Of a stretch of DNA of 32,514 nt, positions 1-32,514 are shown one piece after another. The DNA comes from a virus. Below the pieces are notes generated by a model. The model was not told the DNA's origin and made no database searches. It saw only the letters and a list, made by a program, of their open reading frames with translations. The translations under genes were made by a program, and so were the position numbers. Where the stretch lies: the IMG/VR virus record IMGVR_UViG_3300021959_000211, positions 1 to 32,514 of that record; one strand, given 5' to 3'. Positions within the stretch are counted from its first letter, which is position 1. Each line of letters starts with the position of its first letter.

Positions 1-116
1 TCATAGGGTTCGGAAGCATCAGGAACCCAATACTTCCGACCCTGTTCTGTCGTTACTGATTCGATTTCATACGGCTGAAACCGCTCTTCATGTATAAAGT
101 TAGGTGTATATCCCAT
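1..116 (-). CDS. Partial phage protein, possible PD-(D/E)XK exonuclease N-terminus
   Basis: This is the N-terminal 38 codons of a gene that continues beyond the left edge. It starts at an ATG at 116 and overlaps the end of phoH by 17 bases in another frame. The visible part contains GRKYWVPDASEPY. I recall that phage nucleases of the RecB/PD-(D/E)XK type often begin with a Tyr-rich segment leading to a 'YPSVTT' motif, and the PY at the edge would fit, but the catalytic part is outside the window. The reading frame is well supported; the function is only a suggestion. Confidence 0.5.
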   Translation of the reverse strand, partial: MGYTPNFIHEERFQPYEIESVTTEQGRKYWVPDASEPY

Positions 117-855
117 GTTCTAATTTGGCAATGATGTAGTCCTTAACCAATTTGGACCTCACAATGTCATCCTCTTCGAATTGTATTGAACTAAAACCAC
201 GTATCGATCGTATCACTCTCATAAAGTCAATCAGACCCTTCTTCTCAGAATCCTTTTCTAAGTCACTCTGGCGGAAGTCTCCAGCAAAGATAATGCGACA
301 ATCCTGACCTATTCGTGTGACGATACTGTCCAACTCATGGAAAGTCAGATTCTGACACTCATCAACAAGCACAATAGCATTATTGAGAGTGATTCCACGT
401 ATGAATGAAGTCGATATGAAATCCACCATACCACGTCCCTTAAGATACTCATAGGCGTCTCCTCGACCAAAAAGTTCTGTGAATATTGAATAATAAGGTG
501 CTTCATAAGCCTTCTGTTTTTCCTTTTGACTACCTGGTAGAAACCCCATATCACGAGTGGGAACTACCGATCTGACAATGACTAACTTATGCTTATCTGT
601 CTGATGAGAAAGAATTTCTTTAATGGCAAGATATGACGAGATGAATGTCTTACCAGTACCAGCTACACCCTGCAAGAGAAGGTGTTTTCCGCTCTGATAC
701 TCATCAAAGAGACGGACCTGGTTATGTGTTTTAGGTTCGATGTGTTTGAGTTTCAAACTTGTTTGAACGTTTTTCTGTTTTGCCTTTCGTTGTTTCCTTG
801 TAATTCTCTCATCAAAAAAATCTACGTTTTCGTTAAGATAAGCAATATTTGACAT
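100..855 (-). CDS. phoH: PhoH-like P-loop ATPase
   Basis: This is a PhoH-family ATPase of 251 residues, a protein common in marine phages. The Walker A motif GVAGTGKT lies near residues 63-70 and Walker B with the following Gln (IVLVDECQN) near 161-169. The family is predicted to bind ATP and possibly RNA; its role in phages is unsettled, and its link to phosphate stress varies between hosts. I chose the ATG at 855 because AGAAAGG lies just upstream; a longer frame would need a TTG at 894 and would overlap the upstream gene. The gene follows the small protein at 878-1198 and overlaps the partial gene at the window edge. Confidence 0.93.
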   Translation of the reverse strand: MSNIAYLNENVDFFDERITRKQRKAKQKNVQTSLKLKHIEPKTHNQVRLFDEYQSGKHLLLQGVAGTGKTFISSYLAIKEILSHQTDKHKLVIVRSVVPTRDMGFLPGSQKEKQKAYEAPYYSIFTELFGRGDAYEYLKGRGMVDFISTSFIRGITLNNAIVLVDECQNLTFHELDSIVTRIGQDCRIIFAGDFRQSDLEKDSEKKGLIDFMRVIRSIRGFSSIQFEEDDIVRSKLVKDYIIAKLEHGIYT

Positions 856-877
856 GAATAACCTTTCTGGGTTATCA

Positions 878-1198
878 TCATTTATTAGGGTCAACAGACC
901 GCTTAGCCCTCCATTTTTCTACGGCTTGTCGGGTCTTTACGGCCTTGCTAGACTTATCACCATATTGGTTGGCGACCGCACTGGTAGGATGAGCCTCAGC
1001 GATGCGAGACATCTGCTCATTGAACCCACCATCATTCTTCAGACCAGTATAGCGCTGGCCATGAATGATGTTCATGCGGTCAGGTGGAAGTTGTCGAATA
1101 TTTGGATTATCGGAAAGAAATGCCTCACGCTCTGACATAGACATCAGTTCTTCGAACTGTACTCCAGTACTCTCATCAATAAAGTTATATATCGGCAT
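878..1198 (-). CDS. Small conserved phage protein with FmdB-like N-terminus
   Basis: A 106-residue protein that begins MPIYNFIDESTGVQFEELMS. This start resembles the N-terminal strand of FmdB/zinc-ribbon regulators (MP.Y.F....G..FE), but the paired cysteines of the zinc ribbon are absent. Its C-terminal part (about 65-106) has an AEAHPTSAVANQYG motif and a basic tail, a pattern I remember from small proteins of T4-like marine phages. A strong ribosome site, GGAGG, precedes the ATG at 1198. A late-type promoter motif lies 18 bases further upstream. No function is assigned. Confidence 0.85.
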   Translation of the reverse strand: MPIYNFIDESTGVQFEELMSMSEREAFLSDNPNIRQLPPDRMNIIHGQRYTGLKNDGGFNEQMSRIAEAHPTSAVANQYGDKSSKAVKTRQAVEKWRAKRSVDPNK

Positions 1199-1215
1199 TG
1201 TACCTCCAATACTAT

Positions 1216-1223
1216 TATTTATT
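1216..1223 (-). promoter_or_regulatory. Candidate phage late promoter
   Basis: On the minus strand this reads AATAAATA, matching the NATAAATA late-promoter pattern of T4-like phages. It sits about 18-25 bases before the start of the gene at 878-1198 and directly beside the stop codon of the gene at 1219-1758. A short A/T motif can arise by chance. Confidence 0.3.
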
Positions 1224-1758
1224 CATTCCACCAATTTGGAGCAGGGCGACCTTTGGCCCACTTCGCAAACCGAGTCTTTTCACCAAGATAGTAGTTACGA
1301 TATGACTGCACAGGACAGTCGACCTTGTATTCATCAGGCATAGCGAGAGCGTGTGGTGTCATATCACCATAAACGAGATTCTGTGGTGTCTCGTAGAGAA
1401 CATCCTTGAGCTTTTCCCACGATGCGTGTAGTTTACCAAAACGGTACTCAAACTCTTCAGCAAGATACCGCCAGAGATGATAATGCCACAGATAGTTATT
1501 ATGTGACTGCATCGTCCAGATTGTACATGGGTGTTTTGCGTGTACTGCCTTGTAAATCAGATCATTATTTTCAGACAGACGATAGTGTTTTACCGTCCTC
1601 TTACCTGACTTGGATGGAGCTAGATATTCCTCGCCGTCAAGTAGTCGGTGAGCAGTTGACAGCATCTGAGCTGATTCGACAATCATCTTTGGGATATGTT
1701 TGTCGCAATGCATTTGTGCCGCAGTTTTGGGATCGTCGTGGAGTACAAAGATATTCAT
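1219..1758 (-). CDS. Conserved phage protein, pyrimidine-dimer-glycosylase-like features uncertain
   Basis: A 179-residue protein rich in His, Trp and Tyr. The N-terminus MNIFVLHDDPKTAAQMHCDK, the central KHPCTIW segment and the C-terminal RNYYLGEKTRFAKW are patterns I recall from a conserved family of T4-like phage proteins. The Tyr-Tyr-Gly/Lys-rich C-terminus loosely recalls T4 endonuclease V (WYKYYGKA), but the catalytic Thr-2 and the remaining fold cannot be matched, so I do not assign that activity. It begins with an ATGA overlap with the small membrane protein upstream, which suggests translational coupling. Confidence 0.8.
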   Translation of the reverse strand: MNIFVLHDDPKTAAQMHCDKHIPKMIVESAQMLSTAHRLLDGEEYLAPSKSGKRTVKHYRLSENNDLIYKAVHAKHPCTIWTMQSHNNYLWHYHLWRYLAEEFEYRFGKLHASWEKLKDVLYETPQNLVYGDMTPHALAMPDEYKVDCPVQSYRNYYLGEKTRFAKWAKGRPAPNWWNE

Positions 1759-1970
1759 GTTATCGTATCAGTTTCACTGTTATAGAATTTTGAACCACTG
1801 TAAACTTCGACTTCACCGTCCTCGAGTTCAATAAGTCGAATAATTCTATCATTATGTAATACCATAAGCACCATCTCAGTTACACGTGGTATCGCGAATT
1901 GATGACCCGCATAAAATGATAATCCGACCAGAGCAAATAATAAAAGTCCGATCAAGATACTATCATACAT
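1755..1970 (-). CDS. Small single-pass membrane protein
   Basis: A 71-residue protein with one hydrophobic segment at about residues 4-24 and a short charged C-terminal tail (residues 45-71) with several Glu and Asp. The ATG at 1970 has GGAG eight bases upstream. The stop overlaps the next start (ATGA). I do not recognise the family; T4-like phages have many such small inner-membrane proteins expressed from metabolic regions. Confidence 0.7.
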   Translation of the reverse strand: MYDSILIGLLLFALVGLSFYAGHQFAIPRVTEMVLMVLHNDRIIRLIELEDGEVEVYSGSKFYNSETDTIT

Positions 1971-1974
1971 TATT

Positions 1975-2628
1975 TTACTCCGAAAGTAAATAGATTAAGT
2001 CATCAAAACTTGTGATACAGGTATTTTCAGCCTGTGGATTATATATCCCACCGGCAATTGTTTCCTTTGGATAACAGAATACGAAATTAGTCTTAGGATT
2101 GTTTTCGATAACGTGACCAAGATACTTCATCCGATTACGAGTATCCTGTAAATTTGCCCTTGTCTCCAATCCATAACAATCAGTACCATCGTAGAGATTC
2201 GACATAGCTGTGTTCTGATTGACCACTAGGAAATCAAACCCAAACACATATAGGGTTTCATATTCCAACTTTATAGCCTCAAGTATGGCGTTCATACCCG
2301 CGTTTGATCGTGGTCGTTGTGGATCCCATTGCTTATTTACAGCTCGACCCCAGTGTAACTCTACTGGTTCCCATTTCTCATCTTCAGGTGGTATGAGTAC
2401 CCGACTTGATGGAAAGTCAGATGATTCGATCTCAGTAATGATAGGATTGTCGATTGCAACCAAATAGTCAGGCAATACGTATTTAGGAGTCGATCGCTGA
2501 TAATCTCGGTACAAGGCATTACATCCAAAGACCGTGCCTTTACCTTTTAATAAGAGTAGATCAAACCCCTTACGAGATCCACCGTTACCGATTATATACG
2601 CTGTCTTGTCCGGATTCTTCATGTTCAT
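1975..2628 (-). CDS. GT42/DUF115-like nucleotide-sugar-binding protein
   Basis: A 217-residue protein with an N-terminal Rossmann-like motif YIIGNGGSRKGFDL (residues 11-24), then FGCNALYRD (34-42) and later LYVFGFDFL (about 126-134). The order 'GNG.S...DL....FGCN.LY' is that of the DUF115/MptE-like and GT42 sialyltransferase-like fold, which binds CMP-sugars or related diphosphates. The protein may therefore transfer or sense a sugar, but substrate residues cannot be fixed by eye. The start is uncertain: two ATGs (2628 and 2622) lack a good ribosome site. It overlaps a small basic gene by 44 bases. Confidence 0.75.
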   Translation of the reverse strand: MNMKNPDKTAYIIGNGGSRKGFDLLLLKGKGTVFGCNALYRDYQRSTPKYVLPDYLVAIDNPIITEIESSDFPSSRVLIPPEDEKWEPVELHWGRAVNKQWDPQRPRSNAGMNAILEAIKLEYETLYVFGFDFLVVNQNTAMSNLYDGTDCYGLETRANLQDTRNRMKYLGHVIENNPKTNFVFCYPKETIAGGIYNPQAENTCITSFDDLIYLLSE

Positions 2629-2749
2629 TCACACGAGGCCGTTTATTCTTTGACCTCTTTTCCTTCACAAATTTCTTTTTAGACTTTTGGTTTCTGAATT
2701 CAGTTGGTTCGTCATCCCAACGTTTTTCTCGACGAAATGTTTTACCCAT
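2585..2749 (-). CDS. Small, very basic phage protein
   Basis: A 54-residue open frame starting MGKTFRREKRWDDEP and rich in Lys and Arg (KSKKKFVKEKRSKNKRPR in the middle). It has one of the clearest ribosome sites in this part of the window, GGAAGGAAA directly before the ATG at 2749. It overlaps the C-terminus of the upstream gene by 8 bases and the N-terminus of the downstream gene by 44 bases in a different frame. Composition suggests nucleic-acid binding, but that is inference only. T4-like phages often carry a small basic protein beside RNase H region genes. Confidence 0.7.
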   Translation of the reverse strand: MGKTFRREKRWDDEPTEFRNQKSKKKFVKEKRSKNKRPRVNEHEESGQDSVYNR

Positions 2750-3185
2750 TTTCCTTCCAAGTTGATGCTAGGGCTGGCCATGCTTCTTCAAAAAGCTTAC
2801 GTGTGATACCCTTATATGGCATCTTTTTGTCCTTGATCGACACGACTAGTTTTGCATCATCTGGGTCGAGTGCCTCAAGAAACTGTACAAATTGAGACTC
2901 ACGTTGATATGGTCTCATGTTCGGATAAGGACCAGACTCAAGAAAAATACCAAACTTACGCAGGTTTGCGTAAAGAGTTGCCTGGCAATCAGCCGCTTTT
3001 GGTTGTGGCTTATACGGAGGTTCACCGGGTGGTAACATAAACTTGAGATTTGGATTGAAACAAAGATCAATAATATTTTCAAGTACTACATTATGGCCCT
3101 TACGTAGAGCTTCAATCTTTTCATTCTTTGTTTTTAATTTAGAAACCCGGTCAAGGATTTCAGCCACGCCTTCTTTATAGGCCAT
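2742..3185 (-). CDS. DUF6433-like conserved phage protein
   Basis: A 147-residue protein whose pattern (K.EKIEALRKG..VVLENIIDLCFNP, then LPPGEPPY, then FVQFLEALDPDDAKLVVSIKDK and YKGITRKLFEEAW) matches my memory of DUF6433, a family of T4-like phages of unknown function. A good ribosome site AGGAG lies eight bases before the ATG at 3185 and overlaps the stop of the RNase H gene, so the two are probably translated together. The helix-rich, acidic sequence has no recognisable catalytic motif. Confidence 0.85.
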   Translation of the reverse strand: MAYKEGVAEILDRVSKLKTKNEKIEALRKGHNVVLENIIDLCFNPNLKFMLPPGEPPYKPQPKAADCQATLYANLRKFGIFLESGPYPNMRPYQRESQFVQFLEALDPDDAKLVVSIKDKKMPYKGITRKLFEEAWPALASTWKENG

Positions 3186-3186
3186 C

Positions 3187-4053
3187 TTAAAACTCCTGGA
3201 TTATATCCATTAAATTTTTCAAACGCTTCTGGATAAAATAATTGAACATCTTATCCCTACCATGTAATTTATAATCGTCAAACTTTTCAATCACATCTTT
3301 TTGAATATCCTCTGGTACGAAGTCGAGATCTACAAGCTGTTGATTACGACGATAACCACGAAGCATTTCCTCATTACAAAACTCTTCAGGTTTCATACCA
3401 TTCCATGCATCGATCTTTTTAGATGCAAGAGGTTTCTGTCTCTTACCAACTACAAACACGTCGTCGGGTGATATAAAGTTTGGTACACCATCACCACGGT
3501 CACCTTTCAGAATATGTTCATGGATATATCGAGCTGGATTGGATACAGCCACAAACTTTTTTTGCATCGGGCTATACTGCTCGACGTTTGCATATTTTTG
3601 TAACTGCACGAAGTCTTTATCTGAAGATAGGATGAGAATAGGTTCTGCTGATCCATTCTGAACACCAAGCTGACCGTATTGATGGCAAAGAGATGCAATA
3701 ATATCATCTGCCTCTGCTCGGTCAATCTGTATAACCTTATACGGGAAATTTTCCTTGAGGTCGTCCCTAATACCATTCAGTACTTCGAAGATGGTGTGCC
3801 AGTCCAGACCAGACTTTTCACGATCCTTCTTACGATGAGCTTTATAGTATGGGAATAGGTCGCGGCGCCAGTAGTTCTTGTCATCACAACAAATTACCAG
3901 TTCGCCATATTTCTCTCCGAACTTTTGACGATAGAGCCGTAGAGAATTGAGTACCATATGGCGGACCAGGTTCTCATCAATAGGAACGTTTTTGCCGCCA
4001 ATCTGCATCATCAGGTTTGAAATCATCACCTGATTTAAGTCAACAAGAATCAT
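3187..4053 (-). CDS. rnh: T4-type RNase H / 5'-3' exonuclease
   Basis: A 288-residue FEN-superfamily nuclease like T4 RNase H, which removes lagging-strand RNA primers. Acidic metal-binding residues appear in the family order: Asp5 in ILVDLNQV, CCDDKNYWRRD near 55-65, the RAEADDI segment near 112-118, LSSDKDF near 143-149, and the helix-three-turn-helix segment KGDRGDGVPNF near 188-198. Length is close to T4 RNase H (305 residues). A sigma70-like promoter with a palindrome inside lies just upstream (4084-4112). The C-terminal region (about 200-288) is less conserved and basic, as expected for the DNA- and SSB-binding part. Confidence 0.93.
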   Translation of the reverse strand: MILVDLNQVMISNLMMQIGGKNVPIDENLVRHMVLNSLRLYRQKFGEKYGELVICCDDKNYWRRDLFPYYKAHRKKDREKSGLDWHTIFEVLNGIRDDLKENFPYKVIQIDRAEADDIIASLCHQYGQLGVQNGSAEPILILSSDKDFVQLQKYANVEQYSPMQKKFVAVSNPARYIHEHILKGDRGDGVPNFISPDDVFVVGKRQKPLASKKIDAWNGMKPEEFCNEEMLRGYRRNQQLVDLDFVPEDIQKDVIEKFDDYKLHGRDKMFNYFIQKRLKNLMDIIQEF

Positions 4054-4083
4054 AATTCATCTCAGTTTAATCATATTCTATAT

Positions 4084-4112
4084 ATACTACCACAACTGTG
4101 GTTAAAAGTCAA
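4084..4112 (-). promoter_or_regulatory. Sigma70-like promoter before rnh
   Basis: On the minus strand TTGACT (4112-4107) and TAGTAT (4089-4084) are separated by exactly 17 bases, placing a host-type promoter about 30 bases before rnh. The same TAGTAT -10 form with a 17-base spacer recurs at 7178-7206. A palindrome lies in the spacer. Confidence 0.55.
4089..4102. promoter_or_regulatory. Palindrome within promoter spacer, operator candidate
   Basis: ACCACA-AC-TGTGGT is a 6-base inverted repeat with a 2-base centre, located between the -35 and -10 elements of the rnh promoter. That position is typical for a repressor operator. No second copy was noticed in the window, so the claim rests on position alone. 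Confidence 0.35.
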
Positions 4113-4431
4113 CAAAATCCTCGTCATCCTCAAACTCGAGTTTCTCGATCATTTCATCCATAAATGGAGTCAATGCGTGAGGTATGAGTAGACTACGATA
4201 GAGTGATGCACGAAATATCTCGACTACACAGGAAAAATCAGCACTGAATCTGTCGTTGTATATGTCGAACCCGTGCATTCCGATCTTATTTACCAATTGA
4301 GAACTATAATGATCTACAATATGATCGATATAATTTTTCTTATTATCTTCAAAGTAACTACTCAGTTGCTCTTCATTTTTTGGCATATTTCCAATATTCG
4401 GAAATTCAAAGACATTATTTGCTTGTTCCAT
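4102..4431 (-). CDS. Conserved phage protein, unknown function
   Basis: A 109-residue acidic protein starting MEQANNVFEFPNIG and ending in an Asp/Glu-rich tail (FEDDEDFVDF). The middle (about 60-95) reads as two amphipathic helices. The combination of an N-terminal FPNI motif and a C-terminal acidic tail is one I remember from T4-like marine phages without known function. Its ATG shares a base with the stop of the upstream gene (TAATG), so translation is coupled. Confidence 0.75.
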   Translation of the reverse strand: MEQANNVFEFPNIGNMPKNEEQLSSYFEDNKKNYIDHIVDHYSSQLVNKIGMHGFDIYNDRFSADFSCVVEIFRASLYRSLLIPHALTPFMDEMIEKLEFEDDEDFVDF

Positions 4432-5582
4432 TACTTCACTACACGTAAGAGTATCGTGTCTCCATTGATTCGACCATTTGGCTCAGATGCCTTACTATTT
4501 ATTTCAGCCATAACCTTTGATAGAACACGTTTACCTCCACTCAGTACACGAGGTAATACATCATCGGGTTTACGCAATGTCTTGGATTCTGAGTTTTCTG
4601 GGTCATACCCTTGTAAGGTAGTTCCTTTCACGGAAAAACCAGCTGGACCCATAGCATTATATAATGTGAGCTTACGATACTTTACATTGAATACCCACAA
4701 CTGATTTGCACCAATAATGCTGGTAGGAGCGATACTAACGATCTTGTAATCTTTATATTCAGACATATATTTTAGCTTTGATACTTGTTTCTCGACAGAT
4801 ACCGGCTTCTTATCTCGAGTCTTGCGTACAGTTTTCTGATTAGCACCCCAAGTTTCAGCGTCGCTAATTATGTTCGTAAAAAACTCTATAGATCTCTTTA
4901 CCTCTGGCTTTTTCATGTGACGATAACCTTCATTAAGGTCTGGGCACTTACCTTCTTGTAGTTCTACCAGTTCAGCCAATTGAGGTTTATAGTATGCAGC
5001 GATTGCGTTTGATTGTTGTACCTTTATATTATTACTTCTAAGCCAGGCGTACATATCAAAATCAGACTTATATTTGTTTAGCATAAACTGATCGACGTGC
5101 TCTTCAATCATACCAATATAATCACTAATCTGTTCTTTGACACGATCTTGAACTGAGACTACTTGTTTTTTCAAAGCCTCTACGTTATCTTCTTTTACCA
5201 CTTTTTTGGCTTCTTCAATTAAGCCATCAATATTTTCATTAAAGAATTTTAAAGAGTCATCAGCAAGCTTGAGACCAATCTTCATCATCCGAGCTTGATA
5301 GCACCAAGTACCACACAATTTCCAATCAGGCAAGCGCTTCAATAAACGAATTTCTTTTTTATCTCGAGGATAATTATCAAATAGCAGCTTAATACTATCT
5401 TTTGTGCTATAAAAATAATTATACCAATTGTAAGCTCTAGTTATAGCTGATTTATATTCAGCTTCTGTAAAAGACTCTTGCCTTTCCCAAGTTGGTTCAG
5501 GCCCCAAATACTTTTCATCAAAGAATTTTGGTGATCTAACTTTTTCCTTTTTACGACTTACTTTGAGCAGGCTCTTACCCAC
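4431..5582 (-). CDS. Conserved phage protein of 383 residues
   Basis: A long, Lys-rich protein. Residues 1-30 are basic, residues about 35-60 are aromatic-rich (YNWYNYFYS), residues about 110-165 are helical and coiled-coil-like, and a basic linker follows near 245-262. The C-terminal third (265-383) looks beta-rich (YKDYKIVSIAPTSIIGANQLWVFN). I cannot name the family; the layout suggests nucleic-acid binding. The start is GTG at 5582 with GGGAG upstream, and a strong sigma70-like promoter (5611-5639) lies before it, so this is probably an early gene. Confidence 0.8.
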   Translation of the reverse strand: MGKSLLKVSRKKEKVRSPKFFDEKYLGPEPTWERQESFTEAEYKSAITRAYNWYNYFYSTKDSIKLLFDNYPRDKKEIRLLKRLPDWKLCGTWCYQARMMKIGLKLADDSLKFFNENIDGLIEEAKKVVKEDNVEALKKQVVSVQDRVKEQISDYIGMIEEHVDQFMLNKYKSDFDMYAWLRSNNIKVQQSNAIAAYYKPQLAELVELQEGKCPDLNEGYRHMKKPEVKRSIEFFTNIISDAETWGANQKTVRKTRDKKPVSVEKQVSKLKYMSEYKDYKIVSIAPTSIIGANQLWVFNVKYRKLTLYNAMGPAGFSVKGTTLQGYDPENSESKTLRKPDDVLPRVLSGGKRVLSKVMAEINSKASEPNGRINGDTILLRVVK

Positions 5583-5610
5583 GAGATATCTCCCTTTTAA
5601 TCATAAGTAC

Positions 5611-5639
5611 ATTCTATCAAATCTACCAAAAAATGTCAA
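5611..5639 (-). promoter_or_regulatory. Strong sigma70-like promoter
   Basis: On the minus strand TTGACA (5639-5634), a 17-base spacer and TAGAAT (5616-5611) form a near-consensus host promoter 29 bases before the GTG of the 383-residue gene. It is almost the same as the plus-strand promoter at 14184-14212 (identical -35, -10 and spacer length), which supports both as true early promoters. Confidence 0.75.
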
Positions 5640-5644
5640 TAGAT

Positions 5645-6613
5645 TTACAGCATTGATTTTAAAAGAGCATTCCATTCTGGAATCCGGGCATCCCATGAAT
5701 AAAAATTGTTTGCGTAGAACTTCTGAAACTGCAATTTACCTTGATGATCATCAGCCCAGAATGATTCGATCACCACATTCAAGAGCTGGGCAAACACATT
5801 TGCATGATGATTTCCATTCTCATTAAATTGATACATCAGTGCAAAATTGGCAGCTGTTTCTGGTAGTGCGGCATGATTCGGACAGATAATCGCGCACCCA
5901 GCGCTCATCGCTTCCATTAGTGCAATACATGAGGTTTCTGGCCAGATGTTTGGATATGCAAAGATATGTGCCTTCTGAAGAGCCTCTCGAACCTCGTCAT
6001 TTGAAACAGCACCGTGATAGGTGATACCTGGATGTTTACGACAGGTCTCAAAAATCTTTTCGTAGGGCTCGTCTCGGTGTGGCCACCCGTAAATATTAAA
6101 TGATGAATATACATCCAAATGGATCTTTTCGCCGAAATGCTTGTAAAGATATTCATAAACAGGCAGCAGAACTTCTAGTCCACGGTGTGGTGTTGTGTGA
6201 TAAATGAGATTAATTACACCATCATTTGGCTTTTGATGTTCTGGAATCGGTACAATTGCATTCTTTAAAATAATTGATTCGTTATATTGAATGCCATGAG
6301 CAAGATGATAGGTCTGAAACTGATAATTGGAAACGAATACCAGCTTATCAAATCTTTTACGATCTTCCTCATTTGAGAGATGCTGTGCCTCTGGATCATT
6401 CCAGGTATCGTGTAGCCAGAGGATGTTTTTCTTATCCTCACTAATATCTCTGACACGCGAACAGATGATATTGAAATGGTCTGCGAGTTCTGGATCAAGA
6501 CGAGACATAAGTCCCTCCTTCATCATCTCTGTACCACCCTTTGCGTTTACGACATCACCGTCAGTATTAATCTGACCGGTACTATCCTCAAGTCCTGTTA
6601 CTGTAAACTTCAT
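5645..6613 (-). CDS. GT4-family glycosyltransferase
   Basis: A 322-residue GT-B fold glycosyltransferase. The C-terminal domain carries the retaining-enzyme signature E-x7-E (Glu226 and Glu234) in PETSCIALMEAMSAGC, followed by PETAANFA for the donor-nucleotide side. The N-terminal domain shows GGTEMM (26-31) and LVFVSNYQ (91-98), which are typical acceptor-domain elements. It would transfer a sugar from a nucleotide donor; the acceptor (phage DNA, virion or host glycan) is unknown. Its ATG overlaps the upstream stop (ATGA). Confidence 0.88.
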   Translation of the reverse strand: MKFTVTGLEDSTGQINTDGDVVNAKGGTEMMKEGLMSRLDPELADHFNIICSRVRDISEDKKNILWLHDTWNDPEAQHLSNEEDRKRFDKLVFVSNYQFQTYHLAHGIQYNESIILKNAIVPIPEHQKPNDGVINLIYHTTPHRGLEVLLPVYEYLYKHFGEKIHLDVYSSFNIYGWPHRDEPYEKIFETCRKHPGITYHGAVSNDEVREALQKAHIFAYPNIWPETSCIALMEAMSAGCAIICPNHAALPETAANFALMYQFNENGNHHANVFAQLLNVVIESFWADDHQGKLQFQKFYANNFYSWDARIPEWNALLKSML

Positions 6614-6855
6614 AGCATCACTGGCTGTACATCAATTACAGAATCAATTCGGAATGAACGCCATCCCTCTTTTTCAAGATCCCAGACTGGTAGAACAGAT
6701 TCATTAACCTTTCGTTCCTTATCTGAGGATTCAGTTTCTGGTACGAGATCAGACTTGAGAGTGCAACGCATCTCACGGATAGTACCATCGACCTTTGTAA
6801 AACGAATATTACACACTCCACCCAGCAGAGTGGTTTTCAGTTCATCCCGATTCAT
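6610..6855 (-). CDS. Sm-like SH3 beta-barrel (WYL_2/DUF2693-like) phage protein
   Basis: An 81-residue protein with the pattern G.CNIRFTKVDGTIREMRCTL near 13-33 and VPVWDLEKEGWRSFRIDSV near 55-74. This is the layout I associate with the phage SH3-barrel family formerly called DUF2693 (PF10902), found widely in T4-like phages and usually annotated only by fold. Both ends overlap neighbours by ATGA, so it is the middle cistron of a three-gene unit with the GT4 enzyme. Confidence 0.85.
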   Translation of the reverse strand: MNRDELKTTLLGGVCNIRFTKVDGTIREMRCTLKSDLVPETESSDKERKVNESVLPVWDLEKEGWRSFRIDSVIDVQPVML

Positions 6856-7148
6856 ACCTTAATCTCCGTAATACCTGAATCCTTCATCCGATACTTGTTG
6901 CCTGGCTTACCCCAAACCTGAGTAGCAGGAATACGAATGAATCGCTTATTTGTTTCATTTTGATTTGGGTTTGCGACAGTCAGGACAACATTCTTGCCCT
7001 TCTCCCAAGCCTCGAGTTGGTTGAGAGTACGAGCAAGATCATTTGCAAGGTAATCCTTTCGGATTGCATTCTGAATCTTTTTGTTCGAATTAGGACGCTC
7101 GCCCTTAGAAGTGTAATGCTTGCCGGAAGACTTTTTTCCACGTGCCAT
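6852..7148 (-). CDS. Conserved basic phage protein
   Basis: A 98-residue protein beginning MARGKKSSGKHYTSKGERPN, strongly basic at its N-terminus. The C-terminal half has VVLTVANPNQNETNKRFIRI, a pattern I recall in T4-like marine phages. I placed the start at the ATG at 7148 because GGAG lies six bases before it; a GTG at 7160 overlaps that ribosome site. It heads a three-gene overlapping unit and has a sigma70-like promoter upstream (7178-7206). Function unknown, nucleic-acid binding plausible. Confidence 0.8.
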   Translation of the reverse strand: MARGKKSSGKHYTSKGERPNSNKKIQNAIRKDYLANDLARTLNQLEAWEKGKNVVLTVANPNQNETNKRFIRIPATQVWGKPGNKYRMKDSGITEIKV

Positions 7149-7177
7149 AATTAACTCCACATTGAAATAATAAACTT

Positions 7178-7206
7178 ATACTACTATATATTATCCGAAA
7201 TGTCAA
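7178..7206 (-). promoter_or_regulatory. Sigma70-like promoter
   Basis: On the minus strand TTGACA (7206-7201), a 17-base spacer and TAGTAT (7183-7178) precede the three-gene unit ending with the GT4 glycosyltransferase. The -35 overlaps the last codons of the transporter gene upstream. Confidence 0.55.
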
Positions 7207-8162
7207 TAGCCATTTGGAATAATAATATAGTGAATCATTAATACGAGTCCCACACTTGCACCGAGGCCAATCATCATCTTCATAAAGTCACGAGTTACGA
7301 GTGGGAATACTTGTTTCATTTTAGTATTGTGAACGGTGGCAATAGCAAGCTCACGACCAGATAGAAGACCGACAAAGACCCAGGTCGTCGACATTGGAAT
7401 TGAATTGAGTTCCTTGAAGAAATAAAGAATGAGAAAATATGCAAAGTCGATAAAACAGGCCGAACGAATATATCGAGTTGTTGATTTTTCTAATACGATA
7501 TTTTGAATCTTACCGCCTCGTTCCTTAAACATCCAGGCAAGACCACCGACAAAGATAATACTGATAACGATCATCATATCCCATGGAACCTGTCGAGGCA
7601 GAAATACTGCAATATTTGCCATATCATGGCTCAGCCAAGTCCACCACAGTAGACCAGTTGTACCCCACTGAGCCACTCGCCAGTAAGGACGTGACCAATG
7701 GTCGCCGATCGGTTTCTTCTCGTCGATGACTCGGCTGATAATATGCCATAGAGCATAGGCTGCAATTGCCGCAACTGCATAACCCATGATAGATTTCATG
7801 AGCATTTTTTCAAGAACAAAAGTCGAGGCAAAAACGGATAGAACAAGGAAGGAGGTAGATACAGGAACACCAACACGTGTTAATACAAGCAGTATTGCCG
7901 GTGCAGCTGCATGATACCACTGTATTTCTTGAAATGGTATCTTAGTCAATCGACCATACGATATATCGCCACCATGAGTAAACCAACCAAACCACAGTGC
8001 CCATAATAAAACCGCTGATGCAGCGGCCCAAAGAATCTTATAATTAAAGCGTTCATTATTAGATGCAATCCAGGTACCGAGTGTCTGTACTGAATCGTTT
8101 GCAATAACTGAATAGGCGGCAAGCAAAAACCCGATAGCCATCCAAAGTGTGAGTTGGTCCAT
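7203..8162 (-). CDS. PHO4/PiT-like phosphate permease
   Basis: A 319-residue polytopic membrane protein with about eight to ten hydrophobic segments. It shows the internally repeated PiT signature: VIANDSVQTLGT near residues 19-30 and a diverged second copy HDMANIAVFL at 178-187. The paired motifs PVSTS (99-103) and PMSTT (255-259) also fit the family, which imports inorganic phosphate with Na+ or H+. It is shorter than cellular PiT proteins (about 400-500 residues). I chose the ATG at 8162, eight bases after GGAG, over a GTG at 8171. In a phage it could raise phosphate supply during infection, in line with the PhoH gene. Family match is by eye. Confidence 0.7.
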   Translation of the reverse strand: MDQLTLWMAIGFLLAAYSVIANDSVQTLGTWIASNNERFNYKILWAAASAVLLWALWFGWFTHGGDISYGRLTKIPFQEIQWYHAAAPAILLVLTRVGVPVSTSFLVLSVFASTFVLEKMLMKSIMGYAVAAIAAYALWHIISRVIDEKKPIGDHWSRPYWRVAQWGTTGLLWWTWLSHDMANIAVFLPRQVPWDMMIVISIIFVGGLAWMFKERGGKIQNIVLEKSTTRYIRSACFIDFAYFLILYFFKELNSIPMSTTWVFVGLLSGRELAIATVHNTKMKQVFPLVTRDFMKMMIGLGASVGLVLMIHYIIIPNGY

Positions 8163-8178
8163 GTGTGTCACTCCTTAC

Positions 8179-8208
8179 ATTATATATTATCGAATGACTG
8201 GATGTAAT
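8179..8208 (-). promoter_or_regulatory. Possible sigma70 promoter before the PHO4-like gene
   Basis: The minus strand has a perfect TATAAT (8184-8179) with ATTACA (8208-8203) 18 bases upstream, in the 52-base gap before the transporter gene. The -35 matches the consensus in four of six positions only. The -10 lies close to the ribosome site. Confidence 0.35.
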
Positions 8209-8214
8209 AAAACT

Positions 8215-8373
8215 TTAATCAATCAGGAGAAGATGTGAGGTTTTCTGCTGTGCCTCTTGTAGATCACAGGCAAACTCTCGTGATACCATACGGATAAATT
8301 CTTCCATATTTGGATTGTCGTTTTCTTGACGGAATGCTTGCCACATCCATTCGATTCTTGATTCGTCGTTCAT
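8215..8373 (-). CDS. Small acidic phage protein
   Basis: A 52-residue protein (MNDESRIEWMWQAFRQEN at the start) predicted to be all helical with no catalytic motif. The ATG at 8373 shares its last base with the stop codon of the nucleotidyltransferase-cupin gene (TAATG) and GAGAGG is upstream; a longer frame from 8403 lies inside that gene and is less likely. Family unknown. Confidence 0.65.
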   Translation of the reverse strand: MNDESRIEWMWQAFRQENDNPNMEEFIRMVSREFACDLQEAQQKTSHLLLID

Positions 8374-9143
8374 TATAGCCTCTCTATATCTGCTTCGATG
8401 CAATTATCGCCATATTGAATTTCGATAATTTTAACTAGTTCATTTGTCTTGTTACAGAGTTGATGCCACTGGTTTTTCTTAATATGGATAGACTGATGCT
8501 TCTCGAGCGTATCCAACAATTCAAGATCTGACGACGCATCAATTGTATACACGGTGGCAGTACCTTCGGATACGAACCAGTGTTCGGCTCGATCCTTATG
8601 CCGTTGCATACTGAGAGATGATCCTGGATTCACAACCAGTTCCTTCAGCTTCACCTCTGGGCTGTTTGATTGTAGCACCTTATAATAACCCCAAGAACGA
8701 TCGGTTCGTGGAGTCGACCATTCATTCAGAATCCAACTCGAGGAGTTCTTTTTAAAGTTACCGCCAACACCGTACATAAAACTAACAGTCGTGTCGTGCT
8801 TATAGAAATCTTCTTCTGGTGAGTTCAAAGCATCTCTATCGCCACCATTTGCAAAAACAACATCGCCGGCGCCGATGGATTGAGCATAGAAAATAGCTCC
8901 AGTTGCATTATCCTTTTGATCATCACCTATTACAGGAATAACTCGATCCACTACCTTGAGGTTACGAATAATCTCAACTCGTTCTTGATACGACATGAAT
9001 GGTTGCCCTTTCTTTCGAGTCAACCAGTCGTCCGAGTTCAATCCAACCCAAAGCCTGTCACCGAGTTTACGAGCTTCATTAAAATACAAAATATGACCAG
9101 AGTGTAAGGGATCGAAGCCACCAGTTACTATCACTGTTTTCAT
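8373..9143 (-). CDS. Nucleotidyltransferase-cupin fusion, sugar-nucleotide type
   Basis: A 256-residue two-domain protein. Residues 1-145 form a cytidylyltransferase-like domain with the HxGH-type motif GGFDPLHSGHI (8-18), like the adenylyl- or cytidylyltransferases RfaE2/HldE, TagD and PanC. The usual C-terminal ISSTxI motif is replaced by something like NSSSWIL. Residues about 155-256 form a cupin resembling the mannose-6-phosphate isomerase type II domain (RHKDRAEHWFVSEGTATV, then KKNQWHQLCN). It probably activates a sugar or polyol phosphate with a nucleotide and binds or reshapes the product. Its ATG overlaps the upstream stop (ATGA). Confidence 0.85.
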   Translation of the reverse strand: MKTVIVTGGFDPLHSGHILYFNEARKLGDRLWVGLNSDDWLTRKKGQPFMSYQERVEIIRNLKVVDRVIPVIGDDQKDNATGAIFYAQSIGAGDVVFANGGDRDALNSPEEDFYKHDTTVSFMYGVGGNFKKNSSSWILNEWSTPRTDRSWGYYKVLQSNSPEVKLKELVVNPGSSLSMQRHKDRAEHWFVSEGTATVYTIDASSDLELLDTLEKHQSIHIKKNQWHQLCNKTNELVKIIEIQYGDNCIEADIERL

Positions 9144-9415
9144 TTTTCTAAATCTTCAATCCTCTGCTCGAGTTCATCAATCTTTGCGGTGATCTTTGGA
9201 TATCTTTTTCTCCAAGCATCTTCCGGCTGTTCCAACCAGGTCAACCCCCAACGCTTTATGAGAAAGTCTATGATCTGATCAAACTTACCATAACCCCAAA
9301 GGCCGATCCGTGTCGTACTGAGATAGGCAAGACAGGCAGCTCCAGCAATTGAACCTGCAATACTTGTGTAAATCCACAGGCGATCAGATGCCATTCTTTC
9401 CATCATTTCCCACAT
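9140..9415 (-). CDS. Small membrane protein with C-terminal coiled coil
   Basis: A 91-residue protein with one transmembrane segment at about residues 13-33 (WIYTSIAGSIAGAACLAYL) and a heptad-like C-terminus (ITAKIDELEQRIEDLEK). This layout is common in phage spanin- or holin-adjacent proteins and in small T4-like membrane proteins, but no lipobox or lytic motif is visible. The ribosome site GAGGAG is inside a short hairpin (9421-9435), and a late-type promoter motif is just upstream. Confidence 0.75.
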   Translation of the reverse strand: MWEMMERMASDRLWIYTSIAGSIAGAACLAYLSTTRIGLWGYGKFDQIIDFLIKRWGLTWLEQPEDAWRKRYPKITAKIDELEQRIEDLEK

Positions 9416-9420
9416 AGGTT

Positions 9421-9443
9421 ACTCCTCTTTGGAGTATTTATTA
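9421..9443 (-). promoter_or_regulatory. Late-type promoter motif and ribosome-site hairpin
   Basis: On the minus strand TAATAAATA (9443-9435) matches the NATAAATA late pattern, followed at once by ACTCC-AAAGA-GGAGT (9435-9421), a five-base-pair hairpin whose 3' arm is the ribosome site of the gene at 9140-9415. The stem could limit translation unless unfolded. The stem is short, so its stability is doubtful. Confidence 0.35.
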
Positions 9444-9450
9444 TAAGGTA

Positions 9451-9600
9451 CTATCCCATGTTATCCTTCTCACCTGCTTCACCACAGATAAAGAAAGCGC
9501 CAGTCTTTTCAGACATTGCATGTTTGAGAATAGTCTCGTACTTCTCAACCTTCTTGCGAAGAAGCAGTACTTCTTCATAGTAATCCATCATATCAGGCAT
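9451..9600 (-). CDS. Small conserved phage protein with FICG.GEKD.MG motif
   Basis: A 49-residue protein: a helical N-terminal half (MDYYEEVLLLRKKVEKYETI) and a C-terminal FFICGEAGEKDNMG. I recall that motif, ending a short helical protein, from several T4-like phages. The ATG at 9600 directly follows the stop of the hexapeptide-repeat gene with no gap. A lone Cys in the motif gives no clear metal site. Function unknown. Confidence 0.7.
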   Translation of the reverse strand: MPDMMDYYEEVLLLRKKVEKYETILKHAMSEKTGAFFICGEAGEKDNMG

Positions 9601-10092
9601 TTATTCAATCTCAACCAGCTTGTATCGCTTGCCGTTCTCAACCAGCTTGTATCGCTTGCCGTTCATTTCAATGAACTTATCTTCCTTAACATCGTCTCCG
9701 GGCCAAGCAGTGTCAGAGACACAAGCATCACCAGAGACCCTCGCCTTGCCAGAGATCAGAGCACGGCCACAGACCCGAGCATTGCCAGCGACCTCAGCAT
9801 TGCCACAGACCCAAGCATCGTCATAGACCCAAGCATTGTCAAAGACCAGAGCATTGCTATAAACCCGAGCATTGTCAAAGACCTCAGCATTGCCATAGAC
9901 CTGAGCATTACCAAAGACCCGAGCATTGCCAGCGATCCGAGCATCACCATATACCCGAGCATTGCCAGCGACCCGAGCATCAGGACCAACATAAGCTGTA
10001 TCTGTTACTGTGGCTGTATCCGCTACCCAGCCACCTCCGTTGGGATGGTTATGACCCGGAACCGGACCGAATCCAAAATCAAAAGTAGTCAT
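9601..10092 (-). CDS. Hexapeptide-repeat left-handed beta-helix protein
   Basis: A 163-residue protein. From about residue 23 to 128 it is made of hexapeptide repeats of the type A-x-V-x-G-N (VYGDARIAGNARVFGNAQVY...), which fold as a left-handed beta-helix. Acyltransferases of this fold carry catalytic His residues in loops; none is visible here, so a structural or binding role is more likely than catalysis. The N-terminus (1-22) is Gly/Pro/His-rich (GPVPGHNHPNGGG). The C-terminus ends with a duplicated NGKRYKLVE encoded by a 27-base tandem repeat. Repeats in the DNA have an 18-base period, and the neighbours are small genes of unknown function. Confidence 0.85.
   Translation of the reverse strand: MTTFDFGFGPVPGHNHPNGGGWVADTATVTDTAYVGPDARVAGNARVYGDARIAGNARVFGNAQVYGNAEVFDNARVYSNALVFDNAWVYDDAWVCGNAEVAGNARVCGRALISGKARVSGDACVSDTAWPGDDVKEDKFIEMNGKRYKLVENGKRYKLVEIE
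9611..9664. repeat. 27-base tandem direct repeat, two copies
   Basis: Two exact, adjacent 27-base copies (9611-9637 and 9638-9664) lie at the 3' end of the hexapeptide-repeat gene. The unit is nine codons, so the frame is kept and the tail GKRYKLVE-N is doubled. Exact identity points to a recent slippage duplication. Confidence 0.9.
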
Positions 10093-10497
10093 TCATTTAA
10101 CCTCAACCATTTCGCCATTACGAACAACGTAGTATTTAACTTCACACATGCTTGCCCTAATGTATGCTCGACCGCCATCAATCATATTACCGTTCTCAAA
10201 CCGTTTATAATCATGACGATGGGCACTGTACTGTAGATCACCAGTATCATCTTCGACAAGTCCAAACTCTACAGATTCAATTCGATCTGCATTAGCAATC
10301 ATAAGATTGCCGTTATGGTATAGACCAAAATACCGATTACCGAACTGGGGGTGTGGAGTCTCTCTGTAAAAGATATCCATTGCTTGTGCCTCATCACCTA
10401 GCGCACTTGTACACACATAGGTAATGGGAACACCATCCTTCTTAGAGAAGATTTCACAAACCTTTTGAGTGTCAAATAGTGGTTCATGCTTGATCAT
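10093..10497 (-). CDS. Unknown phage protein
   Basis: A 134-residue protein that I do not recognise. The middle region (CTSALGDEAQAMDIFYRETPHP and YFGLYHNGNLMIANAD) looks like alternating beta strands. It is followed by the hexapeptide-repeat gene and its ATG overlaps the upstream stop (ATGA), so it belongs to a chain of four short, overlapping genes from 11093 down to 9601. No signal peptide or membrane segment. Confidence 0.75.
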   Translation of the reverse strand: MIKHEPLFDTQKVCEIFSKKDGVPITYVCTSALGDEAQAMDIFYRETPHPQFGNRYFGLYHNGNLMIANADRIESVEFGLVEDDTGDLQYSAHRHDYKRFENGNMIDGGRAYIRASMCEVKYYVVRNGEMVEVK

Positions 10498-10814
10498 TTA
10501 ATAATCCAATCCATGTTTAACCAGTCTGTGTCCTCTGGCATAAGTTCAACTTTGTCACCGTGCAGTTCTTTAAGTTCATTCCAGGTATGAACAATGTTCA
10601 TGCGTAGAGTATAACTCTCCTTGCCACAGCTATAGCAACTACCAGTTGATCCATAGAAGTTAAATCTATCACCAGCATCCTCTACACGAGTAATACCACT
10701 GTTCATGCGCCAACAATCGCCAGTGAGGTATCCACCACTCCAGCCTGCGAGCACACGATAATGTGGATCATCACCACCAATCTTAATTACTACCCAATTG
10801 TCCGGATTATACAT
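10494..10814 (-). CDS. Conserved phage protein, CxxC-containing
   Basis: A 106-residue protein beginning MYNPDNWVVIKIGGDDPHYR and containing YGSTGSCYSCGKESY near 54-68. The 'W.V.K......Y.VLA.W.GGYL' N-terminus followed by 'SGITRVE..GD...F.G.SGS.Y.C' is a pattern I remember from T4-like phages. The single C-x2-C pair could join a metal site with another chain, but no second pair is present. The ribosome site AGGTGAT is duplicated in the DNA just upstream (10819-10840). Confidence 0.8.
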   Translation of the reverse strand: MYNPDNWVVIKIGGDDPHYRVLAGWSGGYLTGDCWRMNSGITRVEDAGDRFNFYGSTGSCYSCGKESYTLRMNIVHTWNELKELHGDKVELMPEDTDWLNMDWIIK

Positions 10815-10818
10815 CTTC

Positions 10819-10840
10819 TATCACCTCATTATCACCTCAT
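10819..10840. repeat. 11-base tandem repeat containing the ribosome site
   Basis: TATCACCTCAT occurs twice in tandem (10819-10829, 10830-10840). On the minus strand it supplies the AGGTGAT ribosome site of the gene at 10494-10814 twice, and forms the last codons of the gene upstream. Confidence 0.8.
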
Positions 10841-11093
10841 ACTTTTCCACATCATCAACATCCTCTAAAAAATATGTAATATACTGAAAGGCTTCCTCGG
10901 CTTCTTCTTTTGTAATACCTTCATAGTGTTCAAGAACCGTTTCCGCTGTCCATGTGTTTAGTTCTTCATAGGTCCAGTCTTTGGTTTGTGACATATCCGC
11001 CCACAAACAAAAAACTTCATCCTCTTTGCGTTTAGCATCACTAGTACCCCAAAAAGCATACCAAGTTCCGTTACTCCAACGACTATAACTCAT
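10821..11093 (-). CDS. Unknown acidic phage protein
   Basis: A 90-residue protein with an aromatic N-terminus (MSYSRWSNGTWYAFWGTSD) and an acidic helical C-terminal half (TKEEAEEAFQYITYFLED). It probably folds as a small alpha/beta domain. GGGA lies seven bases before the ATG at 11093. It is followed closely by the CxxC protein. I do not know the family. Confidence 0.7.
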   Translation of the reverse strand: MSYSRWSNGTWYAFWGTSDAKRKEDEVFCLWADMSQTKDWTYEELNTWTAETVLEHYEGITKEEAEEAFQYITYFLEDVDDVEKYEVIMR

Positions 11094-11096
11094 TGC

Positions 11097-11810
11097 TTAA
11101 TCCCATAAGTTCTCATAGTATTTGCCAAACAAACGGAAACCATTTGAAATACGTGCTTGATACTTCTTGCGACCTTCCCAGTCATACACTTTGGTGTCGT
11201 TAGGTCCACGAACCATTTCGCTCATGCCGCCTTCCAGTTGCTTCCATTGTAGATCGCTTTCACCAGTTTCAAACTGATCTTCCCAGCCATCATTGACCTT
11301 GCTGTCAAACGCAAAGATCATTTCGTCCAGCACCCAATCCCAGCGTTCAAAGTGTGTGCTGTCAGTTTCACCGTTGTCTTTTTCTTTCTTGGTCTGCTTC
11401 TTAGGATGCAGTTCCTTAGGAACATCCGTTAGATCCACATAAGGAGCACCGTGCTTGGTTTCTTTTAGTTGCTTGAGCATAGGTAGGATAATGTGAGCAA
11501 GTGTATCGTCCATGCTCCAAGTATCCCATCGATCAATATGTATTTCAATCTTACGCTTCTTCTTGCTGTCAATCCAACTTAGAAACTTATACAACCAAGT
11601 GTGCGGACGATCTCCCCACTTGTGAATGTCACCTACTGTAGGTTCTGGCTCTACGCTACCGTGAGCAAGCCATTCACCGAACTTGTGAACACGATCTGCG
11701 GTGTGTGGAAATCCGTGTTCGTCCTTTTCCTTTGGCACCCAGAACATCAACAGTTCTGCTAATTGATATGGCCCAAAATAATTTTTATAAGGTCCTAGTT
11801 TAATCTTCAT
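11097..11810 (-). CDS. Conserved phage protein with W.MDDTLAHIILPMLKQLK motif
   Basis: A 237-residue protein with a strongly conserved-looking centre: RKIEIHIDRWDTWSMDDTLA, then HIILPMLKQLKETKHGAP and VDLTDVP (about residues 86-130). I remember this series from conserved proteins of T4-like marine phages and of other large myoviruses, with no established function. A basic stretch (KKQTKKEKD, about 136-144) follows. Its ATG at 11810 lies inside the 3' end of a small gene in another frame. Surface composition suggests a soluble, cytoplasmic or virion protein. Confidence 0.8.
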   Translation of the reverse strand: MKIKLGPYKNYFGPYQLAELLMFWVPKEKDEHGFPHTADRVHKFGEWLAHGSVEPEPTVGDIHKWGDRPHTWLYKFLSWIDSKKKRKIEIHIDRWDTWSMDDTLAHIILPMLKQLKETKHGAPYVDLTDVPKELHPKKQTKKEKDNGETDSTHFERWDWVLDEMIFAFDSKVNDGWEDQFETGESDLQWKQLEGGMSEMVRGPNDTKVYDWEGRKKYQARISNGFRLFGKYYENLWD

Positions 11811-11958
11811 AACTTACCACCCTTACATTTTTTTCTTTGCCCTTGAGTCGCCACACGGAGGCGGCCTGTTCTGCCTGTTCAAAGGTTTCGTATAGTTCGG
11901 GCATTAGATCCCAGCAGTTATCCGTTTGTTCGGTAACGTAGATCCAACCATTGGTCAA
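11800..11958 (-). CDS. Small ORF of 52 residues, TTG start likely
   Basis: An open frame of 52 codons with protein-like composition (TNGWIYVTEQTDNCWDLMPE, then a helical AEQAASVWRLKGKEKNVRV tail). No ATG lies at its beginning; a TTG at 11958 is the likeliest start and there is no clear ribosome site. It overlaps the start of the 237-residue gene by 11 bases and the C-terminal codons of the broken gene at 11918-12076. The start may once have been further upstream and been cut off by the inverted duplication at 11970-12017. Confidence 0.45.
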   Translation of the reverse strand: MTNGWIYVTEQTDNCWDLMPELYETFEQAEQAASVWRLKGKEKNVRVVSYED

Positions 11959-12076
11959 AATTGTTCATACGATAAGCGTCCTTTATAAGGGACGCTTATC
12001 GACGTCGATAAGCGTCCTTTAGCTCATCAATAACAATATTATCGCAATCTTCAACTCTGAGTGTAATCGTTTTCAT
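11918..12076 (-). pseudogene. Small phage gene interrupted by a 36-base inverted duplication
   Basis: From the ATG at 12076 the frame reads MKTITLRVEDCDNIVIDELK then DAYRRR and a TAA at 11998-11996. The beginning is one I recall from small T4-like phage proteins. In the same frame, after the palindromic insert, KDAYR is repeated and the frame goes on MNNFDQWLDLRYRTNG to a stop at 11918. Removing exactly 36 bases (one copy of the direct repeat plus the inverted arm) restores a continuous 40-codon gene. The insert keeps the frame but brings a stop codon. It is either a broken gene or, more speculatively, one read by ribosome bypassing. Confidence 0.6.
11970..12017. repeat. Three-arm inverted and direct repeat
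   Basis: The 12-base unit CGATAAGCGTCC occurs at 11970-11981, inverted at 11990-12001, and direct again at 12006-12017. The last two form a perfect 28-base palindrome (11990-12017) and the first two a 12-base-pair hairpin with an 8-base loop. The two hairpins share the middle arm and exclude each other. The order is what a template switch during replication leaves. It cuts the small gene at 11918-12076. Confidence 0.9.
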
Positions 12077-12293
12077 TTTCTTTCCTCATTGCATGATATT
12101 CTTTGCAGAGGTCTTCAAACATATTAAAGACCTTTTGGAATCTCATATTATATATAGTCTCCAGTCCAATAAGGGCATTTACAATATCGTCGGTGGACAT
12201 ATCTGTTTCCATGACATTCTCGCCGAGAAGTTGAAGGTCATCTACAACATGCCAAGCATTCATAATCTCTTGTTCAAGATCAAATATTTTCAT
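12051..12293 (-). CDS. Conserved small phage protein
   Basis: An 80-residue, helical, acidic protein beginning MKIFDLEQEIMNAWHVVDDL with a later MRFQKVFNMFEDLCKEYH. I remember this series from a conserved protein of T4-like marine phages that is usually present once and has no known function. Its ATG overlaps the stop of the upstream frame (ATGA), and its 3' end overlaps the beginning of the broken gene by 26 bases, so this stretch was once a tight operon. Confidence 0.8.
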   Translation of the reverse strand: MKIFDLEQEIMNAWHVVDDLQLLGENVMETDMSTDDIVNALIGLETIYNMRFQKVFNMFEDLCKEYHAMRKENENDYTQS

Positions 12294-12421
12294 CCTCGCC
12301 TCATCCTTGCAACTTCTTCGGCACTCTTCTTGTTACGAATCGGCACTGCATTGGACTTGTGCATCTGTGCGATACCCATAATCTCTGTGCCGGTATAGAC
12401 CTTCTCTTCTTTCTTTGCCAT
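12290..12421 (-). CDS. C-terminal part of split phage gene (YTG..I.GIA.MHKSN motif)
   Basis: A 43-codon frame from an ATG at 12421: MAKKEEKVYTGTEIMGIAQM, then HKSNAVPIRNKK and AEEVARMRRG. I recall this exact ending (YTG.....IA.MHKSN.VP......A..IA.MRR) as the C-terminus of a longer conserved phage protein whose N-terminus ends in HE.FL...G. Here that N-terminus is found just upstream, beyond two tRNA genes. The ATG may allow this part to be made alone, although no strong ribosome site precedes it. The frame is also open through both tRNAs to the N-terminal part. Confidence 0.65.
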   Translation of the reverse strand: MAKKEEKVYTGTEIMGIAQMHKSNAVPIRNKKSAEEVARMRRG

Positions 12422-12440
12422 TGATGGGTCATAGAAAACT

Positions 12441-12517
12441 TGGTCGGAGCGGGAGGATTCGAACCTCCGATCTCCACATCCCAAATGTGGCGGATTACCA
12501 GACTTTCCTACGCTCCG
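12441..12517 (-). tRNA. tRNA-Pro (UGG)
   Basis: A 77-base cloverleaf with all parts visible: acceptor CGGAGCG pairing with CGCTCCG, anticodon stem CCACA/TGTGG around loop TTTGGGA (anticodon UGG, Pro), T-stem GGAGG/CCTCC with loop TTCGAAT, discriminator A and an encoded CCA. It is five bases from the tRNA-Arg gene and lies inside the frame of a split phage gene. It would help reading CCA and CCG/CCU codons. Confidence 0.97.
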
Positions 12518-12522
12518 TGAAT

Positions 12523-12600
12523 TGGCGATCCCGGCAGGACTCGAACCTGCGACCTGCGGTTTAGAAGACCGCTGCTCTGATCCAACTGAGCTACGGGACC
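12523..12600 (-). tRNA. tRNA-Arg (UCU)
   Basis: A 78-base cloverleaf: acceptor GGTCCCG with CGGGATC (one G-U pair), D-arm TAGCTCAGTTGGATCAGAGC, anticodon stem GCGGT/ACCGC around CTTCTAA (anticodon UCU, Arg), T-stem GCAGG/CCTGC with TTCGAGT, discriminator G and an encoded CCA. It decodes AGA and AGG, common supplements in phages with lower G+C than their host. It lies directly against the N-terminal part of the split gene. Confidence 0.97.
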
Positions 12601-12656
12601 CGATACCCATACGTTTGAGAAACTTCTCGTGTTCTTTTTCAGCCGCAATGAGTGAT

Positions 12657-12848
12657 TTAGTCTTGTTCTTCTTTTTGCGCTTTTTGGTGCTCGTTGTCGA
12701 GTAATACACCGGAAGAAGATGCATGCCGCTCATTTTGTAAAAACTCCCACAAGATCTGGTACAGAGTACCGAGTTCCTCATTATCAATAGCTTCAGAGAT
12801 CCTCGGATCCCTTACCCATCTTTCATATTCTAAACTATGAATTTTCAA
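12657..12848 (-). CDS. Small ORF, unknown
   Basis: A 63-codon frame (KIHSLEYERWVRDPRISEAI, then LGTLYQILWEFLQNERHASS) with protein-like composition in its first 45 residues and a charged tail. It has only a TTG start at 12848, just after the stop of the upstream gene, so translation would depend on reinitiation. It overlaps the start of the split gene in another frame. Family unknown. Confidence 0.45.
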   Translation of the reverse strand: MKIHSLEYERWVRDPRISEAIDNEELGTLYQILWEFLQNERHASSSGVLLDNEHQKAQKEEQD

Positions 12849-12851
12849 AAG

Positions 12852-12995
12852 TCAATTCATTCTATCAAATTTTTTGACAAGAGCACAATATACCGATTCC
12901 CAGTATAATACACCCCACTCCGAACCAGACTTTTTACAGTTATCACGAGCAAGAATGGCATTATCGATTAGACGTACTGCTGCATCACGAGTCAT
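12852..12995 (-). CDS. Small phage protein of 47 residues
   Basis: A short gene starting MTRDAAVRLIDNAILARDNC and containing SGSEWGVLYWESVYCALV. The ATG at 12995 overlaps the stop of the upstream gene (ATGA) with AGGA upstream, so it is translationally coupled and probably real despite its size. Helical N-terminus, no known motif. Confidence 0.65.
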   Translation of the reverse strand: MTRDAAVRLIDNAILARDNCKKSGSEWGVLYWESVYCALVKKFDRMN

Positions 12996-13231
12996 ACTAT
13001 CATCCTACGGCCAAATGGACTCAGTAGAGTCTCAAAGGCATCCTTCTGTTTTATCATAGTGACAAGCTCATCCTCGGTCTTGGCACCGTTCACATATAAC
13101 GAGTGTAGGAATACTATATCCCTTGCTGTAAAGCCGACACTCGCATAGTTTACAGCATCAGATACGGACTTTGGCATCTCATCCAAAGCCCGCATCATCA
13201 GCTCTCGTCTTTTAGTAGTTGCATCGACCAT
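12992..13231 (-). CDS. Small helical phage protein
   Basis: A 79-residue protein from the ATG at 13231 (MVDATTKRRELMMRALDEMP, then VGFTARDIVFLHSLYVNGAK). The frame is open further upstream to 13342 but that part overlaps the lipoprotein gene in another frame and is low in complexity, so I prefer the shorter form; its ribosome site is weak. The sequence is helix-rich and might be a DNA-binding helical bundle, but this is not supported by a motif. Confidence 0.6.
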   Translation of the reverse strand: MVDATTKRRELMMRALDEMPKSVSDAVNYASVGFTARDIVFLHSLYVNGAKTEDELVTMIKQKDAFETLLSPFGRRMIV

Positions 13232-13631
13232 AGCGAGCACACGAGTAGGCCTGCTTCTCGGCCTGGATCTGCTGTTGGTGCATACGTTCTGCATGACCGC
13301 GTTCACAGGCTGCACGTACACCAGGATTGCTGTGATGGCCACAAAGTCCAGCGGTAGGATAGGTATAGATTACCGGAGCCGGATGACCATGGTGATGATT
13401 ACCGCTTTGGTTCTGATTGGAAAGTTCCTGACCGACCAGAACACCGATCACGGCACCAGTGGCGGTAGCAATAGTTTTACCGGAACCTTTACCGATCTGA
13501 TTACCAATAATACCACCAGCAACACCACCGATGACAGGGCCGACATAATTATCACCAGCACTAGCGGTCTGACAACCAGTAGTCATCAGTAGTGCACCAA
13601 TAGCTGCAACGGAAAGAATTTTCTTATTCAT
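13212..13631 (-). CDS. Glycine-zipper 2TM lipoprotein (17 kDa antigen-like)
   Basis: A 139-residue exported protein. Residues 1-19 form a lipoprotein signal with Cys20 in LLMTTGCQTASA. Residues about 31-67 are a glycine zipper (VIGGVAGGIIGNQIGKGSGK then TGAVIGVLVGQ), the two-helix domain of the Rickettsia 17 kDa antigen and OmpA-linked lipoproteins. The C-terminal part is His- and Cys-rich. GGAG precedes the ATG and a late-type promoter motif lies upstream. A phage lipoprotein on the host envelope could block superinfection or help lysis; the role is not shown by the sequence. The family is common in proteobacterial chromosomes, so it may be captured from a host. Confidence 0.88.
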   Translation of the reverse strand: MNKKILSVAAIGALLMTTGCQTASAGDNYVGPVIGGVAGGIIGNQIGKGSGKTIATATGAVIGVLVGQELSNQNQSGNHHHGHPAPVIYTYPTAGLCGHHSNPGVRAACERGHAERMHQQQIQAEKQAYSCARYGRCNY

Positions 13632-13648
13632 AACAGTCTCCTTTTTCC

Positions 13649-13657
13649 TATTTATTA
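13649..13657 (-). promoter_or_regulatory. Candidate late promoter before the lipoprotein gene
   Basis: TAATAAATA on the minus strand lies 18 bases before the ATG of the lipoprotein gene and overlaps the stop codon of the gene upstream. The same nine bases occur at 9443-9435, also just before a small membrane-protein gene. Confidence 0.4.
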
Positions 13658-14023
13658 GGCTACTTTACGAAGTACTTCTTCGCTCGGCAGTTCACCGAAG
13701 CCAAAGGAGTCAACATAGTAGTAAATCCCAGTGTTCGGATCAAACACCAGATCACCAACCGATACACTGTGCATCCGATCAAGGCGCTCGATCTTTTCTT
13801 CCGGGCCCATGTTGCCGATATGGAAGACCTGCTCAAGATTTTCAGCCTCAATCTTAGCGACAGGCTTGTACATGTCGAAGACATCCAGGATAGCCTCAGG
13901 ATTCGGCTGGATATTTGCACGGAGAGACTTGATGTAGAACTCAGGATATTCACCCTTCGATGCGTTAACTTCGTCAACCTGAGCATCGGTCAGGTTAATC
14001 TGGAGGATCGTATACTTGGTCAT
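13655..14023 (-). CDS. Conserved phage protein of 122 residues
   Basis: Starts MTKYTILQINLTDAQVDEVN. The C-terminal half has VFHIGNMGPEEKIERLDRMH followed by SVSVGDLVFDPNTGIYYYVD, a segment I recall in small conserved proteins of phages and some bacteria (often linked with YodL/DUF-type proteins). ATG at 14023 has AAGGA at a fitting distance; a longer frame from 14047 is less likely. It is the first gene after the divergent promoter pair at 14054-14212. Function unknown. Confidence 0.78.
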   Translation of the reverse strand: MTKYTILQINLTDAQVDEVNASKGEYPEFYIKSLRANIQPNPEAILDVFDMYKPVAKIEAENLEQVFHIGNMGPEEKIERLDRMHSVSVGDLVFDPNTGIYYYVDSFGFGELPSEEVLRKVA

Positions 14024-14053
14024 GTTAGTTTCCTTATCAATCATCATAGTTAG

Positions 14054-14082
14054 ATTTTACCATAAAAATTTAATTATGTAAA
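14054..14082 (-). promoter_or_regulatory. Divergent sigma70-like promoter, leftward
   Basis: On the minus strand TTTACA (14082-14077), a 17-base spacer and TAAAAT (14059-14054) precede the gene at 13655-14023. Each hexamer differs from consensus at one base. It forms a divergent pair with the rightward promoter 100 bases away, in the most A/T-rich intergenic stretch of the window. Confidence 0.6.
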
Positions 14083-14183
14083 CAAAAAAGTGAATTTTTT
14101 TATCAAACAAAAACAATGGCTTGTGATTTTTTTAGAGTTTTTTAAGCTATTGATACTGTTATATTTTTTTTATAACTTTTTTG

Positions 14184-14212
14184 TTGACATTATTTCGAGA
14201 GTATGATAGAAT
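14184..14212 (+). promoter_or_regulatory. Strong sigma70-like promoter, rightward
   Basis: TTGACA (14184-14189), 17 bases, TAGAAT (14207-14212). It lies 24 bases before the start of the lone plus-strand gene. The hexamers and spacing are the same as in the minus-strand promoter at 5611-5639. Confidence 0.75.
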
Positions 14213-14235
14213 GCATATATGATAAGGAAAAGCAA

Positions 14236-14730
14236 ATGACTGTATATGTTGATATGGATGGTGTGATTGCCGACTTCTTCACAGAGTTGGCTCGCACCCA
14301 TGGTGTGAAACACTGGAAGGATATTCCAAACAAGGAAGAATCCATTATGGCTCTGGGAGGTACCGATTTCTTTGGTCGTCTCCCAAAGTTTCCCACATCA
14401 GATGAGCTGATTCGATTCGTCGATGATGCCACAGATGGCGAATGGTGTATCCTTTCAGCTCCTCTTCGTGGTGATTACGATAACTCATCCATGTGGAAAC
14501 GGGTTTGGTTGGATAAGAATAACTACTATCCATCTGAAGCCATCTTCACCAGTGGCAAGCAAAAATATGCGACTGAAAACGGTCAGCCGAACATTCTGAT
14601 TGATGACAAGCCAGAGAACATTGATGCTTGGATCAAGAATGGTGGTATCGGCATCCGTTATCAGGCTACTGAAGATTCTCTTGAATCTTTGAAAGAGAAG
14701 ATCGAGAGTGCACTAGCCCTAACGGACTAG
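14236..14730 (+). CDS. HAD-family 5'(3')-deoxyribonucleotidase-like protein
   Basis: A 164-residue protein of the HAD superfamily. Motif I DMDGVIADF (residues 6-14) with both aspartates is intact; motif II is the Ser in CILSAPLR; the KQKYATENG Lys and LIDDKPENI (motif IV, two aspartates) follow. The layout is that of the NT5C-type 5'(3')-deoxyribonucleotidases of phages, which dephosphorylate dNMPs. I chose the ATG at 14236, which follows AAGGA. It is the only plus-strand gene among minus-strand genes, has its own strong early promoter, and overlaps the 3' end of the next gene tail to tail by 65 bases. Confidence 0.85.
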   Translation: MTVYVDMDGVIADFFTELARTHGVKHWKDIPNKEESIMALGGTDFFGRLPKFPTSDELIRFVDDATDGEWCILSAPLRGDYDNSSMWKRVWLDKNNYYPSEAIFTSGKQKYATENGQPNILIDDKPENIDAWIKNGGIGIRYQATEDSLESLKEKIESALALTD

Positions 14731-15934
14731 TTCTCGTATCACCATAGTGATATACCGTCAGATTATCTCTATCATTTCCAGTACATGAGCGCCATGGGTC
14801 CACTACAATGGATCCTGGTGCGAATGGATACTTATCAAAATGTTTTGGCCAACCCAATAGATATGCAGTTGGTTTAATTTCCGGTGGTGCTACATTACCA
14901 TAAATCCCATTCGACATCTGTTCCTTGTCATATGTGACGCTGTAACCGAGTTTCTCGAGATAATATCCAACAAGGATAGATGGTGAACCAGCCAACTGAT
15001 CCACACCAGGCTTAAATCCACATCCTAGGATAACGCACGGCATATCCTTTGGTACACCGACCTTCTCAAAATGTTTTGCAATGTTATTAGCTTGTTCCTC
15101 ACGAGCCTTCATAATTGCATCGAACAGATCATATCCAAAACCATGGCGTTCAGCAAATGATCGTAGGGCAATATTATCACGGGGATGGCAACCACCACCA
15201 TCACCAAGTCCAGCTGTCATATACTTTGGACCCATAATCCGATCCGTCGAATGCTTGAGAGCATCGGTAACTTTATCTACGTTCATATTACCCACAGCCA
15301 TTGCCGCATCCTGAATCATGTTGACGAGACAGAGTTTAGCAGTGATAAAGGTGTTGTAGAAGATCTTCATCGACTCGGCTTCTTCCCAAGTACCGATTTC
15401 GACTCTCGTCTCCTTTTCAAGCATGGGCTGATAAAAATCAGCGAGAAGTTTTGCATCACCAGTCGTTGAACCATCCTCGGTCCCGATCATAATCATTTCT
15501 GGGTTTTTCATATCCCATTTAACTGTACCTTGCGCAATAAGATATGGATTATAAATGAATCGACCTCTGGTGACGATAGGAGCGATCTCTCGTCGTACAG
15601 TACCAGGCAACATAGTACTAATCATGACAATGAGTGTACCCTCGTCAACGTACTGATCGACTTGAGTTGTAGCCTGGATTGCAATACTGTAGTCAAAATC
15701 CTTAGGCGGTAAATGGGACGTAGCATATCGCCCATCATAATCTGGATGATGAGCCGTTGGTACAGCAATAAAAACTATATCTTTACCACGAACTGCATCT
15801 GCAAGATTATATTCCATCTTAATAGTGGTGTCTGAGATTGGACGAACATCGTATCCAGTAACATCATAGTGTTCGCCAAGTACCTCAGCGGCATCCTTAC
15901 CGAGTTTGCCGACACCTACAAAACCAACTTTCAT
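14666..15934 (-). CDS. UDP-glucose/GDP-mannose dehydrogenase family protein
   Basis: A 422-residue nucleotide-sugar 6-dehydrogenase. The N-terminal NAD motif GVGKLG (7-12) is followed by STMLPGT (106-112). The central domain has EEAESMKIFYNTF (184-196), and the catalytic Cys249 lies in DGGGCHPRD. The C-terminal UDP-binding domain holds ILGCGFKPGVDQLAGSPS. Family members oxidise UDP-glucose, UDP-GlcNAc/ManNAc or GDP-mannose to uronic acids; the usual GGxCxPKD Lys is Arg here. It stands at the end of the glycan cluster and overlaps the nucleotidase gene. Confidence 0.9.
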   Translation of the reverse strand: MKVGFVGVGKLGKDAAEVLGEHYDVTGYDVRPISDTTIKMEYNLADAVRGKDIVFIAVPTAHHPDYDGRYATSHLPPKDFDYSIAIQATTQVDQYVDEGTLIVMISTMLPGTVRREIAPIVTRGRFIYNPYLIAQGTVKWDMKNPEMIMIGTEDGSTTGDAKLLADFYQPMLEKETRVEIGTWEEAESMKIFYNTFITAKLCLVNMIQDAAMAVGNMNVDKVTDALKHSTDRIMGPKYMTAGLGDGGGCHPRDNIALRSFAERHGFGYDLFDAIMKAREEQANNIAKHFEKVGVPKDMPCVILGCGFKPGVDQLAGSPSILVGYYLEKLGYSVTYDKEQMSNGIYGNVAPPEIKPTAYLLGWPKHFDKYPFAPGSIVVDPWRSCTGNDRDNLTVYHYGDTRTSPLGLVHSRSSLSKIQENLQ

Positions 15935-15935
15935 T

Positions 15936-16559
15936 TTAAAATCCCCATGCTAATAAGTTACCTTTATCATTGACCTCCTGCCAATTTTGTTTAAAGGCAC
16001 CTAGGTCGGTTGAAAATGAGCAGTCATTGAAACCTGCCCTCTTGAATTTATCTTTCCACCAATCAATATCCTCACGAATATAATGAGACTGATCCATCTC
16101 ATATGCTGGTATAATGTATTTACCATTTTTACCAAGAGGTATGATAGCAAAGATATACTTGCATCTCTCTCTGAGAATCTCCATTTGTCTATCAAGACTG
16201 TCATATGGAATGTGCTCTAGAATATCCTTTGCCAATAGATAATCACTATATATAAAATCGTTTGAATACGGCTCAATAGCTTTGACTGATCCATTGATCT
16301 CTTTCGGTGCTTGACTGATTGCATATTTGGAAATATCTACGCCGTGAGCCTGAACACCAAGTAGTTTTAATGCATAAACGAGATAACCTTTAGCACAGCC
16401 AAAATCCATAACAGTATCACCAGGCTGAATATCAAGAAATCTGACAACGTGATGAGCCAATGGAATGGTAAGCTCCGGAATCCAACGATAGTTCTGATAC
16501 AATGATTTTCCACTTTGCGGACCACTTTCGTAATAACTTTTATCAAAGAAATCATTCAT
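15936..16559 (-). CDS. Class I SAM-dependent methyltransferase
   Basis: A 207-residue methyltransferase with SAM motif I MDFGCAKGYL (51-60), motif II-like HGVDISKYA (about 72-80) and a post-motif LAKDILEHIP (about 108-117). This form is common in glycan clusters, where it methylates sugars or sugar-linked groups. TAATG links it with the radical SAM gene upstream. The acceptor cannot be told. Confidence 0.88.
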   Translation of the reverse strand: MNDFFDKSYYESGPQSGKSLYQNYRWIPELTIPLAHHVVRFLDIQPGDTVMDFGCAKGYLVYALKLLGVQAHGVDISKYAISQAPKEINGSVKAIEPYSNDFIYSDYLLAKDILEHIPYDSLDRQMEILRERCKYIFAIIPLGKNGKYIIPAYEMDQSHYIREDIDWWKDKFKRAGFNDCSFSTDLGAFKQNWQEVNDKGNLLAWGF

Positions 16560-17899
16560 TAAACAAACTCTTCATGCATCAATGGCTTATCAAATTCCCC
16601 AATTCGATTCACTTTACCATTTACCCAATCATCAAGCATATTTACATTTTCTGTAAATACACAACCTGTACATCTATCACGTGCATTAAATTTTTGTTCG
16701 ATCTCATTATCAATAAAACCTAAAATATCAGATGCATGACAGAGCTGATATTCCTCGGCAAAGTGTTGATATCCATCATTCAGTACGACTGAGTCACAGG
16801 GATACACGGTTCCGGGTTTACCAGTTTCCTTATGAATTTCCTCGGATAGATATGGGCGAAAGTGAGCCTGATGGCATTTGCTTGATTGTGGTGCGCCATG
16901 GATCTTATACTGATGAAAGAAACGTGGATCGTTCAGTTCCTTTAGCGTATTATCTAACGAATGATGCTGACGAATAAGATCATATTGCGACAGCAAACAG
17001 TTTGGCAATAGACGGATGTACTTTGCTCCACAACGATCAGCAACCATAGATGCTTTGTTGAGTAGAGCAATACGATCGGTCATAATCTCGTCAGACTCCT
17101 CGTGTTCCACCGTATATACCATAGAACATCCAACAATCGTCTTGTCGTGGTCGATCTTATCCTGTGGTAGGCCGATAGTGTATTCCCACCCAGTAAAGAT
17201 ATTGATTGACACTCGGATCCACGAGAACAACTTCCAAACATCGTCATCGACTCGACGTGTTAGCGTTCCATTTGTAATGAGAGCAACAGAGAGATCCTGC
17301 TCCTTCAACCACCGTACAAGTTCATTGAAGTACTTGTATGCGGTTGGTTCACCACCACCTGTAAGAATAACTGCCTTTAGTCCGCGTGATTTAAGTTTGA
17401 GCACATAATCCCGAATGGTTTCCATATCAAGGCGGCTATGTGTATCGCGATATGTAACGGAGCAATACGGGCACTTAAGGTTACAGGTGCCCTCGGGTGA
17501 GATATGAGTTGAGATAACAGTATTAGGTCCACCTGATCTATAGTTAATCATCTGTTCGGCATGACGCCAAAACTTAATACCGGTCGAGGTATACTTATGT
17601 TCCTCCTCGCTCTTTTCTGGTATTACAAATTCTGCCGTTGTTTTATTTTTATAGAAGATAAAAACGTTTGAATAATTTTCACCATCTTCGATGCGATCAA
17701 GAATCTTATTTCCATATTCGAGATCAAGTGGAATTAACTTCGATACGTTATTATTATCGAGCAATTCATAATTTGAAATTCTATTATTGATTTTTCCTCT
17801 GGCTGCATATCGGTGAATTGTGTAATGACCATCAGTCTCTACCAAACTCACAACGCCTGCATCACCAGGTATGTTAATTTCTCGAATCACTTCACCCAT
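16559..17899 (-). CDS. Radical SAM protein with SPASM-like C-terminus
   Basis: A 446-residue protein. The [4Fe-4S] motif C-x3-C-x2-C is Cys139, Cys143, Cys146 (GTCNLKCPYCS), followed by the SAM-binding LTGGGEPTAY. Residues 1-110 are a separate N-terminal domain of unknown type. After the barrel, cysteines in YPCDSVV, YQLCHAS and DRCTGCVF form a SPASM-like auxiliary cluster set. SPASM enzymes modify peptides, but some act on sugars, and this one lies among glycosyltransferases. GGAG precedes the ATG; both ends overlap neighbours. Confidence 0.9.
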   Translation of the reverse strand: MGEVIREINIPGDAGVVSLVETDGHYTIHRYAARGKINNRISNYELLDNNNVSKLIPLDLEYGNKILDRIEDGENYSNVFIFYKNKTTAEFVIPEKSEEEHKYTSTGIKFWRHAEQMINYRSGGPNTVISTHISPEGTCNLKCPYCSVTYRDTHSRLDMETIRDYVLKLKSRGLKAVILTGGGEPTAYKYFNELVRWLKEQDLSVALITNGTLTRRVDDDVWKLFSWIRVSINIFTGWEYTIGLPQDKIDHDKTIVGCSMVYTVEHEESDEIMTDRIALLNKASMVADRCGAKYIRLLPNCLLSQYDLIRQHHSLDNTLKELNDPRFFHQYKIHGAPQSSKCHQAHFRPYLSEEIHKETGKPGTVYPCDSVVLNDGYQHFAEEYQLCHASDILGFIDNEIEQKFNARDRCTGCVFTENVNMLDDWVNGKVNRIGEFDKPLMHEEFV

Positions 17900-18710
17900 G
17901 ATGTAACTCCATTTGGTTCTTCATTTCAATTGGCATATTATATATATCCGCCTTCGGTATAAGGTGTTTCCACCTTTCTGAAATTTCTATATCAGCTGTG
18001 TCAGGCGTCCAGTTCAACCACTTATCTCTGTACCATTCCTGTGATGGAATGGAATCACCTATTGCAGCCGAAAAGTTAATAGCAGTCAGATGTTTGTATA
18101 GCATTGTCTTTGCATTAAGACAGAACCCAAAGTTATAGTTCTGAATATAGCTGCTAACGATCTGATGTTGTGGATGCCATGTACCAAAGTGAGTTGTAAA
18201 GTTTGGTATACGCTTTGGATTCCAAATCATAGGACCGATGCGATCGCGTTGTGGTACTCGCCAGTTGCAGTCCTTCCACAACTCAATTTGAGTGGTACCA
18301 AGACAAGGTATATCTTTTCTCTTGTCAAGTTCATCAAAGAGTGAATTGACCAAAGGTTTATAGAATACCATATCCGGTTCCATAAACAGCACAGACTCAG
18401 GTTGATACCCCATCTTATTTACACAGATATCGTAGTACATTCTGAATTGATTAGCAGGAGTGGTAACCTCATGTCTGAAATAGTCAATCTTTTGCTTTGC
18501 CTTATAGTTATCATACATGAACTGAAATACGTCCTCGTGTAAACAAGGCATTGGGACTTCAGACCCAAGATAGTTTACGGTATCCTTCACTACCCAAGGA
18601 TTGATTGAATAGATGACAAAGATCTTATCGACTGAGTTTTTAATGGAATCAATTGATTGCTTTAAAAAGTCAATGCCATAATGAATACGATAGATTGCCC
18701 ACCTTTTCAT
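17892..18710 (-). CDS. GT-A-type glycosyltransferase-like protein
   Basis: A 272-residue protein with an N-terminal VDKIFVIYS strand and the segment SVLFMEPDMVFYKPL (about 125-139), where EPDM stands where GT-A enzymes have their DxD metal site. A later HPQHQIVSSYIQNYNFGF follows. No signal peptide or membrane segment. It is probably a sugar transferase using a nucleotide sugar; the family cannot be fixed. The end overlaps the radical SAM gene by 8 bases. Confidence 0.75.
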   Translation of the reverse strand: MKRWAIYRIHYGIDFLKQSIDSIKNSVDKIFVIYSINPWVVKDTVNYLGSEVPMPCLHEDVFQFMYDNYKAKQKIDYFRHEVTTPANQFRMYYDICVNKMGYQPESVLFMEPDMVFYKPLVNSLFDELDKRKDIPCLGTTQIELWKDCNWRVPQRDRIGPMIWNPKRIPNFTTHFGTWHPQHQIVSSYIQNYNFGFCLNAKTMLYKHLTAINFSAAIGDSIPSQEWYRDKWLNWTPDTADIEISERWKHLIPKADIYNMPIEMKNQMELHHG

Positions 18711-18712
18711 AA

Positions 18713-19438
18713 TTAATATCTTTCGTTTGGTCCATCCATCATCTGCAAGAGGGTAAGAGCCGCTTTTGCTCTTTCTTCAGCTGATTGTTCGAAGATTACT
18801 TTATCGAGTTCATAAAGGTTACCACGTTCTGTAGTTCTGTTACGTTGAGTGGTTTCATCGGCGCCAGATTTACCAGTGGTAAAATGTAGATGCTCATTTA
18901 CGACGTTTGGAATAAAGTGAGTCCGACCAATTCTTTTTGCGATGTCGAAGGTCCACGTGTCGTTGTAACCAAAATTGAAAATCCCTGGCGCAAAGTAGCC
19001 CAGTGTCTCGTACCACACACGCGATACGATTGGAAAGGCGCAGTGATTCGAGCCATTGATTAAATCTTCGAACCACATGCAATAGATATGATCTGGAAAT
19101 TTCTCTATCTCCTTATCAAGTAAAAGATCCCAATCCTGAGTACGATAGAGCATGTCATCATTACCCATAATTAAAACATCGGCACCATCATCAATAGCCT
19201 TCTGTGCAATGACATTCCAGGATTTGGAGACTGATTGTGGCTCACCAATGCAATTGATATTATTTACAGGTTGTTTACGCTGATACTCTTCATAAGCCTT
19301 AATACGAGGATCATCTGAATCAATATAGTTATATGTAAAGACTCGACCCTTATCATTTGCAAGACCATGAACTGACTGAATAAAACTATCAAGTCGACCT
19401 GGTCTCTGACGACTTGGTGTTAAGATTGCAAATTTCAT
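18713..19438 (-). CDS. GT2-like glycosyltransferase
   Basis: A 241-residue protein starting MKFAILTPSRQRPGRLDSFI, the N-terminal strand and loop of GT-A/GT2 enzymes. The metal motif is in ADVLIMGNDDML (near 87-98). A C-terminal FNFGYNDTWTFDIAKRIG corresponds to the acceptor-side ED-like region. Start at 19438 overlaps the upstream stop (ATGA). Part of the run of three transferase-like genes. Confidence 0.82.
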   Translation of the reverse strand: MKFAILTPSRQRPGRLDSFIQSVHGLANDKGRVFTYNYIDSDDPRIKAYEEYQRKQPVNNINCIGEPQSVSKSWNVIAQKAIDDGADVLIMGNDDMLYRTQDWDLLLDKEIEKFPDHIYCMWFEDLINGSNHCAFPIVSRVWYETLGYFAPGIFNFGYNDTWTFDIAKRIGRTHFIPNVVNEHLHFTTGKSGADETTQRNRTTERGNLYELDKVIFEQSAEERAKAALTLLQMMDGPNERY

Positions 19439-20154
19439 AGTTTCCAATAATCTCCTATCCAAGGATTCGCAACGAATTCAACTCCCCACGGAAATGTTGA
19501 TTCCGGGCCAATTGCCTCGTGTGGCCGTGGTGTGCCATGGAAGCAAATAATCGCAGTCTCATCATCTAAACCAGTTTCATATATTTGATACTTATAAGAC
19601 TTTAACTTACCTGGCCAGGTGTGTTGAAATAGGTGTATTGGTAAAGCCAGTTGTCGGAAAATATCATGTAGCAGTTCACCATCACCACGGATTTTATGTA
19701 GAATTTCTTCCTGCCTATCCACAAAAATATCGTAAATAAAATGAGCCCAATCCCTATCCCATGCCATTACACCCGATTGGAAAACATTATGGTATTGAGT
19801 TCCATCTTCAAATCTATTATTTACTCCAAGATTTTCAATGCCCATAAATTCGCCTTCATCCCAATTTAGAAAGAAGTCGATGTTACCAGTGATTACTGTA
19901 TCAAGATCGAGATAAACAACTCGTTTATCAAGTACATTATTATATGTATGGTGCTTTGAAAAAAGATAGAGTTTATTCCACCATCCGTTCAGACCTTCGG
20001 GTAGTGGATATGTGTCAATGCCATCAATCGGCGTATCAGTAAAAGCCTTGAAGTTAAATGGTGCAGTGGTATTTCTCTCTACCATTGCCTTCAAAATACG
20101 AACATAATCATCCGAGTACTCAGTTCCCCACTTAACACACACGACATCAACCAC
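19435..20154 (-). CDS. GT8-like glycosyltransferase
   Basis: A 239-residue GT-A protein with the metal-binding motif VVYLDLDTVITGN (Asp83 and Asp85), preceded by WNKLYLFSK. A C-terminal CFHGTPRPHE carries the His-Gly pair seen in GT8 and related retaining enzymes. The start is a GTG: the one at 20154 has AGGTGG six bases before it; another at 20163 is possible. It overlaps the cupin gene by 8 bases. Substrate unknown. Confidence 0.82.
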   Translation of the reverse strand: MVDVVCVKWGTEYSDDYVRILKAMVERNTTAPFNFKAFTDTPIDGIDTYPLPEGLNGWWNKLYLFSKHHTYNNVLDKRVVYLDLDTVITGNIDFFLNWDEGEFMGIENLGVNNRFEDGTQYHNVFQSGVMAWDRDWAHFIYDIFVDRQEEILHKIRGDGELLHDIFRQLALPIHLFQHTWPGKLKSYKYQIYETGLDDETAIICFHGTPRPHEAIGPESTFPWGVEFVANPWIGDYWKL

Positions 20155-20497
20155 GAGTACCACCTACCGTTTTACGTACAATGTCTTCAGAAATTTCATT
20201 CAAATAGTAGACCTCAAGAGCCTGGGCTGGCACGTCGTCAGTCTTGAACATATGATACTCATTCGGAGCTACGGATGTGAATTGACCCTGAAAGAGAGTC
20301 GTTGTATCTACAAGATCGTAGTCGTTCTTATGTACCTCGATATGGAGCTTACCCTTGATCACATAGAACATATTATATTTAAACTCATGTTTATGTAACG
20401 AGCATTGTGATCTTGGATTAATATCGATTCGATGAACTTCGATCATTGAAGTTACCAATAGAGATTCAGTCGTTCCCCAAATTTTTCCTTGCTTCAT
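20147..20497 (-). CDS. Single-domain cupin
   Basis: A 116-residue cupin with the metal-binding motif 1 region CSLHKHEFKYNMFYVIKG (about 33-50; His35, His37) and motif 2 APNEYHMF (about 77-84). It resembles the C-terminal cupin of the nucleotidyltransferase fusion at 8373-9143 and MPI type II proteins. In a glycan cluster it may be a sugar isomerase or epimerase. It heads the minus-strand run of sugar genes. Confidence 0.83.
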   Translation of the reverse strand: MKQGKIWGTTESLLVTSMIEVHRIDINPRSQCSLHKHEFKYNMFYVIKGKLHIEVHKNDYDLVDTTTLFQGQFTSVAPNEYHMFKTDDVPAQALEVYYLNEISEDIVRKTVGGTRG

Positions 20498-20645
20498 TAT
20501 ATAGTCGCTCTTCTCTCATTTTACGAATGATAAACATATCCCATGATTCACCAGGATTGCCGATTGTAGATCTTTTATCAAACTTATCTATATTATATTT
20601 TATTCTGAGTTCTTTGTCAACAAGTGACGACGATTTATTTTGCAT
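20466..20645 (-). CDS. Small basic ORF of 59 residues
   Basis: A frame from an ATG at 20645 (MQNKSSSLVDKELRIKYNID, then NPGESWDMFIIRKMREERLY) ending at 20466, overlapping the GIY-YIG gene by 46 bases and the cupin by 32 bases in other frames. It is the only frame that fills the 102-base gap between these genes. No strong ribosome site is seen, so it is likely but not certain. Confidence 0.5.
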   Translation of the reverse strand: MQNKSSSLVDKELRIKYNIDKFDKRSTIGNPGESWDMFIIRKMREERLYNEARKNLGND

Positions 20646-21022
20646 CCGATAAATTCATTATAATATTCTTCTGGTTTCAATAAACAGTCTGTTTCAAACT
20701 GTAACTTGGCTTCATAATAACTCATTTGACCTTTTGATTTACACAATCGTAAGATTTCACGATGAAACATCTCCGGGCCAAATTTCTCAACAAGCATCTT
20801 AACAGTCTCGCTTGACCCATAATAGGACTGCCAGTCTGTTTCCACTATCTTGGTTCTCTTTCGCTTCATGCCTTTCAGTGGTGGCATCTTGCGTTTTGAT
20901 ATTAATCCCTTCTTACCAATATATTTTATTCCATTACAAGTATCGGTTATACAATATACAAAACCGATATTATCTTCAATCATTTCACTGGTAAAAGGTT
21001 CTCCATTATAGTACCATGTCAT
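20600..21022 (-). CDS. GIY-YIG-type endonuclease
   Basis: A 140-residue protein. GFVYCITDTCNGIKYIGKKG (about 20-39) corresponds to the GIY-YIG core (FVY...YIG) and is followed by basic residues and the helical YYEAKLQFETDC with the catalytic-type Glu near 103. T4-like phages use such enzymes as homing endonucleases or host-DNA nucleases (T4 DenA is one). A conserved C-terminal EFIGCKINRRHL is typical for the stand-alone phage form. Overlaps the zinc-ribbon gene by ATGA. Confidence 0.78.
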   Translation of the reverse strand: MTWYYNGEPFTSEMIEDNIGFVYCITDTCNGIKYIGKKGLISKRKMPPLKGMKRKRTKIVETDWQSYYGSSETVKMLVEKFGPEMFHREILRLCKSKGQMSYYEAKLQFETDCLLKPEEYYNEFIGCKINRRHLLTKNSE

Positions 21023-21198
21023 TCGTATTCATCATTATCTGGATCATCCCAGTCATCTAGTTCATCTTCGTCTTCATCCCAAAGTAAATCAGCACCACAG
21101 AAAGGACAATATACAGGCTCGTGTTCTTCTTCATCAAATTTAATTTCGAAGTCTGCAAGACAGTCGTTGCACAATAATTGTTGTTTTACTGGCGCCAT
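21019..21198 (-). CDS. Small zinc-ribbon protein with acidic tail
   Basis: A 59-residue protein. Two C-x2-C pairs (Cys10, Cys13; Cys31, Cys34 in CPFCGADLL) form a zinc ribbon, and the last 20 residues are nearly all Asp, Glu, Trp and Tyr. Start ATG at 21198 has AAGGAAGGG upstream. Such proteins often bind RNA polymerase or nucleic acid; function here is unknown. It follows nrdB. Confidence 0.8.
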   Translation of the reverse strand: MAPVKQQLLCNDCLADFEIKFDEEEHEPVYCPFCGADLLWDEDEDELDDWDDPDNDEYE

Positions 21199-21210
21199 TT
21201 ATACCCTTCC

Positions 21211-22182
21211 TTAGTTTGCCCAAACTTCATTCCAAGAACCACTCAAAGCACCCTTGGCATAATCAGTCGCTCGGTTCTCGAAGAAGTTGGTATGTGTCGG
21301 TGCATTAATCATTGCTTCAACCCATGGCAAAGGATTATTCTTGACCTTATAAATGCCTTTCATCCCCATTGAGATCAATCGTCTGTCTGCGATGTATCGG
21401 ATATATTCTTTAACCTCGTAATCGCGTAACCCTTCGACCTTGCCCATTTGGAAAGCCAGATCCACAAACTTATCTTCAAGCTCAACCATTTTAGTTGCAA
21501 TTGTATAGATTTGTGATTTAGTTTCATCATTCCACACTTCACGATTTTCTTCAACGAATGTGCGGAATAGCTTAATAACTCCTTCAGCATGTTGTGTCTC
21601 ATCTACTATTGACCATGTTACAATTTGACCCATACCCTTCATCTTGCCGTGCCGAGGGAAGTTCAAGAGCATGATAAATGAACTGAACAGAGCAAGACCT
21701 TCAGTAAAGGCAGAAATAGCTGCCATCTTTACAGGAAGAATAGCACCATTGTCCACCTTTGATATAAAGTACTCATGCTTCTCACGCATGGCATCATATT
21801 CAAGAAACTCATTATATGTAGTTTCGGGCATACCAAGAGATTCAATCAGATGAGAATAGGCAGCAACATGTAGTGCTTCTCGTGCTGCAAATCCAGTGAG
21901 CATCATACGAACTTCTGGTTGTGGGAAGTTAGGCAGATAATTCTTTACATATCCACCTGCAACATCAATGTCTGACTGTGTAAAGAACCGAAAGATATTA
22001 GTAAGAAAATACTTTTCTTCGGTCGTCAAACGATTTTTCCAGTCTTTAATATCTTCCATCATAGGCACTTCAGTATGAAGCCAGTGTGACTGTTCATGCT
22101 TGAGCCACATATCATATGCCCAAGGATAATGAAATGGCTTGAAATAATCTCTTTCGTCCTGTAGCTTGAGCTTATTTGCCAT
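21211..22182 (-). CDS. nrdB: Class I ribonucleotide reductase, small subunit
   Basis: A 323-residue beta subunit. The six metal ligands can be placed with E. coli spacing: Asp71, Glu102, His105, Glu161, Glu195, His198. The radical tyrosine is present as Tyr109 in REALHVAAYSH. The enzyme makes the radical used by NrdA to reduce ribonucleotides to dNTP precursors for phage DNA. It overlaps the glutaredoxin gene by 11 bases. The C-terminus lacks the long tail seen in some bacterial NrdB and ends SWNEVWAN. Confidence 0.96.
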   Translation of the reverse strand: MANKLKLQDERDYFKPFHYPWAYDMWLKHEQSHWLHTEVPMMEDIKDWKNRLTTEEKYFLTNIFRFFTQSDIDVAGGYVKNYLPNFPQPEVRMMLTGFAAREALHVAAYSHLIESLGMPETTYNEFLEYDAMREKHEYFISKVDNGAILPVKMAAISAFTEGLALFSSFIMLLNFPRHGKMKGMGQIVTWSIVDETQHAEGVIKLFRTFVEENREVWNDETKSQIYTIATKMVELEDKFVDLAFQMGKVEGLRDYEVKEYIRYIADRRLISMGMKGIYKVKNNPLPWVEAMINAPTHTNFFENRATDYAKGALSGSWNEVWAN

Positions 22183-22393
22183 CGAAGTATTCCTTTAAAC
22201 CTGTGTAACCGCCGCCTAATAGTTTGCCCTCTACAAAGATTTGAGGAACTGTTCTGAGATTGTATTCCTGCATTATAGCAGATGCTTCAAACACATCTAC
22301 CTCTTCATATTCGATATTATGCTCATTTAAGAGTTTCTTTGCTTGATCGCAGTACCAGCAATCCTCGCCTGTGATAACCCTTACCCCTCGCAT
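22172..22393 (-). CDS. Glutaredoxin
   Basis: A 73-residue glutaredoxin with the redox motif C-W-Y-C in GEDCWYCDQAK (variant of CPYC), the cis-Pro TVPQIFV and a GGGYTGL glutathione-side loop. It lies between nrdA and nrdB, so it is probably the electron donor of the reductase. I placed the start at the ATG at 22393, nine bases after GAGGA; the ATG at 22402 is too close to the ribosome site. It overlaps nrdA by 13 bases. Confidence 0.93.
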   Translation of the reverse strand: MRGVRVITGEDCWYCDQAKKLLNEHNIEYEEVDVFEASAIMQEYNLRTVPQIFVEGKLLGGGYTGLKEYFDGK

Positions 22394-24171
22394 GCTAAAC
22401 ATTCCTCTCCTGCAGCAATAGCAGTCATATCAATTTCTTTAATAATCTGTCTTTCAATCTGCTTTGATACTCGATCTGCCTTACCAATCTTTTCTGAACG
22501 GCAATAGTACATAGTCTTTAATCCCTTTTTCCAAGCAAGAAAATGAACTGCATGCAGATATGCAATATTTGCATCTGGGCGAAAGAAAACATTTAATGAC
22601 TGCGCCTGATCAATAAACTGCTGACGGTCAGCAGCGTGTTCAATTACCCAACGTTGATCAATTTCCATCGATGTTTTATATATATCTTTCTCATAATCAT
22701 CAAGACATTTTAACTGCTGAACTGAACCGTCGTTTGCAATAATGCTTGACCAGATTTTATCATAGTTAAGCGAATCATCAACGTCACACTTATCCTTGAT
22801 CAATTTATCAAGATACTTGTTCTTATTTAGAAATGCTCCCGATAGAGTATCTTGACGATAGGCGTTTGCTCTCCAAGGCTCGATGCTAGGAGAGGTATTT
22901 CCCATGATAATTGAGCTCGAGGCATTCGGGGCGATTGCCATAACGTGACTGCAACGGAGTCCAGTTCCCTCTGCGTCTGGCGCTTCACCTCTTTCCTTTC
23001 CCAGTTGCTTATTAGCCTCGTCAAGTCCTTTTCGGATATGCCTAAACATTCGGAGGTTAGTGGATTTAGCAAGGGCAGATTCGAATGGCATTCCCTTTCG
23101 CTGAAGGTAAGCATGAAATCCAAGCGATCCAACTCCAACGGATCGCTCACGCATGGCTGAGTACTTAGCACGAGAAATACTATCGGGAGCTTCATCAATA
23201 AACTTCTGTAAAACATTATCCAGCATCTCCAAAATGTCTCGGAGAAACTGTTTGTTCTTTGACCATTCGTCGAAATATTCCAGGTTTACAGAGGAAAGGC
23301 AACATACTGCAGTTCTATCTTTGTTAGTTGGCAAAATAATTTCAGAACAAAGATTAGACTGATTTACGGAAAGACCGATGTCTTTGAGCCACTGTGGTAA
23401 CTTGCGGTTGGATTCATCAATAAAATGAATATATGGCTCACCTGTTTGCATACGCATTTCAAGTACACGCTGCCAAAGATCACGAGCAGAAATAGTCTCA
23501 CGCACTTCCTTTGTGTGTGGATCCTTCAGCTCCCATGTATCATCGCATTCTGGATCAGTCATGGAGTTTTCAATCAACTGCATAAAATCATCCGTGATAT
23601 TTATTCCATGGTGCAGGTTGAGACAACGGAAGTTCTGGTCTCCTGTGGGCTTTCTCATCTCAAGAAATAAGAGAATGTCTGGATGAGAAATATCCAAATA
23701 AGCAGCGTAAGAACCACGACGAGTGCGACCTTGACGATAAGCAAGACTAGAAGCATCATACATTTTAAGATGAGGAAGGACACCAGTAGACTTGTCATCA
23801 GCAGAACGAATACCAAAACCGATACCGACTCCACCCCCTAGCATTGACAGCCAATTCGTTTCTGAAAGATTCTCTACGAGTCCTTCGGCTGTGTCGTTAA
23901 TAAAGTTGAGATAACAAGATATAGGTAAGCCACGCTTTGAACGACCGTAAGATAGAATAGGAGTAGAATAAGAAAGCCAATGCTTGCTAACATAATCATA
24001 CAAACGCTGAGCGTGTTCAGGATTGCTAGAGAAAGTTTTTGAAACATATGCAAATCTTTCCTGTGGACTAATCTCATCGTCCATCATATATGACTCTTTA
24101 AGACGTAATGTACCGAGTTCATCAAACAGTGTATCTCGGTTTGGATCGATGGTGATGCCCATATGTTCCAT
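22381..24171 (-). CDS. nrdA: Class I ribonucleotide reductase, large subunit without ATP cone
   Basis: A 596-residue alpha subunit. Redox Cys86 (LPISCYLNF), the active-site triad Asn273-Cys275-Glu277 (SNLCSEI), the partner Cys290/291 and the radical-relay Tyr pair in TMYYCRSEK can all be seen. The C-terminal redox pair is CLACEG. Compared with E. coli (761 residues) the N-terminal ATP cone, which gives dATP shut-off, is missing; the protein starts close to the catalytic domain. That would keep dNTP supply high during infection. The ATG directly follows the oxygenase gene. Confidence 0.96.
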   Translation of the reverse strand: MEHMGITIDPNRDTLFDELGTLRLKESYMMDDEISPQERFAYVSKTFSSNPEHAQRLYDYVSKHWLSYSTPILSYGRSKRGLPISCYLNFINDTAEGLVENLSETNWLSMLGGGVGIGFGIRSADDKSTGVLPHLKMYDASSLAYRQGRTRRGSYAAYLDISHPDILLFLEMRKPTGDQNFRCLNLHHGINITDDFMQLIENSMTDPECDDTWELKDPHTKEVRETISARDLWQRVLEMRMQTGEPYIHFIDESNRKLPQWLKDIGLSVNQSNLCSEIILPTNKDRTAVCCLSSVNLEYFDEWSKNKQFLRDILEMLDNVLQKFIDEAPDSISRAKYSAMRERSVGVGSLGFHAYLQRKGMPFESALAKSTNLRMFRHIRKGLDEANKQLGKERGEAPDAEGTGLRCSHVMAIAPNASSSIIMGNTSPSIEPWRANAYRQDTLSGAFLNKNKYLDKLIKDKCDVDDSLNYDKIWSSIIANDGSVQQLKCLDDYEKDIYKTSMEIDQRWVIEHAADRQQFIDQAQSLNVFFRPDANIAYLHAVHFLAWKKGLKTMYYCRSEKIGKADRVSKQIERQIIKEIDMTAIAAGEECLACEG

Positions 24172-24897
24172 TTAAATATCCTCTTTAATTCTTGCTTTGT
24201 TTTTATTTACACCAAACGAAATACTATATCTTTTTTCGGTAGTTAAAACCGGTGTTACATAATGTTCTAGCCAAGCCGGAAATAGGACAAGCAGACTTTC
24301 CCTGGGACGAATATAGATACTACTTCCGTAATACGGATGATGACGTAACGAATCTATATCACCCTTTACTTGTCCTTTAACCCCTCTTGCCGGATCAAGT
24401 AGAACAAGACAGCCTTCTTCACGCACTGTTACACTCGACGACATCACATCAGTATGATTAAATTTATCCAAATCTTCAACAATCTCATTTCCTTTTGGGT
24501 AGTAAACTCCAGCTAATAATGTATTTCCATTGCCATGAGTGTGTGGCTGTGACCAACCACCCTTGTCAAAAATTACATTTGCCCAAAAATTTTCAGTCGT
24601 GGTATATTCATTTATAAAGTCTGGATTCCAACCAAACTGAGAAAGAGTCGGCAATGCAACCTGGTGCACAAGATCTCTAAGCAAACTAAAACTATCATAA
24701 TTATTTTCAAGTCCCAATTTTGATTGCCAAGCTCCTGATGTACCAGAAAAGGTTCTTGTTTCCGTCTCAACCTGATGTTTCAATCGTTCATCATCAATAT
24801 TTTTTACGAGAGTTTTATTTAATTCTCTTGCCTGTTCACCGAAATTGATTATACCAAATGGAGTGGGAAATATAGGTAATACTTGTAAATCAGCCAT
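24172..24897 (-). CDS. 2OG-Fe(II) oxygenase, phage type (2OG-FeII_Oxy_5-like)
   Basis: A 241-residue dioxygenase-like protein. It shows the metal ligands His119 and His121 (SQPHTHGN), distal His212 (FPAWLEHYVTPV) and 2-oxoglutarate Arg223 (EKRYSISFG), with GVYYP after the first motif, as in the phage 2OG-FeII_Oxy_5 family. The second ligand is His rather than Asp. Such genes are frequent in marine T4-like phages, where substrates are unknown. It is linked with nrdA without a gap. Confidence 0.88.
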   Translation of the reverse strand: MADLQVLPIFPTPFGIINFGEQARELNKTLVKNIDDERLKHQVETETRTFSGTSGAWQSKLGLENNYDSFSLLRDLVHQVALPTLSQFGWNPDFINEYTTTENFWANVIFDKGGWSQPHTHGNGNTLLAGVYYPKGNEIVEDLDKFNHTDVMSSSVTVREEGCLVLLDPARGVKGQVKGDIDSLRHHPYYGSSIYIRPRESLLVLFPAWLEHYVTPVLTTEKRYSISFGVNKNKARIKEDI

Positions 24898-25315
24898 TAA
24901 TTTCCAACTTTTCTTCCAATATATCTACCCAACGATCTGCCCTATCTGGATTTTGTTCAATTAAATTGCAGTACTCAATCCAACGTAACTGAGTTCTTTC
25001 TGGCTCACGAAACCAATCATCCTCGACAATGCGCTGTGTACGTCCCTTTGTTTTACAAAAAAGAAATGCGAGCAATTCCGATTGCTCTCCAATTAATTCT
25101 CTTATCTTGTCTCTCTGAATATTCAAAGATTCAGATTTTGTATAATATTCGGTCCCATAGATTGAATGAAATAACCCAGCCCTTTGTTCAGTCTCTGATC
25201 TTCCATGCTTTTTTAAAAGTTGCTCGACACCTACGAGATGATCAAATAGAGTTCTGCCACTATGATTTAATGTATCGGCGCCTGACTCTTTTAAAAATTC
25301 GTAAAACTCACTCAC
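24890..25315 (-). CDS. DUF6817/HD-like protein
   Basis: A 141-residue protein with NHSGRTLFDHLVGVEQLLKK (about 17-36) and RAGLFHSIYGTEYY (45-58). These His pairs are typical of the DUF6817 family, which resembles an HD metal-dependent phosphohydrolase. Both His-Asp sites are present (FDH, LFHS). Substrate unknown, perhaps a nucleotide. Overlaps thyX and the oxygenase gene by 8 bases each. Confidence 0.78.
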   Translation of the reverse strand: MSEFYEFLKESGADTLNHSGRTLFDHLVGVEQLLKKHGRSETEQRAGLFHSIYGTEYYTKSESLNIQRDKIRELIGEQSELLAFLFCKTKGRTQRIVEDDWFREPERTQLRWIEYCNLIEQNPDRADRWVDILEEKLEING

Positions 25316-25970
25316 CTAAATTCTCCATCAACGGAAAGATCTTTGCAATCTCAACCGCGCATGCTTTTGCAATTTCCTGATGTTCCTTTTGAGTTCCATT
25401 AGCAGATCGAAGCTCGATGTAGTGAACCCATGAACGGAGAGTACCATTCATATACATACGCGACATTGTGAGTCCTTCAGGCAATACCGATCGAGCTTGT
25501 TCCTTTGCAATACCTTTACTAATTGCCCACTGATATGCAGCACGAGCATCTTCGATTACCATCTGCTGAAGTGTATCCCATTCCTGTTGCAGTTTGGGAT
25601 CATCCACCTCCACACTATTCTGACGGTTTTTCTCGTCTTGTAGTCTTGCCTCGCGGGTAACGAACTCTAGATCCTTTGTAGGATCAGCATAGCGTTGGCT
25701 AAACTCTTGGAAACTGAAACTCCTGTGACGCAGGATCTGCCTCGCAATATCTCGAGTCGTTTCAATTTCCAGGCATGCACTCACCATTTCAAGCGGCGAC
25801 CAGTGCTTGTGCTTGATCAGATACTTAATGAGTTTCGCCGATGTCTCGGAATTATTTTGATTGCTTGGATTTGAAACTCTTGCGCAATATGCTACCAAAT
25901 CTTGAATGTCGTCGAGGCCAATAAAGTCTCCGGCTGGAGCCTGGGAATATGATATAAGACGGACGTTCAT
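25308..25970 (-). CDS. thyX: Flavin-dependent thymidylate synthase
   Basis: A 220-residue ThyX with the signature RHR-x7-S (residues 81-91, RHRSFSFQEFS) and YMNGTLRSWVHYIELR near the C-terminus with the catalytic-type Ser. It makes dTMP from dUMP with methylenetetrahydrofolate and FAD. I chose the ATG at 25970 (nine bases from GGAG, overlapping the stop as TGATG) rather than the one two codons earlier. Together with nrdA, nrdB and primase it forms a dNTP and replication operon. Confidence 0.96.
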   Translation of the reverse strand: MNVRLISYSQAPAGDFIGLDDIQDLVAYCARVSNPSNQNNSETSAKLIKYLIKHKHWSPLEMVSACLEIETTRDIARQILRHRSFSFQEFSQRYADPTKDLEFVTREARLQDEKNRQNSVEVDDPKLQQEWDTLQQMVIEDARAAYQWAISKGIAKEQARSVLPEGLTMSRMYMNGTLRSWVHYIELRSANGTQKEHQEIAKACAVEIAKIFPLMENLGE

Positions 25971-27001
25971 CAGCATTTACTCCAAGCATTCAGTTTCATT
26001 CGTAGGGATAGACCCGAGTGGGTATTCGTATTTATCACATCGAGAATCTCAACTGGATCTTTTTTCGACATTATCATTTCATTAATATCCTTCTCAACTA
26101 TGGTGTCAGGCCACACCACTACATTCCATCCATTTTTCATCGAACCGCGCATGATTTTTACAACTTCTGGATTGCGAGGTTGATTATCAAAGACTAAAGT
26201 TGTATTATGTTTTGGTATAATATTACGTATGGATTCCAAATCTGCTGATGCTACGGCAATACAGTTTGGTAAAAATAAACTATCAATTGGTCCTTCTACA
26301 CAATAAACGGTCTGCGATTTATCAATATTATTTAAATTATAAACCATTCGTTCTGAATTGTCAATTTGAATAGTTAAATATCTTAAATTACTTTTACCAA
26401 GTGCTCGACATGTAATCCCAATTAAATTTCCGGAACGATTTCGAAACGGCAGAACAAGCCTCGGTTCAATACCAGGAATTCTATCTCTATATTCTGGAGA
26501 TAATTCTTCGATTCTCTTTACATCATCAATATAGTATAAATCCGAAAATTTATCACGAGGAATTTGTCGTGAAATAGCATATCGTATTGCTGGATTATGA
26601 TCTGGCAATTCCGAAAGTGGAGTCAACAACCTTTCAAGAGGACTTTTCTCCTGAAACATTGGAGTTTCAAAATTAAATTCTACCTTTGAATGTGGTTTGG
26701 CTGCATTACCAATATCAAATCCTTCCTTATATCTTTCAAGTTTATATTGATCATATAGAGAGGGATTTACCTGCTTTAACAGATTACCAAGAGTAGTACC
26801 AGCACTACAGTTGTGGCACTTGTAAAACAGAGCATTTAATTTTTGATAGATATAACCTCTTGCTTTTTTCCGATCCTTCTGACTGTCACCACAGAGAGGA
26901 CATCTACAATTAGCAAGATACGGATTTGTTTTCTTAACCTTAAAGTTCTCTAACTGAACAGAAAGAAGGTTAGCATACTTTACATCAATCCAACCAGACA
27001 T
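25970..27001 (-). CDS. T4 gp61-like DNA primase
   Basis: A 343-residue primase. An N-terminal zinc finger is formed by Cys34, Cys37, Cys62, Cys65 (CPLCGD and CHNC), followed by a Toprim domain with the catalytic Glu236 in YCVEGPIDSLF and Asp in LVFDNQPRNPE. It lays down RNA primers for lagging-strand synthesis. The ATG at 27001 has GAGG eight bases upstream; the longer frame from 27028 lies over the ribosome site and promoter. It is the first gene of the operon that runs to nrdB. Confidence 0.93.
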   Translation of the reverse strand: MSGWIDVKYANLLSVQLENFKVKKTNPYLANCRCPLCGDSQKDRKKARGYIYQKLNALFYKCHNCSAGTTLGNLLKQVNPSLYDQYKLERYKEGFDIGNAAKPHSKVEFNFETPMFQEKSPLERLLTPLSELPDHNPAIRYAISRQIPRDKFSDLYYIDDVKRIEELSPEYRDRIPGIEPRLVLPFRNRSGNLIGITCRALGKSNLRYLTIQIDNSERMVYNLNNIDKSQTVYCVEGPIDSLFLPNCIAVASADLESIRNIIPKHNTTLVFDNQPRNPEVVKIMRGSMKNGWNVVVWPDTIVEKDINEMIMSKKDPVEILDVINTNTHSGLSLRMKLNAWSKC

Positions 27002-27033
27002 AACCAATACCTCATTAAAACGGCTCAAGGCCT

Positions 27034-27061
27034 ATTATAACAAGACTATCGGTAAAGTAAA
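27034..27061 (-). promoter_or_regulatory. Sigma70-like promoter of the primase-thyX-nrd operon
   Basis: The minus strand has a perfect TATAAT (27039-27034) with TTTACT (27061-27056) 16 bases upstream, in the 64-base gap before the primase gene. The -35 is weak (four of six). Confidence 0.55.
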
Positions 27062-27065
27062 TAGA

Positions 27066-27458
27066 TTATTGAAATAGTTTAGATAAAATTGGCATTTGTG
27101 CGACGAGGAATCCAAGGACGGTTGCAACACCGACAACAAACCAGCGCCAACGTTCTAGTTTAGCAAGCCGTTCATTTGTTTCGCCGTGCTGTTTGCGGTT
27201 TTCATCTCTTAACAATCTAAATTCATCAGTCATTCCTTTTTTCATATCACTAATTCTCTGATGTATAATTTCACGTTGTTGATCTTGATTTTGTAATCGC
27301 ATCTCATGGACGGCAAGCATTTTATCTACCGATGTGCTAATATCTGATAGGCGATCAATAGCGTCGTCGAACTTCTCAGCCAATCCAGCCAAGAGTTCCA
27401 TATCTCTTTTGAGTAGTTCTACTTCGGTATTTACTTGAACGTTGCCATTCTCGGACAT
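27066..27458 (-). CDS. Coiled-coil protein with C-terminal membrane anchor
   Basis: A 130-residue protein. Residues about 8-95 have heptad repeats (LLKRDMELLAGLAEKFDDAI, then DIATSVDKML-like segments), and a transmembrane helix lies at 106-124 (WFVVGVATVLGFLVAQMPIL). This type of small anchor protein occurs in T4-like marine phages; function unknown. ATG at 27458 begins one base after the stop of the Cys-rich gene. A longer frame to 27548 is the shadow of that gene. Confidence 0.75.
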   Translation of the reverse strand: MSENGNVQVNTEVELLKRDMELLAGLAEKFDDAIDRLSDISTSVDKMLAVHEMRLQNQDQQREIIHQRISDMKKGMTDEFRLLRDENRKQHGETNERLAKLERWRWFVVGVATVLGFLVAQMPILSKLFQ

Positions 27459-27459
27459 A

Positions 27460-27633
27460 TTAACCCCAATCTGGATATTTGATTTGTTCTTTATCACATT
27501 CACAAACACCACATCCACATGGCTGCCACTTATCTGACAGACCAACACCGATTGGATGATTACAGACGATATCCTCGCAATGACAATTGTGATTGCAATT
27601 ATTACATTTCGCCTCTGATTTTACTATCGCCAT
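27460..27633 (-). CDS. Cysteine-rich mini-protein
   Basis: A 57-residue protein with nine Cys and four His, in two clusters: CNNCNHNCHC (10-19) with Cys24 and His26, and CGCGVCEC (39-46). Composition points to binding of one or two metal ions. AAAGG lies eight bases before the ATG at 27633. It is the first minus-strand gene after the bidirectional late-type promoter. I know no family for it. Confidence 0.7.
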   Translation of the reverse strand: MAIVKSEAKCNNCNHNCHCEDIVCNHPIGVGLSDKWQPCGCGVCECDKEQIKYPDWG

Positions 27634-27657
27634 TGAATATACCTTTGCTAACTCATT

Positions 27658-27669
27658 TATTTATAAATA
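27658..27669. promoter_or_regulatory. Bidirectional late promoter motif
   Basis: TATAAATA, identical to the T4 late -10 element, is on the plus strand at 27662-27669 and on the minus strand at 27665-27658; the two overlap. Plus-strand transcription would enter the curli module 18 bases before its first ATG; minus-strand transcription would enter the Cys-rich gene. It is the point where gene direction changes. Confidence 0.65.
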
Positions 27670-27686
27670 GATCGAAGGAGACTGAT

Positions 27687-27968
27687 ATGGAAGATGTTTT
27701 TAAGCTCATATCTGAAGTCGGGTTTCCAATAGCAGCTGCAATGGCTGGTGGTTATTTTGTCTTTCTGACAATGCGTTTTATTCTTGACGGCGTTATGGAT
27801 TCTGTGAATCGAATGAAAGGGATCATCGGTGCTCTTGATAATAGGGTGCAAACGATGAATCACGATATTATTCGGATCGACACACTAATGAGTAATGCAT
27901 TTGATATTACTCCAGATGTGAATAGAATTGCACGTGCTGACGGAAAAAACGATGCGAGGAAAGACTAA
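27687..27968 (+). CDS. Small membrane protein, first gene of the curli module
   Basis: A 93-residue protein with an N-terminal VGFPIAAAMAGGYFVFL membrane segment (about 11-30) and a helical C-terminal part (LDNRVQTMNHDIIRIDTLM). It is a paralogue of the protein at 28168-28428: GFPI.AA...GYFV and LDN.....D.IR are shared. The type resembles YvrJ/holin-like phage membrane proteins. AAGGAG precedes the ATG, which is followed by TAATG to the next gene. Role in secretion is inferred from location only. Confidence 0.8.
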   Translation: MEDVFKLISEVGFPIAAAMAGGYFVFLTMRFILDGVMDSVNRMKGIIGALDNRVQTMNHDIIRIDTLMSNAFDITPDVNRIARADGKNDARKD

Positions 27969-28177
27969 TGAGAGATAAACCAGTATGGTGGAGCGATTAT
28001 ACCCTTCGGTTAGATCCGAATGGTGATATCACAGTTGTAGGTGATACTGAAACAGAGCTCCTTGATAAAGGACTGTTTCGAAAAGGCGATATCTTCATAG
28101 TCGATAGTAAAGGTGTTCTGGTTAAATCAGAACCCCTGATGACAGTTATGAAGGACGCCTACAAAACATGGACATAG
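27968..28177 (+). CDS. Small soluble protein between two paralogous membrane proteins
   Basis: A 69-residue protein beginning MRDKPVWWSDYTLRLDPNGD with a beta-like pattern up to VVGDTETELL and FRKGDIFIVDSKGVLVK. No signal peptide. ATG overlaps the upstream stop (TAATG) and its end overlaps the next ATG by ten bases. Family unknown; tight coupling suggests that it works with the two membrane proteins. Confidence 0.75.
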   Translation: MRDKPVWWSDYTLRLDPNGDITVVGDTETELLDKGLFRKGDIFIVDSKGVLVKSEPLMTVMKDAYKTWT

Positions 28178-28428
28178 CACAATTAATTAAAGACTTTGGC
28201 TTTCCGATTGTTGCAGCAGTTGGTCTTGGCTATTTCGTTTACTATGTTTGGACCTGGGCAACAAAACAAATTGACCCAGTGATCAATGATGCCAATATAA
28301 CCCTGATCGGATTGATCGACCGTATCCGTATGCTTGATAATGACTTGATTCGTCTCAATCAAAAACTGAATATGATAATTGAGTTTCAAAGAAGGTTGGA
28401 AGATGAGAGGAAGAAAAATGAAAAGTGA
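28168..28428 (+). CDS. Small membrane protein, paralogue of 27687-27968
   Basis: An 86-residue protein with the same architecture as the gene two positions upstream: LIKDFGFPIVAAVGLGYFVY as membrane segment and a helical DRIRMLDNDLIRLNQKLN tail ending in charged residues. A tandem duplication with a third gene between the copies is the simplest history. Its end overlaps csgF by 11 bases. Holin-like or pore-anchor roles are possible but unproven. Confidence 0.8.
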   Translation: MDIAQLIKDFGFPIVAAVGLGYFVYYVWTWATKQIDPVINDANITLIGLIDRIRMLDNDLIRLNQKLNMIIEFQRRLEDERKKNEK

Positions 28429-28957
28429 ACACGAAGCCAGAGCATGGGAAATGGCAATGAAGACTGTCCGTTACTATTATGACGGATGGGATTTATTCAA
28501 GGCAAGTATTTTCGGGTTTGTATTTGGTCTTATTATAGGATTCTTATTCGGCATGAGTGTGGCATATGCATCAGAACTCAGGCATAGTTATAAATCCCCA
28601 GCTTTTAATGGGCAGGGATTCAGCTCGCATGTATTAACTATTGAGAATTTAACATTTCAAAGACAGAAAGATATTGACGCAAAGATAGAGTCTGTTAGGC
28701 GGGAAGCTGAACGAGAGGCAAAGAACACCAACGTCAATAAGTTTTTGGCCAATCTTGAATCACGAATTTATGCTGAGTTAAGTAAACAGATTTCAGAGAA
28801 GTTATTTGGAGAAGATCCACAAACATCGGGTACACTTGAACTTCTTGGTAATACTATTCAGTATGAGATGACTGATGAGAACGTCAAACTTGTTGTCAAT
28901 CAAGCTGACGGATCAACTACAATAGTGGATATTCCAATCGCATCATTTGCATTCTAG
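28418..28957 (+). CDS. csgF: CsgF-like curli assembly protein
   Basis: A 179-residue exported protein. After a long basic N-region, residues 30-49 form a hydrophobic signal ending AYA, so the mature form would begin SELRHSYKSPAFNGQGFSSH. In CsgF the mature N-terminus (FR.P.FGG) inserts into the CsgG pore; SPAFNGQGF occupies that place. A helical LESRIYAELSKQISEKLF and beta-rich C-terminus (IQYEMTDENVKLVV, DGSTTIVDIP) match the CsgF domain order. ATG at 28418 follows AGGAAG. The helical insert at about 83-105 is longer than in E. coli CsgF. Immediately followed by csgG, as in curli operons. Confidence 0.85.
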   Translation: MKSEHEARAWEMAMKTVRYYYDGWDLFKASIFGFVFGLIIGFLFGMSVAYASELRHSYKSPAFNGQGFSSHVLTIENLTFQRQKDIDAKIESVRREAEREAKNTNVNKFLANLESRIYAELSKQISEKLFGEDPQTSGTLELLGNTIQYEMTDENVKLVVNQADGSTTIVDIPIASFAF

Positions 28958-28964
28958 GATTCTC

Positions 28965-29765
28965 ATGATTAGATTTGTAATGATATGTTCTCTGGTTTTG
29001 TTGACAGGGTGTCAAACTATGATGGATTCGACCATTCGTAGAGATCCAGAAATTGCCGAAACGCCGATGAAGAGAGTTCTTAAAGAATTTCCTCCTATCG
29101 CAAATGGCAAACTAGTGACAATAGCGGTTTATAATTTCAGCGATAAAACTGGTCAGAGAAAACCAGCTGACAACATCGCAAATTTGAGTAGTGCAGTCAC
29201 ACAAGGAGCGGAGATCTATTTAATTAAGGCATTAATGGATTTAAGTGATGGTAAATTCTTTCAGGTTGTTGAGAGATCCGGACTTGATGCTTTAATTAAA
29301 GAGAGACAGTTAATTCGTAACACACGTGAAAATTTTGATGGAGATAAAGCAAAGAAGCTGGGTTCTCTTCAGTTTGCTGGTATTATGATCGAAGGTGGGA
29401 TTGTAGGATATGATTCGAACAAATATACTGGCGGTGTCGGTGTACGATGGTTGGGGATCGGTCCACAAACTGAATGGAGAGTTGATGTTGTTACAGTGGG
29501 TATCAGAGCAGTGAGTGTACTCACAGGAAAAGTGTTAATGGCAATCACTACTGAAAAGACAATCTTAAGCACAAATGTGGGTGTGAATGTATTTAAGTTC
29601 TTTGATATGGGAACAAAAGTTTTAGAAATAGAAGCAGGCACTTCAACAAACGAGCCAGTCAACTATGCAGTGAGACAGGCTATAGAAGCAGCTGTGATCG
29701 AAATGGTTAAAGAAGGAAAACAAAAGAAGTACTGGGATTATAAGGACAGAGCAAATGCAAAATAA
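28965..29765 (+). CDS. csgG: CsgG-like outer-membrane secretion pore
   Basis: A 266-residue lipoprotein with Cys16 in VLLTGCQ. Segments match E. coli CsgG in order: VYNFSDKTGQRKP (56-67; E. coli VYNIQDETGQFKP), NLSSAVTQGA (73-82), VVERSGLDALIKERQLIR (101-118), IMIEGGIVGYDSN (140-152), GGVGVRWLGIG (156-166), TILS (199-202) and TSTNEPV (226-232). The family forms a nonameric pore that secretes curli subunits. The constriction residues Tyr51 and Phe56 of E. coli are not kept (Asn73-Leu74 stands at Asn55-Phe56). Start at 28965 has AGGA five bases upstream. Identification is strong; the secreted substrate is inferred from the genes that follow. Confidence 0.95.
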   Translation: MIRFVMICSLVLLTGCQTMMDSTIRRDPEIAETPMKRVLKEFPPIANGKLVTIAVYNFSDKTGQRKPADNIANLSSAVTQGAEIYLIKALMDLSDGKFFQVVERSGLDALIKERQLIRNTRENFDGDKAKKLGSLQFAGIMIEGGIVGYDSNKYTGGVGVRWLGIGPQTEWRVDVVTVGIRAVSVLTGKVLMAITTEKTILSTNVGVNVFKFFDMGTKVLEIEAGTSTNEPVNYAVRQAIEAAVIEMVKEGKQKKYWDYKDRANAK

Positions 29766-30453
29766 ATTGGCAATTCCGCTCATTGCATTCTTGACTTTTA
29801 CGAGTTCTGCTTTTGCAGACAACGAGATTTATATAGACCAAACTGGGTCAAGCGCAACAATTAATATTAACCAGGACGGTACAGGAAACCGTGTTGGCGC
29901 AAGTGGTGATGTAAGCACGAGCGATGGCTCATCAACAACCATGGACATCGATCAGGTAGGTGCGAGTAACGTACTTGATTACGATGTTTATGGTGCAAAT
30001 GCTAATATCACTTCAAACACACAAGGTAGTAGTTCTGATATTGGAATCAATGTTGGTACTACTAGTGGATCAAATGGTGGTTCTGACGACGTTGATGTAA
30101 CAATCAATAATACTGGTGATACGAATACAGTTGATGTGAATGTTGGCACAACCGCAAGCGGTGTTGATGATGTAGATGTAGATGTTGATATTACTGGAGA
30201 TTCGAATACAGTAACAGTAAATGAAAACTCAACCGCGGCAAGCGTCACCGATAAACTTACAGATATTGATATTACTGGGGACAGTAACACAGTATCAGCA
30301 ACTAAGAGTGGTGCTGCCCAGCATGATACTACAATCAACCATACTGGTAGCAGTTCAACGATTAGTGTCACACAGAGTGGAGCAGAAGCAAGTACAGTGA
30401 GTGCAACAACCAATGGTTCTTCGTCTAGCATTACTATTACTGTTACTGACTAA
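29755..30453 (+). CDS. Curlin-like amyloid repeat protein, major subunit candidate
   Basis: A 232-residue exported protein: signal peptide to AFA at residue 21, then no Cys or Trp, few charges except Asp, and high Ser, Thr, Gly, Asn and Asp. Short G-x-x-[NSAT]-x-[IVLM] units recur with glycines at 31, 58, 69, 80, 91, 121, 148, 175, 198 and 221, many spaced 11 or 23-30 residues apart, and several follow Gln-x (QTG, QVG, TQG), as in curlin (Q-x-G-x-N). The beta-solenoid or amyloid fold is inferred. It overlaps csgG by 11 bases, so it is probably the secreted substrate. Not clearly CsgA or CsgB. Confidence 0.8.
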   Translation: MQNKLAIPLIAFLTFTSSAFADNEIYIDQTGSSATININQDGTGNRVGASGDVSTSDGSSTTMDIDQVGASNVLDYDVYGANANITSNTQGSSSDIGINVGTTSGSNGGSDDVDVTINNTGDTNTVDVNVGTTASGVDDVDVDVDITGDSNTVTVNENSTAASVTDKLTDIDITGDSNTVSATKSGAAQHDTTINHTGSSSTISVTQSGAEASTVSATTNGSSSSITITVTD

Positions 30454-31462
30454 CACTGCATATGCAGGGGTCGGTAAGGTAGAACAAAATACAGGTACTG
30501 CAGAACTTCTGAGAAGCAAGGATAAAATTGCTGTCAAGGAAGATCTCGGTATTGAAATGAATGATGATGTTCGCACCGGCAACGGTGTGGTCCGCATTGG
30601 ATTTGATGATAAAACAAAGGTAAAGATTGAGAAGCACTCTAAATTAGTAATTGATGATTTCGTGTATGATGCGAGTAAACCTTCAGCAAGTAAGTTAGGA
30701 TTGAAGGTTACTCTTGGCACGGTGAAGTATGCAAGTGGTTTAATTGCAAAGAACAACAGACAAGCGGTAGCAATTAGTACTCCTACAGCTCGTATTGGTG
30801 TTCTTGGTACGGCATTTAGTATGACGGTAGATGAGGTTGGAAAGTCACTAGTCATCCTCCTACCAAATATGGATGGTACTGTAGGTGAAATTTCAGTAGA
30901 ATCTGAGGTCGGTCAAGTAATCTTAAATCAGGCTTATCAAGCAACCGTAGTTGGTGCAGCAGAGTCAGCCCCCACACCCCCAGTGATTTTAGATTTATCG
31001 GAAGCTCAGATTAATAACTTACTGATTATCCGCAAGCCAAAAGAAAAAGATGAAGAAACTGTTTCAGACGAAAATATATTAGATTTCAACGAGCTTGATG
31101 TAAACTTATTGGATGAAAATGAACTCGATAAAGATGAACTTGTTTTTACAAGATTAGATTTTAGTCTTCTTGATCTTGACTTGCTTGCAAATGTCCTTGA
31201 TATTCTTAATTCCAAGATATTTTCGGAAACCGAAAGATTCCCAACCAATCCTATTCAACCAGGTGTGTATGAAGAAGGAAATACTCAAATTGTAAATGAC
31301 GGGGAACTGATTATTTTTAGAAACTTCGATAATCGTGTGGTGTCAATTACATTAGATCAAGACTCACAAACTCAAATGCAACTCAATCAGGCTGGTAGTG
31401 ATGTTATTCTCTATACTCAAGAAAACGCTTCCGATTCTGTTATTATTATCAATCAGAACTGA
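30413..31462 (+). CDS. Secreted FecR-domain protein with curlin-like C-terminus
   Basis: A 349-residue protein. Signal peptide to AYA at 18; residues 20-185 carry a FecR-type domain (GVVRIGFDDKTKVKIE, then ISTPTARIGVLGTAFSMTVD at 121-140); residues about 222-266 are an Asp/Leu-rich linker (ILDFNELDVNLLDENELDKD); residues 305-349 look like curlin repeats (DQDSQTQMQLNQAG, ILYTQENASDSVIIINQN). FecR domains occur in secreted beta-helical proteins of bacteria and marine phages. It may nucleate or anchor the fibre, like CsgB. The ATG at 30413 lies inside the previous gene; no clear ribosome site. Confidence 0.82.
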   Translation: MVLRLALLLLLLTNTAYAGVGKVEQNTGTAELLRSKDKIAVKEDLGIEMNDDVRTGNGVVRIGFDDKTKVKIEKHSKLVIDDFVYDASKPSASKLGLKVTLGTVKYASGLIAKNNRQAVAISTPTARIGVLGTAFSMTVDEVGKSLVILLPNMDGTVGEISVESEVGQVILNQAYQATVVGAAESAPTPPVILDLSEAQINNLLIIRKPKEKDEETVSDENILDFNELDVNLLDENELDKDELVFTRLDFSLLDLDLLANVLDILNSKIFSETERFPTNPIQPGVYEEGNTQIVNDGELIIFRNFDNRVVSITLDQDSQTQMQLNQAGSDVILYTQENASDSVIIINQN

Positions 31463-31751
31463 AGCAATTGCTGATAGTGCTATTTTAGATTTGACTGGTA
31501 GTAACTTAATTGTATCGGTAACTCAATACGGTGGCGATCAATCCCTGGACATGACTCTGAGTGGTAACAGCCACGATGTTAATGTTATGCAGAAGAACAT
31601 GGGTTCTCACACTGCCACAATAAATCTCACAAATGGTGGCGGCGCATATGAGTTAGATCTTTTACAGGATAGCACTACTGATCAAACAGTCACAGTAAGT
31701 GGAACCTGTTCTACCACAGCTGGTTGTCCTATTTCCATTACACAACAATAA
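31401..31751 (+). CDS. Second curlin-like secreted protein
   Basis: A 116-residue protein whose signal peptide ends near AIA at residue 24; a Leu run LPILLLL lies at 10-16. The mature part has curlin-like units LTGSNLIVSVTQYGG, LSGNSHDVNVMQKNMGS, and ends ISITQQ. Unlike the first curlin-like protein it has two Cys (near 103 and 109), which could form a disulphide. Its first 62 bases are inside the FecR gene in another frame. It might be the minor, nucleating subunit. No strong ribosome site; a GTG at 31398 is an alternative start. Confidence 0.75.
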   Translation: MLFSILKKTLPILLLLSIRTEAIADSAILDLTGSNLIVSVTQYGGDQSLDMTLSGNSHDVNVMQKNMGSHTATINLTNGGGAYELDLLQDSTTDQTVTVSGTCSTTAGCPISITQQ

Positions 31752-31757
31752 TAAATA
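31750..31757 (+). promoter_or_regulatory. Candidate late promoter downstream of the curli module
   Basis: AATAAATA overlaps the stop of the second curlin-like gene and lies about 117 bases before the next ATG. The 122-base gap (31752-31873) is A/T-rich and holds no gene or strong terminator that I can see. Confidence 0.3.
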
Positions 31758-31873
31758 GTTACGATCATTATATTGATTGATTGAATCAAACTGATCTGAA
31801 TTCCATATTATTATATAACTTTTCTATGATTGCTTAATGTTTACTTTGGTAAGCAAACAAGGAGAAGTATTTA

Positions 31874-32514
31874 ATGAGACGCAGTCTTTGCGCCATCATT
31901 GGCGTATTCGCTCTGTCGTCTGCTGCGTGGGCTGATACTTCAAGTATTGATGGAACCAGTGGCATGGGCATTCTAGAGAATGACTATGTAAAGGCTGGTG
32001 TCAATAAGAATACAGGCACATTCGGCAGCGGCGGAAACACCAGTCCAGGTCTATTATTTGATAGCACAGGATCTGGTACTTTCAACACTAGCTACGATTA
32101 CTTAACACCAGGTTCTCCATTTGATGGTTTCAGTGTTAAGATCGACGGAACAAACTATACAAATAACAATACTGGTACCACTGATATTACGGGCACCATT
32201 ACGGGCGGTCTTACAGATGGTACAAATACACTGACTTGGACAGGTAATTGGACTCATGATAGTTCTACCTGGAGTATTACAAATCAGTATACTCTCGGAA
32301 CTACCACTCCATATATTGATATTACCAGCACAATTACTGCTGGTAGTGATGCAAGCACTTTATACTTTGGTAGATTCATTGATCCTGATGCTCGTGCAGC
32401 TGATGGTGATAGTTCATCTACTGACAACGTACTTGGTTATGGCGCTATTCCTGATAGCAATGTCGTGTTCAGTGAGGCTTTGAGTTCACGTTATACTCTT
32501 GGTCTATATTCAAC
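31874..32514 (+). CDS. Partial secreted protein, unknown beta-rich
   Basis: An open frame with no stop to the window edge (213 codons). GGAGAAG precedes the ATG at 31874. The first 21 residues MRRSLCAIIGVFALSSAAWA-D are a signal peptide. The rest is Gly/Thr/Ser/Asp/Asn-rich with many alternating hydrophobic residues (DITGTITGGLTDGTNTLTWTG), typical for extracellular beta structures, with aromatic residues in a TLYFGRFIDPDA segment. It may be another secreted substrate or a surface protein. No domain recognised; it follows the curli module in the same direction. Confidence 0.85.
   Translation, partial: MRRSLCAIIGVFALSSAAWADTSSIDGTSGMGILENDYVKAGVNKNTGTFGSGGNTSPGLLFDSTGSGTFNTSYDYLTPGSPFDGFSVKIDGTNYTNNNTGTTDITGTITGGLTDGTNTLTWTGNWTHDSSTWSITNQYTLGTTTPYIDITSTITAGSDASTLYFGRFIDPDARAADGDSSSTDNVLGYGAIPDSNVVFSEALSSRYTLGLYS

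Follow-up and report, generated by a model that had tools for sequence, protein, structure and literature searches.

PiT transporters and their viral members

Large parts of the ocean are limited by phosphorus, of which phage DNA contains a great deal; the phosphate genes known from phages are mainly pstS and phoH. Transporters of the PiT family carry two signatures of 12 residues each with the core GANDVANA, each including a critical aspartate (D28 and D506 in human PiT2), and transport by human PiT2 requires D28, E55, S113, H502, D506, E575, and S593.PMC3126765 The histidine of the second signature (human H502) is retained in 55 of 60 bacterial members.PMC3126765

Virus-borne transporters of the PHO4 superfamily are established for eukaryotic algal viruses (OtV-2, OlV-1, BpV-1, and EhV-86), as the preliminary description of the present locus had stated, but these are PF01384 members that group with eukaryotic algae and occur in different viruses.PMC3429862 Closer to our case, Monier et al. 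(2012) reported one phage-derived marine pho4 ORF on a Sanger clone (JF837193), which was placed near the alphaproteobacterium HIMB59; it is, however, a single 1.1-kb clone on an unsupported branch, and the proportion of viruses carrying pho4 was given as unknown.PMC3429862 The clone likely belongs to the subfamily described below. Another phage PiT is encoded in LR756501, an unannotated 735-kb record of an uncultured huge phage (L210:2962-4639), where a canonical PiT of 328 residues is followed by a DUF47-like protein; this PiT differs from ours by its ordinary PitA-like signature, FINGFHDSANSIAT, and by that partner. With one clone and one canonical PiT on record, phage pho4 is thus not unheard of. 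We found no later account of the subfamily in phages in the literature, many subscription papers lying outside the coverage; new here are how far the subfamily extends, that Pfam does not see it, and the phosphate-related setting in which it occurs.

A divergent PiT subfamily encoded in the window

The window, that is, the whole analyzed stretch of 32,514 nucleotides (IMG/VR record IMGVR_UViG_3300021959_000211), encodes the following gene and motifs:

7203-8162, minus strand: PiT-like transporter gene, 319 residues, ATG at 8162, stop codon ending at 7203
8171-8176, minus strand: Shine-Dalgarno sequence AAGGAG, 8 bases 5' of the ATG
8094-8102, minus strand: AND, codons 21-23, first-repeat signature, N22 and D23 invariant in the alignment
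7854-7865, minus strand: PVST, codons 100-103, first repeat, invariant in the alignment
7614-7628, minus strand: HDMAN, codons 179-183, second-repeat signature, H179, D180, and N183 invariant
7446-7448, minus strand: invariant Asp, codon 239, aligned with the Asp of GFTVDF in TmPiT
7383-7397, minus strand: PMSTT, codons 256-260, second repeat, invariant in the alignment

The coordinates and length first proposed for this ORF were borne out, with the gene lying on the minus strand. A longer version would begin with GTG at 8171; the ATG is favored as start, being preceded by AAGGAG at a distance of 8 bases (bases directly 5' of the ORF: TAAGGAGTGACACACATG). The ORF is not a chance reading frame, given hundreds of homologues, conserved motifs, an identical (100%) protein copy from an independent assembly in IMG/VR, and its mode of evolution: against distinct relatives (82-90% identity), synonymous differences amount to 0.67-0.85 and are near saturation, with non-synonymous differences of 0.06-0.12, and the protein is therefore under strong constraint, that is, strong purifying selection. 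Judged by its sequence, it appears to be a working gene, carried by a marine T4-like phage, for a small membrane protein distantly related to bacterial phosphate importers. The compactness initially regarded as unusual had to be discarded as a sign of novelty, since the ordinary bacterial PiTs fetched for comparison have 328-350 residues.

Taken alone, the window protein finds nothing significant in Pfam, NCBIfam, PDB, or PHROGs; against PF01384 it gives no hmmscan match and 12.7 bits in another search, at a curated cut-off of 33.7 bits. Its relatives score 10-30 bits (e.g., 20 bits for the viral L042), the best being the bacterial L111 with 30.5 bits (E 2.3e-7), and several of these matches align one half of the protein to the opposite half of the model, as is expected for internally duplicated proteins. 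A profile of 26 viral relatives retrieved 6L85 as its only PDB match (E 4.5e-4), and with bacterial relatives added (32 sequences) the same entry, TmPiT, the sodium-dependent phosphate transporter of Thermotoga maritima, was the sole match up to E 10 (E 3.4e-7). Homology to PiT is thus significant both for this profile and for L111 against PF01384. The profile is also collinear with the ordinary PiT of an alphaproteobacterium that holds a subfamily gene as well (E about 1e-6); an hhalign comparison with a PitA-type alignment was weak (35 columns, the first PVST placed on the second) and was set aside. Two AlphaFold models of moderate confidence (mean pLDDT 78 and 79.5) both matched 6L85 in Foldseek with probability 1.00 and TM 0.58-0.64 (next matches ≤0.25), superposing on it with an rmsd of about 8 Å; among the viral structures of BFVD, the predicted model had no significant match. 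The initial proposal of a PiT-like transporter in a phage therefore survived the comparison with PF01384 and with known folds: relatives match PF01384, albeit none above the curated cut-off, and both the profile and the predicted fold point to TmPiT and to nothing else. Together they place the protein in a divergent, unannotated PiT subfamily. We do not file it as an ordinary PF01384 member, because it stays below the cut-off and lacks the histidine, but by homology and predicted fold it most likely works like one.

The likeness to TmPiT is best over a collinear stretch of residues 108-272, and AND, PVST, and the acidic positions are aligned; identity is nevertheless about 15%, TmPiT has 402 residues as compared to 319, and its signatures are of the GANDVAN type as opposed to IANDSVQ and SHDMAN. 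With bacterial PF01384 transporters (E. coli PitA, the GANDAAN-type PiT of L144), whose compact members are similar in length, the subfamily shares the internal duplication and a PVST-type motif in both halves, but it differs by its sub-threshold scores, the replaced C-terminal histidine, and the absence of a DUF47 partner. No DUF47/PitR gene adjoins a subfamily gene; DUF47 occurs only with a separate ordinary PiT in L144 and L159, three genes from the subfamily gene. The doubled motifs noticed at first sight are present, except that the second "AND" reads HD-M-A-N and not AND/ANI. Both pairs (AND...PVST and HDxxN...PMST) are invariant or nearly so among 26-32 aligned relatives and similarly spaced (79 residues from D23 to S102, 78 from D180 to S258). 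Across 32 diverse members, N22, D23, S102, T103, H179, D180, N183, D239, S258, T259, and T260 are invariant, as are E118, E271, R96, R190, and K250.

The critical aspartates of both signatures are kept (D23, D180) within degenerate cores (IANDSVQT, SHDMANIA), and the duplicated PVST-type motif retains its critical serine (human S113 and S593; here S102/T103 and S258/T259). D239 may occupy the place of human E575. In the alignment, the equivalent of H502 is absent and replaced by an invariant Trp176, with a histidine at 179 instead. An acidic residue matching E55 is likewise missing from the subfamily; as this position is Asn in all six PitA-type proteins aligned, E55 is not defining for bacterial members.

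Bacterial neighbors and the probable substrate

On bacterial chromosomes, the neighborhood points to phosphate. A gene for a phosphate-selective porin O/P (PF07396) lies directly downstream in five Alphaproteobacteria (L092, L096, L099, L101, and L120) and divergently upstream in another lineage (L151), which amounts to six bacterial loci in two lineages. In L087, a MAG contig of probable phage origin, a porin O/P-like gene (39 bits; L087:2590-3777) also immediately precedes the PiT-like one; elsewhere in the viral loci, phmmer found none. A response regulator-kinase pair is situated directly upstream in 11 Flavobacteriales loci, which form one conserved block, and in L152/L154, again two lineages (in L115, the kinase alone was picked up); the best models are PhoB and PnpS/PhoR, with scores below the equivalog cut-offs. 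None of 16 tested carrier genomes has a PF01384 match above the cut-off, and a pstA-type permease passes its cut-off in two of the 16 as compared to 13 of 14 control genomes; the carriers are bins and single cells, many of them incomplete, so that gene absence there is weak evidence. The permease was sought with TIGR00974, TIGR00975 (PstS) having been dropped as too narrow (four of 14 controls pass). Pho boxes were found upstream at about chance level (four of 38 viral and two of 73 bacterial loci at p 0.05). Because of the porin, the PhoB/PhoR-like neighbors, and the lack of PF01384 matches above the cut-off in the 16 genomes, phosphate is our best guess for the substrate from genomic context.

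We therefore consider it likely that the gene encodes an ion-coupled importer of inorganic phosphate from a divergent PiT branch taken up by T4-like marine phages. Such a secondary transporter, compact and divergent within the PiT superfamily, would have come from bacterial hosts, probably in more than one event. Its two half-repeats would come together around a central site made up of N22/D23, S102/T103, H179/D180/N183, D239, and S258/T259, which may bind phosphate together with Na+ or H+ and operate by alternating access. Made during infection and inserted into the inner membrane of the host, the protein could provide extra phosphate for phage DNA synthesis. Against this reading stand the unmet PF01384 cut-off, Trp176 in place of H502, the lack of a match to E55 and of a DUF47 partner, a mean pLDDT of 79, the rmsd of about 8 Å, the lack of a Pho box, and the sub-threshold PhoB/PhoR-like matches.

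The same fold could also serve sulfate or another anion; within the PiT family, CysP of B. subtilis carries sulfate, and CysP-type members have about 350 residues. The binding-site neighbors indeed differ from those of ordinary PiTs (W for H, HD for ND), and a putative cysteine-synthase-like ORF lies two genes downstream in a 143-kb phage contig (L190). We nonetheless regard such an importer as unlikely, since the bacterial neighbors are phosphate genes in separate lineages and an unsystematic look noticed no sulfur gene beside the bacterial copies. Less probable still is that the phage protein has the PiT fold but no net transport and acts as a regulator or, by occupying the membrane or blocking a host transporter used as receptor, as an exclusion factor: phages do alter surface proteins and some ordinary PiT residues are lost here, but phage and chromosomal copies carry the same conserved motif set (93 aligned proteins), and the gene is the sole PF01384-like one in most tested bacterial genomes.

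If the phosphate importer is accepted, a whole transporter, widespread and in principle needing no partner proteins of the host, would act more directly than pstS or phoH, and phages may commonly help infected cells to import phosphate by a route so far uncounted. As it falls below the PF01384 cut-off, the subfamily is undercounted when phosphate uptake is surveyed in marine bacteria and viromes; the share of pho4 among viruses left open by Monier et al. (2012) becomes countable with the profile built here. Rather more tentatively, this hidden subfamily might, in many streamlined marine bacteria without a recognized Pst or PiT system, be the principal phosphate importer and, in uncultured marine T4-like phages, rank among the more frequent transporter genes, having been repeatedly exchanged between the two.

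Phage context, distribution, and transfer

The following further genes belong to the same phage:

6852-7160, minus strand: small phage gene downstream, phrog_23239, function unassigned
8373-9143, minus strand: upstream phage gene with a heptose adenylyltransferase-like and a cysteine-dioxygenase/cupin-like domain
100-894, minus strand: phoH-like gene

Window genes match phage families (PhoH-like, exonuclease, ribonucleotide reductase (RNR) large subunit, primase, and CsgG-like protein), and in viral loci with the PiT-like gene PHROGs confirmed genes for major head protein, UvsX-like recombinase, replicative helicase, SbcC-like subunit, clamp loader, single-strand binding protein, and baseplate hub. 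It is thus scarcely credible that the window is a misfiled bacterial fragment, its many metabolic genes and its 32.5-kb size notwithstanding, with RNR, primase, exonuclease, and phoH of phage type and relatives adjoining head, UvsX, SbcC-like endonuclease subunit, clamp loader, and baseplate genes; contamination was rejected on these grounds. At least one T4-type hallmark cluster is present in 41 of 108 viral loci on the piece examined. The phoH gene predicted in the same window was found about 6.3 kb from the PiT-like gene; a tight link is not supported, as phoH occurs in 9 of 27 relatives' records, many of them fragments. The position of the PiT-like gene varies widely among phage loci, as is usual for cargo.

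Uncultured marine phages and bacteria share the subfamily by the hundreds, and standard annotation misses it: it is encoded on at least 597 stretches in IMG/VR and at least 514 in GTDB genomes. The latter belong to marine Alphaproteobacteria, among them SAR11 and Micavibrio-like bins, to Flavobacteriales, and to other groups, and in many cases the gene lies on a long contig of the chromosome; within one bin, L083-L086 are contigs of phages. At the sensitivity used, no match was obtained in 50,697 deposited phage records of INPHARED (tblastn, three family members as queries) or in plasmids. Chromosomal homologues are about 58-67% identical. In a tree of 100 proteins, the virus label has to change at least five times across branches with good support; phages L163/L165, for instance, cluster with bacteria L151/L152 at 99. 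The tree requires several transfers between bacteria and phages, for which a move from host to phage would be the simplest direction. The suspected status as auxiliary metabolic gene accords with phage contigs bearing hallmark neighbors and with homologues on bacterial chromosomes.

A small outer-membrane beta-barrel (Phage_OMP, PF24653) lies directly upstream of the PiT-like gene in L083 (7675-7989, clear) and L184 (7658-7990, below cut-off), and was accordingly rejected as a constant partner; it may match the cyanophage-type ORF adjoining the 2012 clone. Elsewhere in the window, a CsgG homologue (177 bits), a FecR-domain protein, and two curlin-looking repeat proteins (28947-31751, plus strand) resemble the curli-type cluster of pelagimyophages.PMC7029224 The window also encodes a YdcK-type beta-solenoid repeat protein (9604-10092, minus strand) and a block of sugar-nucleotide dehydrogenase, radical SAM, and apparent glycosyltransferase genes (14669-20163, minus strand) that likely serves surface sugars. 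Among phage contigs with the PiT-like gene, inspection by eye indicated a 5-aminolevulinate synthase-like ORF (L047:885-2078 and cluster 21, 11 loci) and, beside or near the gene, a ribose-phosphate pyrophosphokinase-like ORF (L059, L061, L066, L069, L179, and cluster 3, 23 loci). On one phage contig, an ammonium transporter gene (PF00909, 324 bits; L019:1221-2378, plus strand) sits directly between the PiT-like and UvsX genes, a second nutrient transporter in T4-like phages; its relatives occur on 66 IMG/VR contigs, of which 29 show T4-type hallmark genes in the part examined and two also carry the PiT-like gene.
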